DNA of 64,000 nt from Sulfolobus sp. E5-1-F. Lineage in GTDB: Archaea > Thermoproteota > Thermoprotei_A > Sulfolobales > Sulfolobaceae. How positions within the stretch are numbered: the first letter of the stretch is position 1; each line of letters starts with the position of its first letter. A program made the position numbers and the translations under genes. The notes under the pieces are model-generated. The model worked only from the letters and a program-made list of their open reading frames with translations, searched no databases and was not told the DNA's origin. Location of the stretch: positions 1,648,001 through 1,712,000 of the forward strand of contig NZ_CP045687.1 in the NCBI RefSeq assembly GCF_009601705.1, read 5' to 3'. Shown here in pieces: positions 1 to 64,000 of this stretch.

Positions 1-1
1 T

Positions 2-685
2 AGATTACGTAATAAGATGCTCTCACTGACTGACGATAAATACGTAATCATGCTAGATAGTGATGTAGTTATACCCGTCGGATACGCTAATAAAATTGTA
101 AATAAATTGGAAAATGGAGTAGCATATAGCTGGATGCACTATGCTTATTCTGAAGAGGAAATTGAAAACCCATTATCTTTATCTGAAAATAATCCTAATT
201 TAGGATGTGCGGGACTTAATTTAGAGATAATTAAGAAAGGAATTGGTTATTTTGATGAACGATATGAAAGAGATGAGGATGTATGGCTTTACGCAAAACT
301 AAAAAAGGCCGGATACAAAGTAGAGCCAGCTGACGGCAGATGCTTACATCTTAATAAGGTTCACGCAAGGCTCAATTTATCTTCATCAATTGTTGAAGCT
401 AAGAGAAATCTTTGGAGGAGTAAATACGACATCATGCTAATGTTTGATGGTCTTACAGATGTTATCTTTTTAACGGGTTACTCTTACTATGGCAGTTACT
501 ATATATTGGCAATTTTATCGGCTATTTTTCATCCCTTAGCTTTCCTCTATTTACCACTCATAGGTTATGGTATCTACTATTATAAGGGACCAAAGAAATA
601 TTTACTAAATTTAATCCCAGGTTTAGCTTTGGCAATCTCATTTCCTTACGGCCTATGGTATAACCTTATCCAAAAGGTCAAGTAA
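2..685 (+). CDS. Glycosyltransferase family 2, C-terminal part (5' end outside window)
   Basis: The frame is open to the left edge, so the true start lies outside the window. The visible part begins just before a DSD (DxD) metal- and nucleotide-sugar-binding motif at the end of a beta strand. A DED motif in an acidic stretch follows, typical of the acceptor-side half of GT-A family 2 enzymes. The last 70 or so residues hold two hydrophobic segments rich in Tyr, Leu and Ile, so the protein is probably anchored at the cytoplasmic membrane and adds sugars to lipid carriers, glycans or protein-linked N-glycans. The donor and acceptor cannot be told. Its 3' end overlaps the convergent amidohydrolase gene by 33 bases. 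Confidence 0.8.
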
Positions 686-1888
686 TTCTCTTCTTCTCCT
701 ATTAAACTCTCTCTCTATTTCTTCGTCATAAACTATTCTTCCGTTTACTATAACCTTTGCTACATGTTCACCTACAGCATAATAAACAATATTTGAAAGA
801 ATCCTATCCTTTTTTAACGGATACAATTTATCTTTCTTCAATAGTACTATATCAGCGATATAACCTTCCTCTATCTTTCCACCTTTTAAATTAATAAGCT
901 TATATCCATTTTCTGTCGCAGCCTTAAATACATGATATGCTTTTATTCCAACATCCCAGTATGAATGCCTTTGAAGTAATACTGCATTCTTCATTTCTCT
1001 AAACATATCTAGCGAATTATTACTTGCTGCTCCATCAGTACCTATAGTTACGTTTACTCCATTTTCTATTAACTCTTTAAATGGAAAGGAACCTGCGGTA
1101 GCAAGCTTCATATTTGAAGTAGGGCAGTGGGTTGCATGGGTCACATATCGTAATTCCCAATTAGCGACCCATCCTAGATGAACTAATTGCGTATTTCTCA
1201 CGAGTTCCAGTTCGTTCAATAACTCTACTGGGAATTTACCATACTTTTTCTTTATCTCGTAAATCTCACTTCTAGTCTCAGATATGTGAAGGTGAATCCA
1301 GGTATTTGTTTCTTCTGCGAGTTGTTTAGCTAATTTTAAAGTGTCTATAGACGTTGAATATATGCTATGTACATTTACGATTGGTTTGAATAACCTGCTT
1401 GCTTTAAGTTGTCTTTGTTTTTTATCTATCTCATAAGGATCAAATAAACTATTGAGAAACGTAAAACCCGCGTAAGCTCTTATTCCGTACTTTTCGGCGA
1501 TTTCTTTTACCCCTTCAGGGTTAAAATACATATCTATGAAGGCTGTAGTTCCTTTTGATAGCATTTCCATTACAGCCAGTTCTGAGGCTATGTTCATTTC
1601 ATTTATTTTGAAAACTTTTTCAAATTCCCACATTTTTTCTAACCATTCTGTTAGTTCAGCATCGTCATAGTATCCACGTAATGCTACCATTGGAGTATGT
1701 GTATGCGCGTTAACTAATCCAGGTATTGCAACGTATTCTGAGCAATCTAACTCGTCTCCCTCAACTTCTCTTCCTATTTCCTTTATATATCCATCTTGTA
1801 CAACTATGTTAGTGTTTTCCAATATTTTATCATGATTTACGATAAATCTACAATTTTTTAACGTATATCTGTTATTTCGTATCTCCAT
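653..1888 (-). CDS. Amidohydrolase, MTA/SAH deaminase or chlorohydrolase type
   Basis: This 411-residue metal-dependent hydrolase belongs to the cytosine deaminase / ATZ-TRZ branch of the amidohydrolase superfamily. It shows the N-terminal HTH metal pair (H62, H64), the HLH pair at 199-201 followed by SET, and the late GTDGAASNN motif with the catalytic Asp near 285. These match 5-methylthioadenosine/S-adenosylhomocysteine deaminases, which turn these nucleosides into inosine forms. Other guanine or chlorotriazine-like substrates are possible. The first 30 bases overlap the end of the upstream dph6-like gene on the same strand, so the two are probably co-transcribed. Confidence 0.82.
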
Positions 1889-2526
1889 TCATATTCACTT
1901 ATTCTTTTTAATTTACCTTTCACTCTTAATTGCGTTTTGAAAAGTGGAGCATAGGTTACAAAAGTTTCAGCTTCTCCACCCTCAAATGCGGGGTTAAATC
2001 CGTATATCCTTGCTCTCTCAATTATTTTCTCTACATCTTCTGCTGTAATTTCTTTACCTAATAAATCAAATGGGAAGCCATAAGCCGAAGCTGATGTTAT
2101 TATGAATTTAAATCCTTCTCGTACTAAACATCGCACATACTCCTCTTGTGTTTTTCTCCAGAGTGGCGTATAGGTTTTTAGACCTATCTCTTCAGCTATA
2201 ACGCTTATATTTAACCTTTGGTAATCTGAAAGTAACGCTCCACTGACTATACCAACAGCGCCTTCATTTTTAGCTTGTATTAACGCCTTTTTAAGATCTT
2301 CTAGTTCCTTATCTTTCTCACCTGAAGTCTCAAATGTAAGGAGCCTAAAACCCATGGCTTCAGCCTGATATTTAGTATAGATCACATTAGGGTATTGGAA
2401 CATCCAAGAGTCTTCCCTTTTTGGTATTAACGTTATTAAGCATACGATCTCGAATCCCTTAAATACTGCCCAATGTAATGCATACGTGCTATCCTTTCCT
2501 CCAGAATATAACGCACAAATTTTCAT
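1858..2526 (-). CDS. dph6: Diphthine--ammonia ligase (Dph6-type ATP pyrophosphatase)
   Basis: A 222-residue protein of the adenine-nucleotide alpha hydrolase fold. It starts with the SGGKDS pyrophosphatase loop (residues 8-13) and contains the family's LLSDYQR and GGEAETF motifs. The family performs the last step of diphthamide formation on elongation factor 2, amidating diphthine with ammonia and ATP. The length fits the stand-alone archaeal enzyme. It is the promoter-proximal gene of a two-gene unit with the amidohydrolase. The assignment to Dph6 rests on family motifs; the older name is DUF71. Confidence 0.88.
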
Positions 2527-2548
2527 GAGATATAAAAGATAAAAAAGG

Positions 2549-2580
2549 AGTTAACTTTAATACTTTACTGCAAGTTAACT
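2549..2580. promoter_or_regulatory. Two AGTTAACT palindromes upstream of dph6
   Basis: The perfect 8-base palindrome AGTTAACT occurs at 2549-2556 and again at 2573-2580, 24 bases apart, just upstream of the dph6 start at 2526. A T-rich TATA-like stretch lies between the first copy and the start codon. Spacing of slightly over two helical turns would suit a dimeric regulator bound to one face. No regulator is identified, and chance is possible in such AT-rich DNA. Confidence 0.3.
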
Positions 2581-2589
2581 AAGTTGTCT

Positions 2590-2655
2590 TTACTTCTTTT
2601 TCTGCTCTCCACCGCTTTGTTGTTGTCCGCCTTGCTCTTTCTTCTTCTTGGCCAT
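2590..2655 (-). CDS. 21-residue Lys/Gln/Gly-rich micro-ORF
   Basis: An ATG at 2655-2653 opens a 21-codon frame ending in TAA. The product begins MAKKKKEQGG, continues with Gln, Ser and Gly and ends in KKK: 8 Lys, 5 Gln and 5 Gly, with no hydrophobic residue except the start and one Ala. A plausible TATA box lies upstream on the same strand. It is too short to assign. It resembles the basic N-terminal tail of some archaeal ribosomal proteins, so it may be a true small protein, a remnant of such a gene, or chance. Confidence 0.35.
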   Translation of the reverse strand: MAKKKKEQGGQQQSGGEQKKK

Positions 2656-2909
2656 TTTGTATCTGATTAAAATTCACATTAAAATACCTAATAAACATTC
2701 CTAATGAAATCTTGGTAGAACATTATCGGAAAAAAATTACGCTTACTATGACATATTCTCAGAATAACAATGTATATTATCCTTTACTTTTAAAGATACT
2801 ACAGTTATATACTAAAAACTTTTTATTCTTCTTTAGTGATAGAATGTGTTTTGCCAATGAACTTTTTTATGGTGAAACCTTAATCTCTATAGCAAGAAAG
2901 TATTTTTCG
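2656..2909. other. Intergenic region with no convincing gene
   Basis: About 250 bases of AT-rich DNA between the micro-ORF and the end of mobA. A 70-codon plus-strand frame (2712-2924) starts with TTG, has no recognisable motif and runs into the 3' end of mobA, so I treat it as non-coding. I see no tRNA, no clear C/D-box RNA and no strong hairpin. The part next to mobA is T-rich and may terminate the moeA-mobA transcript. Confidence 0.5.
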
Positions 2910-3494
2910 TTACCTAATAATTAAATTTGATCTAGTTTTTACTCTGATTGGCCTATAAATCAGATCTATTATACTATTAATATTAACCAAACTATATAGA
3001 AGAGGATCTATTTTCAATAGTTCTTCAGTACCAATAAAATACACTGTACTAGAGAGTTCGATCAACTCCATAAGTCTATTAATTTTATCAATATTTCTAT
3101 TGAGCAGCCCCGTAGAGTAACAAGCTAACAGTGGTTGTGGTCTATCATTATATGGAATTACAATATCGTATGGTTTACTGCATACATAATCCGCGAAGCT
3201 TCTAGTAAGAAACGGGAAGTCACATCCAGTAATAAAAACTCTGTCTCTTCGTACGTATTTTAATCCTTCTTTAACTCCCTTAATAGGTCCTTCATATTCA
3301 CCGTTTTCCACAACTAAAATTCCTTTTTTAATCTTCCTAGATGATCTGGATACTACGATAGGATTATCGAATTGTTCCAGTAATCTACTTAACATTGTTT
3401 TCGAATTTATCTCGAAACAACACTTATCGATTCCAAATCTTTTCGATAATCCCCCAGCTAGTATTATAACGTCATATGAGTAGTTGTAGTTCAA
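2910..3494 (-). CDS. mobA: Molybdenum cofactor guanylyltransferase MobA-like
   Basis: This 194-residue nucleotidyltransferase opens with the MobA signature LAGGLSKRFGIDK (near residues 12-24), the GTP-binding loop, followed by TGCDFPFL, which holds the metal-binding Asp. The family transfers GMP from GTP to molybdopterin to make the dinucleotide cofactor. Related enzymes use CTP, so the nucleotide is not certain. The start overlaps the end of moeA by 23 bases and mobB is divergent next door, so the context is molybdenum or tungsten cofactor synthesis. Confidence 0.85.
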   Translation of the reverse strand: MNYNYSYDVIILAGGLSKRFGIDKCCFEINSKTMLSRLLEQFDNPIVVSRSSRKIKKGILVVENGEYEGPIKGVKEGLKYVRRDRVFITGCDFPFLTRSFADYVCSKPYDIVIPYNDRPQPLLACYSTGLLNRNIDKINRLMELIELSSTVYFIGTEELLKIDPLLYSLVNINSIIDLIYRPIRVKTRSNLIIR

Positions 3495-4641
3495 TTTCTT
3501 CCCCTTTCTTATAAGTTACACTTCTCTTCAGAATTGTAAATCCATTAGCTTTAGCTAACTCGCTATACAAACCTACACCCCATCTAAGTGGAAATGCTAG
3601 GTTTCCTTCTACGTCAAATAAGTATATCGAATCCATAGAGTGATTAACATAGATGTCCTCTGCAAGAGTACTTTTTATAAATCTCTTTAGATTGGTGCCT
3701 AGTACATTAGACATTATGGAAAGTCCAAATTCATGAAATGCAGTTACGGCAGATACAACTTGTCCTGGTAGTACCAAGATCGGTTTTCCTTGAATCTTGC
3801 CTACACTACCTCTTTTGATTATGTTTACAGTTACACCATCAAATAGCAACTCTCCCAGCTTATTTATGGCTTTTTTCACGTAATCTTTTTCGCCAACTGA
3901 AGATCCTCCTATAGATATTATTACATCAGAAATTTCCAAAGATCTTTCAATTTTTTCAATTACATCATTTAAATCGTCCTTTGCTACTCCCATATATTTC
4001 ACGGTACCGAATTTCTCGAGAATTTTGATTAGTATTGGCGAAATGGAATCTATTACCTTATTATTCTCTGGATTTTCAAAGCTAGTTATTTCATCTCCAT
4101 TTGCAAAAATTGCAAACCTTAAATCCGAAATGTTAATACGAAAGATTTGTTGTTGTATTAGAATTCCTAAATGATAAGGGCTTACTTCAGTACCTTTTCG
4201 TAATATAATTTGCCCTACGCTAATATCTTCTCCCTCTTTCCTTATGTTCTTACCTTTTTTTATCTCTCCTTTAAATATAACATACTCTCCCTCAAGTTTA
4301 GAGTTTTCTATAGGCACTACACTATCTGCATTTATTGGCAAGGGTGAACCAGTGGTTACGTAATAAGTCTCTCCCTCATTCAATTCTGGAATATTCGATG
4401 TATTTGGATAGAGCTTCCCTATTACTCTTAACTTTCCATACTTTAAATAATCCTCATATTTGATAGCGTATCCATCCATTGCAGATAACGGTCTTTCTGG
4501 TATACTTTTTATTGCGAATACGTCTTCTGTTACTATTTTACCTAATGCTTGAAATATCTCAACATCCTTATCTCTTTTCTTTATCTGAAAACTTGTATTG
4601 TTAATTATTTTTCTAGCCTCTTCAATAGGGATTAATGTCAC
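3472..4641 (-). CDS. moeA: Molybdopterin molybdenumtransferase MoeA
   Basis: A 389-residue MoeA. It shows SAMDGYA near residue 53 (the MoeA domain I/III motif), the GKNIRKEGEDI segment, the MPT-binding GGSSVGEKDY loop and the PGQVVSAV motif before the C-terminal barrel (domain IV). The enzyme inserts molybdate into adenylylated molybdopterin in the cytoplasm. The start is GTG, with a TATA-like element about 25 bases upstream. It forms an operon with mobA and is divergent from mobB. Confidence 0.92.
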   Translation of the reverse strand: MTLIPIEEARKIINNTSFQIKKRDKDVEIFQALGKIVTEDVFAIKSIPERPLSAMDGYAIKYEDYLKYGKLRVIGKLYPNTSNIPELNEGETYYVTTGSPLPINADSVVPIENSKLEGEYVIFKGEIKKGKNIRKEGEDISVGQIILRKGTEVSPYHLGILIQQQIFRINISDLRFAIFANGDEITSFENPENNKVIDSISPILIKILEKFGTVKYMGVAKDDLNDVIEKIERSLEISDVIISIGGSSVGEKDYVKKAINKLGELLFDGVTVNIIKRGSVGKIQGKPILVLPGQVVSAVTAFHEFGLSIMSNVLGTNLKRFIKSTLAEDIYVNHSMDSIYLFDVEGNLAFPLRWGVGLYSELAKANGFTILKRSVTYKKGEEIELQLLI

Positions 4642-4674
4642 AATTTAATATTTTACTTCACATTAATATATGAT
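4642..4674. promoter_or_regulatory. Divergent promoter region between moeA and mobB
   Basis: Only 33 bases separate the two start codons. TTTAATATTTTA near 4644-4655 fits a TATA box for mobB, and ATATTAAT near 4663-4670 read on the minus strand fits one for moeA. Both would give leaderless or nearly leaderless mRNAs. Sharing so little DNA, the two halves of the cofactor cluster are probably expressed together. Confidence 0.45.
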
Positions 4675-5184
4675 ATGGTGTGCATATTTCATATTGTAGG
4701 TAAAAAAGATACTGGAAAGACCAGTGTTATTGAAAATATCTTAAGGGAGATTAAGAAGGACAATTTCAAAGTAGCAGTAGTTAAACATTCTCATCATAAG
4801 TTGGACCTAGCTGGAAAGGACACTTATAGGTATAGAAACTCTGGAGCTGATTTAATTCTATTTCAAGAAGGTGAAGAAGAGTCAGTTCTATTTATGCCTA
4901 CCGTATCCTCCCTTACCTTAATTACTCTTCTCCCAGTAGATATTATCCTAGTCGAGGGTTTTTCGAATATGGAAATAGGTAAGAAATATTTTATTAACAG
5001 TGTAAATGAGATTGAAGCTGTAAGTAAACAAGTTATAAACGATATAAAAAAAGAGTGTCAAAAGACGATTAGAACTTTACGAGTAGATAATGTGAAAGTA
5101 GAAGTAACATCAGATAACGCTTTATTGCTAACTCTTTATAATTTGATGAATATGCTAGGAGTTAAAAATGTCAGTTCAGATTAG
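4675..5184 (+). CDS. mobB: Molybdopterin-guanine dinucleotide biosynthesis protein MobB
   Basis: This 169-residue P-loop GTPase has the Walker A motif GKKDTGKTS at residues 9-17, followed by the VKHSHHK and DTYRYRNSGAD segments typical of MobB. MobB binds GTP and is thought to help MobA in attaching GMP to molybdopterin. The last 17 bases overlap the next gene, so mobB, the CBS protein and the methyltransferase appear to be one transcript. Confidence 0.88.
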   Translation: MVCIFHIVGKKDTGKTSVIENILREIKKDNFKVAVVKHSHHKLDLAGKDTYRYRNSGADLILFQEGEEESVLFMPTVSSLTLITLLPVDIILVEGFSNMEIGKKYFINSVNEIEAVSKQVINDIKKECQKTIRTLRVDNVKVEVTSDNALLLTLYNLMNMLGVKNVSSD

Positions 5185-5890
5185 TGGATCAGAGATTATA
5201 TCATTAGATCCTAATGCGTATGTAATAGATGCTTTATACTTCATGAGAAGAAATAATGTGAGAAGATTAGTAGTAAGCAATTCAGATAATATAATAGGTA
5301 TTTTTACGATAGAGAATGCTATTAGGCAAATTTTAGAAAATAAATTAGAAGTAAGACTGAATGAACTAAGGTTAAAAAGGCCAATATTTGTCGAGGATAA
5401 TAGCGTTAAAAGTATAGTGAGAATGATGATTAGCGAGAACTCAGATTTTGTAATATATAGGAGAAAATATATTATAACTGAAAAGGATGTTGTAAAGGCT
5501 TTTAATTGGAGTTCAGTAAAGGAAAAGATAGAAGGTATTAGTAAAGACGCAATAGTAGTCCAACCCTTTACGAAGATCTCAACTTGTATAGAAATTATGC
5601 TTAAAAATAACATTAGGCATTTGCCAATAGTTAATGGGATCGCACTAGGTATAGTTAGTGCAAGGGATATAGCCTATTCCTATGACTCAATAACTGGAAA
5701 TACGATGGTTGAAAAAATTATGAATGCAAATTTAGTTACCGTAGAGGATAATAATGAGGTAACTGAAGCAGTTAATTTAATGATGGAGAGAAATGTTGGC
5801 AGTCTAATAATTAGAACGAGAGTTAAGGACAAGGTTAAAATTCTTACTAACAGAGATTTAATAAAGTTGATTTTTAGTTATATAGTGTGA
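5168..5890 (+). CDS. CBS-domain protein with four CBS motifs
   Basis: The 240-residue protein consists almost entirely of CBS motifs, two pairs separated near residue 120. Typical pieces are VRRLVVSN with IGIFTIENAI, then NIRHLPIVNG with GIVSARDIA, and finally MERNVGSLII with LTNRDLI. CBS pairs (Bateman modules) bind adenosine nucleotides or S-adenosylmethionine and sense energy state. There is no fused enzyme domain, so its partner is unknown. It lies between mobB and a methyltransferase in one overlapping set. Confidence 0.85.
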   Translation: MSVQISGSEIISLDPNAYVIDALYFMRRNNVRRLVVSNSDNIIGIFTIENAIRQILENKLEVRLNELRLKRPIFVEDNSVKSIVRMMISENSDFVIYRRKYIITEKDVVKAFNWSSVKEKIEGISKDAIVVQPFTKISTCIEIMLKNNIRHLPIVNGIALGIVSARDIAYSYDSITGNTMVEKIMNANLVTVEDNNEVTEAVNLMMERNVGSLIIRTRVKDKVKILTNRDLIKLIFSYIV

Positions 5891-6585
5891 TATTCTCTTG
5901 TCCCATTGATGGAACTGATGTAAATGAGAAATTGGAATGTGAAAAGGGTCACAAATTTAATATAATCGAGGATAAGATTTACGATTTCTTGTTAAAGGAT
6001 ATTGAGGTTGATAAGTTATTAGAAAGAATAACCCCAATTTACGAAAATGTATGGGCTCCATTAGGGTTTCTGATCACTTCCGGAAAGACTTATGTGTCTT
6101 TTCTAAGAGAAATTGGTGAATTTATAGATGGTGATTTAATAGTCGATGTAGGAACTGGTACAGGTAAGATTTTTGATTTTCTGACTTGTAAGACTTGTAT
6201 TGGAATTGACGTATCTTTACGGTTTTTAATGTATATGAAGAGAAAGAGACCTAAAGTTATAGCAGTAAGAGCTGATGCTAATAACCTTCCTCTTAAGTCA
6301 GGAGTTGCTGATGGAATTTCTTCTACATTAGTTTTACACATGTTACCTAATCCATCTTTTGCCATAAGGGAAATATCTAGAGTACTCAAATCTAACGGAA
6401 AATGTAGCATAGCAGTTTTAGCTAATGTAAACTCATTAATAGCTAAGATACTATCCCGCTGGTGGAAAGTAAATTTAAGACATTACGATTACTATATGAA
6501 TTTGCTTCAAGAGAACTCCTTAAAAGTAATTGAAAGGAAAGAATTAGGACCTTGGGAGGTAATAAATTGTATTAAGATCTCATAA
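5887..6585 (+). CDS. SAM-dependent methyltransferase with N-terminal Cys/His motif
   Basis: A 232-residue class I methyltransferase. The N-terminal 25 residues contain Cys5, Cys18 and a GHKF histidine, resembling the small zinc knuckle of RlmA-like or Trm112-type proteins. The core follows, with the SAM loop DVGTGTGKIF, the acidic GIDVS end of strand 2, and ADANNLPL plus the VLHML motif of ubiE-like enzymes. The GTG start overlaps the previous stop codon as GTGA, so translation is coupled. Substrate unknown. Confidence 0.8.
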   Translation: MIFSCPIDGTDVNEKLECEKGHKFNIIEDKIYDFLLKDIEVDKLLERITPIYENVWAPLGFLITSGKTYVSFLREIGEFIDGDLIVDVGTGTGKIFDFLTCKTCIGIDVSLRFLMYMKRKRPKVIAVRADANNLPLKSGVADGISSTLVLHMLPNPSFAIREISRVLKSNGKCSIAVLANVNSLIAKILSRWWKVNLRHYDYYMNLLQENSLKVIERKELGPWEVINCIKIS

Positions 6586-6985
6586 ACAAAGTTGCTGAAA
6601 GAGCAAGGAAACTTAATCCATTAATAAGCTCTAATACTTTTTCAAGAATTCCAGCTATTATAGGTGTATATGCCAAAATTAATACTCCAGATATTATAAA
6701 TATGAAGAATACTCCTAGGAGAGCCGTATAATAGAGCTCACCATCACCCGCTAATAATCTAAATAGCTTCTCACTTCCAGTAGCTCCAAACACTATCCTC
6801 TCTATTCCGAATACAATCCCCAACATGTAAAACAGAATTGGACTTATCCCAAAAAATAGAGCTGATTGTAATTGTTCACTATTTATTCCAGTCTTTCCTA
6901 TTAGAAATGCTGAGGTCATTAATAATACTACCCCTAAGGATATGCTTATTAACCTCTTTCTTATCTGCTTATTGGCGTGGGCCAT
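6572..6985 (-). CDS. Four-helix membrane protein, function unknown
   Basis: The 137-residue product has a basic N-terminus and about four hydrophobic segments, near residues 12-30, 42-60, 86-107 and 114-133. No catalytic motif is visible. The start overlaps the end of the gene 6961-7380 by 25 bases, so the two membrane proteins are probably made together and may interact. Its 3' end overlaps the convergent methyltransferase by 14 bases. I do not recognise a family. Confidence 0.65.
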   Translation of the reverse strand: MAHANKQIRKRLISISLGVVLLMTSAFLIGKTGINSEQLQSALFFGISPILFYMLGIVFGIERIVFGATGSEKLFRLLAGDGELYYTALLGVFFIFIISGVLILAYTPIIAGILEKVLELINGLSFLALSATLFMRS

Positions 6986-7380
6986 CCTAAAACACCAACT
7001 AACTTTTCTCCCATTTCAATATCTACTAACTCACCTAAAAATATTCCCCCGATCACACCTATAAATAATCCAGCTAATCCACCAAGATAATAACCCGCGA
7101 GCGCACCTAAAGCTCCTCCTGCCACCTTGCCAAAATTTTGATTCTTTATCTCATATATCGTTGCAAAGTTGCGATCTCCATATTTGCCATATTTAGATAA
7201 ATAGTAAGATAGATCTAGAATTGCCTCCTTCACCTCACTTAAATCCTTACCTCTGAATAAAGTAATGTAATATTCTTCCCCTCTATCTCTTCTAAAGTAA
7301 ATTGGCGTAAAACCAGCCTGTCTTAATTCTCTAAATGATGTGCCATATTCTCCCTTAATCCTAAAAATGACTTTGTACAC
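6961..7380 (-). CDS. Protein with glycine-zipper membrane hairpin, function unknown
   Basis: The first 90 or so of 139 residues are soluble and mixed alpha/beta. They are followed by a stretch near residues 93-120 with repeated Gly-xxx-Gly spacing (GGALGAL, GGLAGLF, GGIFLGE), typical of glycine-zipper segments that pack in membranes. The soluble part resembles no catalytic family I know. It is translationally coupled to the four-helix membrane protein downstream and divergent from the gene at 7477. Confidence 0.65.
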   Translation of the reverse strand: MYKVIFRIKGEYGTSFRELRQAGFTPIYFRRDRGEEYYITLFRGKDLSEVKEAILDLSYYLSKYGKYGDRNFATIYEIKNQNFGKVAGGALGALAGYYLGGLAGLFIGVIGGIFLGELVDIEMGEKLVGVLGWPTPISR

Positions 7381-7476
7381 AATAAGTTATATTGATAAAT
7401 TTTTATATTAATGTTTTGTTTGTTCGTAGTTAGAACCTAAGCTTTATTTTTGACTTAATGATATAGTTATATTGAA

Positions 7477-7713
7477 ATGGGGTCCGAGCTACAAAAGTTT
7501 TATGCGATAGCTAAGGTATATGGTTTTGAGATAGAAACAAAATTGCATGACCATATATCTGCTGCAGTTGACGAAGCTATTGATAAAATAAAGTTAACCT
7601 TACGAAAAGAAGGTATGAACGGAAAGACGGTAAATGCGGTAATAGAAGTTTTTGCTAAAGATGAAAGAGCTTCAAACCTTATTGAGAGTATAAAAGCGAG
7701 GATCACAACATAA
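7477..7713 (+). CDS. Small conserved-looking hypothetical protein
   Basis: A 78-residue soluble protein of mixed helix and strand with a well-formed start and a TATA-like element about 25 bases upstream (GCTTTATTTTTG). No motif is recognised. It ends only 5 bases before the DtxR-type regulator and is probably the first gene of the transcript 7477-9893, so it could be linked to metal response. Confidence 0.55.
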
Positions 7714-7718
7714 TTCAT

Positions 7719-8357
7719 ATGGTTGAACTTTCAGAACCTTTGGAAAATTACTTGAAAGAGATGTATGAGATAGAGGAGATCAAGGGTAGTACTAAAGTTT
7801 CGGAGTTAATTTCTATTTTCAATATTTCTCCTGGAACAATAAGCAAAGCGTTAAACAAACTAGAGAAATTAGGGTTAATAGAAAGAACTAGCGATCGAAA
7901 AATAAAATTAACTGAAGAGGGAAAGAAGATTGCAGAAAGATTAATTCGATCTCATAGACTTAGTGAACGTTTATTAACAGATATAATTGGACTTGATTGG
8001 ATACGAGCTCATGAGTTAGCTCATAGGCTGGAACACATTTGGCCAGATGATATAATAGAGAAAATAGATAAATTGCTTGGTTATCCTGCAACTTGTCCTC
8101 ATGGCCATCCTATAGGAAATAGGATAAAAGTAAGTGGAAAGAAATTATCTGAAATAAATAATACTGGTAGATATAAGGTTGTAATGATTGTAAGAGAGGA
8201 AGAATGGGTTTTAAGAGAAGTTACACGATTAGGATTAAAACCCGGCACGATGATCGAAGTTATTGAAAATAATGGTACAGATATAAAAGTCAAGGTAGGA
8301 GAAAGAATAGAAGAAGTTAGCAAAGTACTTGCTGATCAGGTGTTAGTAGTTGGATGA
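7719..8357 (+). CDS. DtxR/MntR-family metal-dependent transcription regulator
   Basis: This 212-residue protein has an N-terminal winged helix (residues 1-65, with the [20 protein letters not shown] recognition region), a metal-binding dimerisation domain and a C-terminal FeoA/SH3-like domain. Metal ligands of the family are visible in SHRLSERLL (His and Glu) and in HELAHRLEH. The position that is Cys102 in DtxR appears to be His here. The conserved CPHGHPIG follows. It would repress metal uptake genes when Fe(II) or Mn(II) is plentiful. The next gene overlaps its end by 8 bases. Confidence 0.86.
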
Positions 8358-8688
8358 ACTAATGAAAAAAATTCTAATTCATATTTACAAATATGGTCCT
8401 GATAATCCTTGGTATATGGCGAGAAGACTTTTAGGAGAAAGTGGATGGGTGGCAAAATATGACGAGAATAAAGTAGAAGAAGCTTGTAGAAAATTAGAAG
8501 AAATGGGATATTTGATTAGATTTCAAGGTTCCCTAAAAAAATCTGTAACCTCGTCTATAAAGCCATGGTTAAAGGTTAAAGCTAGAGAACTAAGTCACAA
8601 GCCTAAGGGAATTTACTATGATCTAAGCAAAGATGGAAAAAAGATCGCATCGTTATTATATAAGGAATATAAAAGGGAGAATGTATAA
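8350..8688 (+). CDS. Small winged-helix-like protein (DUF2250-like)
   Basis: The 112-residue product begins [21 protein letters not shown], continues with [13 protein letters not shown] and ends [17 protein letters not shown]. This is the usual pattern of a single winged helix, with helix, turn, recognition helix and wing. It resembles archaeal DUF2250 proteins, a tentative match. TTG at 8350 overlaps the previous gene; ATG at 8362 is an alternative. Lying between a DtxR regulator and glycerate kinase, it may be a DNA-binding partner. Confidence 0.65.
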
Positions 8689-8690
8689 TT

Positions 8691-9893
8691 ATGGATATTA
8701 TCGAAAAGATTTTAGAATATTCAGATCCCTATAAGGTTTTGCAAGAGAAAGTTAAGATAATGAATAATTCGCTGTTATTTAACAACGAAAATATCCCATT
8801 TAAAAAACCTATACTTATTTCAGTAGGAAAAGCCTCTCTACCCATGGCGAAGTTCTTTAGTGAGAGGATTGAATTAAGGGCTAAATTAATAGTAACACCG
8901 AAAGGTACTAAAAGTAAAGAAAACGATGTTATAGAAGCTGGTCATCCCTTACCAGACGAGAATAGTATAGAGGCTGGGAAAAGAGTAATAGAGCTATTAA
9001 CTAGTGAGGATTACGATTTGGTAATATTTGCAATTTCTGGTGGTGCGTCAGCACTAGTTGAATATTCTGAAATATCCTTAGATGAACTAAGAATGATTAA
9101 CAAAACGCTCATAAATTCAGGGATAGGAATTAATAAAATAAATATAGTAAGAAAACATTTATCTAAAATAAAAGGGGGTAAAATAATTGAATATGTAAAA
9201 GATAATATTCCCGTAGTGTCATTTATTGTTAGTGATGTTCCAGGTAATGATATAAGGAGTATTGGAAGTGGTCTTACTAGTGTTGATAACTCTACTAATG
9301 ATGATGCACTAGAAATTTTAAAAGGTTTAGGATTAGAAAAATACTCTAGGTATTTAACTGAGACTCCTAAGAGTTTCTCTAGAATTGTGAAAAATTATAT
9401 AATTTTGGATAATATGGAGGTACTTAAGAAGCTCGCAAGTATTCTGAGCAACTCTTTCATTCTAACTTCTGAAATCAGAGGAGAGGCAAGAGATGTTGGA
9501 GCCATTATTGCATCGATTTATAATTCATCCGAAAACTATAATATACCTTTAAGAAGACCTTACTATTTATTGCTTGGTGGAGAGCCAGAAGTTACAATAC
9601 AAGGAAAAGCCGGTAAGGGAGGAAGAAATGGAGAAGTCTGTCTATCATTTCTTAAATATGTAAAAAAGGGAAACAGATTTGAATTATTAGGTTTTGCTAC
9701 TGACGGCATTGACGGTAACTCAGAATATGCTGGTTGTAAGGTTACTTCTGATATGGAAATAACAGAGGATGAGATAGATACTGCATTAGAGACTCACAAT
9801 AGTTATGGATTGCTAGAAGGTTATAGAGGGACTATAAAAACTGGCTATACACATACTAATGTGAATAATATTTATGTGTTAAGGGCTCCTTGA
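8691..9893 (+). CDS. gckA: Glycerate 2-kinase (MOFRL family)
   Basis: A 400-residue glycerate kinase with the family landmarks SVGKAS near 45, AGHPLPDENS near 85, ISGGASAL near 109, the KINIVRKHLSKIKGG segment near 145 and a C-terminal MOFRL domain with LLGGEPEVT and FATDGIDGNS. It phosphorylates D-glycerate to 2-phosphoglycerate in the semi-phosphorylative or non-phosphorylative Entner-Doudoroff pathway used by Sulfolobales. It follows the winged-helix gene after 2 bases, and its end overlaps nuoB, which is convergent, by 22 bases. Confidence 0.9.
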   Translation: MDIIEKILEYSDPYKVLQEKVKIMNNSLLFNNENIPFKKPILISVGKASLPMAKFFSERIELRAKLIVTPKGTKSKENDVIEAGHPLPDENSIEAGKRVIELLTSEDYDLVIFAISGGASALVEYSEISLDELRMINKTLINSGIGINKINIVRKHLSKIKGGKIIEYVKDNIPVVSFIVSDVPGNDIRSIGSGLTSVDNSTNDDALEILKGLGLEKYSRYLTETPKSFSRIVKNYIILDNMEVLKKLASILSNSFILTSEIRGEARDVGAIIASIYNSSENYNIPLRRPYYLLLGGEPEVTIQGKAGKGGRNGEVCLSFLKYVKKGNRFELLGFATDGIDGNSEYAGCKVTSDMEITEDEIDTALETHNSYGLLEGYRGTIKTGYTHTNVNNIYVLRAP

Positions 9894-10384
9894 GTTCTTA
9901 TCTTCTTTTGTAACATTAAAACAGCTCTAGCAACAGCCTCTGGCCTTATTGGGCATCCAGGAACGTATAAATCAACTGGAATTCCGATGTCTGAGGGAAG
10001 TACGGTATTGTAAGAATTCCAGAAGATTCCTCCTTCGAGTATACAAGCTCCAAGGGCTATAACGAACTTCGGTTCTGGCATCTGGTCGTACACAATCCTC
10101 GCTGCTCTACCCATTTTTCTGCTTAGCGTACCTTCGAGTATAAGTATGTTCGATTGTCTAGCTGAGGAGAATGGCAACATACCATACCTTTCTGCATCAA
10201 ATCTTGCAGCTGCAAAAGCTCCAAATTCTGTGCCACAGCAAGATGTAGTAAAGTGAGGTGGCCAGAGAGAAAATGAAATACCCCAGTCAATTATTGATTT
10301 TATTGGTTTACGATTAATTAACCATTGAGCTGCCTTTTTGGCTACGTCATTTAGGTTACCAACTAAAATAGTCTGTTCCGTCAT
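9872..10384 (-). CDS. nuoB: NADH dehydrogenase-like complex I subunit B (NuoB)
   Basis: A 170-residue NuoB/PSST homologue. The four cysteines that ligate the terminal [4Fe-4S] cluster N2 are visible: the CC pair in TTSCCGTEF near 49-50, the Cys of ALGACILEGG and that of VPGCPIRPEA. It passes electrons to quinone in the peripheral arm of a complex I-like enzyme. No other complex I gene is in this window, so it is separated from the main nuo cluster or is one of several paralogues. Confidence 0.9.
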   Translation of the reverse strand: MTEQTILVGNLNDVAKKAAQWLINRKPIKSIIDWGISFSLWPPHFTTSCCGTEFGAFAAARFDAERYGMLPFSSARQSNILILEGTLSRKMGRAARIVYDQMPEPKFVIALGACILEGGIFWNSYNTVLPSDIGIPVDLYVPGCPIRPEAVARAVLMLQKKIRTQGALNT

Positions 10385-10421
10385 TGCTATACTCTATTTC
10401 ACCAATCCCTTAAATAACTTT

Positions 10422-10474
10422 ATTCAGAGATCACCTCATAAATCATCAAATCAATTTTCTCTATCTCATCATCG
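10422..10474 (-). ncRNA. C/D-box guide RNA candidate with a guide to the 16S rRNA 3' end
   Basis: Reading the minus strand, box C ATGATGA lies at 10472-10466, a D'-like TTGA at 10454-10451, box C' TGATGA at 10448-10443 and box D CTGA at 10427-10424. The spacings (11-base and 15-base guides, about 50 bases in all) fit archaeal C/D-box sRNAs. The guide before box D, TGAGGTGATC, is the reverse complement of the 16S rRNA 3' end, GATCACCTCA. By the N+5 rule it would direct 2'-O-methylation to the C of GAUCACC. TTTAAA near 10500-10495 could be the promoter. Confidence 0.68.
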
Positions 10475-10495
10475 ACAAATATATTTTCTTGTTAA

Positions 10496-12248
<1,753 letters not shown>

Positions 12249-12254
<6 letters not shown>

Positions 12255-13496
12255 TAAGGAAAGACCCTTAACTCTTAACTTTCCACTAACTATTTTCCCA
12301 TAATTTTCAACGTCTTTTGATGAACTTACAATATTCTTCAGAAGTTGTTTAATATTACTTGTAATCATAACTTCTTTCAGTCCTTTCTTATTACCCTTTT
12401 CGTTTAGCCAACTTACATTTGCTACAAGGCTAAAATTACCAGAACTATAGTCTATGGTGTTTATCCCTTCGAGTTGGTCTACGACTATGCTGTTCTCTTC
12501 TACATCTGATTCTACGCTATTATGCCTTATGATTATATTGCTAAAATCAATTGAGGGAGGGATTGTATAAGATGGTATTATTGAATCTAATTGTCTTGAT
12601 GCCGAACTAGTATTTTCAATTGCTAACTTTGTCGACCAGTAAGAATTTGTTAACGGTAATCTAAATTGTCCTTTATCTATAATTTTAACTATTTTTGAAG
12701 GATTTCCTTCATCATCAAAAGATCTGCTAAAAGGTAATGAAGGATTTAAAGGATCATCAATGATCTCTAACCCCTCATTTATTGTCTCTCTTAACTTAAA
12801 TGGGGTAATTTCATTGTAAAGACTTCTTGCTGAAAATAAGTGCGATAATACTGTAGAAAATAATTCATTTAATGCTTTTTGGGTAAATACAATATCATAG
12901 TTTCCCTCAAACCTTTCCCTCTTTTTCATTATTTTTATTTTTTCCAATAGAGTTTCTTTCAATTTGTCAATATCTATCTTAGAATCTTTAAAGAGAAGAA
13001 ATTCATAAACTTCTGGCGAGTCTTTACTAGCTATTGCTTGAACCAAATATACTCCTCGCTTTTCCGTAACCTCTACTCCTTCTGTATTGAATATGGAAAC
13101 TTCATAATTTTTTGCAGAAGCTGAAATAGCCGTTAAATTTACATTTTCCTCTAATTCTCTTAAGTTCATTAGTAGGTCTTTCACGATATCAGAATTTACC
13201 TCATGATCACTTATCTTACTTATAGGTTGTTTAGGTGGCAATACATTAGCCTTATCTGGATCTCCAAGTTTAGCTATTTTTAACGCTTCTTCTAACGCAT
13301 TTTCATCAAGTTTTTTCGTATAAATATAACCCATCCTCGACTTATCATCAATTACTCTTATTCCATAACCAATTTCCTCAACGTTTTCCGGAACGTAAAA
13401 TTTCTCTTTAGATATTGTATACTCCTTTATCTTAACAGAAAAAATTTCTAGGGAAATTCCCATCATTTTTGCTCGTGAAATTAACTTATCGTACAT
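12249..13496 (-). CDS. pmbA: TldE/PmbA-family protein
   Basis: A 415-residue PmbA/TldE homologue. It has the family's N-terminal alpha/beta domain and a C-terminal beta-barrel-like domain with NEGLEIIDDPLNPSLPFSRSFDDEG near 240-265, but no HExxxH motif, as expected for the non-catalytic partner. With TldD it forms a heterodimeric metalloprotease that in bacteria trims microcins and the CcdA antitoxin. The start overlaps the end of tldD by 11 bases, so the subunits are co-translated. Its substrate in archaea is unknown. Confidence 0.88.
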
Positions 13497-14820
13497 GCCC
13501 TCCTACCTTTAAGCTTTTTATTCTAACGTGAGGACCCCCGTCACTAACATTGACTTCTTGGCCATTCTTTTCACAATATCCAGACGACATTCCGAAATCC
13601 TTTGAAATCATATCTATCATACTTAATGTAGTTAATGTATTTCCGGAAAATCCTATATTTCTTATTGGTTCTTTAATTTCCCCATTTTCTATTTTATAAC
13701 CTTCTTGTATTGCAAATTGAAATGTACCATCACTATTAGTCTCTCCACCAATTGCCGATACTAAATAATAACCTTCCCTAATCCCTTCTAATAACTCACT
13801 TAACACATTGTTACCAGGCTTCATGTAAATGTTTCTCATCCTAATTAATGGGAAATCACCATAATTTTGAGCCCTTCCATTTCCCGTTGGTGGTTCCCCT
13901 AAATAGGCTGAATAATATCTATTAGTCATGAATTCTTTCAAAACACCTTTATCTACGATTTTAACTTCCCTACCCTCAACTCCCTCATCATCATAATATA
14001 CTATTGTAGATTGGGGATTATCTATAATAGGCATGTCTGAAATGTTTAGGAAATCCTCACCTATTTTCTTTCCTCTAAACCCATTCAGTTCTCCATTTAG
14101 CGCAATGTCTGCTTCACTTAAATGTCCTATAGCCTCGTGCAAAAACACTCCAAGGACCTCTGGGGCTAAAATAACTGGATATTCTCCTGCTTTAGGAGTT
14201 TTTCCTCTTAATTGATTTTCAATTCTACGGGAAAGTTTCTCAAGAACTTGGTTTATGTCAAATATGTCAATGACATATCCCATGTGAGTTGATAAATTTT
14301 CACTGGTCTCTACTATTGTATCGCCTTCTCTAGCAATAATGTGTATGGATAAGCTAGAGATGTTTCCATCAATTATTATTTCCCTATCCTCAGAGCTGTA
14401 ATAGTCCTTATGGAAGATCTCGTCGTAATAGTTTAAAGTAAATGATCTTATTGTAGGGTGAAGGTTAGCTATTTGTTTTGCGATCTTGTTTAAGTCTTGA
14501 CTTATTTCCTCTTTTGATTTATTTATCTCCTTTCCAATCTTAACGGTATCATGTTTTGAAGGAAGATAGACTATGTTTACTCTTTCGTCACCGTAAGCTG
14601 AATTTATTACTTCTTCTACTGTACTATTATCAATTCTATCACTTACTTTAAATCCCCAATTTCTATTGTATACTACTCTAATTGAATAACCCTCGTCATT
14701 TCCAGAAGTTACGTATTTTCTATCATCTGTAATTGTAAATTCACTACTTGTTGTTTTTTCATGTCTAATATCAACAAATGAAGCTCCTAGCTCCTCTGCT
14801 CTCTTAATGTACTTAAACAT
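13486..14820 (-). CDS. tldD: TldD-family metalloprotease catalytic subunit
   Basis: A 444-residue TldD. The zinc site HEAIGH (H228, E229, H233) sits in VFLHEAIGHLSEAD, and a late Cys in SGYCEKNGQEV (near 424) is the expected third ligand. Other conserved segments are GEDFLNISDMPIIDN and YYDDEGVEGREV. It pairs with the PmbA gene just downstream to make the active peptidase. It is divergent from nikR, with only 36 bases between the starts. Confidence 0.92.
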   Translation of the reverse strand: MFKYIKRAEELGASFVDIRHEKTTSSEFTITDDRKYVTSGNDEGYSIRVVYNRNWGFKVSDRIDNSTVEEVINSAYGDERVNIVYLPSKHDTVKIGKEINKSKEEISQDLNKIAKQIANLHPTIRSFTLNYYDEIFHKDYYSSEDREIIIDGNISSLSIHIIAREGDTIVETSENLSTHMGYVIDIFDINQVLEKLSRRIENQLRGKTPKAGEYPVILAPEVLGVFLHEAIGHLSEADIALNGELNGFRGKKIGEDFLNISDMPIIDNPQSTIVYYDDEGVEGREVKIVDKGVLKEFMTNRYYSAYLGEPPTGNGRAQNYGDFPLIRMRNIYMKPGNNVLSELLEGIREGYYLVSAIGGETNSDGTFQFAIQEGYKIENGEIKEPIRNIGFSGNTLTTLSMIDMISKDFGMSSGYCEKNGQEVNVSDGGPHVRIKSLKVGGHVR

Positions 14821-14856
14821 TATTACTTTAATACTTTATTTAAATATATAACATCA
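14821..14856. promoter_or_regulatory. Divergent promoter region between tldD and nikR
   Basis: The 36-base gap contains TTTAATACTTTATTTAAATATATA. The TTTAAATATA part (14840-14849) read on the minus strand is about 25 bases from the tldD start, and CTTTAATAC lies about 28 bases before the nikR start. The overlap of the two cores means one bound NikR could affect both genes; that is inference. Confidence 0.4.
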
Positions 14857-15258
14857 ATGAGTGTTGAAAAGATAAGTATTTCCTTACCAAAGGAACTTTA
14901 TAGGGAACTAGAGGATTTCATTAACCGAAAAGGTATACCAGATCGATCTAAAATATTTCAGATAGCTTTGAGGAATTATCTAGATGAGAATAGAGAAGGC
15001 ACTGAGATTATTTATGGTATTATAAATCTAGTGTATGATCATGAGGAAGCCTCTGAGGCCCTAACTGAAATTCAACATGAGTATAAGGATAATATCGTTT
15101 CCACATTGCATTTACATGTTGATGAAAGGTTATGCATTGAAGCGATAGCTGTAAAAGGAGAGAAGAGTAAGCTTGTCGAGTTAAGCAATAGGTTAGGTCA
15201 AATTAGGGGAATTCTTAAAGCCAGGCTGTTAATATCTTTTCCATATGAAAAGACTTAG
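14857..15258 (+). CDS. nikR: Nickel-responsive regulator NikR
   Basis: This 133-residue protein has an N-terminal ribbon-helix-helix domain (ISISLPKELYRELEDFI, residues 6-22, then a helix ending near 45) and a C-terminal ACT-like ligand domain. The four square-planar nickel ligands of NikR are present at H74, H85, H87 and C93, each two positions below the E. coli numbering. It should repress nickel uptake or nickel enzyme genes when Ni(II) binds. It overlaps the B3/B4-domain gene by 14 bases. Confidence 0.88.
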   Translation: MSVEKISISLPKELYRELEDFINRKGIPDRSKIFQIALRNYLDENREGTEIIYGIINLVYDHEEASEALTEIQHEYKDNIVSTLHLHVDERLCIEAIAVKGEKSKLVELSNRLGQIRGILKARLLISFPYEKT

Positions 15259-15919
15259 TATTTCAGATGATGTAAGGAAGTTAGGGGTTTTTGTTGCAAT
15301 GACAGAAGTGAGTAATGTAGATGCTAAAGTCCCTCAACAAGCCTTAGATGATATGATTAGAAAAGTTGAGGAAAAGTATAGTTCTCAAGATCCAGAGTAT
15401 TTAAAAAATGATCCAGTTGTTAGGGCTTACAGAGATTTTTATTGGAGGATAGGAGTAGATCCAACCAAAACTAGGCCAAGTGGTGAGGCTCTTAGAAGGA
15501 GATTAGCTAGGGGGAATAAACTTCCTAGAATTAATACAGTTGTTGATATAGGTAATATAGTGAGTGTGGAAACTTTAGTTCCTATAGGTTTATATGATAG
15601 GGATAAAGTTGTAGGTAATTTGTATTTAGTAATGTCTAAAGGTAATGAAGAGTTTTTAGGTTTAGGTAAAAAAACGGAAAAGTTAGATAAGGGAATTCCA
15701 ATATTAGTTGACGATGAAGGTAAAGTTCTCCACATATATCCTCATAGGGATTCGGTCTTAACTAGTATAACTCCAGATGTTAAAAACGTTATTATAGTTG
15801 GTGCTGGAGTTCCCAATATTGATGAAAATCTAGTTAAATATGCAGTAGATCGTGTAGCAAATTTATTAGAAATGATATGTAAAGGAAAGAGAGAGTATGA
15901 TACAGTGGTGATTAAATGA
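15245..15919 (+). CDS. B3/B4-domain protein (PheRS beta-like)
   Basis: A 224-residue stand-alone B3/B4 domain, the fold found in the editing region of phenylalanyl-tRNA synthetase beta. The segment DPVVRAYRDFYWRIGVDPTKTRPS and the following RRLARGNKLPRINTVVDIGN are typical. Members are thought to deacylate or bind misacylated tRNAs or free amino acids, which is not proven here. It overlaps nikR upstream and homoserine dehydrogenase downstream by 4 bases (ATGA), so all three appear co-transcribed. Confidence 0.82.
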   Translation: MKRLSISDDVRKLGVFVAMTEVSNVDAKVPQQALDDMIRKVEEKYSSQDPEYLKNDPVVRAYRDFYWRIGVDPTKTRPSGEALRRRLARGNKLPRINTVVDIGNIVSVETLVPIGLYDRDKVVGNLYLVMSKGNEEFLGLGKKTEKLDKGIPILVDDEGKVLHIYPHRDSVLTSITPDVKNVIIVGAGVPNIDENLVKYAVDRVANLLEMICKGKREYDTVVIK

Positions 15920-16860
15920 AGTTACTTTTAATCGGATATGGAAATGTTGGAAAGGCGTTTAGAAGATTGTTACACGAAAAGAAAGAGAGCTATCCAATAT
16001 TGCAAAATGTTGAGATTGCAGGAATAATAACTAGACAAGGATTGATGATTGGGGATAAGGAGAATTTCTCTCCAGATAAGCAAATGAATATATTGGAAGC
16101 AATCGATTTGATAAACCCCGATGTTATTGTTGATATGTCAGCACCTAATTATAAAGATGGTGAACCATCTGTTAGTGCTTACATAAAGGCATTGTCAAGA
16201 AAAATTCACGTGATAACAGTAAATAAAGCACCATTAGCACTAAAGTTTAGGGAAATATTTGAGGTTGCTGAGAAAACTGGTGCTAAAATTGGATTTCAAG
16301 GAACTGTAATGAGTGGTACTCCTTCTATAAATCTCTTTAGAATTCAACCAGTATCAGAGGTATCTAGGATAAGGGGTATCCTTAATGGTACCACAAACTA
16401 TATTTTAACTAGGATTTATGAAGGATTAAGTTTTAATGAAGCCTTAAAAGAGGCAAAAGAAAAAGGTTATGCAGAGGAAGACCCAACTTTAGATCTTAAT
16501 GGATTTGATGCTGCAGCTAAACTGACAATTTTATCAAATTTTATTATGAACAGAAGCATAAGATTAGGTGATTTCAAGTTCAAGGGAATAACTGAGATTA
16601 GCAATGAAGATATTAGAAGAGCTAAAAGTGAAGGAAAGAAAATAAAGCTAATAGCATATGCGGATAACTACATAATACAGGTCTCTCCTCAAGTTATAGG
16701 TCCACAAGATCCCTTATATTATATAGATGGAGTTGAAAATGCTCTAGAAATTCAAAATGAAATACAGAGGATAATTATTAGAGGTCCAGGAGCAGGTCCG
16801 ATAAATGCAGCATATGGTGCCCTTACAGATTTAGTTTTATTATTGGAAGGATGTTTATGA
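15916..16860 (+). CDS. hom: Homoserine dehydrogenase
   Basis: A 314-residue homoserine dehydrogenase with the nucleotide-binding GYGNVGKAF (residues 7-15), the VNKAPLAL motif of the active-site lysine, and the catalytic GILNGTTNYIL and GYAEEDPTLDLNGFDAAAKL segments. It reduces aspartate semialdehyde to homoserine for threonine and methionine synthesis. It is the short form with no fused aspartate kinase and no ACT domain. Translation is coupled to the upstream B3/B4 gene by an ATGA overlap. Confidence 0.93.
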   Translation: MKLLLIGYGNVGKAFRRLLHEKKESYPILQNVEIAGIITRQGLMIGDKENFSPDKQMNILEAIDLINPDVIVDMSAPNYKDGEPSVSAYIKALSRKIHVITVNKAPLALKFREIFEVAEKTGAKIGFQGTVMSGTPSINLFRIQPVSEVSRIRGILNGTTNYILTRIYEGLSFNEALKEAKEKGYAEEDPTLDLNGFDAAAKLTILSNFIMNRSIRLGDFKFKGITEISNEDIRRAKSEGKKIKLIAYADNYIIQVSPQVIGPQDPLYYIDGVENALEIQNEIQRIIIRGPGAGPINAAYGALTDLVLLLEGCL

Positions 16861-16892
16861 CAATTTTTTTATTCTTATAATACAATTGTAAC

Positions 16893-17753
16893 TTGATGAG
16901 TTTACAGCGGAAAATAAAGGCTTATTTAAAGTTGGGTAAACTTGGTGTAGTAAGTTTACTTGATTTGGCGGCAGTTGCGGGGGCTTTTTTAGCTTACAGA
17001 CACAATATTTCACTTTTACCAGTAATTCCTATGTTAATTGGAGGTACTTTAGCATCAATGGGGGCTATGATAATAAATAGTGGAATAGAAATAGATAGAG
17101 ATAAAGTGATGTCTAGAACATCAAAGAGACCTACAGTAGTTGGATACGTTAATAGGAGGGAAGCTATAATCGTTGGTTCACTTCTAGCTATTTTAGGTAC
17201 AGCATTAGGTTTTATAGACAATGCTTTGACTGCTTTCTTTATAGCCTTAGGTGTGATAATATATGTATTTGTATATACAATCTTATTGAAGCCTAGGACG
17301 TGGCTAAATATAGTTATAGGTGGATTTGCTGGCAGTGCTGCAGCTTGGGCAGGTTATACATCACTGACAAATTCTCTAAGTCTAGAGGGATTCCTTTTAG
17401 GTTTTCTAGTATTTATGTGGACTCCGGGCCATTTCTGGTCGTTGTCATTGAAGTATAGAGAAGATTACATTAATGCGCATTATCCCATGCTTCCTGCTGT
17501 GACTGGAATAACTACTTCTGCAAGGGCAATAGCAATTTCTAACGCCTTAATGATTCCGATTGTACTTTTGATAGGATATTATATTAATCTAATAGCGCTT
17601 GTAGCATTTTCTATTTTAAGTGCATTCCTAATGTTTCTTTCTTATAGGTTAATACTTAATCCAACTAAAGAAGAGGCAATGAAATCGTTCATATTTTCAA
17701 ACATTTACCTAATGTTAATATTTCTAATTATGATAGTAGTTAAATTAATATGA
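16893..17753 (+). CDS. ctaB: Protoheme IX farnesyltransferase (haem O synthase)
   Basis: A 286-residue UbiA-family membrane enzyme with about eight or nine hydrophobic segments. The prenyl-diphosphate site is at [19 protein letters not shown] (near residues 56-74). The usual first Asp of this motif is Glu here, while the next two Asp, the Met and the RT are kept. The second motif [14 protein letters not shown] near 190-205 holds the other acidic residues. It adds a farnesyl or longer chain to haem B for terminal oxidases. The last 9 bases overlap the convergent gene. Confidence 0.92.
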
Positions 17754-18296
17754 AATATCTATTACCATATCAGCTATTTTCTTAGACGAGATTATAATTT
17801 TAATATCAATATCCCCACATTTTCTCCTTATTACTAACTTGTCCTCATTTTGATAAGATACTTTTAGCCCTGAGCAATTTGCCACTGCAGATAACTTATA
17901 ATGGTAATAAGGGTTTCTAATTTTACCTAATGCTTTATTAAATACATAATTGAATAGTTCGTGTGGATCATGTGAGGTCATGTTAATTGGTATTTTAAAT
18001 TTTATCTCAATGTAATCTTCACTATAATTGACTGAAATGTTATTCCTAGTTAAGAGAAACGAAATTGGTAATGGCAAAATTGCTGGGATTGCTATAAGAT
18101 AATCTGCGTATTTTGGAATTATGTTTATAAACAAATAATAGGTAGTAGCTAAGGTAACAGGTAGGCCTATCATCACATACTTAATTACTTCTTTTAGATC
18201 CCCATATTTTCTACTCATAATAAATGATGTAATACTAGTTCCTATTATCGGTGGTATTGCTGATATTATTGATATTAGTGTATCTCTTCTAGTCAC
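17745..18296 (-). CDS. Membrane-anchored hypothetical protein
   Basis: The 183-residue product has about three hydrophobic segments in its first half (near 8-27, 38-57 and 65-85) and a soluble C-terminal half of beta-rich character with a Cys pair (one in ANCSGL and one in RRKCGD). I recognise no family. It is a single gene, convergent with ctaB and divergent from the enoyl-CoA hydratase gene. Confidence 0.6.
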
Positions 18297-18356
18297 ATGT
18301 ACTATTACTACTTATAGCTTAAAAAGATAAATATTGCACAACATCATATTCTTTGA

Positions 18357-20175
<1,819 letters not shown>

Positions 20176-20236
20176 ACGTTATACCATTTCTCTTCAGAGG
20201 TAAAAAATATTTTGTATTAGATAAAGGATAGTGTAA

Positions 20237-20689
20237 ATGATGAATAGGGTTTTATTGTTCTACAAGAAAGGTATATTTACCGATGATCTAAAGAAATTTC
20301 TGAGGATTAATAATATTAATGTTATAGATGTTAGGATAGGGAAATATATCGAGGTAGATATAGTTGATGATCCTAGAAAAGTCATATCCTTGATTGGTGA
20401 ACCACTATTTATGGTTACCGATATTAGTGGTACATTTAAACAACTATTTTATGACATGAGATTTTGGGAATGTCATGAAATTTTAGAGGAAAAGTGGAGA
20501 AAAGCGGAAAATAAAGATGAGAAAAATTATTTGCAAGCAATAATTTTGCTTTGCGCGTCTTTGATTAAGTATCTAAAAGGCGAAATTGAGGTTTCTGACA
20601 TGTTGATGGAAAAAGCTTTATCTCTTATATCCAATCTTCCTCAAGAACTCCTTCCTTTCTTTTATATCAGTCTCGGACTCAACACCTAA
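20237..20689 (+). CDS. DUF309-family protein
   Basis: The 150-residue protein contains the DUF309 signature [13 protein letters not shown] near residues 75-87, which is followed by an all-helical region with [18 protein letters not shown]. The first 60 residues form a separate alpha/beta segment. DUF309 members have a small helical bundle and no proven function. Its last 72 bases overlap the convergent DUF355 gene, an unusually large convergent overlap for this genome. Confidence 0.78.
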
Positions 20690-21109
20690 AGGAGTGTATC
20701 CATCTACTACACCAATTACGCCTCTACCCTGATCAGTTTCAGCTACTATAACTTGTAATGGATTAGCTGTAGCTGCGAATATTTTAACAACCTCATCTAC
20801 GTTTTTTATTCTATTTAGAACGTTAATGGGATAACCGTTCTTTAGATAGATCACAAAAACGTGGCCTGCACCTATTTTCTTTACATTCTCAATTGCAAGC
20901 TTGATCAGTTCTTGGTCATTTCCATCATATCTTACAAGTCTTTTACCGCTTGCCTCGTTGAATGCTATACCAAACTTTAAATTAGGACTGCTTGACGATA
21001 GTGTTTCATATAAGTCTTCAACTGTTTTAATAAAATGAGATTGACCTATAATTACATTAGTCCCTTCTGGTATATCTATTCTTATAACGTCTATTTTTAC
21101 ACTCATCAA
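20618..21109 (-). CDS. DUF355 family protein, adenosine-specific kinase-like
   Basis: A 163-residue protein matching the DUF355 family by [19 protein letters not shown] near residues 47-65, [11 protein letters not shown] and the tail [17 protein letters not shown]-like segment (here [16 protein letters not shown]). A Pyrobaculum member was described structurally as adenosine-specific; the true cell role is unclear. The end of the gene overlaps the DUF309 gene, and a C/D-box RNA candidate lies just upstream of its start. Confidence 0.82.
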
Positions 21110-21142
21110 TAATATAAAAGAAGGGAATTAAAATAAATTTTA

Positions 21143-21198
21143 TCAGTGAAGGACCACTACATCATTCTTCTCAGTTGTACTCCCGTAATCTTCATCCA
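21143..21198 (-). ncRNA. Second C/D-box guide RNA candidate
   Basis: On the minus strand a box C-like TGGATGA (two mismatches to consensus) lies at 21198-21192, a perfect D' CTGA at 21174-21171, a C'-like ATGATGT at 21165-21159 and a perfect box D CTGA at 21146-21143. The guides are 17 and 12 bases (D guide AGTGGTCCTTCA). The box C part overlaps the stop codon of the upstream gene, so the RNA would be processed from, or begin within, that transcript. I could not assign a target. Confidence 0.42.
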
Positions 21199-21593
21199 CT
21201 ATTTAAATATGCATAGTTTATTATAACCTCTTCGTTTTGATTTAAGTTAACTATATAGGTTAAATGTAGCTGTGTTACTAAGATCTTATATTGTCCTGCT
21301 GGTAAACTAAAAGATGCTATCCCTTGTGAGTCAGTGAAATTATAAGTATAGAATAAGTAAGTAGTTCCATTATATTTATAAATCCAAATTACTGCATTTG
21401 CCAGAGGTGACTCTCCGCCAAATAGTCCATAATTCATTAATACTTTAACTTTCAAAACGTACATTCCATCTATTTGCTGGTTGCCCAACGCTATTGTATT
21501 AATTTCTGTTTTATATTTATGTCCCTCGTAAACTCCTATAGCCATCACTATTATTACCAATACTGCTAACGCTAAGAGAATCTGTCTATTCAT
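21192..21593 (-). CDS. Secreted or membrane-anchored beta-sandwich protein
   Basis: The product (133 residues from the ATG at 21593) begins with a short basic stretch and one hydrophobic segment (QILLALAVLVIIVMAIGVY), a signal anchor. The rest is a beta-rich extracytoplasmic domain with a carboxypeptidase-regulatory-like pattern, including GTTYLFYTYNFTDSQGIASF and LPAGQYKILV. Such domains are common in archaeal surface proteins and pilus or S-layer neighbours. A GTG three codons earlier (21602) is an alternative start. Function unknown. Confidence 0.62.
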   Translation of the reverse strand: MNRQILLALAVLVIIVMAIGVYEGHKYKTEINTIALGNQQIDGMYVLKVKVLMNYGLFGGESPLANAVIWIYKYNGTTYLFYTYNFTDSQGIASFSLPAGQYKILVTQLHLTYIVNLNQNEEVIINYAYLNSG

Positions 21594-21642
21594 CAAAAGC
21601 ACTGCATTAATCTAATATAAAAGTTCAATCCTAATTTGGAAT

Positions 21643-22194
21643 GTGGCAAATAAGTTATATGAAGCATTAAAATACGTGGTAAAATATGAATTAAAATCTT
21701 CAGTTAGGCGCTATATAGTGTTAGGTGCATTTGACGGTATTCTATTAAGCTTGTCGATTTTGTTGGCTGGTGTGATCTCACATATTAGCCTAACCAGTAT
21801 TTCTCTATCAATATATAGTGGGATAATAGCTACTGCAATTTCATCAACATGGAATGCGCTAGTGGTAGAATTAGGGGAGAAAAAAACTGAATTGGAGAAA
21901 ATAGAGAAGCAAGTTCTGAAGAGTCTAAAAGGTACTATATATGATTATAGTGCTAAGATAGCTGCAGTCTTAGCTGCTATTGCCCATGGTATTTCTCCAT
22001 TCTTGGGCTTGTTAATATTTTACTCGTATGATTATTCTCATGATATTATGCTATCTTTAAGTATAGGAATATTAAGTTTAGCAGTATTGGGGTTGCTTTA
22101 TGGTGATGGAATTAAAGCAAAGATATATACAATGGTTCAACTAATAGTAGCGGGAATTATTACTGCCTTAATTACACTATTAGTTATAAAATAG
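21643..22194 (+). CDS. VIT1/CCC1-like membrane protein
   Basis: The 183-residue protein has about five hydrophobic helices. The N-terminal part RRYIVLGAFDGILLSLSILLAG (one residue more than I would normally quote as a motif core: IVLGAFDG) resembles helix 1 of VIT-family Fe/Mn transporters, with the conserved Asp. A charged cytoplasmic segment (residues 75-105) separates two transmembrane pairs, as in that family. Iron or manganese export is a guess by homology. The gene has a leaderless GTG start and is divergent from the surface protein. Confidence 0.6.
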   Translation: MANKLYEALKYVVKYELKSSVRRYIVLGAFDGILLSLSILLAGVISHISLTSISLSIYSGIIATAISSTWNALVVELGEKKTELEKIEKQVLKSLKGTIYDYSAKIAAVLAAIAHGISPFLGLLIFYSYDYSHDIMLSLSIGILSLAVLGLLYGDGIKAKIYTMVQLIVAGIITALITLLVIK

Positions 22195-22295
22195 AAACGT
22201 ATTTATATCCACATATCCCTTTAAATCTTATAATTATTTTATAATGTCTATTTTATAATAGTCATCTTTTTAAGCAGTTTAAACATAATCTTCAT

Positions 22296-22832
22296 ATGGA
22301 AGTTTTAAAAAGAACTGAAAAGCAGGACTCATTTAGAAGAGAAGTAGAAGAATTAGTAAAGCAAATTGAACAAGATGATTTAAAAGTAGCAATTTTTATG
22401 GAATATACAACTCCTCCAGAAAAGGTTAAACCAAAGTTAATAAAATTTGAGAAAGTTTTGCCTCTATTAGAGAGGATCTCAGAGTCAGGAAAGACACAAA
22501 AGGGTGTAGCCAAAATAATGTTCTTCTCTCCCTCAACTTGTAGAAACAAGGGATTAACACCAACAATGATGGCAGGTTTTCAATTACTTAAACCTGGGGT
22601 TTCAACTAAACCTCACTCTCATAATATGGCATCGATATATTTGGTATTTAAGGGTCAAGGATACTCAGTTATTGGAAATGATAAGATAGAGTGGAAGGCT
22701 GGCGACATTTTCGTAGTACCTGCAAATGAAGTTCATTATCACGTTAATACTGGAAATGAGGATTGTGTACTATTTGACGTAACAGACGCTGGGTTACTTG
22801 AGAGTTTGGGAATCTTAGAATTTAGAGAGTAG
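22296..22832 (+). CDS. Single-cupin domain protein
   Basis: The 178-residue protein carries a C-terminal cupin barrel: motif 1 [17 protein letters not shown] (near 109-125) and motif 2 [15 protein letters not shown] (near 136-150). His residues in PHSH and VHYH could bind one Fe or Mn. About 75 residues precede the barrel and are mostly helical. It resembles gentisate or pirin-like cupins but no substrate can be named. It is convergent with the 3-hydroxyacyl-CoA dehydrogenase gene. Confidence 0.75.
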
Positions 22833-22847
22833 AGTGAAAAGGATCAA

Positions 22848-23819
22848 TTATAAATTACCTTTTTCCCCAAATACTGCTTTATAGACTCTTATTAAGGTCT
22901 CATCTCTCCATCTTGATAAATCTTGAAAGCTCTTTCCTTTTATAAATTTGTATTCTTTCATTTGCTCCACAATTTTCTTGACAGCTGTATAAGGGAACTT
23001 GTCCCACTTCGCTAGAGTATGCATCCACTCATTTGCGCCATATCCGAATCCTTTACTAAAGAAGTATTCAATTCCTCCTTCTCCTCCACCTAAATGATAA
23101 GTTAAGAATGGTCCCATAAATGCCCATCTTAGACCTATGGCAGCTGTCACTACTTTATCTATATCCTCAACTGTAGCTACTCCTTCATCAATTAAATTCA
23201 CTGCTTCTCTAAATAAGGCAAAGGTTAGCCTATTTCCTATGAAACCAGGAACTTCCTTCTTTAATACTACTACTCTATCTAATTTTTCCATGAATTCTTT
23301 AGTAACATCTAATGTCTCCTTTGATGTTTTCTCGCCAGGTACTATTTCTACTAAGGGCAATAGATGGGGCGGATTCCATGGATGAGCGATTACCCCTCTT
23401 TCTGGGTATTTGATCATAACTTTCTGTATTTCAGTAATTAATAGACCAGAGGTACTACTCGCAATTACTATATCTCGAGGTAATTGAGCATCCAGATTTT
23501 TGAATAGAGTCTTCTTAACACTATAATCCTCAATTATAGCTTCTATTACAAAGTCAACATTCTGAATTGCCTCATCAATTTTCATAGTTCCAGTTAGATT
23601 TCTTTGATAGTCTTCTGGTTCTCCATATATCATTCCCATATTTTTCAAGTTAACTAAATAAGTTGATACTTTTGCTAAACCCTTTTCTAAAGTCTCCTTC
23701 TTTTCTGTATACAAATTTACCTTATAACCTTTCGTTAGTAAGAGGGTTGCCCAACCTATGCCTATTACACCAGCTCCTATTACAGCCACCCTATTAATGG
23801 GTTTCATATGTATAAACAT
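22848..23819 (-). CDS. 3-hydroxyacyl-CoA dehydrogenase family; possible malonic semialdehyde reductase
   Basis: A 323-residue NAD(P)-dependent dehydrogenase with the Rossmann loop [11 protein letters not shown] near residue 14, the ASSTSGLL segment, the catalytic [15 protein letters not shown] histidine and PGFIGNRL. The motifs and the long C-terminal part resemble lambda-crystallin/L-gulonate dehydrogenases. In Metallosphaera, a protein annotated this way is the malonic semialdehyde reductase of the 3-hydroxypropionate/4-hydroxybutyrate cycle, so that role is plausible. A true 3-hydroxyacyl-CoA dehydrogenase is the alternative. ATG at 23807 is an alternative start. Confidence 0.82.
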
Positions 23820-23848
23820 GTTTAAGAAGTATAAGTAAGTTTCTCCAA

Positions 23849-24481
23849 ATGGATAGAGTTAAAAATGTGAATATGATTGGAGTTATTATGCTGGTTCAGA
23901 AAATCAAAGATTATCTTGATTCAATTAGTGACATGCTTCAAGAAAGATTTGAAAATAGAGAAAGAGTATTGTTATTGGCTAGAGAATTAATAAGATATTG
24001 TGGTGAGGCGATTTCGCTTTCTCATAAGGGTAAAAAGGAAGATGCACTAAGAAAGTATCAGCTTGCAATCTCCAAAGCATCTGAAATTCAAAAGATTATA
24101 GATAACTTTCCTGAACTATTATATGGGGACGTAGGAATAGCGTATCAAGAACTAGCGGAGGCTTCTATAGTGATCTCATTGTACTTTGACGTTGACTTAA
24201 AACTTTCTAAAGAACTTGGTATTCCAGATATATACTACATAAGTGGAATAGCAGATGCAATAGGTGAGATGAGAAGAAGAGTACTAGAGTTACTTAAGAA
24301 AAATGAAATAGATGAAGCTGAAAAAACATATGAGATGATGGAAGAGGTATATGAATTACTATGGAGCTTCGAGTATCCTAAATCCTTAGTACCCGGGTTA
24401 AGGCAAAAGATCGATATTATAAGAAGATTATTGGAGGAGACTAATCATGATATTTTTCTGGCTAAGCTCGGTAGGTCTTGA
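23849..24481 (+). CDS. Translin-family RNA-binding protein
   Basis: A nearly all-helical 210-residue protein with the translin pattern: [24 protein letters not shown] near residues 38-61, the [17 protein letters not shown] segment and [21 protein letters not shown] near 132-152, typical of translin/TRAX subunits. Archaeal translins form octamers that bind and may cut small RNAs. Starts at 23849, 23873 or 23891 are possible; the first is closest to the promoter. Its end overlaps argX, which is convergent, by 20 bases. Confidence 0.85.
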
Positions 24482-25310
24482 TGATATAATCTACTAGCTT
24501 TTCGGCAACATTGATACCAGTTGCTAGCATAAAGCCTTTAAATTCTGGAACGTCATTTAGCTCATTTATAACATATCCTTTTGATTTGTGCTCTAATATA
24601 TCTATAGACACGAATTCGCCTTTTACTAGCTTTACAGACTTTACAGCTAATTCTCTTATTTTATCGTCTAATTGAATAGGTGTAGGATTTCCTCCTAATG
24701 CAACATTTGCTCTCCACTCGTTAGGTGGAATATTTCTTGCATAACATCCCAATAACTCATCTCCTATTACTATACATCTTATATCTCTTTCTTTATATTT
24801 GATATATTCTTGAATTATGTGTACTTTCAGTGCTGAGTTGTTAAGCATTTCTCTATGTTCTATAATTGTCTTTCCTTCATAAACATCTCTTATTAAAGAT
24901 ACCATTCTTCCCCAACTTCCAATAGGTGGTTTATCTATTATTGGAAATCCCATCTGTTCATACGCTTTCATAGTAGCATCTGGAGATGCGGCTATTATCG
25001 AGTCTGGTATTGGAATCCCATTCTTAAACAGTTTAGAATATGTTAATATCTTATCTCCACAAGTGCTGATGGCGTCTGTTGAATTTATCGTATGTACACC
25101 TGCAGCCTCTAAAACCGCAGATGAGTAAAGAGCCCTATACATACTCACTGGTCTGATTATTCCAACATCATACTTGCTAAGTGCTTTATTAAACGGAATA
25201 GGTTCTTGACCTACATTGATTACATCGTAGTCTATTTGTCTTTCATTTAACGCTTTTATTATTAACTTCTCCTCTTGTCTAATTATATCTACTACTAAGG
25301 CTACCTTCAA
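24462..25310 (-). CDS. argX: Glutamate--LysW ligase ArgX
   Basis: A 282-residue RimK-like ATP-grasp ligase. It shows [16 protein letters not shown], the ATP-binding loop, and the C-terminal [20 protein letters not shown]. The latter form is expected in ArgX, whereas LysX usually has NxxxEFxNxVRVTG. ArgX links the glutamate amino group to the carrier LysW, the first protected step of arginine synthesis in Sulfolobales. It is the last gene of argG-argH-carA-carB-argX, directly after carB, which supports the arginine rather than the lysine role. Confidence 0.87.
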
Positions 25311-28300
25311 TTATATTCCTCCCCCATACTCAGATATTTCGAAAAAAGTAAGTGAATCATAATCTAGGAAAGTTTTACTTATCTCATACCCTAATCTACC
25401 GTTGAGAATTATTGGAATATTATAATCAACAGCTGTCCTCCTAATGTTATAATCAAATTTCTTTAGATACCCATCTGTCACAATTATTTCTATCTTCTTA
25501 GCTCTTACTAGTTCTTCTGCCTTCATTTTGTCTATTGTTTCTATACCTTGTAATGGAAGCTCAGAGATGCTATAGACTGTTAGTCCAAGTCTAGTTAGAT
25601 TATCTGCAGTATCCTTTAAGTAATTTAAATTTTTATCACCATAGACCAATGCTATTCCATTTTTATTTGGTATTCTATTGGGCATTGATGAAAGCCAACT
25701 CTTTAGTAATGCATCATAAAATGTTACTCCGAACGATGCAGCCTCTCCAGTACTTTTCATTTCTGGTCCCAGAAATGGATAAGCTCCTCTTAATTGAGAC
25801 CACGAGAATTGAGGACTCTTTACAGCCCAGTACTTAGATGGAGGTTCATAATAGTCCTCAGAGAAATCTAAACCATTAAATATAGCTTTCATAGCCTCAT
25901 TGATTAGATTAATACCCTTTGCTTTGCTACTAAACGGCATTGATCTACTTGCTCTAAGGTTTAATTCAATTATATATGGAGTATTTTCCTTTACTACAAA
26001 TTGTACGTTGAATGGTCCTTTTATATTTAGTTCTCTAGCTAGACCCAATACATTCTCTCTCATTTTATTTACACTATTTTCAGATAATTTTCTATAAGGA
26101 ATTGACATTGTTGCATCTCCGCTGTGGATTCCTGCCTCTTCTATATGCTCCAATGTTATTCCTAATACCTTATTTCCATCAGAAACCCCATCAATTTCTG
26201 CTTCTATTGCGTTCTCTATGTACTTCGAAATTACTACCGGATACTTAGGAGAGATCTCGGTAGCTCTTCTTATATACTCATAAAGTTCCTCTTCTGAATA
26301 AGCTATTTTCATTGAAGATCCACTTAAAACGTAACTCGGTCTTACAAGAACCGGAAATCCTACCTCATTGACAAACTTCTTAATCTCGCCTAATGATGTC
26401 GCAGATATCCAATTAGGTTGTGGTATACCTAACTTATCTAATAGTTTTGAGAACTTTTCCCTATTTTCTGCAATATCTACACTGCTACCCGATGTTCCTA
26501 ATAACCTCACTCCATTTTCCTCTAACTCTTTAGCTATTGAATTGCCTATTTGCCCTCCAGAAAACGTAGCAACATATCTAAACTTCTCCTTCTTTATTAA
26601 ATCCAATACTCTTTCCACACTAATTTCATCAAAGTAAAGCTTTCTCGCAATATCCCAATCAGTTGAAACGGTTTCTGGATTATAATTAAGTATTGCTACT
26701 TCGTCAAAGTACTTTGATGCTGCCTCCATTAGAGATACAACACTCCAATCAAATTCAACTGAAACTCCTATTCTAAAACCTCCTGCACCAATTATTAGTA
26801 ATTTATTCCCTTGTGAGAATTCTATATCATCCTCTGAGCCATTATATGTTAAATACATATAATTAGTAACCGCAGGCCATTCTCCAGCTAATGTGTCTAT
26901 AAGCTTTACTACTGGTATTGTGTTGGTTTCGTATCTAATTTTTCTAATATACTCAGTAGGTTTATTTAACGCTTTAGATATCTGCTCATCACTAAATCCC
27001 AATTTCTTAGCTAACTTTAATGTTTCCTCATCAATTTCTTTCGATATTTTAAGTGTTTCATAGAAATCTACTAATCGTTTGATCTTATTCAAAAAGAATT
27101 TATTAATTCCGGTAACCTCATATACTTCATCAATTGTTGCCCCTTCTTTGAAGGCTTTAGCTACGTATAAGAACCAGTATGGTCTTCTTTCTTTGAGGTA
27201 CTTTAGCGCTTCTTCTTTACTCATATTGGACTCATATACCTTTCCCCCTACGACCCCAGGTTCACCAATATCTAGCATCCTTATAGCTTTCTGTAAACTC
27301 TCCTCAAACGATCTTCCTATACTCATGACCTCTCCCACGCTCATCATCTCAGTTGCTAACGATTGATCGACGTTCTCAAACTTGCTTAAATCCCATCTAG
27401 GGATTTTAGTTACTATATAGTCTAAACTTGGTTCAAAACATGCGCAAGTTCTTCCGGATACTTTATTTATAACTTCATGGAGTTCGTATCCTAATGCTAA
27501 TTTAGCAGAAACATATGCCAAGGGATAACCAGTAGCCTTACTAGCTAAAGCGCTTGATCTAGACATTCTCGGATTAGTTTCTATAATGTAATATTCATAG
27601 CCTTTAGGGTTAAGTGCAAATTGTACATTGCACTCCCCGACTAGATTGATTGATTTTGCAACTTCTATTGCATAGGTTCTCATATTTTGATATTCAAGAT
27701 TATCTAAAGTCTGGCAAGGAGCAACTACTGTTGACTCTCCAGTGTGGACTCCCATTGGATCTAGATTTTCAATACATGCTATTACAGCAGAATTGCCCTT
27801 TTTGTCTCTCATTACTTCATATTCTAATTCTATCCAATGGTAAAGATATTTCTCAAGCAGAACTTCTCCTATGTAACTTTGGGATAACGCTCTCCTAATA
27901 TTCTTCTTCAGGTCTTCTTCAGTCCACGCTACCATAGAGCCTCTTCCACCTAGATTGAAGCTTACTCTCACCATTACTGGATATCCTACGATTTTTGCGT
28001 TCTTTATCGCCTCTTCTTCACTCCTTGCAGATAAACTTGGGGGTACTGGTAAATTATTCTCTATCATTGTTTCTCTAAACTTTTCTCTGCTCAGTGCCTT
28101 CTCTATTCCATCAATTTGCGTTCCCAACACTTTGACATTATATTTCTGTAATACTCCCTTTTTATGCAAGTCTACTCCAACATTCAACGCAGTTTGTCCT
28201 CCAAACCCTATCATTATACCATCTGGTCTCTCCTTCTCTATAACCTTCTCTACAGCCCACCAGACTACTGGTAACATGTATAATTTATCAGCAAATTTCT

Positions 28301-28466
28301 TGCTAGTCTGTACTGTTGCCACGTTAGAATTTACTAATACTGTCTCTATTCCTTCCTCCTTTAATGCCTTTAACGCTTGACTTCCACTATAATCAAACTC
28401 TGCAGCTTCAGCTATTTTTATAGGTCCAGATCCAATAACCAGAACCTTTTTTGGAGTTTCTCTCAT
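25311..28466 (-). CDS. carB: Carbamoyl-phosphate synthase large subunit
   Basis: A full-length 1051-residue CarB with two ATP-grasp halves. The first starts at [21 protein letters not shown] near residue 9 and the second at [21 protein letters not shown] near 555. [10 protein letters not shown] (near 170) and the paired SYVLSGSSM segments bind nucleotides. It makes carbamoyl phosphate from bicarbonate, two ATP and ammonia supplied by CarA, feeding arginine and pyrimidines. The last 130 residues form the allosteric domain. The start overlaps the end of carA by 4 bases. Confidence 0.97.
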
Positions 28467-29566
28467 TTTCCAGTCACCATAGTTCTAAATTTATCAAATA
28501 CCCAAGTTGTATCCCAAGGACCTGGTCTAGCTTCAGGATGAAATTGTGTAGTGATAATTGGTAATTTTTCATGGATTAAGCCTTCTATTGTATAATCGTC
28601 TGGATTATAGAACCAAATTTTAGTACTAGGCGGGATATCGTTTTTAGATATGATACCATACCCATGATTATGAGTGGATATATAGCATTTATTGGAATTG
28701 CTTTCAATTACTGGTTTGTTTATTGCCCTATGTCCGAATTTCATTTTCTTAATTTTACCTCCCAGTGCTAGAGTTGCTATTTGATGCCCTAAGCAAATAC
28801 CTAAGATTGGAATCTTATACTCCACTAATTCAGAGAACGTCTTAATTTGATTTTCTAGCAAATTGGGATTACCTGGACCATTACTAAATACAATTCCCTT
28901 AGGATTGTACTCAATTATCTTACTAGCATCAAAATTGCAAGGGACTCTAACAATCGAGAATCCTCTCTTATACAGTCCGTACAAAATTCCATGTTTTATT
29001 CCACAATCCACCACTACGATCATATCTCCAGTATTTGGATGAAAGATTGGCGACTTGGGTGATGTAAATTGCGTGAAATCTATTTCATCGTATTTTTTTT
29101 CTAGATATTTTCTGGTATCACCTATTTCTAAACCTGAAGCTATAATTCCCATCATCGTACCATAGGTTCTAATCTTTTTTACAATCATTCTCGTATCAAC
29201 ATCAAAAACTCCTGGTACGTTCTCTGATTTCAGCCACTCATCTAATGTCAGCGTGGAGTTCCATTTACTAGGATATGTATGCTCAGCTACTATTAAGCCT
29301 TCAATCTGTATTCTTTCTGACTCGAAATTGGTTAGAATACCTTGCTCATACTTCTTTTCTGGCACGCCATAATTTCCGACTAATGGGTGAGTAATAATTA
29401 GTATTTGTCCCTTGTATGAAGGGTCTGTTAAACTCTCCACATATCCATTCATAGAAGTTGTAAATACTACTTCTCCTACCTTAATTCCTTTAGCTCCAAA
29501 ACCATATCCTTCAATAAACGTTCCATCTTCTAGATACAGATAACCCTTTTCATTCTTCGATTTCAT
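28463..29566 (-). CDS. carA: Carbamoyl-phosphate synthase small (glutaminase) subunit
   Basis: A 367-residue CarA with the N-terminal CPSase domain ([39 protein letters not shown]) and a C-terminal class I glutaminase. The nucleophile Cys is in [15 protein letters not shown], and His/Glu are in [14 protein letters not shown]. It hydrolyses glutamine and channels ammonia to CarB. It overlaps argH upstream by 17 bases and carB downstream by 4, so it is within the arginine operon. Confidence 0.97.
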
Positions 29567-30929
29567 TTTCTATCACCTTTAATTCTCCCACTTTAGAAAT
29601 AATTTTTAATTTGTACATCTCAATTTCCTTTTCATTTTCTTCTAACTTAGTTTCTCTACTTTTTATCAAGCTAGTTATTAAATCAAAATTAGGAGACCCT
29701 ATTACTGCCTTCATATTAATTGAATCCTCTATTTTTAAAGTTGACTTATAAGAACCATCCCTAACTTTCTTAGCTATCTCAAAGTAGGCCGATCTATAAG
29801 GTATTCTTTTATTTATGGAAAGTAATTCAGCGTCATCAGTAGCTAAGCTAGATTCATCAATGTTTATTTTATTTATTTGTATTTGGCTAAAGAGTGAGCC
29901 TAAAATTCTAACTGAAGAAATAGTGTAATTTATTGGAATCCAATAATATTTATTCATCTCTTGTAAATCAAGGTTATAGCCAGTAGGTAAACCCTTGTAA
30001 ATAGAAAGTAAACTGGTTAATATGCCTATAGTCTCTGCTGCTTTTGCTCGCAGTATCTCCATTGTGACTGGATTTCTTTTCTGTGGCATTAAACTGCTTG
30101 TACTAACATGAGAGTCTGGTAATTTAATTAATTTATTTGAAGAAAAGAAAATTAAATCCTCTGCTATTCTACTTAATACTACCATCAACACGGTTAATTC
30201 TGCGATCGTAGCGATAATGTCCGCTCTCGATGACGTAGCTGACAATGTGTTATATACTATATCATCAAACCCTAATAGTTCAGCTTCTTTTTCTCTATTA
30301 ATCTTAACGTTTGTCCCTACTATTGCTCCAGAGCCCAATGGCGATCTATTGACTTGTTTTAGCATGGAAAATATTATTTCCCATCTTGAAGCTAACTCCT
30401 CCTCAATGTAGGTTAAGTAATGGGCAAAGGTGGTGGGTTGTGCCAATTGTAAATGTGTATACGAGGGAAATATTGTTGTTATGTGTTCTCTTGCTTTATC
30501 TAATAATGTTTTTCTTAGACTATTGATTTCAGTTAGAAGTTCTATTAGCTTGTCTCTTAGTTTCAGTCTTAAAGCTGTAGCAACGTGATCATTTCTACTT
30601 CTACCTAATCCGATCCATCCGGCTTCTTCTCCTACATTCTTTAGCACGAAATCCTCTAACGCTTCATGAACGTCCTCGTACCCTTGACCGATTTCTTTAA
30701 ACTCGTTTAAAACAGCAAGAATCTTTTTAGCGGTCTCCTTCTTTATGTATCCACTTAAATAAAGGCTTATTACATGTGCCTTCATAGTCAGTTTTACTTC
30801 TTCTATGATCTCTTTGTCACTATCTATGGATGAGGTATAGCTAACTACTTCATCTTTTTCAGATCCCCATTTTCTATATAGCATCAGAGCCCCCTTACTC
30901 TTCTCGTTATTAGTGAGTGCATTCCCCAA
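29550..30929 (-). CDS. argH: Argininosuccinate lyase
   Basis: A 459-residue ArgH of the fumarase/aspartase superfamily. It contains [29 protein letters not shown], the catalytic-histidine region [17 protein letters not shown] and the signature [17 protein letters not shown] (near 276). It splits argininosuccinate into arginine and fumarate. The first ATG overlaps argG by 46 bases. An ATG 15 codons later (30884, at MLYRKW) would begin exactly where argG ends and may be the real start. Confidence 0.95.
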
Positions 30930-32059
30930 ATTTCTATAAATCCCCTAGCCATTTCGTCACTTGGATACCATCCTTTATTATAACTAGCAAGTTTTTCAGA
31001 ATATGGAGAGTAATACGATTTCCTGCCTAGTATTCTGAACGAGCCATTGTAAACTTCAACCTTCACTTCTCCAGTAATCCATTTATTCATTTCGTCAGCA
31101 ATTTTATGTAGTGTCTCCCTTAGTGGTTCAAACCATAATCCTTGATATACTAAATCAGACCATAACTGATCAACGTATTTTTTGAATCTTAATTCCATAG
31201 GGGTATAGATAGTTTTTTCTAAATCGATATGCGAATAAATTAAACCTAAAGCCGCCGGTACTTCATATACCTCCCTAGACTTAAATCCAACTACCCTATT
31301 TTCTATATGCTCTATTCTGCCAAACCCGTGGCTTCCTAATTTTGAGTTCAGTAAATTTATTAACTTATGTAATTCCATTTTCTCTCCGTTCACGGCTGTA
31401 GGAATACCATTACTGAATTCTATAGAGATTATTTCCTTACTGTTAAAGATCTGTTTAGTCCATTCAAAGGCGTCTTCTGGAACCTCAACGGAAGGATCAG
31501 AGATTGTATCTCCCTCTATGCTCCTTCCCCAAAGATTCTCGTCTATGCTGTATTTGCTGCTTTCAACCTTGATAGGTATTCCTTTCTCCTTAGCATACTT
31601 TATTTCATCTTCTCTAGTCATATTCCATATTCTAGCTGGTGCTATTATCTTAACGTCTGGATATAATGCTTTTACTGTAAGGTCAAATCTTACTTGATCA
31701 TTTCCTTTAGATGTAGAGCCATGAGCTACTGCATCGGCTTTCTCTTTTTTTGCTACTTCAACTACTTTTTCCGCTATTAATGGTCTTGCCAGTGCCGTAG
31801 ATAAAGGGTAAACTCCCTCATATAATCCATTTAATTTTATCGCATATGATATATAATTGTTGGCAAATTCCTTAACAGCATCTATTGTATAATGCTTTGA
31901 GGCTCCAGCTATGTATGCTCTCTCTTCTATCTTTTTGAAATCATCTCTTTGTCCAACATCTACAGTAACTGTTATAACTTCAGCCTTAAAGGTTTCCTTT
32001 AGCCATTTAATCGATACTGTAGTATCAAGTCCACCAGAGTATGCAAGGACTATTTTCAT
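30884..32059 (-). CDS. argG: Argininosuccinate synthase
   Basis: A 391-residue ArgG. The pyrophosphatase loop [15 protein letters not shown] starts at residue 5, [15 protein letters not shown] lies near 115, and the citrulline-binding [14 protein letters not shown] near 175. It joins citrulline and aspartate using ATP. It is the first gene of the argG-argH-carA-carB-argX operon. Its TATA box lies about 28 bases before the ATG, so the mRNA would be leaderless. An 18-base repeat (31986-32003) falls inside its codons 19-25. Confidence 0.96.
31986..32003. repeat. Copy 1 of an 18-base repeat with GGTTTCC palindrome core (inside argG)
   Basis: TTAAAGGTTTCCTTTAGC at 31986-32003 is repeated exactly at 32136-32153, 150 bases apart. 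Its core AAAGG-TTT-CCTTT is an inverted repeat with a 3-base spacer. This copy lies within the argG coding sequence, about 60 bases downstream of the start codon. A protein bound at both copies could loop over the argG promoter between them. Confidence 0.45.
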
Positions 32060-32084
32060 CTCACAAAAAAGGGTAAAGAAGTAG

Positions 32085-32092
32085 CTTAAAAA
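32085..32092 (-). promoter_or_regulatory. argG operon TATA box
   Basis: Reading the minus strand, TTTTTAAG at 32092-32085 lies about 28 bases before the argG ATG at 32059, the usual distance for a leaderless Sulfolobales transcript. A GGTTTCTT-core site at 32111-32125 lies about 20 bases further upstream. This promoter should drive all five genes through argX. Confidence 0.6.
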
Positions 32093-32110
32093 CCATTCAT
32101 ATCATAAAAA

Positions 32111-32125
32111 TAAGGGTTTCTTCAT
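32111..32125. promoter_or_regulatory. Weaker GGTTTCTT-core site upstream of the argG TATA box
   Basis: TAAGGGTTTCTTCAT at 32111-32125 resembles the 18-base repeat (TTAAAGGTTTCCTTTAGC) in its centre and lies about 20 bases upstream of the argG TATA box. Together with the exact copies it gives three related sites over about 165 bases. It is imperfect, so the confidence is low. Confidence 0.3.
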
Positions 32126-32135
32126 AAATAGCATG

Positions 32136-32153
32136 TTAAAGGTTTCCTTTAGC
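32136..32153. repeat. Copy 2 of the 18-base GGTTTCC-core repeat (end of the RHH gene)
   Basis: An exact copy of the element at 31986-32003, overlapping the stop codon of the small RHH gene (32149-32151). It lies about 45 bases upstream of the argG TATA box. The exact match of 18 bases in two functionally different contexts (argG codons and the RHH 3' end) argues for a protein-binding or duplication origin. Confidence 0.45.
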
Positions 32154-32286
32154 TCTTACTCTTTATATAGAATTCAATTGCTTGCTTTATGAACTCAGTT
32201 CTACTATTTAGGCCAAGTTTTCTAGTATATATATCAACATCTCTCAGTATATCTTCTTTCAATCTTACACTTACTACTTTTCGCAT
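32149..32286 (-). CDS. 45-residue ribbon-helix-helix (CopG/Arc-type) regulator
   Basis: An ATG at 32286-32284 opens a 45-codon frame ending TAA at 32151-32149. The product begins MRKVVSVRLKEDILRDVDIY, a beta strand plus helix, followed by a turn (LGLNSRT) and a second helix with EFIKQAIEFYI. This is the complete RHH fold, which binds DNA as a dimer. A self-complementary TATA-like TTTTTAAAAA lies about 25 bases upstream. It is between argG and the zinc-finger gene, same strand, with its own promoter, and is a good candidate regulator of the arginine operon. Confidence 0.78.
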   Translation of the reverse strand: MRKVVSVRLKEDILRDVDIYTRKLGLNSRTEFIKQAIEFYIKSKS

Positions 32287-32331
32287 ATATAATAGAATGT
32301 TTCTAGTTTTTAAAAACCTAAGTGGTAGCTC

Positions 32332-32349
32332 TTAATAGGAAACCGTTAA
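32332..32349. promoter_or_regulatory. GGTTTCC-core site upstream of the RHH gene
   Basis: On the minus strand TTAACGGTTTCCTATTAA matches the 18-base repeat at 13 of 18 positions, including all of the GGTTTCCT core. It lies about 20 bases upstream of the likely TATA box of the RHH gene (32306-32315), as an autoregulatory site might. Confidence 0.35.
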
Positions 32350-32378
32350 AAAGAAGTTAAAAGTTACGTAAAAAATCA

Positions 32379-32834
32379 TTAACTTGCAGAAGTAAATATT
32401 ACGGCTTTATTTTGTTGTAGGTCTTTCTTTATTTTCTCCAATCTTTGCATCATGATATTAATATTTTCATTGAGACTCTCCTTATGGTATTTCCTTATGT
32501 GTTCTTCACTATCTTCTTTAGCTATGATAATATTACATAATGAGCACTCGTATGATCCGTCGCTCTCCTTTTTGACTATTGGTGTAATTCCCTCAGAAAT
32601 GGCTTTAAGTATTGGCACGAGTTTCTTAGCTTTTCCTTCACTTCCGCTCTTTTCAATAATTCTTTGGGCATATCCGCGGAGTTGATGTTTTGAAATATTA
32701 TATTTATAGGCTACTGTAGCTGGTCCTTCTCCTTTCACTAAGTATTCTTCTAATGCTTCTAATAGATAGTCGCTTCCACCTAATATCTTTAAAGCTACAT
32801 AATTTACTAAAGACTTTATATCAGTTTGTTTCAT
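32379..32834 (-). CDS. HTH and C2H2-type zinc-finger protein
   Basis: The 151-residue product has an N-terminal helical region with a helix-turn-helix pattern (GPATVAYKYNISKHQLRGYAQ, one run of the segment near residues 36-55), then a zinc finger of the C2H2 kind with CSLCNII and, 12 residues on, HIRKYH. The C-terminus is a short coiled coil. It looks like a small archaeal DNA-binding regulator of the Sulfolobales. A perfect inverted repeat overlaps its start codon. Target genes unknown. Confidence 0.68.
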   Translation of the reverse strand: MKQTDIKSLVNYVALKILGGSDYLLEALEEYLVKGEGPATVAYKYNISKHQLRGYAQRIIEKSGSEGKAKKLVPILKAISEGITPIVKKESDGSYECSLCNIIIAKEDSEEHIRKYHKESLNENINIMMQRLEKIKKDLQQNKAVIFTSAS

Positions 32835-32860
32835 ATAGAGGTCACTGGAACCCTCTATAT
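32833..32860. repeat. Perfect 9-base inverted repeat over the start of the zinc-finger gene
   Basis: ATATAGAGG at 32833-32841 and its complement CCTCTATAT at 32852-32860 are separated by 10 bases. The centre-to-centre distance is 19 bases, suited to a dimeric regulator. The repeat spans the start codon (ATG at 32834-32832) and the likely transcription start; a TATA-like TTTTAAA lies just upstream. It may be an autoregulatory operator, or an RNA hairpin at the 5' end. Confidence 0.55.
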
Positions 32861-32891
32861 TCTTTAGAGTTTAAAAGGTATACACATAATT

Positions 32892-33863
32892 CTATAACGT
32901 GAGAATCTCCTTCTTATAAGTCTTTATAGTGATCCCATTACCATTATATACTCTGCCAAGTTCATATACAGTTCCATATTTTTCTAGTTTTGTTTTTACT
33001 TCATTCATAAGTTCTTCTGAAACAAATAAGACAATACCTATACCCATATTGAACACTTTATACATCTCCTTGTGAGGTACTCCTGCTTTTTCGATAATTT
33101 TAAAAATCTCTGGGGGGTCCGGCATGTTTAAGACAATCTTATAACTAGTAAGTCTTTTAAGCTTAGTAAACGCACCTCCAGTTATATGTGCTGCTCCCTT
33201 TATCATATCTATAACTTCCAAAACTGGTTTGACATAAATTCTAGTCGGTTTTAGTAATTCACTTTTATAATCATCAAGTGAAATTTTACCCTCTTCTATT
33301 AATTTCCTAACTAAGGAGTACCCATTAGAATGTATGCCATTGCTTTCTAATCCTAATATATAATCTCCAGGCTTTATGTCAATTCCCGTTTTTAGATTAT
33401 CTACGACTCCTATCGCAGTACAAGAAAGATCAAATCCTCTAATCACATCTGGCATAATAGCGGTTTCTCCCCCAATAACTTCAACATCAGCATCTTTGGC
33501 ACCTTGAACAATACCATTAATAATCTCATTTACCACATTATCCATAGGCTTTTCTAAGGCAATGTAATCTACTAATGCAACTGGCTTTGCTCCAACACAT
33601 ATTAGATCATTAACATTCATAGCAACGCAGTCTATTCCTACAGGCTTTATTATTCCAGTTTGTAAGGCTAGTAAAGTCTTTGTTCCTACACCATCAGTAT
33701 GCATCGCTATGTTAAGATTACCTATCTTAACTACTCCAGAATAATGTCCTGCTCCTACAATAGTATTTTTATAAGTAGACGAGATCATTTGAGAAATTAC
33801 ATTATGATAGTCACGTAACTTTTCTAAGTCAACTCCTGCTTTCTTATATTCTTCGCTCACCAT
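32892..33863 (-). CDS. purM: Phosphoribosylformylglycinamidine cyclo-ligase (AIR synthetase)
   Basis: A 323-residue PurM. It has the N-terminal GAGHYSGVVKIG, the HTDGVGTKTLLAL and GIDCVAMNVNDLICVGAKPV segments, and GGETAIMPDVIRGFD near 135, typical of the PurM/PurL ATP-binding fold. It closes the imidazole ring to give AIR. I choose ATG at 33863, with a GGTGG ribosome site 5 bases upstream, rather than the ATG at 33884. It is the last gene of the pur operon, 7 bases inside the end of purD. Confidence 0.95.
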   Translation of the reverse strand: MVSEEYKKAGVDLEKLRDYHNVISQMISSTYKNTIVGAGHYSGVVKIGNLNIAMHTDGVGTKTLLALQTGIIKPVGIDCVAMNVNDLICVGAKPVALVDYIALEKPMDNVVNEIINGIVQGAKDADVEVIGGETAIMPDVIRGFDLSCTAIGVVDNLKTGIDIKPGDYILGLESNGIHSNGYSLVRKLIEEGKISLDDYKSELLKPTRIYVKPVLEVIDMIKGAAHITGGAFTKLKRLTSYKIVLNMPDPPEIFKIIEKAGVPHKEMYKVFNMGIGIVLFVSEELMNEVKTKLEKYGTVYELGRVYNGNGITIKTYKKEILTL

Positions 33864-35296
33864 AATCCACCATTGGGAGACCAATCTGCAGAAATTCCAA
33901 GAATTCCTCTTCTTTCTCTATTTTTATAAGAATATCTTATAATTTCAGCTTTTTCACTCTGATATTCAACTGTCTTTCCAATGTCAGTTCTGTATATTAA
34001 TTTAGTATCACTGCTAACGTATTGGATACACTTGTCCAAGTTCTCGGAAGCTTCTTTGAAATCTCCCATCGCAACTATTTCTAAAGCTCTAGAGCCTTTA
34101 GTTACAAGTTGTGTTCCCTCTAATGCCACAGATCCAAAAAACACCATACATCCATGCTCTTTCATTTTATCTAAATCTAGTGCAATCATATGTCCAGATG
34201 CCATTTGTTTTGAGATAGGATATCCTAACGTAGCAATAGCTTTTACTACAGAAGGTTGTTCATTTAATTTTATATGAGCTTTACTTAAATGTCCAGTAGC
34301 AGTTAACTCAATAATTTCTCCAAAATCAGACTCAATTCTTGGAATTATGGCCGAAGCTTCTGGATCACCAAATCTTGAATAATATTCAATTACTGTGGGT
34401 CCCCAAAGTTCAGTCAACATCATTTGCCCTGCTATGACTCCTACATATCTCTCTTTAGTCTCTTTATATATTGCATCTATAGTCCTTTTAACTATGTCAT
34501 AAGTTGTTTGGTACTCCTCGCTATTGATAAATGGAAGCAATTCAGTAGGCCCAGAAATTGCTCCCATCCCTCCGGTCTCGGGTCCTATCCCATCTTGATA
34601 TGCGTTCTTATAGTCTTGTGCTAAAGGTAGGGGAATAGTTGTTTTTCCATCAGTTAAAACATGAAGTGTGTATTCTGGCCCGTCAACTTTTTCCTCTATT
34701 ATAATTCTTGGCTCACCTTCCTTATTGTATAGACTCCCTATCTCGTTTACGCTTTTTGTCAATGCCTCTCTCTTATCATGTGTTAAGTAAGCCTCTAAGT
34801 CAGCTATTACCTTAACTCCCTTTCCTCCAGCTTGGCCAGCAGGTTTAACTGCAACAGAGCCTCCATATTCTAATATGAACCTTGCAGCATCCTCTATTGT
34901 ATAAAATACCTTATACCTCAATCTCCCTGGAATAGAATATTTCCACATTAACTCTCTTGCCCAAGCCTTAGATTCCTCTATCCTAGCGCACTTTTTGCTA
35001 GCTCCAAATACCGGGATTCCCTCTTGTCTGAAAACGTCAGATATTCCATGGAATAATGGCTCCTCTGGTCCAATAACCCCCAAATCTGGGTTTACTTTCT
35101 TAATTACCTTCTCAACGATATCTGAGGAGTTTATGTTACCTACAAAATACTCTCCACCGGTGGCTTTCACTACTGAATTAATTCCAGGATTAATGTATGA
35201 TGACAGCGCATAAACCTTGTAACCTTTAGTTGATTTTTCTAGTGAATAAGCTAGGACATTTTCTCTTGCTCCATCCCCAACTAATAATACTTTCAT
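33857..35296 (-). CDS. purD: Phosphoribosylamine--glycine ligase (GAR synthetase)
   Basis: A 479-residue PurD ATP-grasp enzyme. It begins MKVLLVGDGARENVLAYSL and carries VAVKPAGQAGGKGV near 140-150, then the acid-rich IEYYSRFGDPEAS segment that binds metal and ATP. It joins glycine to phosphoribosylamine, the product of PurF. I choose ATG at 35296, with GGTGAG 7 bases upstream, over the ATG four codons earlier. The family lacks fused PurM or PurN here. It directly follows the PurF paralogue. Confidence 0.94.
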   Translation of the reverse strand: MKVLLVGDGARENVLAYSLEKSTKGYKVYALSSYINPGINSVVKATGGEYFVGNINSSDIVEKVIKKVNPDLGVIGPEEPLFHGISDVFRQEGIPVFGASKKCARIEESKAWARELMWKYSIPGRLRYKVFYTIEDAARFILEYGGSVAVKPAGQAGGKGVKVIADLEAYLTHDKREALTKSVNEIGSLYNKEGEPRIIIEEKVDGPEYTLHVLTDGKTTIPLPLAQDYKNAYQDGIGPETGGMGAISGPTELLPFINSEEYQTTYDIVKRTIDAIYKETKERYVGVIAGQMMLTELWGPTVIEYYSRFGDPEASAIIPRIESDFGEIIELTATGHLSKAHIKLNEQPSVVKAIATLGYPISKQMASGHMIALDLDKMKEHGCMVFFGSVALEGTQLVTKGSRALEIVAMGDFKEASENLDKCIQYVSSDTKLIYRTDIGKTVEYQSEKAEIIRYSYKNRERRGILGISADWSPNGGLW

Positions 35297-35301
35297 CTTT
35301 C

Positions 35302-36507
35302 TCACCAAGGGTATTTTTTAGTCATACATCCTAAGCAGAGATTTCTATGCCCAATAACTCTGAACAATCCTTCTAAACTTAACCAATGTATAGAATCTGC
35401 ACCTAAAACCCTAGCTATTTTTTCATCATCAAGATTAGCCGAAATTAATTCCTTTTCTTCTGGAACCTCAACCCCATATGGACATTGCGAGATTAATTTA
35501 GGACTTCCTATTAACACGTGGATCTCCTTTGCGCCTAATTTTCTCAAGTTAAATATAGTGTTTTTAAGGGTAGTTCCAGTAACCATTGAATCATCTATTA
35601 AAATTATTTTCTTTCCTTTTACTGCACTTTTTATTGGGTTTAGCTTAAGTTGAACTCCAACTACCTTTAGGAAAGCATCAGACGATAACATTGTCCTTAT
35701 CGGACTTCCAGTTCTAGTAAAGCCTAAGTCTAGTGGTATGTTTAATCTCCTAGAGTAACCTATTGCGAAAGGCAAAGCAGTATCTGGAACTCCAATAACT
35801 GAGTCAGCATTTATTGGGTATTCCAAAGCTAATTCTTCTCCTATCTTCACTCTCAGATCATAGATATCTTTTTCGTTAACGATACTATCTATCCTTGCCT
35901 GATACACGTACTCTATAGTACAGTATGATTTTCTAGGTATTCTTACTTGCTTAGATTCTATATGATATTTATCAACAATTACTAACTCCCCAGGGTTAAT
36001 TTCCCTCTTGAACTCAGCCCCTATTACAAACATTGATGTTGGTTCGGAGGAGATAATTGCTAAATCAAATCCAAATCCGCCTATGCTTAGTGGCTTAAGT
36101 CCTAATTCATCTCTATAGGCTATTAACTGGCCGTCTTTACTTATAGCTATGAACGAGATCGGTTTTTTAATTTCAGTTATTGCATTTTCTGGATCTTTTA
36201 TAACTTGGTTTAGAATATTGGCATTATCTATTATCCCATCAACAACTATAGCGCCATTATCTATTGTCATGGGATAACTATTTCTAATTCCAGCATAACC
36301 TATTCCAGCCCATCCATTTAGGTCTTTAATTTCTAAATCCTCAGGTGCTACGTTCTCAAGTTTAGTAAATATATTTCTCTGCTTGTCTAATATTGCTATT
36401 CCACTTTTAGAGTATCCTCTGTGTTGTAAGCCTATTAGGCCATAGTATAAAAACCTAGATACATTCCACACGTTATCAAATGCTAATATACCTAATATTC
36501 CAGCCAT
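35302..36507 (-). CDS. purF2: PurF paralogue with inactive glutaminase domain
   Basis: About 401 residues with the two PurF domains, but the nucleophile Cys that should follow the start Met is Ala (MAGILGILAF). The glutamine-site residues also differ from the family: RGYSKS replaces RGQES, and VDGIID replaces FNG. The phosphoribosyltransferase half keeps IILIDDSMVTGTT and the tail CLGCMTKKYPW. It cannot release ammonia from glutamine by the normal mechanism, and may serve as a partner or regulator of the true PurF just upstream. ATG at 36507 is preferred over 36522. Confidence 0.8.
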   Translation of the reverse strand: MAGILGILAFDNVWNVSRFLYYGLIGLQHRGYSKSGIAILDKQRNIFTKLENVAPEDLEIKDLNGWAGIGYAGIRNSYPMTIDNGAIVVDGIIDNANILNQVIKDPENAITEIKKPISFIAISKDGQLIAYRDELGLKPLSIGGFGFDLAIISSEPTSMFVIGAEFKREINPGELVIVDKYHIESKQVRIPRKSYCTIEYVYQARIDSIVNEKDIYDLRVKIGEELALEYPINADSVIGVPDTALPFAIGYSRRLNIPLDLGFTRTGSPIRTMLSSDAFLKVVGVQLKLNPIKSAVKGKKIILIDDSMVTGTTLKNTIFNLRKLGAKEIHVLIGSPKLISQCPYGVEVPEEKELISANLDDEKIARVLGADSIHWLSLEGLFRVIGHRNLCLGCMTKKYPW

Positions 36508-36511
36508 AATA

Positions 36512-37867
36512 TCACTTCCCAAATACTCTTTCTAACTCAGTTGAGTTATACTTGAATTTGAGAGGATAAATCCCAGAAAAACATGCTTTGCATAAGTCTC
36601 TTCTACCTATTGCTTGTACCATCTCTTCAATACTTAAAAACTCAATAGAATCCGCATTCAACTCTTTTCCTATCTCCTTTTCAGATTTATTATGTGCAAT
36701 CAACTCCTCTCTTTTAGGAAAGTCTATTCCCATATAACAGGGATATTTTATCATAGGTGATCCTATACGTACATGAATTTCCTTGGCACCAGCATTACGT
36801 AACATACTTATTATTCTCTTCATGGTATTTCCTCTAACTATTGAGTCATCTATCAAAACTATTCTTTTGTCCTTTACTACATCAATAACTAATCCAAATT
36901 TTTCTTCTAGTACCTCATTTCTCTTATCTTGAGTTGGCATTATGAATGATCTTACGGATGAAATTGTTCTAACCAGAGGTTCCTCTAGGGGTATATGGCT
37001 TTTTCTAGAAAAGCCTAACGCTATTGGTCTTGATGAGTCCGGTACTGGAACTACAATGTCTCCGTTAGCTGGATGTTTTTCTGCTAATAATTCACCTAAC
37101 CTTATCCTAGCCGAGTAGACTGAATACCCATCTATATTGGAATCTTGTCTTGCAAAGTATATATATTCGAAAGAACAAGTAGCGTAACTCTTCTCCTCTT
37201 CATAAATTACTTCGTCATATAATATTTTGCCATTTTTCATGATTATTACTTCAGCTGGTAGAATATGTTTCAAAACGTTTCCACCTAGTTGTCTAATAAC
37301 GGAATCCTCCGAGGAAACTATTAATGATCCTTCTAAAGATCCTAATACAACTGGATGGAATCCTCTAGGATCTCTAAATACCACAATCTTTTCATCGTTC
37401 AAAAGAATAGCTATTGAATATCCGCCATCAACAACTTTCATAAATTCCTTTACGGCATCTGGAATAGAGTGAAAGCTTAATTTTTGCTTAAAGAACTTAT
37501 ATATAAATTCAGTATCTACGCTAAATGAACCAAATTGGTAATAGTTGCTTATAGTTCCATTGAATGCCACAACTATGCTTGAGTCACCTAAAGGCTGTGC
37601 TTCTTCAATTGAGCTTTTTCCACTAGTTGAGTACCTTACATGACCTATTCCGTTTTTTATAAATTTATTAAGATTTTCCTTAAATACTTCGTCCACAAGT
37701 CCAGATCCCTTAATTGTTAATATTTTCCCATTCTCAGCATATGCAATTCCTGCAGATTCTTGACCCCTATGCTGAAGTAGCCTAATTCCCTCTACTACCA
37801 GTTGAATATTTACTTCTTTAGGGCTAGATACCGCAAAGACTCCACATTTATCACGTATGCTATCCAT
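36512..37867 (-). CDS. purF: Amidophosphoribosyltransferase (PurF, catalytic)
   Basis: A 451-residue PurF that starts MDSIRDKCGVF; Cys8 is the glutaminase nucleophile exposed after removal of a seven-residue leader. LLQHRGQESAG, GHVRYST and the VVAFNG oxyanion loop are intact. The phosphoribosyltransferase half has VPDSSRPIALGFSR, the flexible PRPP loop RTISSVRSFIMPTQDKR and IVLIDDSIVRGNT, and a Cys-rich end (CKACF) for a possible Fe-S cluster. It makes phosphoribosylamine, the first committed step of purine synthesis. The inactive paralogue follows after 4 bases. Confidence 0.95.
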   Translation of the reverse strand: MDSIRDKCGVFAVSSPKEVNIQLVVEGIRLLQHRGQESAGIAYAENGKILTIKGSGLVDEVFKENLNKFIKNGIGHVRYSTSGKSSIEEAQPLGDSSIVVAFNGTISNYYQFGSFSVDTEFIYKFFKQKLSFHSIPDAVKEFMKVVDGGYSIAILLNDEKIVVFRDPRGFHPVVLGSLEGSLIVSSEDSVIRQLGGNVLKHILPAEVIIMKNGKILYDEVIYEEEKSYATCSFEYIYFARQDSNIDGYSVYSARIRLGELLAEKHPANGDIVVPVPDSSRPIALGFSRKSHIPLEEPLVRTISSVRSFIMPTQDKRNEVLEEKFGLVIDVVKDKRIVLIDDSIVRGNTMKRIISMLRNAGAKEIHVRIGSPMIKYPCYMGIDFPKREELIAHNKSEKEIGKELNADSIEFLSIEEMVQAIGRRDLCKACFSGIYPLKFKYNSTELERVFGK

Positions 37868-39989
37868 TACTCATCACCTCTTCTAGAAAATTGAAGTAAT
37901 TATCAACTATACTTTTAAGATTATAATCTATATTATCAATAGTTAATATATTGGTTTTCTTATTAACCCTTCCTATTATAGACGCTACAATACCCTTACT
38001 CTTACTCTCTTCAACTATCCATTCTGGTTCATTAGTTAAGACTATGAAACGTCCACTGCTTTCAGAGAATAGATTCTCTATTATATTGTCAGTATCACTC
38101 AAAATATTCTTAGTACTGATTTCTATTCCATATCCACGAACTAGTATGTTGAAAAGAGAAGCCGCTAGGCCACCTCTACTTATATCCTTTGCAAATGTAA
38201 TTTTTTCCTCATTTATAGCATCAATTACTACTTCAGAAGATAACAGATCCTCTTGTAATCTTACTTTAGGAGCTTGGCTAGGAATTTTAAATATCTTTGA
38301 TAATAATGATCCTCCTAATTCTTTTCGTGTGTACCCTAATAATACAACGTAGGAATTGTCTTCCACTCTATTTTTAAGTAATTTACCTTGAATCAAACCT
38401 GCCATTACAATTAAAGGTGTTGGCTTTATCGGTCTTCCTTGGCTATTTTCATTATAAAATGATACTTTCCCACCAACAATAGGTATGTTAAAGAATCTAG
38501 CCGCCTCTCCTATACCTCTTATTGCTTCTACGAAAGTATAGTAAACCTCTGCCTTTTTTGGGTCTCCAAACTGTAAATGGTCTACAGCTACTATCCCTTT
38601 TGCCCCTACTGTAGCTAAATTCCTATAAGCCTCTGCCACTATTCCTTTTCCACACTCATATGCATCCTCAGAGCATAGGTCAGGATTTGCATCTGCCTTT
38701 ATCGCTAATAACTTTCCATTAGGAAGCGAAACTACTGCACTATCAGCATTACCGGGTTTAATTACTGTTGAAGTATTTACTTCGTAATCGAACTGCGAAT
38801 ATACCCATTCTTTACTTACTAAATCAGGATGTGATAATACTGAGTATATTGTACTTTCTAACGGTAAATTAACAATTTTCTCTTCAACGTTCTTCTTAAC
38901 GTTTTTTATTGGCCATAAAAACTTCGGTGGATCTAACAATACGTTTGTGGGTAGGGAAACTAGATCTTTACCAAAATATCTAAACTTAATTACTGGTTCA
39001 CTAGTTACCTCACCTATTACACTGCAAGGATATTCATACTCTTCAAAAGCTTTGCATACTTCCTCAACGTTTTTCTCCTCTACTGCGTATAACATTCTCT
39101 CTTGTGTTTCAGATATGATTACATCTGCTGGATCCATATTTTTCACGCGCAACGGAATTTTCTCTATATCTACTATAGCACCAAGTCCATTTGTCATCTC
39201 AGTTACAGCAACTGCTAATCCTCCACCACCTAGGTCTTTAATAGCCTCTACCTTATCGGCAATCTCTAAGGTTACATCCAGTATAATTTTTCCAGCAAAA
39301 GGATCAGCTATCTGGACTGCTCCAATTTCGTCTTCTCCACTTAGCTTTCTTGACGCAAATGAAGCTCCCCCTAAACCATCAATTCCTGTAAGCCCTGCTA
39401 AGACTAACTTAAGTCCTGCTTTATCTACAACACTTGGTTTTATCTTATCTTTTCTAACTATTCCGATAGCAGCCACATCTACTAGCGGATTATCATTATA
39501 TGTATCATCGAATGATAATTCCCCACCAACTACTGGAACTCCAATGCTATTCCCATATGCTGCAATTCCTGCAATTATGTTCTTAAGTAACCATACGTTT
39601 TTTCTTATGTTTAGATTCCCAACTCTTATCATGTCCATGAGTACGATTGGCTTGGCCCCTTTGCTGATAATATCCCTTATTATCCCTCCTACACCTGTAG
39701 CGGCACCATTGAATGGATCAATGGCGGACGGATGGTTATGACTTTCAACCTTTATTACTATTGCCCATCCCTCTCCTATGTCCACCGCTCCAGCATCCTG
39801 CCAGTCTTTTATACCCATTATTACATTAGGGCTATCTGTAGAAAAGCTCTTCAAGAAGATTTTAGATGACTTATAAGAACAATGTTCGGACCATACAGCA
39901 TCAATTACTCTCCATTCAATCTCATTAGGCTCTCTGCTTAATCTTTTTCGAATGTCATCCATTTCTATCGGGAGAAGATTTATGCCCAT
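37860..39989 (-). CDS. purL: Phosphoribosylformylglycinamidine synthase II (small PurL)
   Basis: A 709-residue PurL of the small type that needs PurS and PurQ. HCSYKSSK near 37, the ATP-site VKVESHNHPSAIDPFNGAATGVGG near 87 and the second-half GRP/GGKVSF segments show the PurM-like tandem fold. It uses ammonia from PurQ to convert FGAR to FGAM with ATP. The start overlaps purQ by 10 bases and the end overlaps purF by 8, so translation is coupled along the operon. Confidence 0.97.
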   Translation of the reverse strand: MGINLLPIEMDDIRKRLSREPNEIEWRVIDAVWSEHCSYKSSKIFLKSFSTDSPNVIMGIKDWQDAGAVDIGEGWAIVIKVESHNHPSAIDPFNGAATGVGGIIRDIISKGAKPIVLMDMIRVGNLNIRKNVWLLKNIIAGIAAYGNSIGVPVVGGELSFDDTYNDNPLVDVAAIGIVRKDKIKPSVVDKAGLKLVLAGLTGIDGLGGASFASRKLSGEDEIGAVQIADPFAGKIILDVTLEIADKVEAIKDLGGGGLAVAVTEMTNGLGAIVDIEKIPLRVKNMDPADVIISETQERMLYAVEEKNVEEVCKAFEEYEYPCSVIGEVTSEPVIKFRYFGKDLVSLPTNVLLDPPKFLWPIKNVKKNVEEKIVNLPLESTIYSVLSHPDLVSKEWVYSQFDYEVNTSTVIKPGNADSAVVSLPNGKLLAIKADANPDLCSEDAYECGKGIVAEAYRNLATVGAKGIVAVDHLQFGDPKKAEVYYTFVEAIRGIGEAARFFNIPIVGGKVSFYNENSQGRPIKPTPLIVMAGLIQGKLLKNRVEDNSYVVLLGYTRKELGGSLLSKIFKIPSQAPKVRLQEDLLSSEVVIDAINEEKITFAKDISRGGLAASLFNILVRGYGIEISTKNILSDTDNIIENLFSESSGRFIVLTNEPEWIVEESKSKGIVASIIGRVNKKTNILTIDNIDYNLKSIVDNYFNFLEEVMSNG

Positions 39990-40654
39990 TCTCTCAACCT
40001 CCTCAAAAGAATTAGTCCATCTACTGATCCGTCAACTGATGTTAGTTTGAAGGAAGCTCTCTCCGGATGTGGCATCATTCCTATTACATTTCCTTGTTCA
40101 TTTGCTATTGAGGCTATATTAAGTAATGATCCGTTAGGATTCACATCCTCTCTCACATTTCCGTTCTCATCACAATATTGAAGGACCATATTTGTTTTTG
40201 CATACTCTATATCATCTACATAATACCGACCTTCTGCATGAGCTATAGGCATTTTTATTATTTTCTTATCTAGTCCCTTAGTTAGGACTGTATCAGTTCT
40301 AATTACCTTAAGGTACACCCACTTCGAGATAAATCTTAACTTTAAATTTGGTAACAAGGCCCCTTTTAATAGCCCACTTTCAACAAGAATTTGGAACCCG
40401 TTACATATTCCAATTACTATCTTTCCCTCTTCTGTCATCTGCTTGATTTTCTTTATAGTTTCTGTATTAGCGGCAATACTTCCAGCTCTAAGACAATCCC
40501 CAAAGCTAAATCCTCCAGGTAAAATTACGCCACTATATTTATCCGGATCTAAGTCCTTATACTTTACTATCCTTGTGGGAACTCCAGCCTCTATTAATGC
40601 CTTATAAACATCAGTTTCACAAGTAGTACCAGGGAACTTAACTATTGCAATCAT
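39980..40654 (-). CDS. purQ: Phosphoribosylformylglycinamidine synthase I (PurQ glutaminase)
   Basis: A 224-residue class I glutaminase. GGFSFGDCLRAGS lies near residue 47, the nucleophile C84 is in GICNGFQIL, and the His/Glu pair is in MMPHPERA near the end. It hydrolyses glutamine and passes ammonia to PurL in a complex bridged by PurS. The start overlaps purS by 4 bases. Confidence 0.96.
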   Translation of the reverse strand: MIAIVKFPGTTCETDVYKALIEAGVPTRIVKYKDLDPDKYSGVILPGGFSFGDCLRAGSIAANTETIKKIKQMTEEGKIVIGICNGFQILVESGLLKGALLPNLKLRFISKWVYLKVIRTDTVLTKGLDKKIIKMPIAHAEGRYYVDDIEYAKTNMVLQYCDENGNVREDVNPNGSLLNIASIANEQGNVIGMMPHPERASFKLTSVDGSVDGLILLRRLREWA

Positions 40655-40908
40655 TCTTTTCTCACTCTAACGAGAATTTTATGAACTATTGGATTGTATA
40701 ATCTTCCCTCAATTGCAATTTTCTCTATCAAATTCTTTGCATCTTCTTCATTATTAGCCTCAATTTTGAACTGGATGTACTTTCCTACTCTCGTCTCGAT
40801 TATGTTGTTTGTATATTTTTCAATAACATACCTTTGTATCGTTTCTCCTTCAGGGTCTCTAACGGAATCTTTATTTATTATTATCAATTCTACATAATAG
40901 TACTTCAT
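40651..40908 (-). CDS. purS: Phosphoribosylformylglycinamidine synthase subunit PurS
   Basis: An 85-residue beta-alpha-beta protein of the PurS family, with VRDPEGETIQRYVIEK near residues 16-30 and KYIQFKIEANNEEDAKNLIEKIA in the second half. PurS dimers bridge PurL and PurQ. It lies 10 bases after purC and just before purQ, the standard order. Confidence 0.95.
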   Translation of the reverse strand: MKYYYVELIIINKDSVRDPEGETIQRYVIEKYTNNIIETRVGKYIQFKIEANNEEDAKNLIEKIAIEGRLYNPIVHKILVRVRKE

Positions 40909-40918
40909 ACACGAGACC

Positions 40919-41620
40919 TCATGAAGTAATTATTTTTAGAAATTCTTCATACGAGGCTTTTACTGTTTTCAAATCGTATCCTTTTCTATACAAATCCTTG
41001 TCAAAGATTCTTGAATTAGCGTTTCTAATCCTCATACTATCTAATGATATTTCATCTCCGATCACTAATTTATCGTCTAAACGGCCAAATTCTAACTTAA
41101 AGTCATATAATATTAATCCTTTGTTTTTAATAAAGCTGGATAATATATCATTTACCTTTATCATTATATCTTCTATATATTGCGCCTCCTTTCTACTCAT
41201 TAGTTTAAGATGTTCCATATGGTAATAGTTGAGTAAAGGATCATGACGTAAGTCGTCCTTTAAGAAAAATTCTACTATTGGTGGTTCAAAAACCTCACCT
41301 TCTTTTATTGGTAATCGCTTAACAATGCTACCTGTTGCAATATTTCTTACTACAACTTCTACTGGTATCATCTTTAGTCTCTTTACTATCATTGTTCTTT
41401 CATCCTTCATTCCTACGTAGTGCGTTTCTATACCATATCTTTCCAATAATCTGAAGAAGAATGCTGATGTTTGAGCGTTTAAAACTCCTTTACCCTCTAG
41501 TATATCCTTTTTTTGACCATCACCTGCTGTTATATCATCCTTAAACCTGAGTAATACATGATCCTTGTCAAAATCATAAACTATCTTAGTTTTTCCCTCG
41601 GAAATCTTGTTAACTTCCAT
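40919..41620 (-). CDS. purC: SAICAR synthetase
   Basis: A 233-residue PurC, the first gene of the pur operon. It starts [13 protein letters not shown] (glycine-rich ATP loop) and contains [28 protein letters not shown] and the DFKLEFGRL motif of the active site. It adds aspartate to CAIR with ATP. The TATA box lies about 26 bases before the ATG, giving a leaderless message for the eight genes purC-S-Q-L-F-F2-D-M. Genes for GAR transformylase and for the steps after SAICAR are not in the window. Confidence 0.96.
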
Positions 41621-41729
41621 TACGACTATTTTACATAGCTGATATAAAAAGTTAGCTTATAATGACTATTAATTTTTACTTAATTATGTAAATCAAAATC
41701 CTTATAATTCTTCAATTATGCTTAAGCTC
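41621..41729. promoter_or_regulatory. Divergent promoter region between purC and the MetRS-beta-like gene
   Basis: On the minus strand AACTTTTTATATC (41653-41641) fits a BRE-TATA element about 26 bases before the purC start. On the plus strand CCTTATAATTC near 41699-41709 is about 25 bases before ATG 41730. The middle is AT-rich without a clear palindrome, so I see no obvious operator for purine control. Confidence 0.5.
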
Positions 41730-42074
41730 ATGAGCAGTCAAATTACAATAGACGATTTTGCAAAATTAGACCTTAGGGTAGGAATTGTAAGACAAGCTGA
41801 AAGAATTGAAGGAACAAGACTCCTAAAACTCATAGTTGACCTGGGTTCAGAACAAAGGCAAATAATTGCTGGTTTAGGAGAATATTACACTCCAGACGAG
41901 TTATTAAATAAGAAGATAATAATTATAGCTAATTTAAAGCCTAGAGTGATTAGAGGTTTTGAAAGTCAAGGTATGTTATTAGCTGCTGGGTGTAAAGAGG
42001 ACGAGGCGAAAGGAATAAAACCTAGGATACTAACTGTAGATGGAGAGGTCCCTCCAGGAACTAAGATATGTTGA
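41730..42074 (+). CDS. tRNA-binding OB-fold protein, MetRS beta subunit-like
   Basis: From ATG 41730 the product is 114 residues: an EMAP-II/Trbp-type OB fold. Typical segments are KLDLRVGIVRQAERI, LLKLIVDLGSEQRQIIAGL and the NLKPRVIRGFESQGMLLAA loop. Such stand-alone domains act as the beta subunit of methionyl-tRNA synthetase in many archaea. The start is chosen because the TATA box is about 25 bases upstream; ATG 41718 is the longer alternative. Its end overlaps the NOG1-like gene by 7 bases. Confidence 0.86.
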   Translation: MSSQITIDDFAKLDLRVGIVRQAERIEGTRLLKLIVDLGSEQRQIIAGLGEYYTPDELLNKKIIIIANLKPRVIRGFESQGMLLAAGCKEDEAKGIKPRILTVDGEVPPGTKIC

Positions 42075-43066
42075 ATCCATTTGAAAAGTTACAGATCCCG
42101 CCCAAGGTTAATTCCACCATTGATACTATGCTAAAGAGACTCCCAAAGATAGGTGGTACTACGATTAGAGATAGAGAGATAAGAAGGCTAAAGGAATACT
42201 ATGAAAGAGTTAAGAAATATTATGACTTTGTAGAGCAATTCCCTAGAATTGATGAATTACATCCTTTTTATTTAGAGGCAACTAAAATCGTAACTGATAT
42301 TGATAAACTGAAAATCTGTTTGTCAGATACCAAGAAAGCTAGCGTAATATCCATGAAGATACTGAAAAAATACATCGATCAGATAAGGAAACGGCCTGAA
42401 AATGAAGCGAATTTAATAATGCGTCAAGCGTTTGGAAGAGTAAGTTCCATTCTAAGAAAATCTAGTGAATGTATAGATAGAGTGATAGATGTAGCTAAAG
42501 AGTTAAAGAAAATTCAGGGTATAGACCCTTTATTGCCAACTATTATAGTTGCAGGTCCTCCAAACGTAGGTAAGTCTACTCTAGTTTCAAAAATCTCCAC
42601 AGCGAAACCGGAAATTGCAAATTATCCGTTTACTACAAAAGAGGTTCACGTTGGTCACGTAATTTTAGATGATTTTCGAATCCAGATTATAGATACGCCA
42701 GGTATTTTAGATAGGCCAGAAATTGAGAGAAATAATATAGAGAGAAAGGCTATTAATGCAATTAGAAATTTAAACGGTATTATTGTATTCATGTTCGACT
42801 CCTCAATTTCCTCAGTTCTTTCTGTTGAAAGTCAAATAGAATTATTTAGAGAAGTAAAGTTACTAAAAAGGGTTATATTACCTGTAATTAATAAGATTGA
42901 CGAGAGATACAATGAATATTATAAGAAGATTGTAGACTTTCTTTTAAAAGAAGGAAGTAAATGGTATGAGATAAGTGCTGAAAAGGGAATAGGTTTAGAT
43001 AAATTGAAGGAAGAGCTTTTTAGTTTGATAAAAAGTAGTGGTACAAATGAAGTATCGCGTAATTGA
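42068..43066 (+). CDS. NOG1-like GTPase
   Basis: A 332-residue GTPase with an N-terminal helical domain of about 150 residues, as in Nog1, and a G domain with GPPNVGKSTL (G1), DTPG (G3, in IQIIDTPGILDRPEIERN) and NKID (G4). Nog1 helps to form the large ribosomal subunit. The long N-terminal bundle supports Nog1 over Era or Obg. The gene overlaps queE by about 20 bases. Confidence 0.88.
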   Translation: MLNPFEKLQIPPKVNSTIDTMLKRLPKIGGTTIRDREIRRLKEYYERVKKYYDFVEQFPRIDELHPFYLEATKIVTDIDKLKICLSDTKKASVISMKILKKYIDQIRKRPENEANLIMRQAFGRVSSILRKSSECIDRVIDVAKELKKIQGIDPLLPTIIVAGPPNVGKSTLVSKISTAKPEIANYPFTTKEVHVGHVILDDFRIQIIDTPGILDRPEIERNNIERKAINAIRNLNGIIVFMFDSSISSVLSVESQIELFREVKLLKRVILPVINKIDERYNEYYKKIVDFLLKEGSKWYEISAEKGIGLDKLKEELFSLIKSSGTNEVSRN

Positions 43067-43673
43067 GATCTTTACCTCTATTCAAGGTGAAGGGGAGATT
43101 ATCGGAACTCCTTCAAATTTCATTAGACTTGCCACGTGCAATTTAAGGTGCGTATGGTGCGATACAAAGTATTCTTGGGAAATTGGCACTGAGATGAGCA
43201 TAGATGAGATTATTTCAAAAATAGATAAGAGAGTTAGAACTACCACGATAACTGGGGGTGAGCCTTTACTTCAAAACATATTGCCACTCGCTAAGGAAAT
43301 TAAGAGTATAGGGCATAAGATTGTGGTTGAGACAAATGGTACAATAAAGCCTTCAGAGGAATTAAGGAAGATTGTTGATGTCTTTTCCGTTTCTCCTAAG
43401 CTTAGTAATTCAGGTCATAAACTAAAATACGATTTCTCAGATGATTGGGCTACGTACTATAAGTTTGTCATAGTTTACCCAAACAAGGATCTAGATGAGG
43501 TCGTTAGATTCGTCGAGTCTCAGAATATTAATCCACGTAAAGTTATCTTACAACCTGATGGGAATAGAAGCGATTATGTAAATGCAATAAATGAAATAGT
43601 GCAAATTGTGTTAGATAGGGGTCTTCAATTTAGAGTCCTTCCTCAGCTCCACAGAATTATTGGAGTTAGATGA
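43047..43673 (+). CDS. queE: 7-carboxy-7-deazaguanine synthase QueE
   Basis: A radical SAM enzyme (208 residues from ATG 43047) with SIQGEGEIIGTPSNFIRL before the cluster motif CNLRCVWC, and TITGGEPLLQ further on. The aromatic residue of the Cys-x2-Cys part and the short length are typical of QueE. It makes CDG for preQ0, then archaeosine at position 15 of tRNA. GTG at 43038 is an alternative start. The 3' end overlaps the convergent taw3 by 63 bases. Confidence 0.92.
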   Translation: MKYRVIEIFTSIQGEGEIIGTPSNFIRLATCNLRCVWCDTKYSWEIGTEMSIDEIISKIDKRVRTTTITGGEPLLQNILPLAKEIKSIGHKIVVETNGTIKPSEELRKIVDVFSVSPKLSNSGHKLKYDFSDDWATYYKFVIVYPNKDLDEVVRFVESQNINPRKVILQPDGNRSDYVNAINEIVQIVLDRGLQFRVLPQLHRIIGVR

Positions 43674-44240
43674 TAACAGATCTTTCAATAGGTTCATCTT
43701 TTGTTTTCCTCTTGACAACACTTCATTACTTATATTTACTAATGTTTTTATTTTCTCCTTATCAATTTTCTCCGTGTTAGTCTCTCTTAAGAGATGAACC
43801 ATTCTTATTCCGGTTCTTAGTTCTACCAAGACTCCCTTTTGATTTGTAGCTAAAATTCCACTATGTTTAAATCCAGCTTCTCTAGCAATTTTCAAGATTT
43901 CCCAGGCCGTGTCTATGTTTTTAGAGTAAATATGTACGATTGGTCCTTGTACTATTAACCATAATCTTCTAACTTGGTCTTTTCCTAGAACTCCCTCCAG
44001 ATCTTGTTCTGTAATTCTTAAATGATTTTTAAACACAATAGTTGAATTTTTCCTATCCCAAGGCATTTCAGCATCAACAATAGTTATTCTCCCGCTACAA
44101 CTACTTTGAGTATATACATCATTCCTATTCCTATAGAAAGCTAATAGAAAGTCTAGAATATCTGGATCTAAGTAACCTATTTCTTTGTCATGGTATATTT
44201 TACTAAGCGCTTTTTCTCTAAGTTCCTCCCAAATTACCAT
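43611..44240 (-). CDS. taw3: tRNA wybutosine-synthesis methyltransferase Taw3
   Basis: A 209-residue TYW3/Taw3. The SSCSGRI motif (near residues 46-52), the MPWDRKNST segment and SGILATNQKGVLVELRTG with LRMVH-like HLL near 150 are the family pattern. It methylates the N4 position of a wyosine precursor at G37 of tRNA-Phe. The gene stands alone on the minus strand, and its 3' end overlaps queE by 63 bases, two tRNA-modification genes facing each other. Confidence 0.92.
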   Translation of the reverse strand: MVIWEELREKALSKIYHDKEIGYLDPDILDFLLAFYRNRNDVYTQSSCSGRITIVDAEMPWDRKNSTIVFKNHLRITEQDLEGVLGKDQVRRLWLIVQGPIVHIYSKNIDTAWEILKIAREAGFKHSGILATNQKGVLVELRTGIRMVHLLRETNTEKIDKEKIKTLVNISNEVLSRGKQKMNLLKDLLSSNSNNSVELRKDSKLKTPI

Positions 44241-44274
44241 ATACTTAATTAATCATTGTGTTCAATAAAAGTTT

Positions 44275-44667
44275 GTGACACTTAGTGATGTAATATTAAG
44301 GTATTTGTTAAGTGAAGAAGCTATTATAGAAATAAGTGAGAATGAAATAAGTGCGGAAGAATTCAAAAATATTGATGCGATAAATATAGGACTGAGAGTT
44401 ATATTTATTGGTAAAAATAGAAGAAGGAGATTAGTGGATTTGGGATTATTATACATTATTGCCAAATGTGGGCACTTAGATTTTATTAGGGATTATCTAG
44501 ACATGAAGTCTTCATTAAGGGACATATATGCTAAATATGGTGTATATACAGAATTGGAGTATCTTGCAATTAATGATGAGTGTGCTAAATTGGTTAACGA
44601 TTTGGATCTGAAATATGTATTGCCTAGGGTTAAATCTGTAGTTGAGAAAAGAAACTCATCAAGATGA
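44275..44667 (+). CDS. Hypothetical protein
   Basis: A 130-residue soluble protein, beta-rich in its first half (AIIEISENEI, GLRVIFIGKNRRRRL) and helical in the second (YIIAKCGHLDFIRDYL, AKLVNDLDLKYVLPRVKSVVEK). The order of elements is vaguely like the N-terminal half of a tRNA-splicing endonuclease subunit, but the catalytic YRHK residues are absent, and the likeness is too weak to name it. A GTG start at 44275 follows the divergent taw3. Confidence 0.5.
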   Translation: MTLSDVILRYLLSEEAIIEISENEISAEEFKNIDAINIGLRVIFIGKNRRRRLVDLGLLYIIAKCGHLDFIRDYLDMKSSLRDIYAKYGVYTELEYLAINDECAKLVNDLDLKYVLPRVKSVVEKRNSSR

Positions 44668-44742
44668 CAAACTATAGGATTCTGTTTGTATATATAGTGA
44701 TGAAACATTTTAACAAGTTATAATTATATCTCTAAATGTATA

Positions 44743-45063
44743 ATGAGTGAAAAGGAACGAAAGCAAGTTAAAAAGTTTTTCAAGTTCCTTTTTTTCACTT
44801 CAAGAGGAGGGATAACTAGGCTGAAAATAGTAAGAACATTAGAAGAGAAGCCTCTAAATCCTAACCAAATAGCCTCAACGTTGGAACTTGATTATAAAAC
44901 TGTAATGCATCATTTAAGAGTTCTAATGGAAAGCAACATAGTATATAAGGAGGCGGATGGATATGGTTTGCCATATAAGCTCACAACCTTTTATAAGACT
45001 TACAAGGACGTTTTAGATGAATTAGAAAAGGAAGTTAGGCAAAAAGCTAATAAACTAACTTAA
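44743..45063 (+). CDS. Winged-helix transcription regulator (ArsR-like)
   Basis: The 106-residue protein is one winged helix: [47 protein letters not shown] with the recognition helix at [11 protein letters not shown]. It ends with a helical dimerisation tail ([16 protein letters not shown]). No ArsR-type Cys cluster is visible, so metal sensing is unlikely. A TATA element TTATAATTATA lies about 20 bases upstream of the ATG. It is directly before cdvB3. Confidence 0.8.
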
Positions 45064-45102
45064 CTTTAGCCTTTTAAACCTTTCTAGTTAATATCTATTT
45101 CC

Positions 45103-45609
45103 GTGAAGAAGAAAGGAAAGAGTTTAGCTGAACTGCTAATTGACGTAAGAATTGCAAGAAACAAGCTACGAAACATAATTAGTAGGATGCAAAATAAGCT
45201 AGATACTTATAATTATGTCTTTATGAGAAATGTTTCTTCATTCCCTCATTTATCGAAAATGGTTGCTAAAGAGTCTGAGCTTCTCGAGAACGTGATGAAC
45301 AATTTGCTGACGCTAGAGGTTATTTTAGAAATACTTGAGATAAAAATTGAGACTATTATCTATATAGGCAATATAGTTACTAGTGCAGCATCAGTAGTAG
45401 AGGCAATAAGGTTACTTAAAGATACTTTCCATTTAACGCCAGATATCTCAGTACTACTTGATGATATATATAGTAGTTTCTATGTTAATGTTAATCTACC
45501 TAAAGAGATAAAGATTAATGTGCAAGAAGAAGCGAGAAAAGTGTTAGCTGACGCAGAGAAAATCGTAGAAAAAAGGAAAAGTGAAGCTTATTACCAAGTT
45601 AATACATAG
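45103..45609 (+). CDS. cdvB3: ESCRT-III/Snf7-like protein (CdvB paralogue, CdvB3)
   Basis: A 168-residue, nearly all-helical protein with the CdvB pattern: an N-terminal basic helix (RIARNKLRNIISRM), a coiled helical hairpin with ESELLENVMNNLLTLEVILEIL, and IVTSAASVVEAIRLLKDTF followed by DISVLLDDIYSSF. It lacks the C-terminal winged helix and MIM2 of CdvB itself, as CdvB1-3 paralogues do. It would polymerise on membranes in division, egress vesicles or virus budding. The GTG start is about 27 bases after a TATA-like CTTTTAAAC. Confidence 0.8.
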   Translation: MKKKGKSLAELLIDVRIARNKLRNIISRMQNKLDTYNYVFMRNVSSFPHLSKMVAKESELLENVMNNLLTLEVILEILEIKIETIIYIGNIVTSAASVVEAIRLLKDTFHLTPDISVLLDDIYSSFYVNVNLPKEIKINVQEEARKVLADAEKIVEKRKSEAYYQVNT

Positions 45610-45626
45610 ATCTATATAGATTTAGA

Positions 45627-46637
45627 TTGGGTAAATCAATAACTAGGAAAATTCAGTTAACTGGAGGATCTACCTATATAGTCTCTTTACCGAAAGAATG
45701 GATTAAGGCACTATCATTATCTGCCGGCGATGAAGTTGAGATATATCAAGATACTGACATGAAGTTATTTATAGTTCCCAAATCTGCCAATACAATAGAT
45801 CAGAAAGAAATCAAGAAGATTATACATTGCGATAACGTATCGCCAGAAGCTATCATTAGGGAATTCATAGCGTATTATATAGCTGGATTTTCTTCTGTAT
45901 CAATAACATGTCCTAGGATGTCTAGCTCTACAAGGGCTTATATTAAGGACATAGTAAGGAGAAGATTACTAGGAGCAGAGGTAATAGAAGAGGATGTTAG
46001 CACAATTTCTATACAATTTCTCGTTGATGAAAAAGAGTTGTCAATTAAAAAGGCAATATCAAGAGCATTTACAATATCATATAACATGCTTAGAGATTCC
46101 TTAGAGGCCATAAGTAAGTCTGATATTGAGCTAGCTAAAGAAATCTCCGGAAGAGACGATGAGGTGGATAGGTTTTTCTTCTATATTGCCAGGCAACTAA
46201 CTATTTCGGTAAAAGCGATAAACGTCTTGGACTCCGAAGGATATAATCTTACACAAACTGTCGATATATATTCAGTAGCTAAAACAATTGAGAGAGTAGG
46301 TGATCATGCAAACAGAATAGCTAGTCTAGCAGAGGATGTAAGTAAGTTCAGTAATAAAGAAGATCTAGTGAATTTAGGTCTTACGGTTTTGGAAAGCTAT
46401 AAGTCTGCTATAAATGCTTTTTTAAATGAAAAGAAAGACGTTGCACATAATTTAATTTCAAATCTTGAGATATTTGAGAAATTGCGGGAATTACAAGAAA
46501 TAGCAATTAAAAGCAATGATAATCCAAAAATTATAACTTCAACTTCAATGGTGGTTGAATCTCTAAGGAGGGTTGCAAGATATTCTGCTGATATAGCAGA
46601 GGCTACAATAGATATGTTAGCTAAATCGAATAAGTGA
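45627..46637 (+). CDS. PhoU-like regulator with AbrB-type N-terminal domain
   Basis: The 336-residue protein has an N-terminal SpoVT/AbrB swapped-hairpin DNA-binding domain (QLTGGSTYIVSLPKEWIKALSLSAGDEVEI, read in part: residues 8-37), then two PhoU three-helix bundles, one with the DDEVDRFFFY acidic motif and one ending ESLRRVARYSADIAEATIDML. PhoU domains with metal clusters link phosphate uptake to signalling. The start is TTG. It follows cdvB3 after 17 bases. Its last 17 bases overlap the convergent JAMM-like gene. Confidence 0.85.
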   Translation: MGKSITRKIQLTGGSTYIVSLPKEWIKALSLSAGDEVEIYQDTDMKLFIVPKSANTIDQKEIKKIIHCDNVSPEAIIREFIAYYIAGFSSVSITCPRMSSSTRAYIKDIVRRRLLGAEVIEEDVSTISIQFLVDEKELSIKKAISRAFTISYNMLRDSLEAISKSDIELAKEISGRDDEVDRFFFYIARQLTISVKAINVLDSEGYNLTQTVDIYSVAKTIERVGDHANRIASLAEDVSKFSNKEDLVNLGLTVLESYKSAINAFLNEKKDVAHNLISNLEIFEKLRELQEIAIKSNDNPKIITSTSMVVESLRRVARYSADIAEATIDMLAKSNK

Positions 46638-47049
46638 CGAATTTTAAGTAAGTAGGAAAAGTTAGATTTCTATATGTATTCATTAATTCCTCTAAATTCT
46701 TAGCCTTTTTGACCTTGTCTACTAAATTTTTAAGAACTAGCTTATCATCTAACGTATAAACACCACGTCTATATAAAGAGGAAACACACTTGATGTTCAT
46801 TACTGAGACTACTGCGTAGCCAATGCTAAATAAATGATCAGCAGTTTCCAAATCTTTGTGCGAAAACAAACAAATTCCCGGGTGAGTATGCGTGGTAGCT
46901 ATACCTTTTGGAAACGGTATAGAAACTTTTCTCTCGTCTCCCTCAAGTATTATGTATGATCCATCATTAAGCACTATATTCATAAACTCCACATCTGAAT
47001 TGATAGTTCTACTGGCGTAGTCTAACATAAGATTTCGTAAGAAATTCAT
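46621..47049 (-). CDS. JAMM/MPN-like putative metalloprotease, N-terminus uncertain
   Basis: From ATG 47049 the product is 142 residues and contains THTHPGICLFSHKD, close to the JAMM zinc motif HxHPx(n)SxxD, and an upstream Glu in ILEGDE. The spacing between His and Ser is one residue shorter than canonical. The frame stays open another 79 codons to 47286, with protein-like sequence but no ATG, GTG or TTG, so the real gene may be longer. The function (isopeptidase, RadC-like or unknown) cannot be set. Confidence 0.55.
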   Translation of the reverse strand: MNFLRNLMLDYASRTINSDVEFMNIVLNDGSYIILEGDERKVSIPFPKGIATTHTHPGICLFSHKDLETADHLFSIGYAVVSVMNIKCVSSLYRRGVYTLDDKLVLKNLVDKVKKAKNLEELMNTYRNLTFPTYLKFVTYSI

Positions 47050-47254
47050 ATAAATCCTAAATATTTCATCGTAAATTACAAAATATTCATAGATACCTTT
47101 GCCCTTTTTGATAAAATCATCGTCAATATCAATTTGGTAGTCTCTATCTATATAAATGTAAGCTAAATCTGTTGTTGGAACTATACCATACTCCTCATGA
47201 AGATTTTCCGCTATAATGGTTAATTTATAAAGATAGGCTATTTTTTCACTAATT

Positions 47255-47923
47255 TCATTTTTCCCTAAAAATTGCTCCTTTACAATTCATCACCTTCTCC
47301 TCGATAATCTTATTTATAGTTTTTATTGTTGTAAATGGATCATCTGCATTATAAATACTTCTTCCAATGATTTCATAATCTGCTCCAGCACATATTGCAT
47401 CGCCATAAATTCCACCTTGGCTACCCATGCCCGGAGAGATTATGGTTATTTTTGTAAATTCTTTCCTATACTGCGTTATAGAATCCAATTTGGTTCCCCC
47501 AACAACTATTCCTTTGGGACTTATTTCCCTTATAACGTTTTTAATATAATCTGTGAATAACGTACTCCATCCTTCATGCGACATTACGGCAACTAGGTAC
47601 AAATTTTTGGAGTTTGTATCAAGATATTTTTTTAATTCATCTAGAGCTCCTTTAACGCCTACAAAAGAATGTGCTATAAATGAGTTAGCGAAAGACAACT
47701 TTTCAACTATACTTTTCATTATGTATCCGATATCTGCAAGCTTAAAATCAACAATAATTTCCTCCACGTTCAAATCATTTAGGAGCTCTCTAGTTTTATG
47801 TACTCCTAGATCTAAAACCAATGGTAACCCAACTTTTATCCCATATATTTCATTTTCCATTTCTTTAAGGGTCTGATATGAGAGAGGCTTATCCATTGCT
47901 AATATTATTTTACTTTTCAACAT
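47255..47923 (-). CDS. pyrF: Orotidine 5'-phosphate decarboxylase
   Basis: A 222-residue PyrF with the catalytic DFKLADIG motif (Asp, Lys and Asp) near 79-86, preceded by ILAMDKP and followed by VVGGTKLD and SPGMGSQGG, which bind phosphate. It converts OMP to UMP. The start overlaps the end of pyrE by 14 bases. The stop codon TGA sits in GGGAAAAATGA, and the JAMM-like frame continues across it in the -1 frame. Confidence 0.95.
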
Positions 47924-48497
47924 TCTTCACCAAATAATCTAAAACCGATTTCTTTTCATTATCCTTAAGCTTGTCACTCTTCAATAATTCATCTAGAATT
48001 TCTGAAATTTTAAATAAAGAATGCAATTTGACTCCCAACTTTTCTAACCTTTGTGAGGCACCTTCTTGTCTATCTATAATCACCAATGCGTCTGAAACTT
48101 TACCTCCTCCATTAAGAATTTCCAATGTTGCTTTTTCTAGGGATAATCCAGTTGTTGCAACGTCATCCACTAATAATACTCTCTTTCCTTTCACATCTAG
48201 TTCTAATGTCCGATTGGTTCCATGACCTTTCTTCTCTACTCTAATATATCCCATAGGCTCTCTTAGGTTACAGGCTATGAAAGAAGATAAGGGAACTCCT
48301 CCAGTAGCTATTCCTACTATTATATCATGAGGTATATCTTTTACTTTCTTTATAGCTAGATTTACTATATCGTAAAATTCTGGATAATTTGGTAAAGGTC
48401 TCAAATCTAAGTAATATGGACTAACCTTACCTGACGTTAAAACGAAACTTCCTATTAATAATAATTTCCTTTCGAGTAAGACTTCTGCGAAATTCAT
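47910..48497 (-). CDS. pyrE: Orotate phosphoribosyltransferase
   Basis: A 195-residue Pyr[13 protein letters not shown] near 72, [16 protein letters not shown] and the PRPP motif [18 protein letters not shown] near 113-130 are the family pattern. It adds ribose phosphate to orotate. With pyrF it forms a minus-strand pair divergent from pyrBIKCD; 63 bases separate the starts. Confidence 0.96.
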
Positions 48498-48560
48498 ACG
48501 TAGAGAGTCTATGAAAAAGAATTTAAATATACTTCTATTATAATCAGTTATAAGGGCTTT
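48498..48560. promoter_or_regulatory. Divergent promoter region of the two pyrimidine operons
   Basis: Within 63 bases, TTTAAATATA at 48522-48531 read on the minus strand lies about 25 bases from the pyrE ATG, and CTATTATAA at 48535-48543 lies about 22 bases from the pyrB GTG. TTATAA occurs twice (48538-48543 and 48548-48553) around TCAG, so the pyrB side also holds a small symmetric element. Both messages would be leaderless. Shared control by pyrimidine supply is inference. Confidence 0.6.
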
Positions 48561-49472
48561 GTGAGATCAAGACACGTAATTTCGTCCCTAGACTTAACTA
48601 GAGATGACTATTTCCGAATATTCGAACTTGCAGATAAGTTCTCTAACGTAAAAAAACTAAATTATCTATCAGGGAAAGTTATTTCATTAGCTTTCTTTGA
48701 GCCAAGTACTAGAACTGCTCAAAGCTTTCATACTGCAGCAATAAAATTAGGTGCAGATGTAATAGGATTTGAATCTGAGGAATCTACTTCAATAGCGAAG
48801 GGTGAAAATTTAGCTGATACTATTAGAATGTTAAACAACTACTCAGACTGTATTGTAATGAGACATAAGTTTGATGGTTCAGCATTATTCGCGAGTGAGA
48901 TAAGTGATATACCTATAATCAATGCCGGAGATGGAAAACACGAGCATCCCACACAAGCACTTATAGACTTATATACGATTTATAAGGTATTTGGCGAGAT
49001 AGATGGAAGGACTTTTGCATTACTTGGAGATCTGAAATATGCAAGGACTGTTAATAGTTTGCTAAGAGCATTAACTAGATTTAAACCAAAGAAGGTATTT
49101 CTAATTTCTCCCTCTCAGTTAAAGGTACGAAGAGAAATATTAGATGGGTTAAACTATCCGGTTATAGAAACTGAAAATCCCTATGATGTAATACAAGATA
49201 TTGATGTGTTATATGTGACTAGGATTCAAAAAGAAAGATTTGTCGATGAAGTAGAATACGAGAAAGTTAAGGAGAGTTATGTGGTTGATCTCAGGTTAGT
49301 TAGTATGATGAAGAAAGATGGAATTATATTACATCCATTACCTAGGGTTACCGAAATAGATAGGAGAGTTGATAAAACTGCAAATGCTAAGTATTTCTAT
49401 CAAGCGTCATTAGCTGTACCGGTTAGAATGGCACTATTTTATGAAGTTTTGGGTGAGAGGAAAGATGATTAG
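48561..49472 (+). CDS. pyrB: Aspartate carbamoyltransferase catalytic subunit
   Basis: A 303-residue ATCase catalytic chain. The carbamoyl-phosphate site [23 protein letters not shown] lies near residue 45, [12 protein letters not shown] and the [10 protein letters not shown] segment near 128-137, and [15 protein letters not shown] near 255. The GTG start at 48561 is leaderless. It joins carbamoyl phosphate from CarAB and aspartate, and associates with PyrI. Its end overlaps pyrI by 8 bases. Confidence 0.97.
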
Positions 49473-49944
49473 CTCTTCAAAAAGGGATGAATTAATCGTA
49501 AGTAAAATAAGGAATGGTACAGTAATCGATCATATTCCAGCTGGTAGAGCATTGGCAGTATTGAGAATTCTAGGGATAAGAGGAAGTGAGGGCTATAGAG
49601 TGGCATTAGTTATGAATGTTGAAAGTAAAAAGATAGGAAGAAAAGATATAGTGAAGATTGAGGACAGAGTAATTGACGAGAAAGAAGCTAGTCTAATAAC
49701 ACTAATAGCTCCATCTGCTACTATAAATATTATAAGAGATTACGTGGTGACAGAGAAAAGACACTTAGAGGTTCCAAAGCAGATTAGAGGATTAATAAAA
49801 TGCCCTAATCCACAGTGCATAACAAATAATGATGTCGAAGCGGAAAGCAAATTTACAACAGTGTCAATTAAACCTCTTAAGCTAAAGTGTGATTACTGCG
49901 AGATATATATTACTGAAGACGATGTCATAAGGCAGATATTATGA
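49465..49944 (+). CDS. pyrI: Aspartate carbamoyltransferase regulatory subunit
   Basis: A 159-residue PyrI, with the nucleotide-binding domain ([18 protein letters not shown]) and a C-terminal zinc domain with CPNPQC and CDYC. It binds CTP or ATP and tunes PyrB. ATG 49465 is preferred because a GGTGAG site lies 8 bases upstream; ATG 49441 gives 8 extra residues. The end overlaps pyrK by 4 bases. Confidence 0.96.
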
Positions 49945-50543
49945 TATATTATGAAGTTATTGAAAAGAAAGTTATAGATAATTTATATGAAATAAAAATA
50001 GCCAATTTTAATGTTAAACCAAAAGCGGGCCAATACGTGAGTATAGTATTGCCTAGCAAGGCTGAAATACCATTAGGTATTGGAGACTATGATGAAGATA
50101 ATAATGAACTTAAACTTTATGTCGAGTCAGAAAAGTTAGCTAACGAGATAGGCAAGAGAGTAATCTTAAAGGGTCCTTTAGGTAAGCCCTTAGACTTCGC
50201 TAATGTAAGAACTATTGTTGGTATTGCCTATGGCAAACTTTATCATGACTTGTTATATCCTTTAAAGTTCGCTTATCAGAATAAGATAAAAATCTTTGCA
50301 AAGTGCATAGATTGTAAATTAAATTATGATGAACCTAGAAACATTGAGGATGTTGATCTTATTTTAGTTTCAGTGCCATTACAACTCTTACATGAATTAA
50401 AGGTACCTAGAGAGAAAACCTTAGTCTATAATAGATGGGTTAAAATGAATTGTAATCTAGGAGTTTGTGGTGTATGTGAAGTCAAAGGTAAATTAACTTG
50501 TATAGATGGTCCTTTCATGAGGTTGGATGATCTTGTGGATTAA
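49941..50543 (+). CDS. pyrK: Dihydroorotate dehydrogenase electron-transfer subunit
   Basis: A 200-residue PyrK. It keeps the FAD-binding [11 protein letters not shown] in the first part and a C-terminal [2Fe-2S] cluster with [12 protein letters not shown] and a fourth Cys in KLTCIDGPF. It is shorter than bacterial PyrK, and the NAD-binding part is reduced, so the natural electron acceptor may differ. ATGA overlap with pyrI shows translational coupling. Confidence 0.87.
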
Positions 50544-51696
50544 AGGAAAAGCGTATTTAAATAAGGAAATTAAGGAAGTTTGTATAAATTTTGATAGGAG
50601 AATAAAGGAAATCAAATCGTCTTGTAAACCAGATATTGCTTTACCACAAGGTACACTAATATTACCTGGGGCAATTGATCTTCACACTCACATAAGAGGA
50701 CTAAAATTGTCTTATAAAGAAGATGTGGTATCGGGTACTAGTGAAGCTTCTTACGGTGGGGTTACATTAATAGGAGATATGCCAAATACTATACCATTTG
50801 TAAACACTGTAGAGACGATAACTACTAAGTTAAAAGAGTTCGAATATTACTCTAGAGTTGATTACTTCGTCTATTCTGGCGTGACTAAGGAATTTGAGAA
50901 AGTTAATAAATTGCCTATTGCTGGTTATAAAGTATTTCCCGAAGATCTAGAAAAAGAAGAAACATTTGAGGTTTTAAAATCTATAAAACTGAAAATCCTT
51001 CACCCAGAGGTTCCGTTAGCATTAAAGGGTAATAGAAAACTGAGGTTCAATACATGGTACGAGATAGGAGCATTATATTATGTAAAGGGCTATCAAAATG
51101 TTCACATAACTCATGCGACTAATATACGCACTGTAAGATTGGCTAAGGAGTTTGGTTTTACTGTAGATATGACACCACATCATCTATTAGTTAATGGAGA
51201 GAAGGATTGTTTGACCAAGGTTAACCCACCTATAAGAGATTTAAATGAGAGGCTTTGGTTATTACAAGCTATAACTGAAGTAGATACAATTGTAAGCGAT
51301 CACGCTCCTCATGCAAGTTTCGAAAAAACGCAACCTTACGAGATATGTCCACCTGGTATAGCTGCTGTTTCATTTACAGTTCCTTTTATCTTAACGTTGG
51401 TCAGTAAAGGTATAATTAGCATTGATAGGGCTGTCGAACTCATTTCTACAAATCCAGCAAGAATATTGAAGATTCCCTATGGCGAGATTAAAGAAAATAA
51501 TTATGCCAATTTTACCGTAATTCAATTTAACGATTGGAGGTATTCAAGTAAATACTCTAAGGTTATTGAGACTCCTCTAGATGGATTTCCGCTAAAAGCT
51601 TCAGTTTACATGACTATCGTTCAAGGAAAGGTAAGTAATTTAGAGGGAGATGTATTTCCAGTGAAGGGAATAAATCCATTTAGTGATAATAAATGA
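50527..51696 (+). CDS. pyrC: Dihydroorotase
   Basis: A 389-residue amidohydrolase-fold dihydroorotase. IDLHTHIRG gives the HxH pair, YKVFPEDL the Lys that may be carbamylated, HITHAT and LHPE further His ligands, and IVSDHAPHA the catalytic Asp. It cyclises carbamoyl-aspartate to dihydroorotate. The start overlaps pyrK by 17 bases and the end overlaps pyrD by 4. Confidence 0.93.
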
Positions 51697-52565
51697 TTAT
51701 GGTAAAAAATATTCAATTTAACGATCCTTTAATAATAGCTTCTGGAATTATACCAGATGTGCCAAATTATGTAAATGCAGTTTGTGAGAAATATAAGCCA
51801 TCTGCAATTACCACGAAGACAGTAACACTTAATCCTTTAGAACCTCATAAGCCTCCTACGGTCATAAAACTTCACGATGGTATCTATATGAACGCTATAG
51901 GTTTAGGAAATCCCGGTGCCAAGGCAATAAATCAAATTAATGTTTTATGTCCCCTTATAGTTAGTGTTGGTGGTTCTTCTATAAATGAAATAAAGGAAGT
52001 AGTGAAAGTTGTTGAGAATAAGGCGAAGATAATAGAAATAAACGTGAGTAGTCCTAACAGAAAAGGTTATGGAGAATCGTTATCTACACTAATTGGTGAT
52101 ATAATTGAAAATGTTAAAAGTGTGACCAAATTACCGGTATTTGTTAAATTGGGTCCTTGGGATAACGTTGTTGAGCTTGCGGGAAAGGCTTTAGAAAAAG
52201 GTGCGGACGGATTAACTCTTATAAATACTATAAAGGGATTAATTGTTGATGTAGAGACTTTTAAACCAATCCTCTATTACGGTACTGGTGGTGTTTCTGG
52301 TAGGTGTCTTTACCCTATTGCTCTTAGGATAATAAGAGATGTTTATGAAGAATACGGAGTTGACATTATAGGAGTTGGAGGTGTATATGAGTGGACTGAC
52401 GTCATTGGAATGTTAGCGGTTGGCGCTAAATTAGTAGGTTTAGGCACTGTATTAATTGAGAAAGGATTTAGCGTTATTGAGGAAATTCGGAAAGGTTTGC
52501 AATCCTATTTATTTGAAAAGGGTTTAAAATTTGAAGATATTATAGGTATTTCAGTGAGAAAATAA
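51693..52565 (+). CDS. pyrD: Dihydroorotate dehydrogenase, serine type (1S)
   Basis: A 290-residue class 1 dihydroorotate dehydrogenase. FMN-binding strands are seen in [17 protein letters not shown] and [17 protein letters not shown]. In the catalytic-base position, [12 protein letters not shown] has Ser where classes 1A and 1B have Cys (usually CPN), the defining trait of type 1S reported in Sulfolobus. It uses PyrK for electron transfer. Confidence 0.93.
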
Positions 52566-52566
52566 A

Positions 52567-52866
52567 ATGGTTAGGCCGGTAATGAAAGGACGAGATTTAG
52601 AAACGTTAGTATTCCTAGGGAGATTAAAAGAGGTTAAAGTAGAGTATTGTGATGAGGAAAAGAAAATGGCTAAAGTAGTAGGAATTACTGATACCAAAGA
52701 GGAAGTGGAAACGGAGTGTATACCACTAAGAGCTGCAGGTAAGATCTCTACAGTGCTTAAGCATTATATTAGGTTAGGTGTAGGAAATTATATTATAACG
52801 GAGACTGATATGAGCAATATAGCGAATGTTGATACACAAGTAGAGGAGGAAGGAAAGGATGAGTAA
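52567..52866 (+). CDS. Small beta-rich hypothetical protein after pyrD
   Basis: A 99-residue protein with alternating strands (LKEVKVEYCDEEKKMAKVVGITD) and an acidic tail (EVEEEGKDE-like). It begins 2 bases after the pyrD stop and its end overlaps the next gene by 8 bases, so it belongs to the pyr transcript. No family is recognised; a role in pyrimidine control is inferred only from position. Confidence 0.55.
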   Translation: MVRPVMKGRDLETLVFLGRLKEVKVEYCDEEKKMAKVVGITDTKEEVETECIPLRAAGKISTVLKHYIRLGVGNYIITETDMSNIANVDTQVEEEGKDE

Positions 52867-53164
52867 ATTTAGGATTGATAAAATACCTAAAAATGAACAA
52901 GATATTGAGGAAATACAAAGGGAAATAGAAGGATCTCATCATCACGAGCATGAACATAGTATTGAGGAATTACTTGGCGAGATATATTTAAATGTTCAAA
53001 GTCTCCAGAGCAAGGTAGAGGAATTAAATAGGTCCAATGATAACTGTAAAAAAGAAATTTCAAAAATATATCTTGTTCTCGGTAAGCTACTAATAGCGTT
53101 AACCACAAAGGATAACGATGAGAAGATTAAAAATCTTAAAGAAGTTCTTAATTTACTAGAATGA
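52859..53164 (+). CDS. His-rich coiled-coil hypothetical protein
   Basis: A 101-residue hydrophilic protein with a His/Glu cluster SHHHEHEHS near residues 26-34, then a heptad-like coiled coil ([24 protein letters not shown]) and a hydrophobic helix ([13 protein letters not shown]). The cluster could bind Zn or Ni. It overlaps the gene before it and, by 4 bases, the MarC gene after it. Function unknown. Confidence 0.55.
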
Positions 53165-53769
53165 GTGAAGTAGTTTCAATCCCAGAAATAGCCTTTAAAC
53201 TATATGCAATTATGGATCCACTATCAATTCTTCCTTATCTTATCGCGTTATATGAAGAATTCAATCGTAATTCACAAAATAAGATAAGCTGGAGATTTTT
53301 GGTAAACAAATTATCCATAGCAGTTACTGTATTGCTTTTATTTTTCTCCATACTTGGTGGACCTCTTTTAGCTTTCTTAGGAATAAGTGTTTCTGCGTTA
53401 GAGATAGGAGGAGGTATAATATTGGTTTATTTAGGCGTGGATACTCTTGGAGGGTTCCAGCAATTGAAGTTTTTATCAAGCAGGATAGAGGAAGCCATAA
53501 TCACGCCTATTGCTACGCCCCTTATCGTAGGTCCGGGGACAATGACTGGATTAATCACCTTATCGGTAAGTAATAATTTAATAATTTTAATCCTAGGTAG
53601 TTTACTGGCTTCATTTCTAGTTTATCTATCTTTACTATTGGGTCCTATCATAATTAGAATATTAGGTAATACAGGAACAGTAGCAGTAGGTAGATTTATG
53701 GCAATTATAATAGCAGCATTTGGTGTTCAGCTTATAATAGATGGCATATCACAAATAAAGTTGATATGA
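53161..53769 (+). CDS. MarC/UPF0056-family membrane protein
   Basis: The 202-residue protein has about six transmembrane helices, with family marks [14 protein letters not shown] in helix 1, the [10 protein letters not shown] loop, and [18 protein letters not shown] near 115-131. MarC proteins are sometimes called multidrug or amino-acid exporters; the function is not settled. It is the last gene of the pyr cluster by its ATGA overlap. Confidence 0.85.
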
Positions 53770-53823
53770 AGAATTCTGTTTAAGATGAAAATTTTTTAAC
53801 ACAATCCCTATATGTTTATTAGC

Positions 53824-54297
53824 ATGTCAGATAGTAAAAAACGTACAGTAGATTTAGACGCAATAGATAGGAGATTATTAATAGAACTCACTAGGGATGC
53901 AAGAACAAGTTTAAGAAGACTTGCGGAAGAGATGAATGTATCTCCAGCTACGCTTCATAACAGAATGACTAGAATGGTTCAAGAAGGAATGATAAAGAGC
54001 TTTATAGCTTTGCTAGACTATTCTAAATTGGGTTTTGCTCTTACTAGTATAATTATGGCGAAAGTTGACGGAAAACATCTTGTCGAATTCGAAAAAGAGA
54101 TAGCAAACGCTGATAACGTTATAGCCGTTTACGATGTAGTAGGGGAATATGATGTTGTAATAATAGCTAAATTTAGAAGTGTTGAGGAGTTAGATAGTTT
54201 CTTAAAACAGTTGCTTAAAAATCCTAAGATTGAAAGAACGTACACAAGTATAGTTTTAAATGTTGTTAAAGAAGATCCAAGAATCCGAATATTTTAA
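53824..54297 (+). CDS. Lrp/AsnC-family transcription regulator
   Basis: A 157-residue Lrp/AsnC protein. The N-terminal helix-turn-helix carries [23 protein letters not shown] and [24 protein letters not shown]; the C-terminal RAM domain has [17 protein letters not shown]. It binds DNA as octamers or dimers and may sense amino acids. A TTTTTTAAC TATA element about 28 bases before ATG 53824 supports that start over ATG 53812. It is next to the GrsA-like operon. Confidence 0.88.
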
Positions 54298-54302
54298 TGC
54301 AA

Positions 54303-54317
54303 AAGTTTTTATACTAT
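54303..54317 (+). promoter_or_regulatory. TATA box of the zinc-ribbon gene
   Basis: AGTTTTTATACTATT, centred near 54310, lies about 27 bases before ATG 54339. It supports the shorter start of the zinc-ribbon protein, a leaderless mRNA, and shows that the gene has its own promoter inside the end of the Lrp gene's spacer. Confidence 0.5.
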
Positions 54318-54338
54318 TCCATCACTTTATTTTCACTT

Positions 54339-54647
54339 ATGAAGTTCTGTCCTAAGTGCGGAGGATTAATGATCCCATCAAAGAAAGATGGGAAAGAGAT
54401 CCTAAAGTGCAGTAAGTGTGGTTATGAGATGACGTTAAGTGAAAAAGAGAAGAAAGAATATAGTGTAAAGGAGAGTAAAGACAGAAGTAGTAAGGTATTA
54501 ACAACGTCAATAGTCAGTGATAAAGAGGGAAGAAACCTAAGTGAAGAACTAGAGCATGAGAGGGAAGAGTATTATAAGGAAATAGGATTAGAGTTGCTAA
54601 GAGAGGAATTCGAGGGAAATGAAGAAGAAGAAAGTAGAGAGGATTAG
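54339..54647 (+). CDS. RPB9/TFS-type N-terminal zinc-ribbon protein without C-terminal ribbon
   Basis: From ATG 54339 the 102-residue product starts [19 protein letters not shown] and has a second CSKCGYEM pair, the N-terminal zinc ribbon of TFS and Rpo-M-like factors. The usual C-terminal ribbon with the catalytic DE loop is absent; instead the tail is acidic and Glu-rich. Without that loop it cannot stimulate RNA cleavage. It may bind polymerase as an inhibitor, or have another role. Confidence 0.75.
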
Positions 54648-54695
54648 AGTAATAGTAGGAAATCTTTTATAATTATATGTAGTAGTTTTTAGGGT

Positions 54696-54935
54696 ATGAA
54701 GGTAACTGGAGTAACGGCTAAGTATAAGGCTAAGATTGGTGCTAATGAAATTCTTGTAGAAGAAGCAAAAAATGAGAAAGGAGAATTAATATACATTTTT
54801 ACGTCAGTAAAAGGGGTTAGCTTACCTAATGGAGAAAAATGGACACCAAAAACTGATGATGCAAAATACTTAGATAGAAACAATATAACAGAAGATTTAA
54901 AGAAGAATTTTAGAAAAGTAGTACAACTTTTATAA
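54696..54935 (+). CDS. Small hypothetical protein upstream of grsA-like gene
   Basis: A 79-residue soluble protein of beta strands (KVTGVTAKYKAKIG, GELIYIFTSVKGV) and a C-terminal helix (LKKNFRKVVQLL). A TATA-like CTTTTATAATT lies about 30 bases before the ATG. I see no family. It sits between the zinc-ribbon protein and the GrsA-like enzyme. Confidence 0.6.
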   Translation: MKVTGVTAKYKAKIGANEILVEEAKNEKGELIYIFTSVKGVSLPNGEKWTPKTDDAKYLDRNNITEDLKKNFRKVVQLL

Positions 54936-54941
54936 AAAGGG

Positions 54942-54951
54942 TTTTTATATA
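54942..54951 (+). promoter_or_regulatory. TATA box of the GrsA-like gene
   Basis: TTTTTATATA lies 26-35 bases before the GTG at 54977, which suits a leaderless transcript and supports the GTG as start. Independent transcription would allow the enzyme to be adjusted to growth temperature and pH; that is inference. Confidence 0.55.
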
Positions 54952-54976
54952 CGATTAGAAGAGAGAAAGTAAGTAG

Positions 54977-56497
<1,521 letters not shown>

Positions 56498-57871
56498 TTA
56501 AATTATCTTATTTTTTAGAGGATATATGTAATCTTTAGGAGCTTTCGGAAATACTTCAAGATATTTTCTTAATACCTTAGGTATCTCTACTACTCCATCT
56601 TCTCTTTGATAATTCTCTAAAATTGCTGTTATGGTTCTTGTACTAGCTATTGCAGTACTATTTAATGTATGTACGTAACCCTTCTTATTATTCTTCCTAT
56701 CTACATATCTTATCTTCATTCTGAAAGCTTGCCAATCAGTACAATTACTACAACTTACCATTTCCCTAAATTTGGCTTGAGCTGGCATCCATACTTCTAA
56801 ATCAAATTTCTTTGCAGCGCACGCACCTAAATCGCCTGATGCTATGTTTACAATTCTATATGGCAATTCAAGTTGTTGAAATATATTTTCGGCATTTGAT
56901 ATTAGTTCAGCATGATACTTCCAACTATCTTCCGGAGTCGAAAATATGAATTGTTCAACCTTGTGAAACTGATGAACTCTAAAAATTCCCTTTAAATCCT
57001 TGTTTGCAGCACCAGCTTCTTTTCTAAAAGCGGGGCTAATTCCAACAAATTTTAAGGGCAATTTATCTTTCTCAATTTCCTCTTTAAAGAACATTGCAGC
57101 TATTGAATGTTCTGCAGTTGCAATTAGATATAAATCCTCGTTTTCTATCTTATATATAGCATCCTTAAATGTATCTAGGTCGATCACTGATTGTATAACT
57201 TCTCCCCTTAACATATAAGGAGGGAGAACTAAAGTATACCCTTGTTGAGTAATATAATCTATTGCGAAAAGTAGGAGAGCAAAGTCCAGCCAAACTATGT
57301 CATTAAATAAATAGTAAAATCTAGAACCTGCAATCTCAGCGGCTTTGAGCGTATTTCCTAAATGTAATACATCCTCTAGCATCTCTGCATGTCCTTTAGG
57401 TTTCCACTTAATTACTTCATAGTTTACATTAGCCTCTTTGGTCTGCTTTAGAAATTCTTCGACATCTCCCTCATACACTTTGAACTTTCCCCAAAACTTA
57501 ATAGGAACATTGTAACTATCATCTGGACCATTTGGGACATCATCAGCTACAAGGTTTGGTAGAGACGATAATAATCTATCCCTTTCATTCTCTATTTCCT
57601 CCAATTCCTTTTCCTTAGCCTCCAAAATTTTCAATAAATTTTTACTTTCCTCAATTTTCTTCTTTCTTTCTTCTCCAGAGAGCTTAGAAATCTGCGAACT
57701 TAAAACATTGTGCTGATGCCTTAGTTTTTCAACCTCTTGTAATACTTGTCTCCACTTTTTATCCAATTCTACCGCTTTGTCTACTAAAGAAACATCTATA
57801 GCTCGTCTTTTCAAATTGTTTTTTAGCTCCTCCGGATTTTTTCGCAAAAACTCTAGGATACTCCAAGACAT
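56498..57871 (-). CDS. serS: Seryl-tRNA synthetase
   Basis: A 457-residue class II synthetase. The N-terminal arm is an antiparallel coiled coil (about residues 30-110), followed by motif 2 [20 protein letters not shown] and motif 3 with [20 protein letters not shown]. It charges tRNA-Ser; the bacterial-like form differs from the methanogen type. It stands just downstream of, and apart from, the his operon and the MIP18 gene on the same strand. Confidence 0.96.
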
Positions 57872-57896
57872 TGAATAACATAATTATTAAGCAATT

Positions 57897-58295
57897 TTAT
57901 GACTTCTGTTCATCAGCGGGTAGACCATAAGTCTGTACCCACATCTCAACTATATCGTAACCATATAATTGTTTAAATTTCTCTCTTCCCTCTGCTGTCA
58001 TTTTCAATGGAGTCCATTGTGTGTCTAAATCTATATCAACTTCCACACTCTTAGCTGGTACACTTTCTTTTATCACTTGCTCTACAGTGTATACTAAGTC
58101 ATCAATAACTGGACATCCAGGCGCTGTTAATCCTAATCTAAGATAAACATCTCCTTCGTCATTTATTTTCAAGTCATAAATAAGTCCTAAATTTACTATA
58201 TCAACTGGAATTTCCGGATCATAAACATCTTTTAATGCTTCCATTATTTTTTTCTTCCATTCTTCCTTGTCTACTTTTTGTTGTTGTGAACTCAT
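57897..58295 (-). CDS. MIP18/DUF59-family Fe-S assembly factor
   Basis: A 132-residue protein with a DUF59 domain: DVYDPEIPVDIVNLGLIYDL near residues 23-42 and LTAPGCPVIDDL with the functional Cys. Members (SufT, Cia2, PaaD) help to insert iron-sulfur clusters into target proteins. The hydrophilic tail after residue 95 is not part of the domain. It follows the his operon after 26 bases. Confidence 0.85.
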   Translation of the reverse strand: MSSQQQKVDKEEWKKKIMEALKDVYDPEIPVDIVNLGLIYDLKINDEGDVYLRLGLTAPGCPVIDDLVYTVEQVIKESVPAKSVEVDIDLDTQWTPLKMTAEGREKFKQLYGYDIVEMWVQTYGLPADEQKS

Positions 58296-58321
58296 ATTCT
58301 TTAACTCTGTTAAAGTAAATT

Positions 58322-58684
58322 TTAACTCTTACTATTAACGAGTTCATCATAGCTTCTGTAAAAGCAAGTATAGTTACCAGTATGACAAATAGGTCCTAAT
58401 GATGTTACTTTAAAAAGTACAGCATCTGCATCGCAATCTACTTTAAATTCTTCAATAATTTGGAAATTTCCACTAGTTTCCCCCTTTAGCCATAATTTCT
58501 TCCTGCTTAAAGACCAAAAATGGAGATAGCCAGTAGTTAATGTTTTGAATAACGCTTCCCTATTCATATTTCCTACCATTAGTATTTCCTTACTCTTATA
58601 ATCCTGGATTACTGCAATTACTGTATTTTCCTCGTGTCTAAAATTCAATAAGGAGGTGATCTTCTGTGCTTCCTCTTCATTCAA
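58322..58684 (-). CDS. hisI: Phosphoribosyl-AMP cyclohydrolase
   Basis: A 120-residue HisI. VDCDADAVLFKV gives the metal-binding Asp residues with Cys, and CHTGNYTCFYR has the other two Cys. It opens the purine ring of phosphoribosyl-AMP. It is separate from HisE here, as in archaea generally. It begins 2 bases after hisH. Confidence 0.95.
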   Translation of the reverse strand: MNEEEAQKITSLLNFRHEENTVIAVIQDYKSKEILMVGNMNREALFKTLTTGYLHFWSLSRKKLWLKGETSGNFQIIEEFKVDCDADAVLFKVTSLGPICHTGNYTCFYRSYDELVNSKS

Positions 58685-58686
58685 TT

Positions 58687-59286
58687 TTAACGTTTAATCC
58701 ACCCCTTAAGATTCTCTAGAAATATCTTACCAGTACTTGAACTCTTCTCTGGGTGAAATTGAGTACCTACAACATTTTTATCGCACACTAGTGCAGGATA
58801 TTCTATCCCATATTGACTTTTCATATAAACGTAATCTTTACTAGTAGGATATGCTACATAACTATGCACGTAGTAGACATATTTCTTATCTAATCCATGG
58901 GTTAATTCACAAGAGTCTTTTACTTCAAATACTAAATCCCAACCTATATGAGGAAGCTTCACATTAGCATTTATCTTATCCACTATACCTTTAAACCATC
59001 CTAGTCCATTACTCTCTTTTCCCTCAGTTCCCTTTTCAAACATTATCTGCATGCCTAGACAAACTCCTAAAAAACTAGTTCCACTCTTTCTTAGGTCATT
59101 AAAAAGGTCCTTATATTGTAGGATAAACTCGGCTACAGCGGAAAATGCACCAACACCAGGGAATACGATTAGATCGTAATCCTTTCTCGGTTTATTATCT
59201 ATGGTTACTTCAAATCCTACTCTCTTTAGAGCAGATGAGATACTGTATAGATTTCCTACTCCATAATTGATTACTAATGCTTTCAT
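58687..59286 (-). CDS. hisH: Imidazole glycerol phosphate synthase, glutaminase subunit
   Basis: A 199-residue class I glutaminase. The nucleophile Cys is in FLGVCLGMQIMF, and His and Glu in GTQFHPEKSS. It delivers ammonia to HisF. The start overlaps hisE by 4 bases; hisF is three genes upstream. Confidence 0.95.
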   Translation of the reverse strand: MKALVINYGVGNLYSISSALKRVGFEVTIDNKPRKDYDLIVFPGVGAFSAVAEFILQYKDLFNDLRKSGTSFLGVCLGMQIMFEKGTEGKESNGLGWFKGIVDKINANVKLPHIGWDLVFEVKDSCELTHGLDKKYVYYVHSYVAYPTSKDYVYMKSQYGIEYPALVCDKNVVGTQFHPEKSSSTGKIFLENLKGWIKR

Positions 59287-59567
59287 TTTCTCCTCCTCTC
59301 TAACTCTCTATAAATATCCTCTGGTGTTACGCCTTCTAATGCCATTAACACTAATAAATGATAAATCAAATCTGCAACCTCACTTATAAATCTCTCTTTA
59401 TTCTCTGCCAGAGATGCTACTATTGTTTCTACAGATTCCTCACCAACTTTCCTCGCTACATATGCCTTTCCCTTATTTACAATTTCAACAGTATAACTAC
59501 CATTTGGCCTCTTTTCTATTCTATCGAGTATAATTTTATATAATTCGTCTATTATTTCATTACTCAT
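59283..59567 (-). CDS. hisE: Phosphoribosyl-ATP pyrophosphatase
   Basis: A 94-residue all-alpha MazG-like enzyme (RKVGEESVETIVASL near 35-50 and EVADLIYHLLVLMALEGVTPEDI) that removes pyrophosphate from phosphoribosyl-ATP. ATG 59567 has an AGGTG site 6 bases upstream, and is preferred over a GTG at 59576. It overlaps hisD and hisH. Confidence 0.94.
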   Translation of the reverse strand: MSNEIIDELYKIILDRIEKRPNGSYTVEIVNKGKAYVARKVGEESVETIVASLAENKERFISEVADLIYHLLVLMALEGVTPEDIYRELERRRK

Positions 59568-60756
59568 ACCGTGCACCTATACTTTTACCATGAATTACGA
59601 ATCCTTCATAGTTTGCTAAAGAAATAGATGCCTCAAGTAGCTGTTTATTTATATCACGAATGCTAGCGTACATTGTTGGTTTTATAAAATCGTAAACAGT
59701 AATTCCTCCCCTAACTCTAGCCCAACCATTGGTAGGTAAAATGTGATTTGGACCTGCTACATAATCTATTATTGCTGGAGGTGTGTTTCCTAAGCTTATT
59801 GCACCCGCATTTACTACTTTATCCATTAAGGCATATGCGTCTTTAACATATAAGGATAGATGTTCTGGGGCTATTTTGTTTACAATTTCTATAGCCTCAT
59901 CTAGATTTTTAGTTTTTATTATATAATAAACTTTTTTATCATCCTTTATTTTCTCTTCAACCTTCCTTAAAAGTTCTTCATCACTAGATAAAAGTACTAT
60001 ATATGTATCGGGACCATGCTCAGCCTGTGCCTTCATATCTAATGCTATGTAATCGGGTTTCGCGGTCTCATCTGCTATTATAACTAATTCAGTTGGACCC
60101 TCAATACCATCAATCCCAACAACGTTACTCACAAGGAATTTTGCAGCTTGAACATAAACATTACCAGGCCCCACGATTTTATAAACTTTCTTTACGCTCT
60201 CAGTACCATAAGCTAAAGCAGCTATTGCTTGTGCACCACCTACTTTATAAACCTCATTTACTCCTAGCTTAATTGCAACATAAGCTAAAGCTGGATTTAC
60301 TGTTCCTTCTTGAGTAGGAGGAGAGGCTACGTAAATTTCCTTCACCTTAGCTACTTTTGCCGGTATTCCGGCCATTAGTAAGGTTGATGGATAAGAGTAT
60401 TTACCTGAAGGAACATATATTCCAATCCTTTCTATACTTTTCCAAACTACTCCAAATGATATTCCTCGATAACCCCCTCCAATATTAGGAGGAACAAGCA
60501 TTTCATGAAATGCTTTTAATTGATCATAAGCCATATCTATAGCTTGCTTAACTTTAGAGTCTAACTTAGAAGCTTGTGTTTTTAATTCCTCTTCACTTGC
60601 CTTGATGTTATCTATCTTTACCTTATCCAATTTCTCAGTTAGTTCATACAATGCTTTGTCTCCCCTTGCTCTAACAGATTCAATAATATCTTTAACTACT
60701 GGAATTACTCTGCTAAAATCGTTAGGTCTCTCATTTGGTAAACTATAGGAGATCAT
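59560..60756 (-). CDS. hisD: Histidinol dehydrogenase
   Basis: A 398-residue HisD with VPSGKYSYPSTLLM near 117, KVGGAQAIAALAYGTESV near 180, the catalytic IDGIEGPTELVIIADE and the zinc-site QAEHGPDTY near 250-258 and PNHILPTNG near 345. It makes histidine from histidinol in two NAD-dependent steps. The start overlaps hisF by 4 bases. Confidence 0.97.
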   Translation of the reverse strand: MISYSLPNERPNDFSRVIPVVKDIIESVRARGDKALYELTEKLDKVKIDNIKASEEELKTQASKLDSKVKQAIDMAYDQLKAFHEMLVPPNIGGGYRGISFGVVWKSIERIGIYVPSGKYSYPSTLLMAGIPAKVAKVKEIYVASPPTQEGTVNPALAYVAIKLGVNEVYKVGGAQAIAALAYGTESVKKVYKIVGPGNVYVQAAKFLVSNVVGIDGIEGPTELVIIADETAKPDYIALDMKAQAEHGPDTYIVLLSSDEELLRKVEEKIKDDKKVYYIIKTKNLDEAIEIVNKIAPEHLSLYVKDAYALMDKVVNAGAISLGNTPPAIIDYVAGPNHILPTNGWARVRGGITVYDFIKPTMYASIRDINKQLLEASISLANYEGFVIHGKSIGARYE

Positions 60757-61508
60757 ATTCTCACCTCAATGCCTTTCTGGCTTAAATACAACTTCAAGTC
60801 TTTTATTTTAATTATTCTATCATGAAATATACCAGCAGCTAACGCCGCATCGGCGTTTGCGAGGGAAAAAACCTCATAAAAATGTTCCATTTTGCCAGCT
60901 CCTCCACTGGCTATCACAGGTATATTAACAGAGTCGACTATTTTCTTAGTTAACTCTAAGTCATAGCCAAGTCTGGTACCGTCTCTGTCAATGCTAGTTA
61001 GAAGTATTTCACCCGCACCAAGTTCTTCCACTTTTTTAGCCCACTTTATAGCATTAAGCCCGGTATTGTAAGTTCCAGATTTTGTGAAAACTACCCAATC
61101 TCCATTTACCTTTTTGGCATCTATGGCTACTACTACGGCTTGTGAACCAAACTCGTCTGCAGATTTTTTCACTATTTGACTATTTTCAACTGCTGCAGTA
61201 TTTATACTAACCTTATCTGCTCCAGAACTTAACGCCATTGACACGTCATCAAGTGTTCTAATACCGCCACCGACTGTTAGAGGAATGGACAATACACTTG
61301 CAGTATCCTTAATGACATTATATAATGCTCTTCTAGCTTCTATCGTTGCAGTTATATCTAAGAAGACTATTTCGTCAGCGCCTTCTTCCTCATATAGACT
61401 AGCTAGGGTAACTGGATCTCCCTTCAATTGAAGATTAATGAAATTCACTCCTTTAACTACATTACCATCCTTTACATCTAAGCAAGCTATTATTCTCTTC
61501 GTCGTCAT
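60753..61508 (-). CDS. hisF: Imidazole glycerol phosphate synthase, cyclase subunit
   Basis: A 251-residue (beta/alpha)8 barrel. The catalytic Asp residues are in ACLDVKDGNVVKG (first strand) and LTSIDRDGTRLGYD (near 172); phosphate loops TVGGGIRTL and ASGGAGK are clear. It forms imidazole glycerol phosphate and AICAR with HisH ammonia. The start overlaps hisB by 4 bases. Confidence 0.97.
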   Translation of the reverse strand: MTTKRIIACLDVKDGNVVKGVNFINLQLKGDPVTLASLYEEEGADEIVFLDITATIEARRALYNVIKDTASVLSIPLTVGGGIRTLDDVSMALSSGADKVSINTAAVENSQIVKKSADEFGSQAVVVAIDAKKVNGDWVVFTKSGTYNTGLNAIKWAKKVEELGAGEILLTSIDRDGTRLGYDLELTKKIVDSVNIPVIASGGAGKMEHFYEVFSLANADAALAAGIFHDRIIKIKDLKLYLSQKGIEVRI

Positions 61509-62086
61509 ATGATCCCCTTAGTGCTTCTTATTTCATTATCTACTATTCTCGTTGCCTCATATAGTGCTAATCCTAATGCCTTAAAACTAGCCTCTATAAT
61601 ATGATGCGTATTATACCCACTCAATTGAGAAACATGTAAAGTAACTCCACTATTGTAAGCAAAGGATTGAAAGAAATGTGGAACATTTTCCGTAGCTAAC
61701 CCACCAATTTCACTTCTCTTCAAATCAAGGTTTACAAAAGCCATTCCTCTATTCGAAATATCTAGTGAAACTAAAACCAATGCATCATCCATTGGTATAA
61801 TTTGATGAGAGAATCTTTTAATACCTCTCTTATCACCTAATGCTTCCTTAATCGCTAATCCAAGTGTTATTGCGACATCTTCCACAATATGATGATCATC
61901 ATAAGGTAGCTTATCAGTAGCAGATACTATTGCAGTGGAGTTCATGTAAGTTAGTAATGTTATAAGCATGTGGTTAAAGAATGGAACTGGGGTAGATACC
62001 TTAATTTCGCCTCTTCTATCTATATCTAAGAATACCTCTATTTTGGTCTCCTTTGTTTCTCTAGTAATATTTGCACTTCTAGCCAA
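61505..62086 (-). CDS. hisB: Imidazoleglycerol-phosphate dehydratase
   Basis: A 193-residue monofunctional HisB. Two metal motifs, DDHHIVEDVAITLG and THHIIEASFKALG, hold the paired His-Glu ligands of the two manganese sites. There is no fused phosphatase domain, so histidinol phosphatase must come from elsewhere. It overlaps hisA by 8 bases. Confidence 0.97.
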   Translation of the reverse strand: MARSANITRETKETKIEVFLDIDRRGEIKVSTPVPFFNHMLITLLTYMNSTAIVSATDKLPYDDHHIVEDVAITLGLAIKEALGDKRGIKRFSHQIIPMDDALVLVSLDISNRGMAFVNLDLKRSEIGGLATENVPHFFQSFAYNSGVTLHVSQLSGYNTHHIIEASFKALGLALYEATRIVDNEIRSTKGII

Positions 62087-62777
62087 TGTTAATCCCCCTT
62101 ATTTTGTTTAGGTAAAAAGCCATTCCAACTATTATATAGTCAAACCCCACGTTTTTTAAGTACACAATATCTTCATAGCTTGAAACACCCCCAGCATATT
62201 CCTTTACTCCTCGTATCAGTTTTACATAATCCTTTACGTTGTGATCAATTCCTTTCGTTGTACCCTCATTAGTGATATAGGTTAGTATGATTCCTAGTAA
62301 TTCAAATTCATTTACTTTCTTAATTCCATCTGTAATTTCTATTGATTTCTCTCTCCATCCTCTTATAAGAACTCTCTTCGTATCATCATAATCTATGGAT
62401 ACCATTACTCTATTACTTCCAATTTCTCTTACAATATCCATGAATAGGCTAAAATTAGTAAATACTATTGTAGAGAAAATTAACGCATTAACATCTAGTG
62501 AAGCTAGTCTTTTAGCCTTTTCAGTATCTCTTATACCCCCACCTACCTGGATCCAATCAAATCCTATTTTACAAATCTCCTTAATGTACATTTCATTATT
62601 GCCAACTCCTTCTGCAGCATCTAAATCAACTACGTGTATTCTTGTATATCCTTCATTGTAGATTCTGCTTGCCAATTCTACTGGGTTACCTAAAACTAGA
62701 CCAGTTCCCTTAACCCCTCTAATTCTTTTTACTGCTTTTCCAAGACTTATATCAATACTTGGAATTATACTATCCAC
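62079..62777 (-). CDS. hisA: ProFAR isomerase
   Basis: A 232-residue (beta/alpha)8 barrel related to HisF. SIDISLGKAV has the first catalytic Asp, and VDLDAAEG and WIQVGGGIRDTE follow. The typical second catalytic motif (usually DxDGT) reads TNEGTTKG here, so one acidic residue is Asn, a variation to check. It opens the ribose of ProFAR. Confidence 0.93.
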   Translation of the reverse strand: MDSIIPSIDISLGKAVKRIRGVKGTGLVLGNPVELASRIYNEGYTRIHVVDLDAAEGVGNNEMYIKEICKIGFDWIQVGGGIRDTEKAKRLASLDVNALIFSTIVFTNFSLFMDIVREIGSNRVMVSIDYDDTKRVLIRGWREKSIEITDGIKKVNEFELLGIILTYITNEGTTKGIDHNVKDYVKLIRGVKEYAGGVSSYEDIVYLKNVGFDYIIVGMAFYLNKIRGINIG

Positions 62778-63638
62778 TTACTTCACCACTTTCTCTATGT
62801 CAATAACAACGATATCCCTAGCTCCAGCGGCTTTTACTTTGGCTATAACTTCTGGTAATATGTCCTCATCTGCTACTGTAATTACTTCCCACATGTCTGA
62901 TCTGCTTAGCCTAGTTATTGCTGGGGCTAACATTGCAGGTAAGGAATCTATTACCTTATCTAGCCTATTATCAGGGACATTCATGAATATCATTTTCTTA
63001 CCTTTAGCTGCGATTGCTCCCTTCATCATTGTTAGAAGCAAATTAATCTTGTCAGCCTCATCGTTTTTTATCCAGTTTTTATTTCCTATAACTACTGCAT
63101 AGGAGTCCATTATAACGTCCACTGCTTTTAACCCATGCAGTTTTAGAGTAGTACCAGTACTCATGACATCAATTATTGCATCGGCAGCACCCAATGATGG
63201 CATTACCTCAGCAGCTCCACTTATTTTTACTATTTTAGCGTTTAGTTCTTTTTTTCTTACGTATTCTTTTGCTATATTATAGTATTTAGTAGCTACTCTA
63301 AATTCCTTTCCTTTCAATTCTTCTACAGAATTTTCGCTCCAGGTTTGAGGGACTGCTAGAACTATTTTTGATCTTCCAAAGTCTAGTTTGATTAACTCCT
63401 CAACATCTGCATTACTTTCTATAACATAATCATGACCAGTAATTCCTAATTCTGTCGCACCAGTTTCCACAATATTAGGTATGTCCTCAGTTCTGATCAT
63501 GACTAATTGGACTCCCTCCCAACTTGTGGGTACTATCAACGCTCTATCATCACTAGCCAATGGCTTTATGCCTACTAATTGTAAAAATTGTAATGTAGGT
63601 TGTTGAAGTCTTCCCTTATTTGGAATTGCTATTTTCAA
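62778..63638 (-). CDS. hisG: ATP phosphoribosyltransferase, long form
   Basis: A HisG of about 286 residues, the long form with a C-terminal ACT-like regulatory domain for histidine feedback, so HisZ is not needed. [11 protein letters not shown], then VRTEDIPN-like segment and [10 protein letters not shown] near 165 are the active-site pieces. The start is not certain: TTG 63638 fits a GGTGAG site just upstream, while GTG 63647 and TTG 63650 are longer. It overlaps hisC. Confidence 0.93.
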
Positions 63639-64000
63639 GTTCCTCACCAAGTTTATCTATAACCATTCTACACTGTTCTTCAGTACCTACTGTTATTCTA
63701 TAAAAGTTATCATATAACTTCCTTATTGCAATACCGTGTCTCATAAGCATTTCTTGCAAGTTCCTATTATCTTTTATCAAAAGGAAATTTGTTATCGATT
63801 TATAAACTTTCAGATTTAGATTCTTGAGTCCTTGATATAGTATTTCCCTATTCCTGCTGATTGTGTTTATCACATCCTTTATATATGACGAATTTTCTAA
63901 TGCCGTAATTCCCGCAATAAGTGAAGGTAAAGGTATATCAAAAGGTGTTGATGACTTCATGAGGCTCTTTACTATTTCCTCATTGGCGATCATATAGCCT
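63616..64000 (-). CDS. hisC: Histidinol-phosphate aminotransferase, C-terminal part (cut by window edge)
   Basis: Open to the right edge (the next codons encode Gly-Tyr before MIANEE), this is the small-domain end of a fold type I aminotransferase: [18 protein letters not shown], then [24 protein letters not shown] and the closing [12 protein letters not shown] with the substrate-binding Arg. It transfers an amino group to imidazole acetol phosphate. It begins the order hisC-G-A-B-F-D-E-H-I. Confidence 0.88.

Follow-up and report, generated by a model that had tools for sequence, protein, structure and literature searches.

The guide RNA gene between sua5 and nuoB

The window analyzed here is a 64,000-nucleotide stretch of the genome of Sulfolobus sp. 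E5-1-F. Its sua5-nuoB intergenic gap carries a C/D-box guide RNA on the minus strand (10422-10474), as read directly from the sequence. Pfam identifies sua5 (10514..11590, plus strand; PF01300 and PF03481) as the divergent neighbor and nuoB (9872..10384, minus strand; PF01058) as the downstream neighbor. From the order and spacing of the boxes, a gene of ~50 nt with both ends predicted is placed at 10424..10474, minus strand. All of its elements are on the same strand, and the order C, D', C' and D described in the earlier note was borne out.

Box C is ATGATGA (10466..10472; consensus RUGAUGA), kept in all seven sequences of the genus, and box D is CTGA (10424..10427; consensus CUGA). Between them are the 11-nt D' guide GATAGAGAAAA (10455..10465), box D' TTGA (10451..10454), which is one base off CTGA, and box C' (10440..10449). 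Box C' can be read in two overlapping registers, TTGATGA at 10449-10443 or ATGATTT at 10446-10440, and the family alignment favors the latter. The guide core TGAGGTGATC (10429..10438) is the complement of the encoded 16S 3' end, GATCACCTCA, and is separated from box D by the single free base T10428. By eye, only scattered pairs flank boxes C and D in the window, and a strong terminal stem is not evident. Rfam scans of the window and the homologues gave nothing above the gathering thresholds for the guide RNA.

A TATA-like sequence, CTTTAAAG (10497..10504, minus strand), is centered ~26 nt 5' of the RNA start and recurs in five sequences of the genus; it may be the promoter of the guide RNA gene itself. 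Another, TTATTTAA (10410..10417, minus strand), lies between the RNA and the nuoB ATG, ~29 nt before the latter. The nuoB gene is probably leaderless, with a promoter of its own.

Exact matches to TGAGGTGATCNCTGA in the window number one (shuffle mean 0.30, with <=2 mismatches allowed). The decisive evidence is conservation rather than this single-window match.

Conservation and predicted target of the guide

The family search pattern, TGAGGTGATC-N-CNGA (TGAGGTGATCNCNGA), fixes the guide and box D and leaves C' and D' free. It found the guide with box D in all 31 Sulfolobaceae genomes, representing 11/11 genera, nearly always as a single copy. In a few genomes there is a second match that looks coding, and the reversed-pattern controls gave a handful of matches. 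A pattern in which the outer guide base and the gap to box D are left free matched 27/31 of these genomes, with zero control matches in the family.

Because the search pattern itself fixes the guide, the independent evidence comes from the surrounding C' and D' boxes. The RTGA of box C' is invariant and at the same distance from the guide in 31/31 genomes, and box D' (NTGA or NCGA) lies 3-7 bases before C' in the same 31. Base 1 of D' pairs with base 6 of C' in the kink-turn. These two bases are paired in 23/31 genomes, as A-U in 10, U-A in 9 and C-G in 4, and the pair type varies even inside one genus (A-U at L004, U-A at L005). The shuffle mean was 12.5 and none of 20,000 shuffles reached 23, although the shuffles ignore relatedness. 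D' and C' therefore occur together in all 31 genomes, in a form compatible with a k-loop (G-A pairs plus the pair of D' base 1 with C' base 6). The window copy has U-U at these bases in the favored register and U-G in the other.

Loss of the boxes in close relatives had been set in advance as the observation that would count against the gene. The guide and boxes D, C' and D' are kept in 7/7 genomes of the genus, while the D' guide drifts among these seven sequences. No convincing pairing with 16S or 23S rRNA was found for the D' guide of this genus, which is apparently without an rRNA target. Judged from these sequence patterns, it is nearly certain that the guide RNA gene is real.

The encoded 16S 3' end, taken from six relatives of the window genome, is GCGGCTGGATCACCTCA. 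With this sequence, the ten Watson-Crick pairs and one G-U pair proposed earlier are obtained: the guide pairs with GGAUCACCUCA over a region of 10-12 nt and spans exactly the last ten encoded bases. When guides were scanned against the 16S rRNA of relatives, the 3' end was the top match in each species tested. The G at position +5 from box D pairs with a C that corresponds to C1533 in E. coli and to C1490 in S. solfataricus, the latter counted from m62A at 1475 along AACCTGCGGCTGGATCACCTCA in the numbering of PMC11698992. C1490 falls within G1486-C1493, the tail segment that is wrapped by eS26 and also occupied by SD helices, according to PMC11698992. The proposal of the D+5 C within the anti-SD as the target stands, with the register fixed and the outer guide base following the encoded 16S end across families. 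It is very likely that the RNA is a C/D guide for the 16S 3' end, and methylation of C1490 by this guide is likely.

The encoded and the reported mature 16S ends are different. According to Bourgeois et al. (PMC11698992), the mature S. solfataricus 16S rRNA ends in CCUCC in 27/32 clones, while the gene reads CCTCA; the same CCUCC end appears for S. acidocaldarius in old catalogues cited there. In 31/31 genomes the guide has T, which fits the encoded A, opposite the last 16S position. Because the guide matches the encoded end and not the reported mature CCUCC, it should act on precursor rRNA. The pairing under selection appears to be with the precursor, before end conversion, rather than with mature ribosomes.

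Ribose methylation of the 3' end is absent from the P. abyssi 16S modification tables (PMC7005279), so the C1533/C1490 site is not universal in archaea. A table of 25 modifications of S. solfataricus 16S rRNA belongs to PMC11698992, and RNA-seq and RIP-seq of S. acidocaldarius exist (PMC5539422); the RNA or its mark may already be included in these data.

Other families, guide order and known C/D RNAs

The variable-gap scan also matched the families f2 and f5; in a phylum sample it added seven genomes of f21, three of f38 and two of f23. Beyond Sulfolobaceae, C/D RNAs with this guide in an identical register occur in four or five Thermoproteota families. Clean C/D RNAs are legible in f2, f21 and f38; the locus L214, for example, reads TTGATGA-AGGAGGTGATCT-CTGA-GTAAA-ATGATGA-CCGACTATGGGGGG-CTGA. 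A single base separates GATC from CTGA in all credible cases, and the predicted target nucleotide is therefore always the same.

The outer guide base changes with the rRNA end. It is T in Sulfolobaceae (31/31), where 16S genes end in CCTCA, and G in f5, f21 and f38, where they read CCTCC. In f2 it is also G, and the 16S ends there were not clearly found. In f23 it is A, which mismatches the last 16S base. The change is expected if the rRNA end is the target, and it would amount to one or a few evolutionary changes.

Pattern matches in f10 (G104) and f40 (G443 and G378) look coding, and the gap in f40 is three bases; they were treated as chance matches. A scan of named genomes returned mostly bacterial matches, as chance would produce, and a few Sulfolobaceae. 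Some entries are peculiar. At L197 and L198 in f2, GGCTGGATCACCTCCT is preceded by unrelated sequence in place of the usual h45, possibly reflecting an intron that interrupts 16S shortly before its 3' end. The guide-bearing entry L090 (JAFMDM010000002.1) is titled "Euryarchaeota archaeon", but its length of 40109 is the same as that of contig G021:C125 from the family of the window, and it is probably mislabelled. L216 (G522, f25) and L158 (G057, f5) show identical surroundings of the guide in different families, a probable case of binning contamination.

The position of the conserved guide differs between lineages. In f2, f5, f21 and f38 it is in the first half of the RNA (C-guide-D'-C'), in the genus of the window it is in the second half (C-x-D'-C'-guide-D), and in most other Sulfolobaceae the order is D-C-guide-D-C. 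Most Sulfolobaceae genera other than that of the window have sR15, or an RNA resembling it, ending ~10 nt ahead of the guide (about 692-780 of L114, from genome G020; L110, L122 and L117), and RTGATGA follows 3-5 nt past the D box of the guide. These orders resemble circular permutations of a single RNA; for D-C-guide-D-C, a guide that shares boxes with sR15 is the alternative. A C/D RNA that is permuted or has several guides might be present there, and sR15 and the conserved guide possibly form a single multi-guide RNA in these genera.

In G020, the sua5-nuoB gap (C1, about 1400380-1400500) also holds sR15 itself (Rfam RF01146, S. acidocaldarius), a C/D RNA that immediately precedes the homologous guide. 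The D guide of sR15 is distinct: CTTCGGCGCTCTGCT, as read in the close relative G012 (L110), best fits 23S rRNA, pairing 11 bases with GAGCGCCGAAG. RF01146 has clear matches in G020 and G012 only, and a marginal one elsewhere in the genome of G115. Neither the window nor any of the seven genomes of its genus matches the model.

The class is already known, and it is the target that is striking and unusually telling. The RNA resembles the archaeal C/D-box sRNAs (the sR series of Sulfolobus, Pyrococcus and Pyrobaculum) in its boxes C, D', C' and D, its ~50-nt length, its intergenic location, its 12-nt guide with the D+5 rule, and the pairing of D' base 1 with C' base 6. It differs from them in that the guide aims at the very 3' end of 16S rRNA, the anti-SD, that it is unmatched by any Rfam family, and that one of its guides seems empty in the genus. 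In the main text of the C/D-RNA papers searched for it, the Shine-Dalgarno sequence is not mentioned. PMC4644070 describes a circular rearrangement of M. kandleri sR39/119 and sR88 in which the order of the two guide halves is changed, as it is here. In the present case, f2, f5, f21 and f38 have the conserved guide in the C-D' half and the genus of the window has it in the C'-D half, while most other Sulfolobaceae show the D-C-guide-D-C order.

A proposed role in maturation of the 16S 3' end

The explanation preferred here, with a probability of about 0.8, is a C/D-box sRNP that guides 2'-O-methylation at C1533/C1490 of 16S on precursor rRNA. Its steps, from transcription of the guide RNA and sRNP assembly to the methylation, its timing and its purpose, are deduced from sequence patterns. 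The sRNA would be bound by L7Ae, Nop5 and fibrillarin, and its 10-12 nt guide would pair with the encoded 3' end of pre-16S rRNA. Methylation would then fall on the nucleotide opposite the fifth base 5' of box D, most likely on the precursor and ahead of the reported conversion to CCUCC. The methyl mark would make the exposed tail, later occupied by either eS26 or an SD helix, stiffer and better protected, and the bound sRNP would also hide the anti-SD. The guide RNA probably modifies or protects the 16S end during ribosome making.

The targeted C lies in the tail of the small subunit that is exposed and functional; in Saccharolobus, eS26 and SD-led mRNAs compete for this stretch. That all Sulfolobaceae genomes searched, and four or five families besides, carry the guide suggests that one nucleotide of this tail matters. 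The guide RNA, a single small intergenic product with relatives in an archaeon amenable to genetics, offers a direct genetic handle on anti-SD modification and on the puzzling difference between the 16S end and the gene.

The sRNP could instead be mainly a chaperone or placeholder, covering the pre-16S 3' end against misfolding, trimming or early mRNA binding until it is processed, with methylation secondary or absent. The guide spans precisely the ten terminal encoded bases and matches the unedited end, and such a role has been proposed for C/D RNAs (PMC4644070). This is nevertheless an unlikely main function, as the one-base register to box D and the D box kept in all lineages fit a fixed methylation site and not simple covering. 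The perfect complementarity to the anti-SD would also suit a regulatory RNA that sequesters the anti-SD of mature ribosomes and so favors leaderless over SD-led mRNAs, and PMC11698992 describes S. solfataricus mRNAs as mostly leaderless. Such a regulator would need neither C/D boxes nor a fixed register, and its guide would not be expected to carry T, pairing with A, in 31/31 genomes when mature 16S is reported as CCUCC in S. solfataricus and S. acidocaldarius; it is considered very improbable.

Readings without a guide RNA are hardly credible. GAGGTGATC is a strong SD sequence and could serve a short ORF or nuoB, and the RTGATGA downstream in other genera could hold an ATG or GTG. In the window, however, a start codon is absent at SD distance, as had been recognized before, and the nuoB ATG, 40 bases beyond box D, is preceded by a separate TATA-like box. 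Short reading frames past RTGATGA do not seem to be conserved, and an SD site leaves the upstream D'/C' covariation unexplained. Chance resemblance, to which short boxes in an AT-rich genome are prone, is equally negligible, being already refuted by the conservation in 31/31 genomes, the covariation, and the joint change of guide and target in other families.

The methylation-guide reading leaves room for an additional part of the sRNP in the conversion of the 16S 3' end from CCTCA to CCUCC that is reported for Sulfolobus and Saccharolobus. Pairing with the last ten encoded bases, together with methylation of C1490, might set the extent of trimming before C addition; this is a tentative idea with rather low odds. 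A role of the sRNA as template for the added C was rejected, as the guide base at this position is T/U, which pairs with A.
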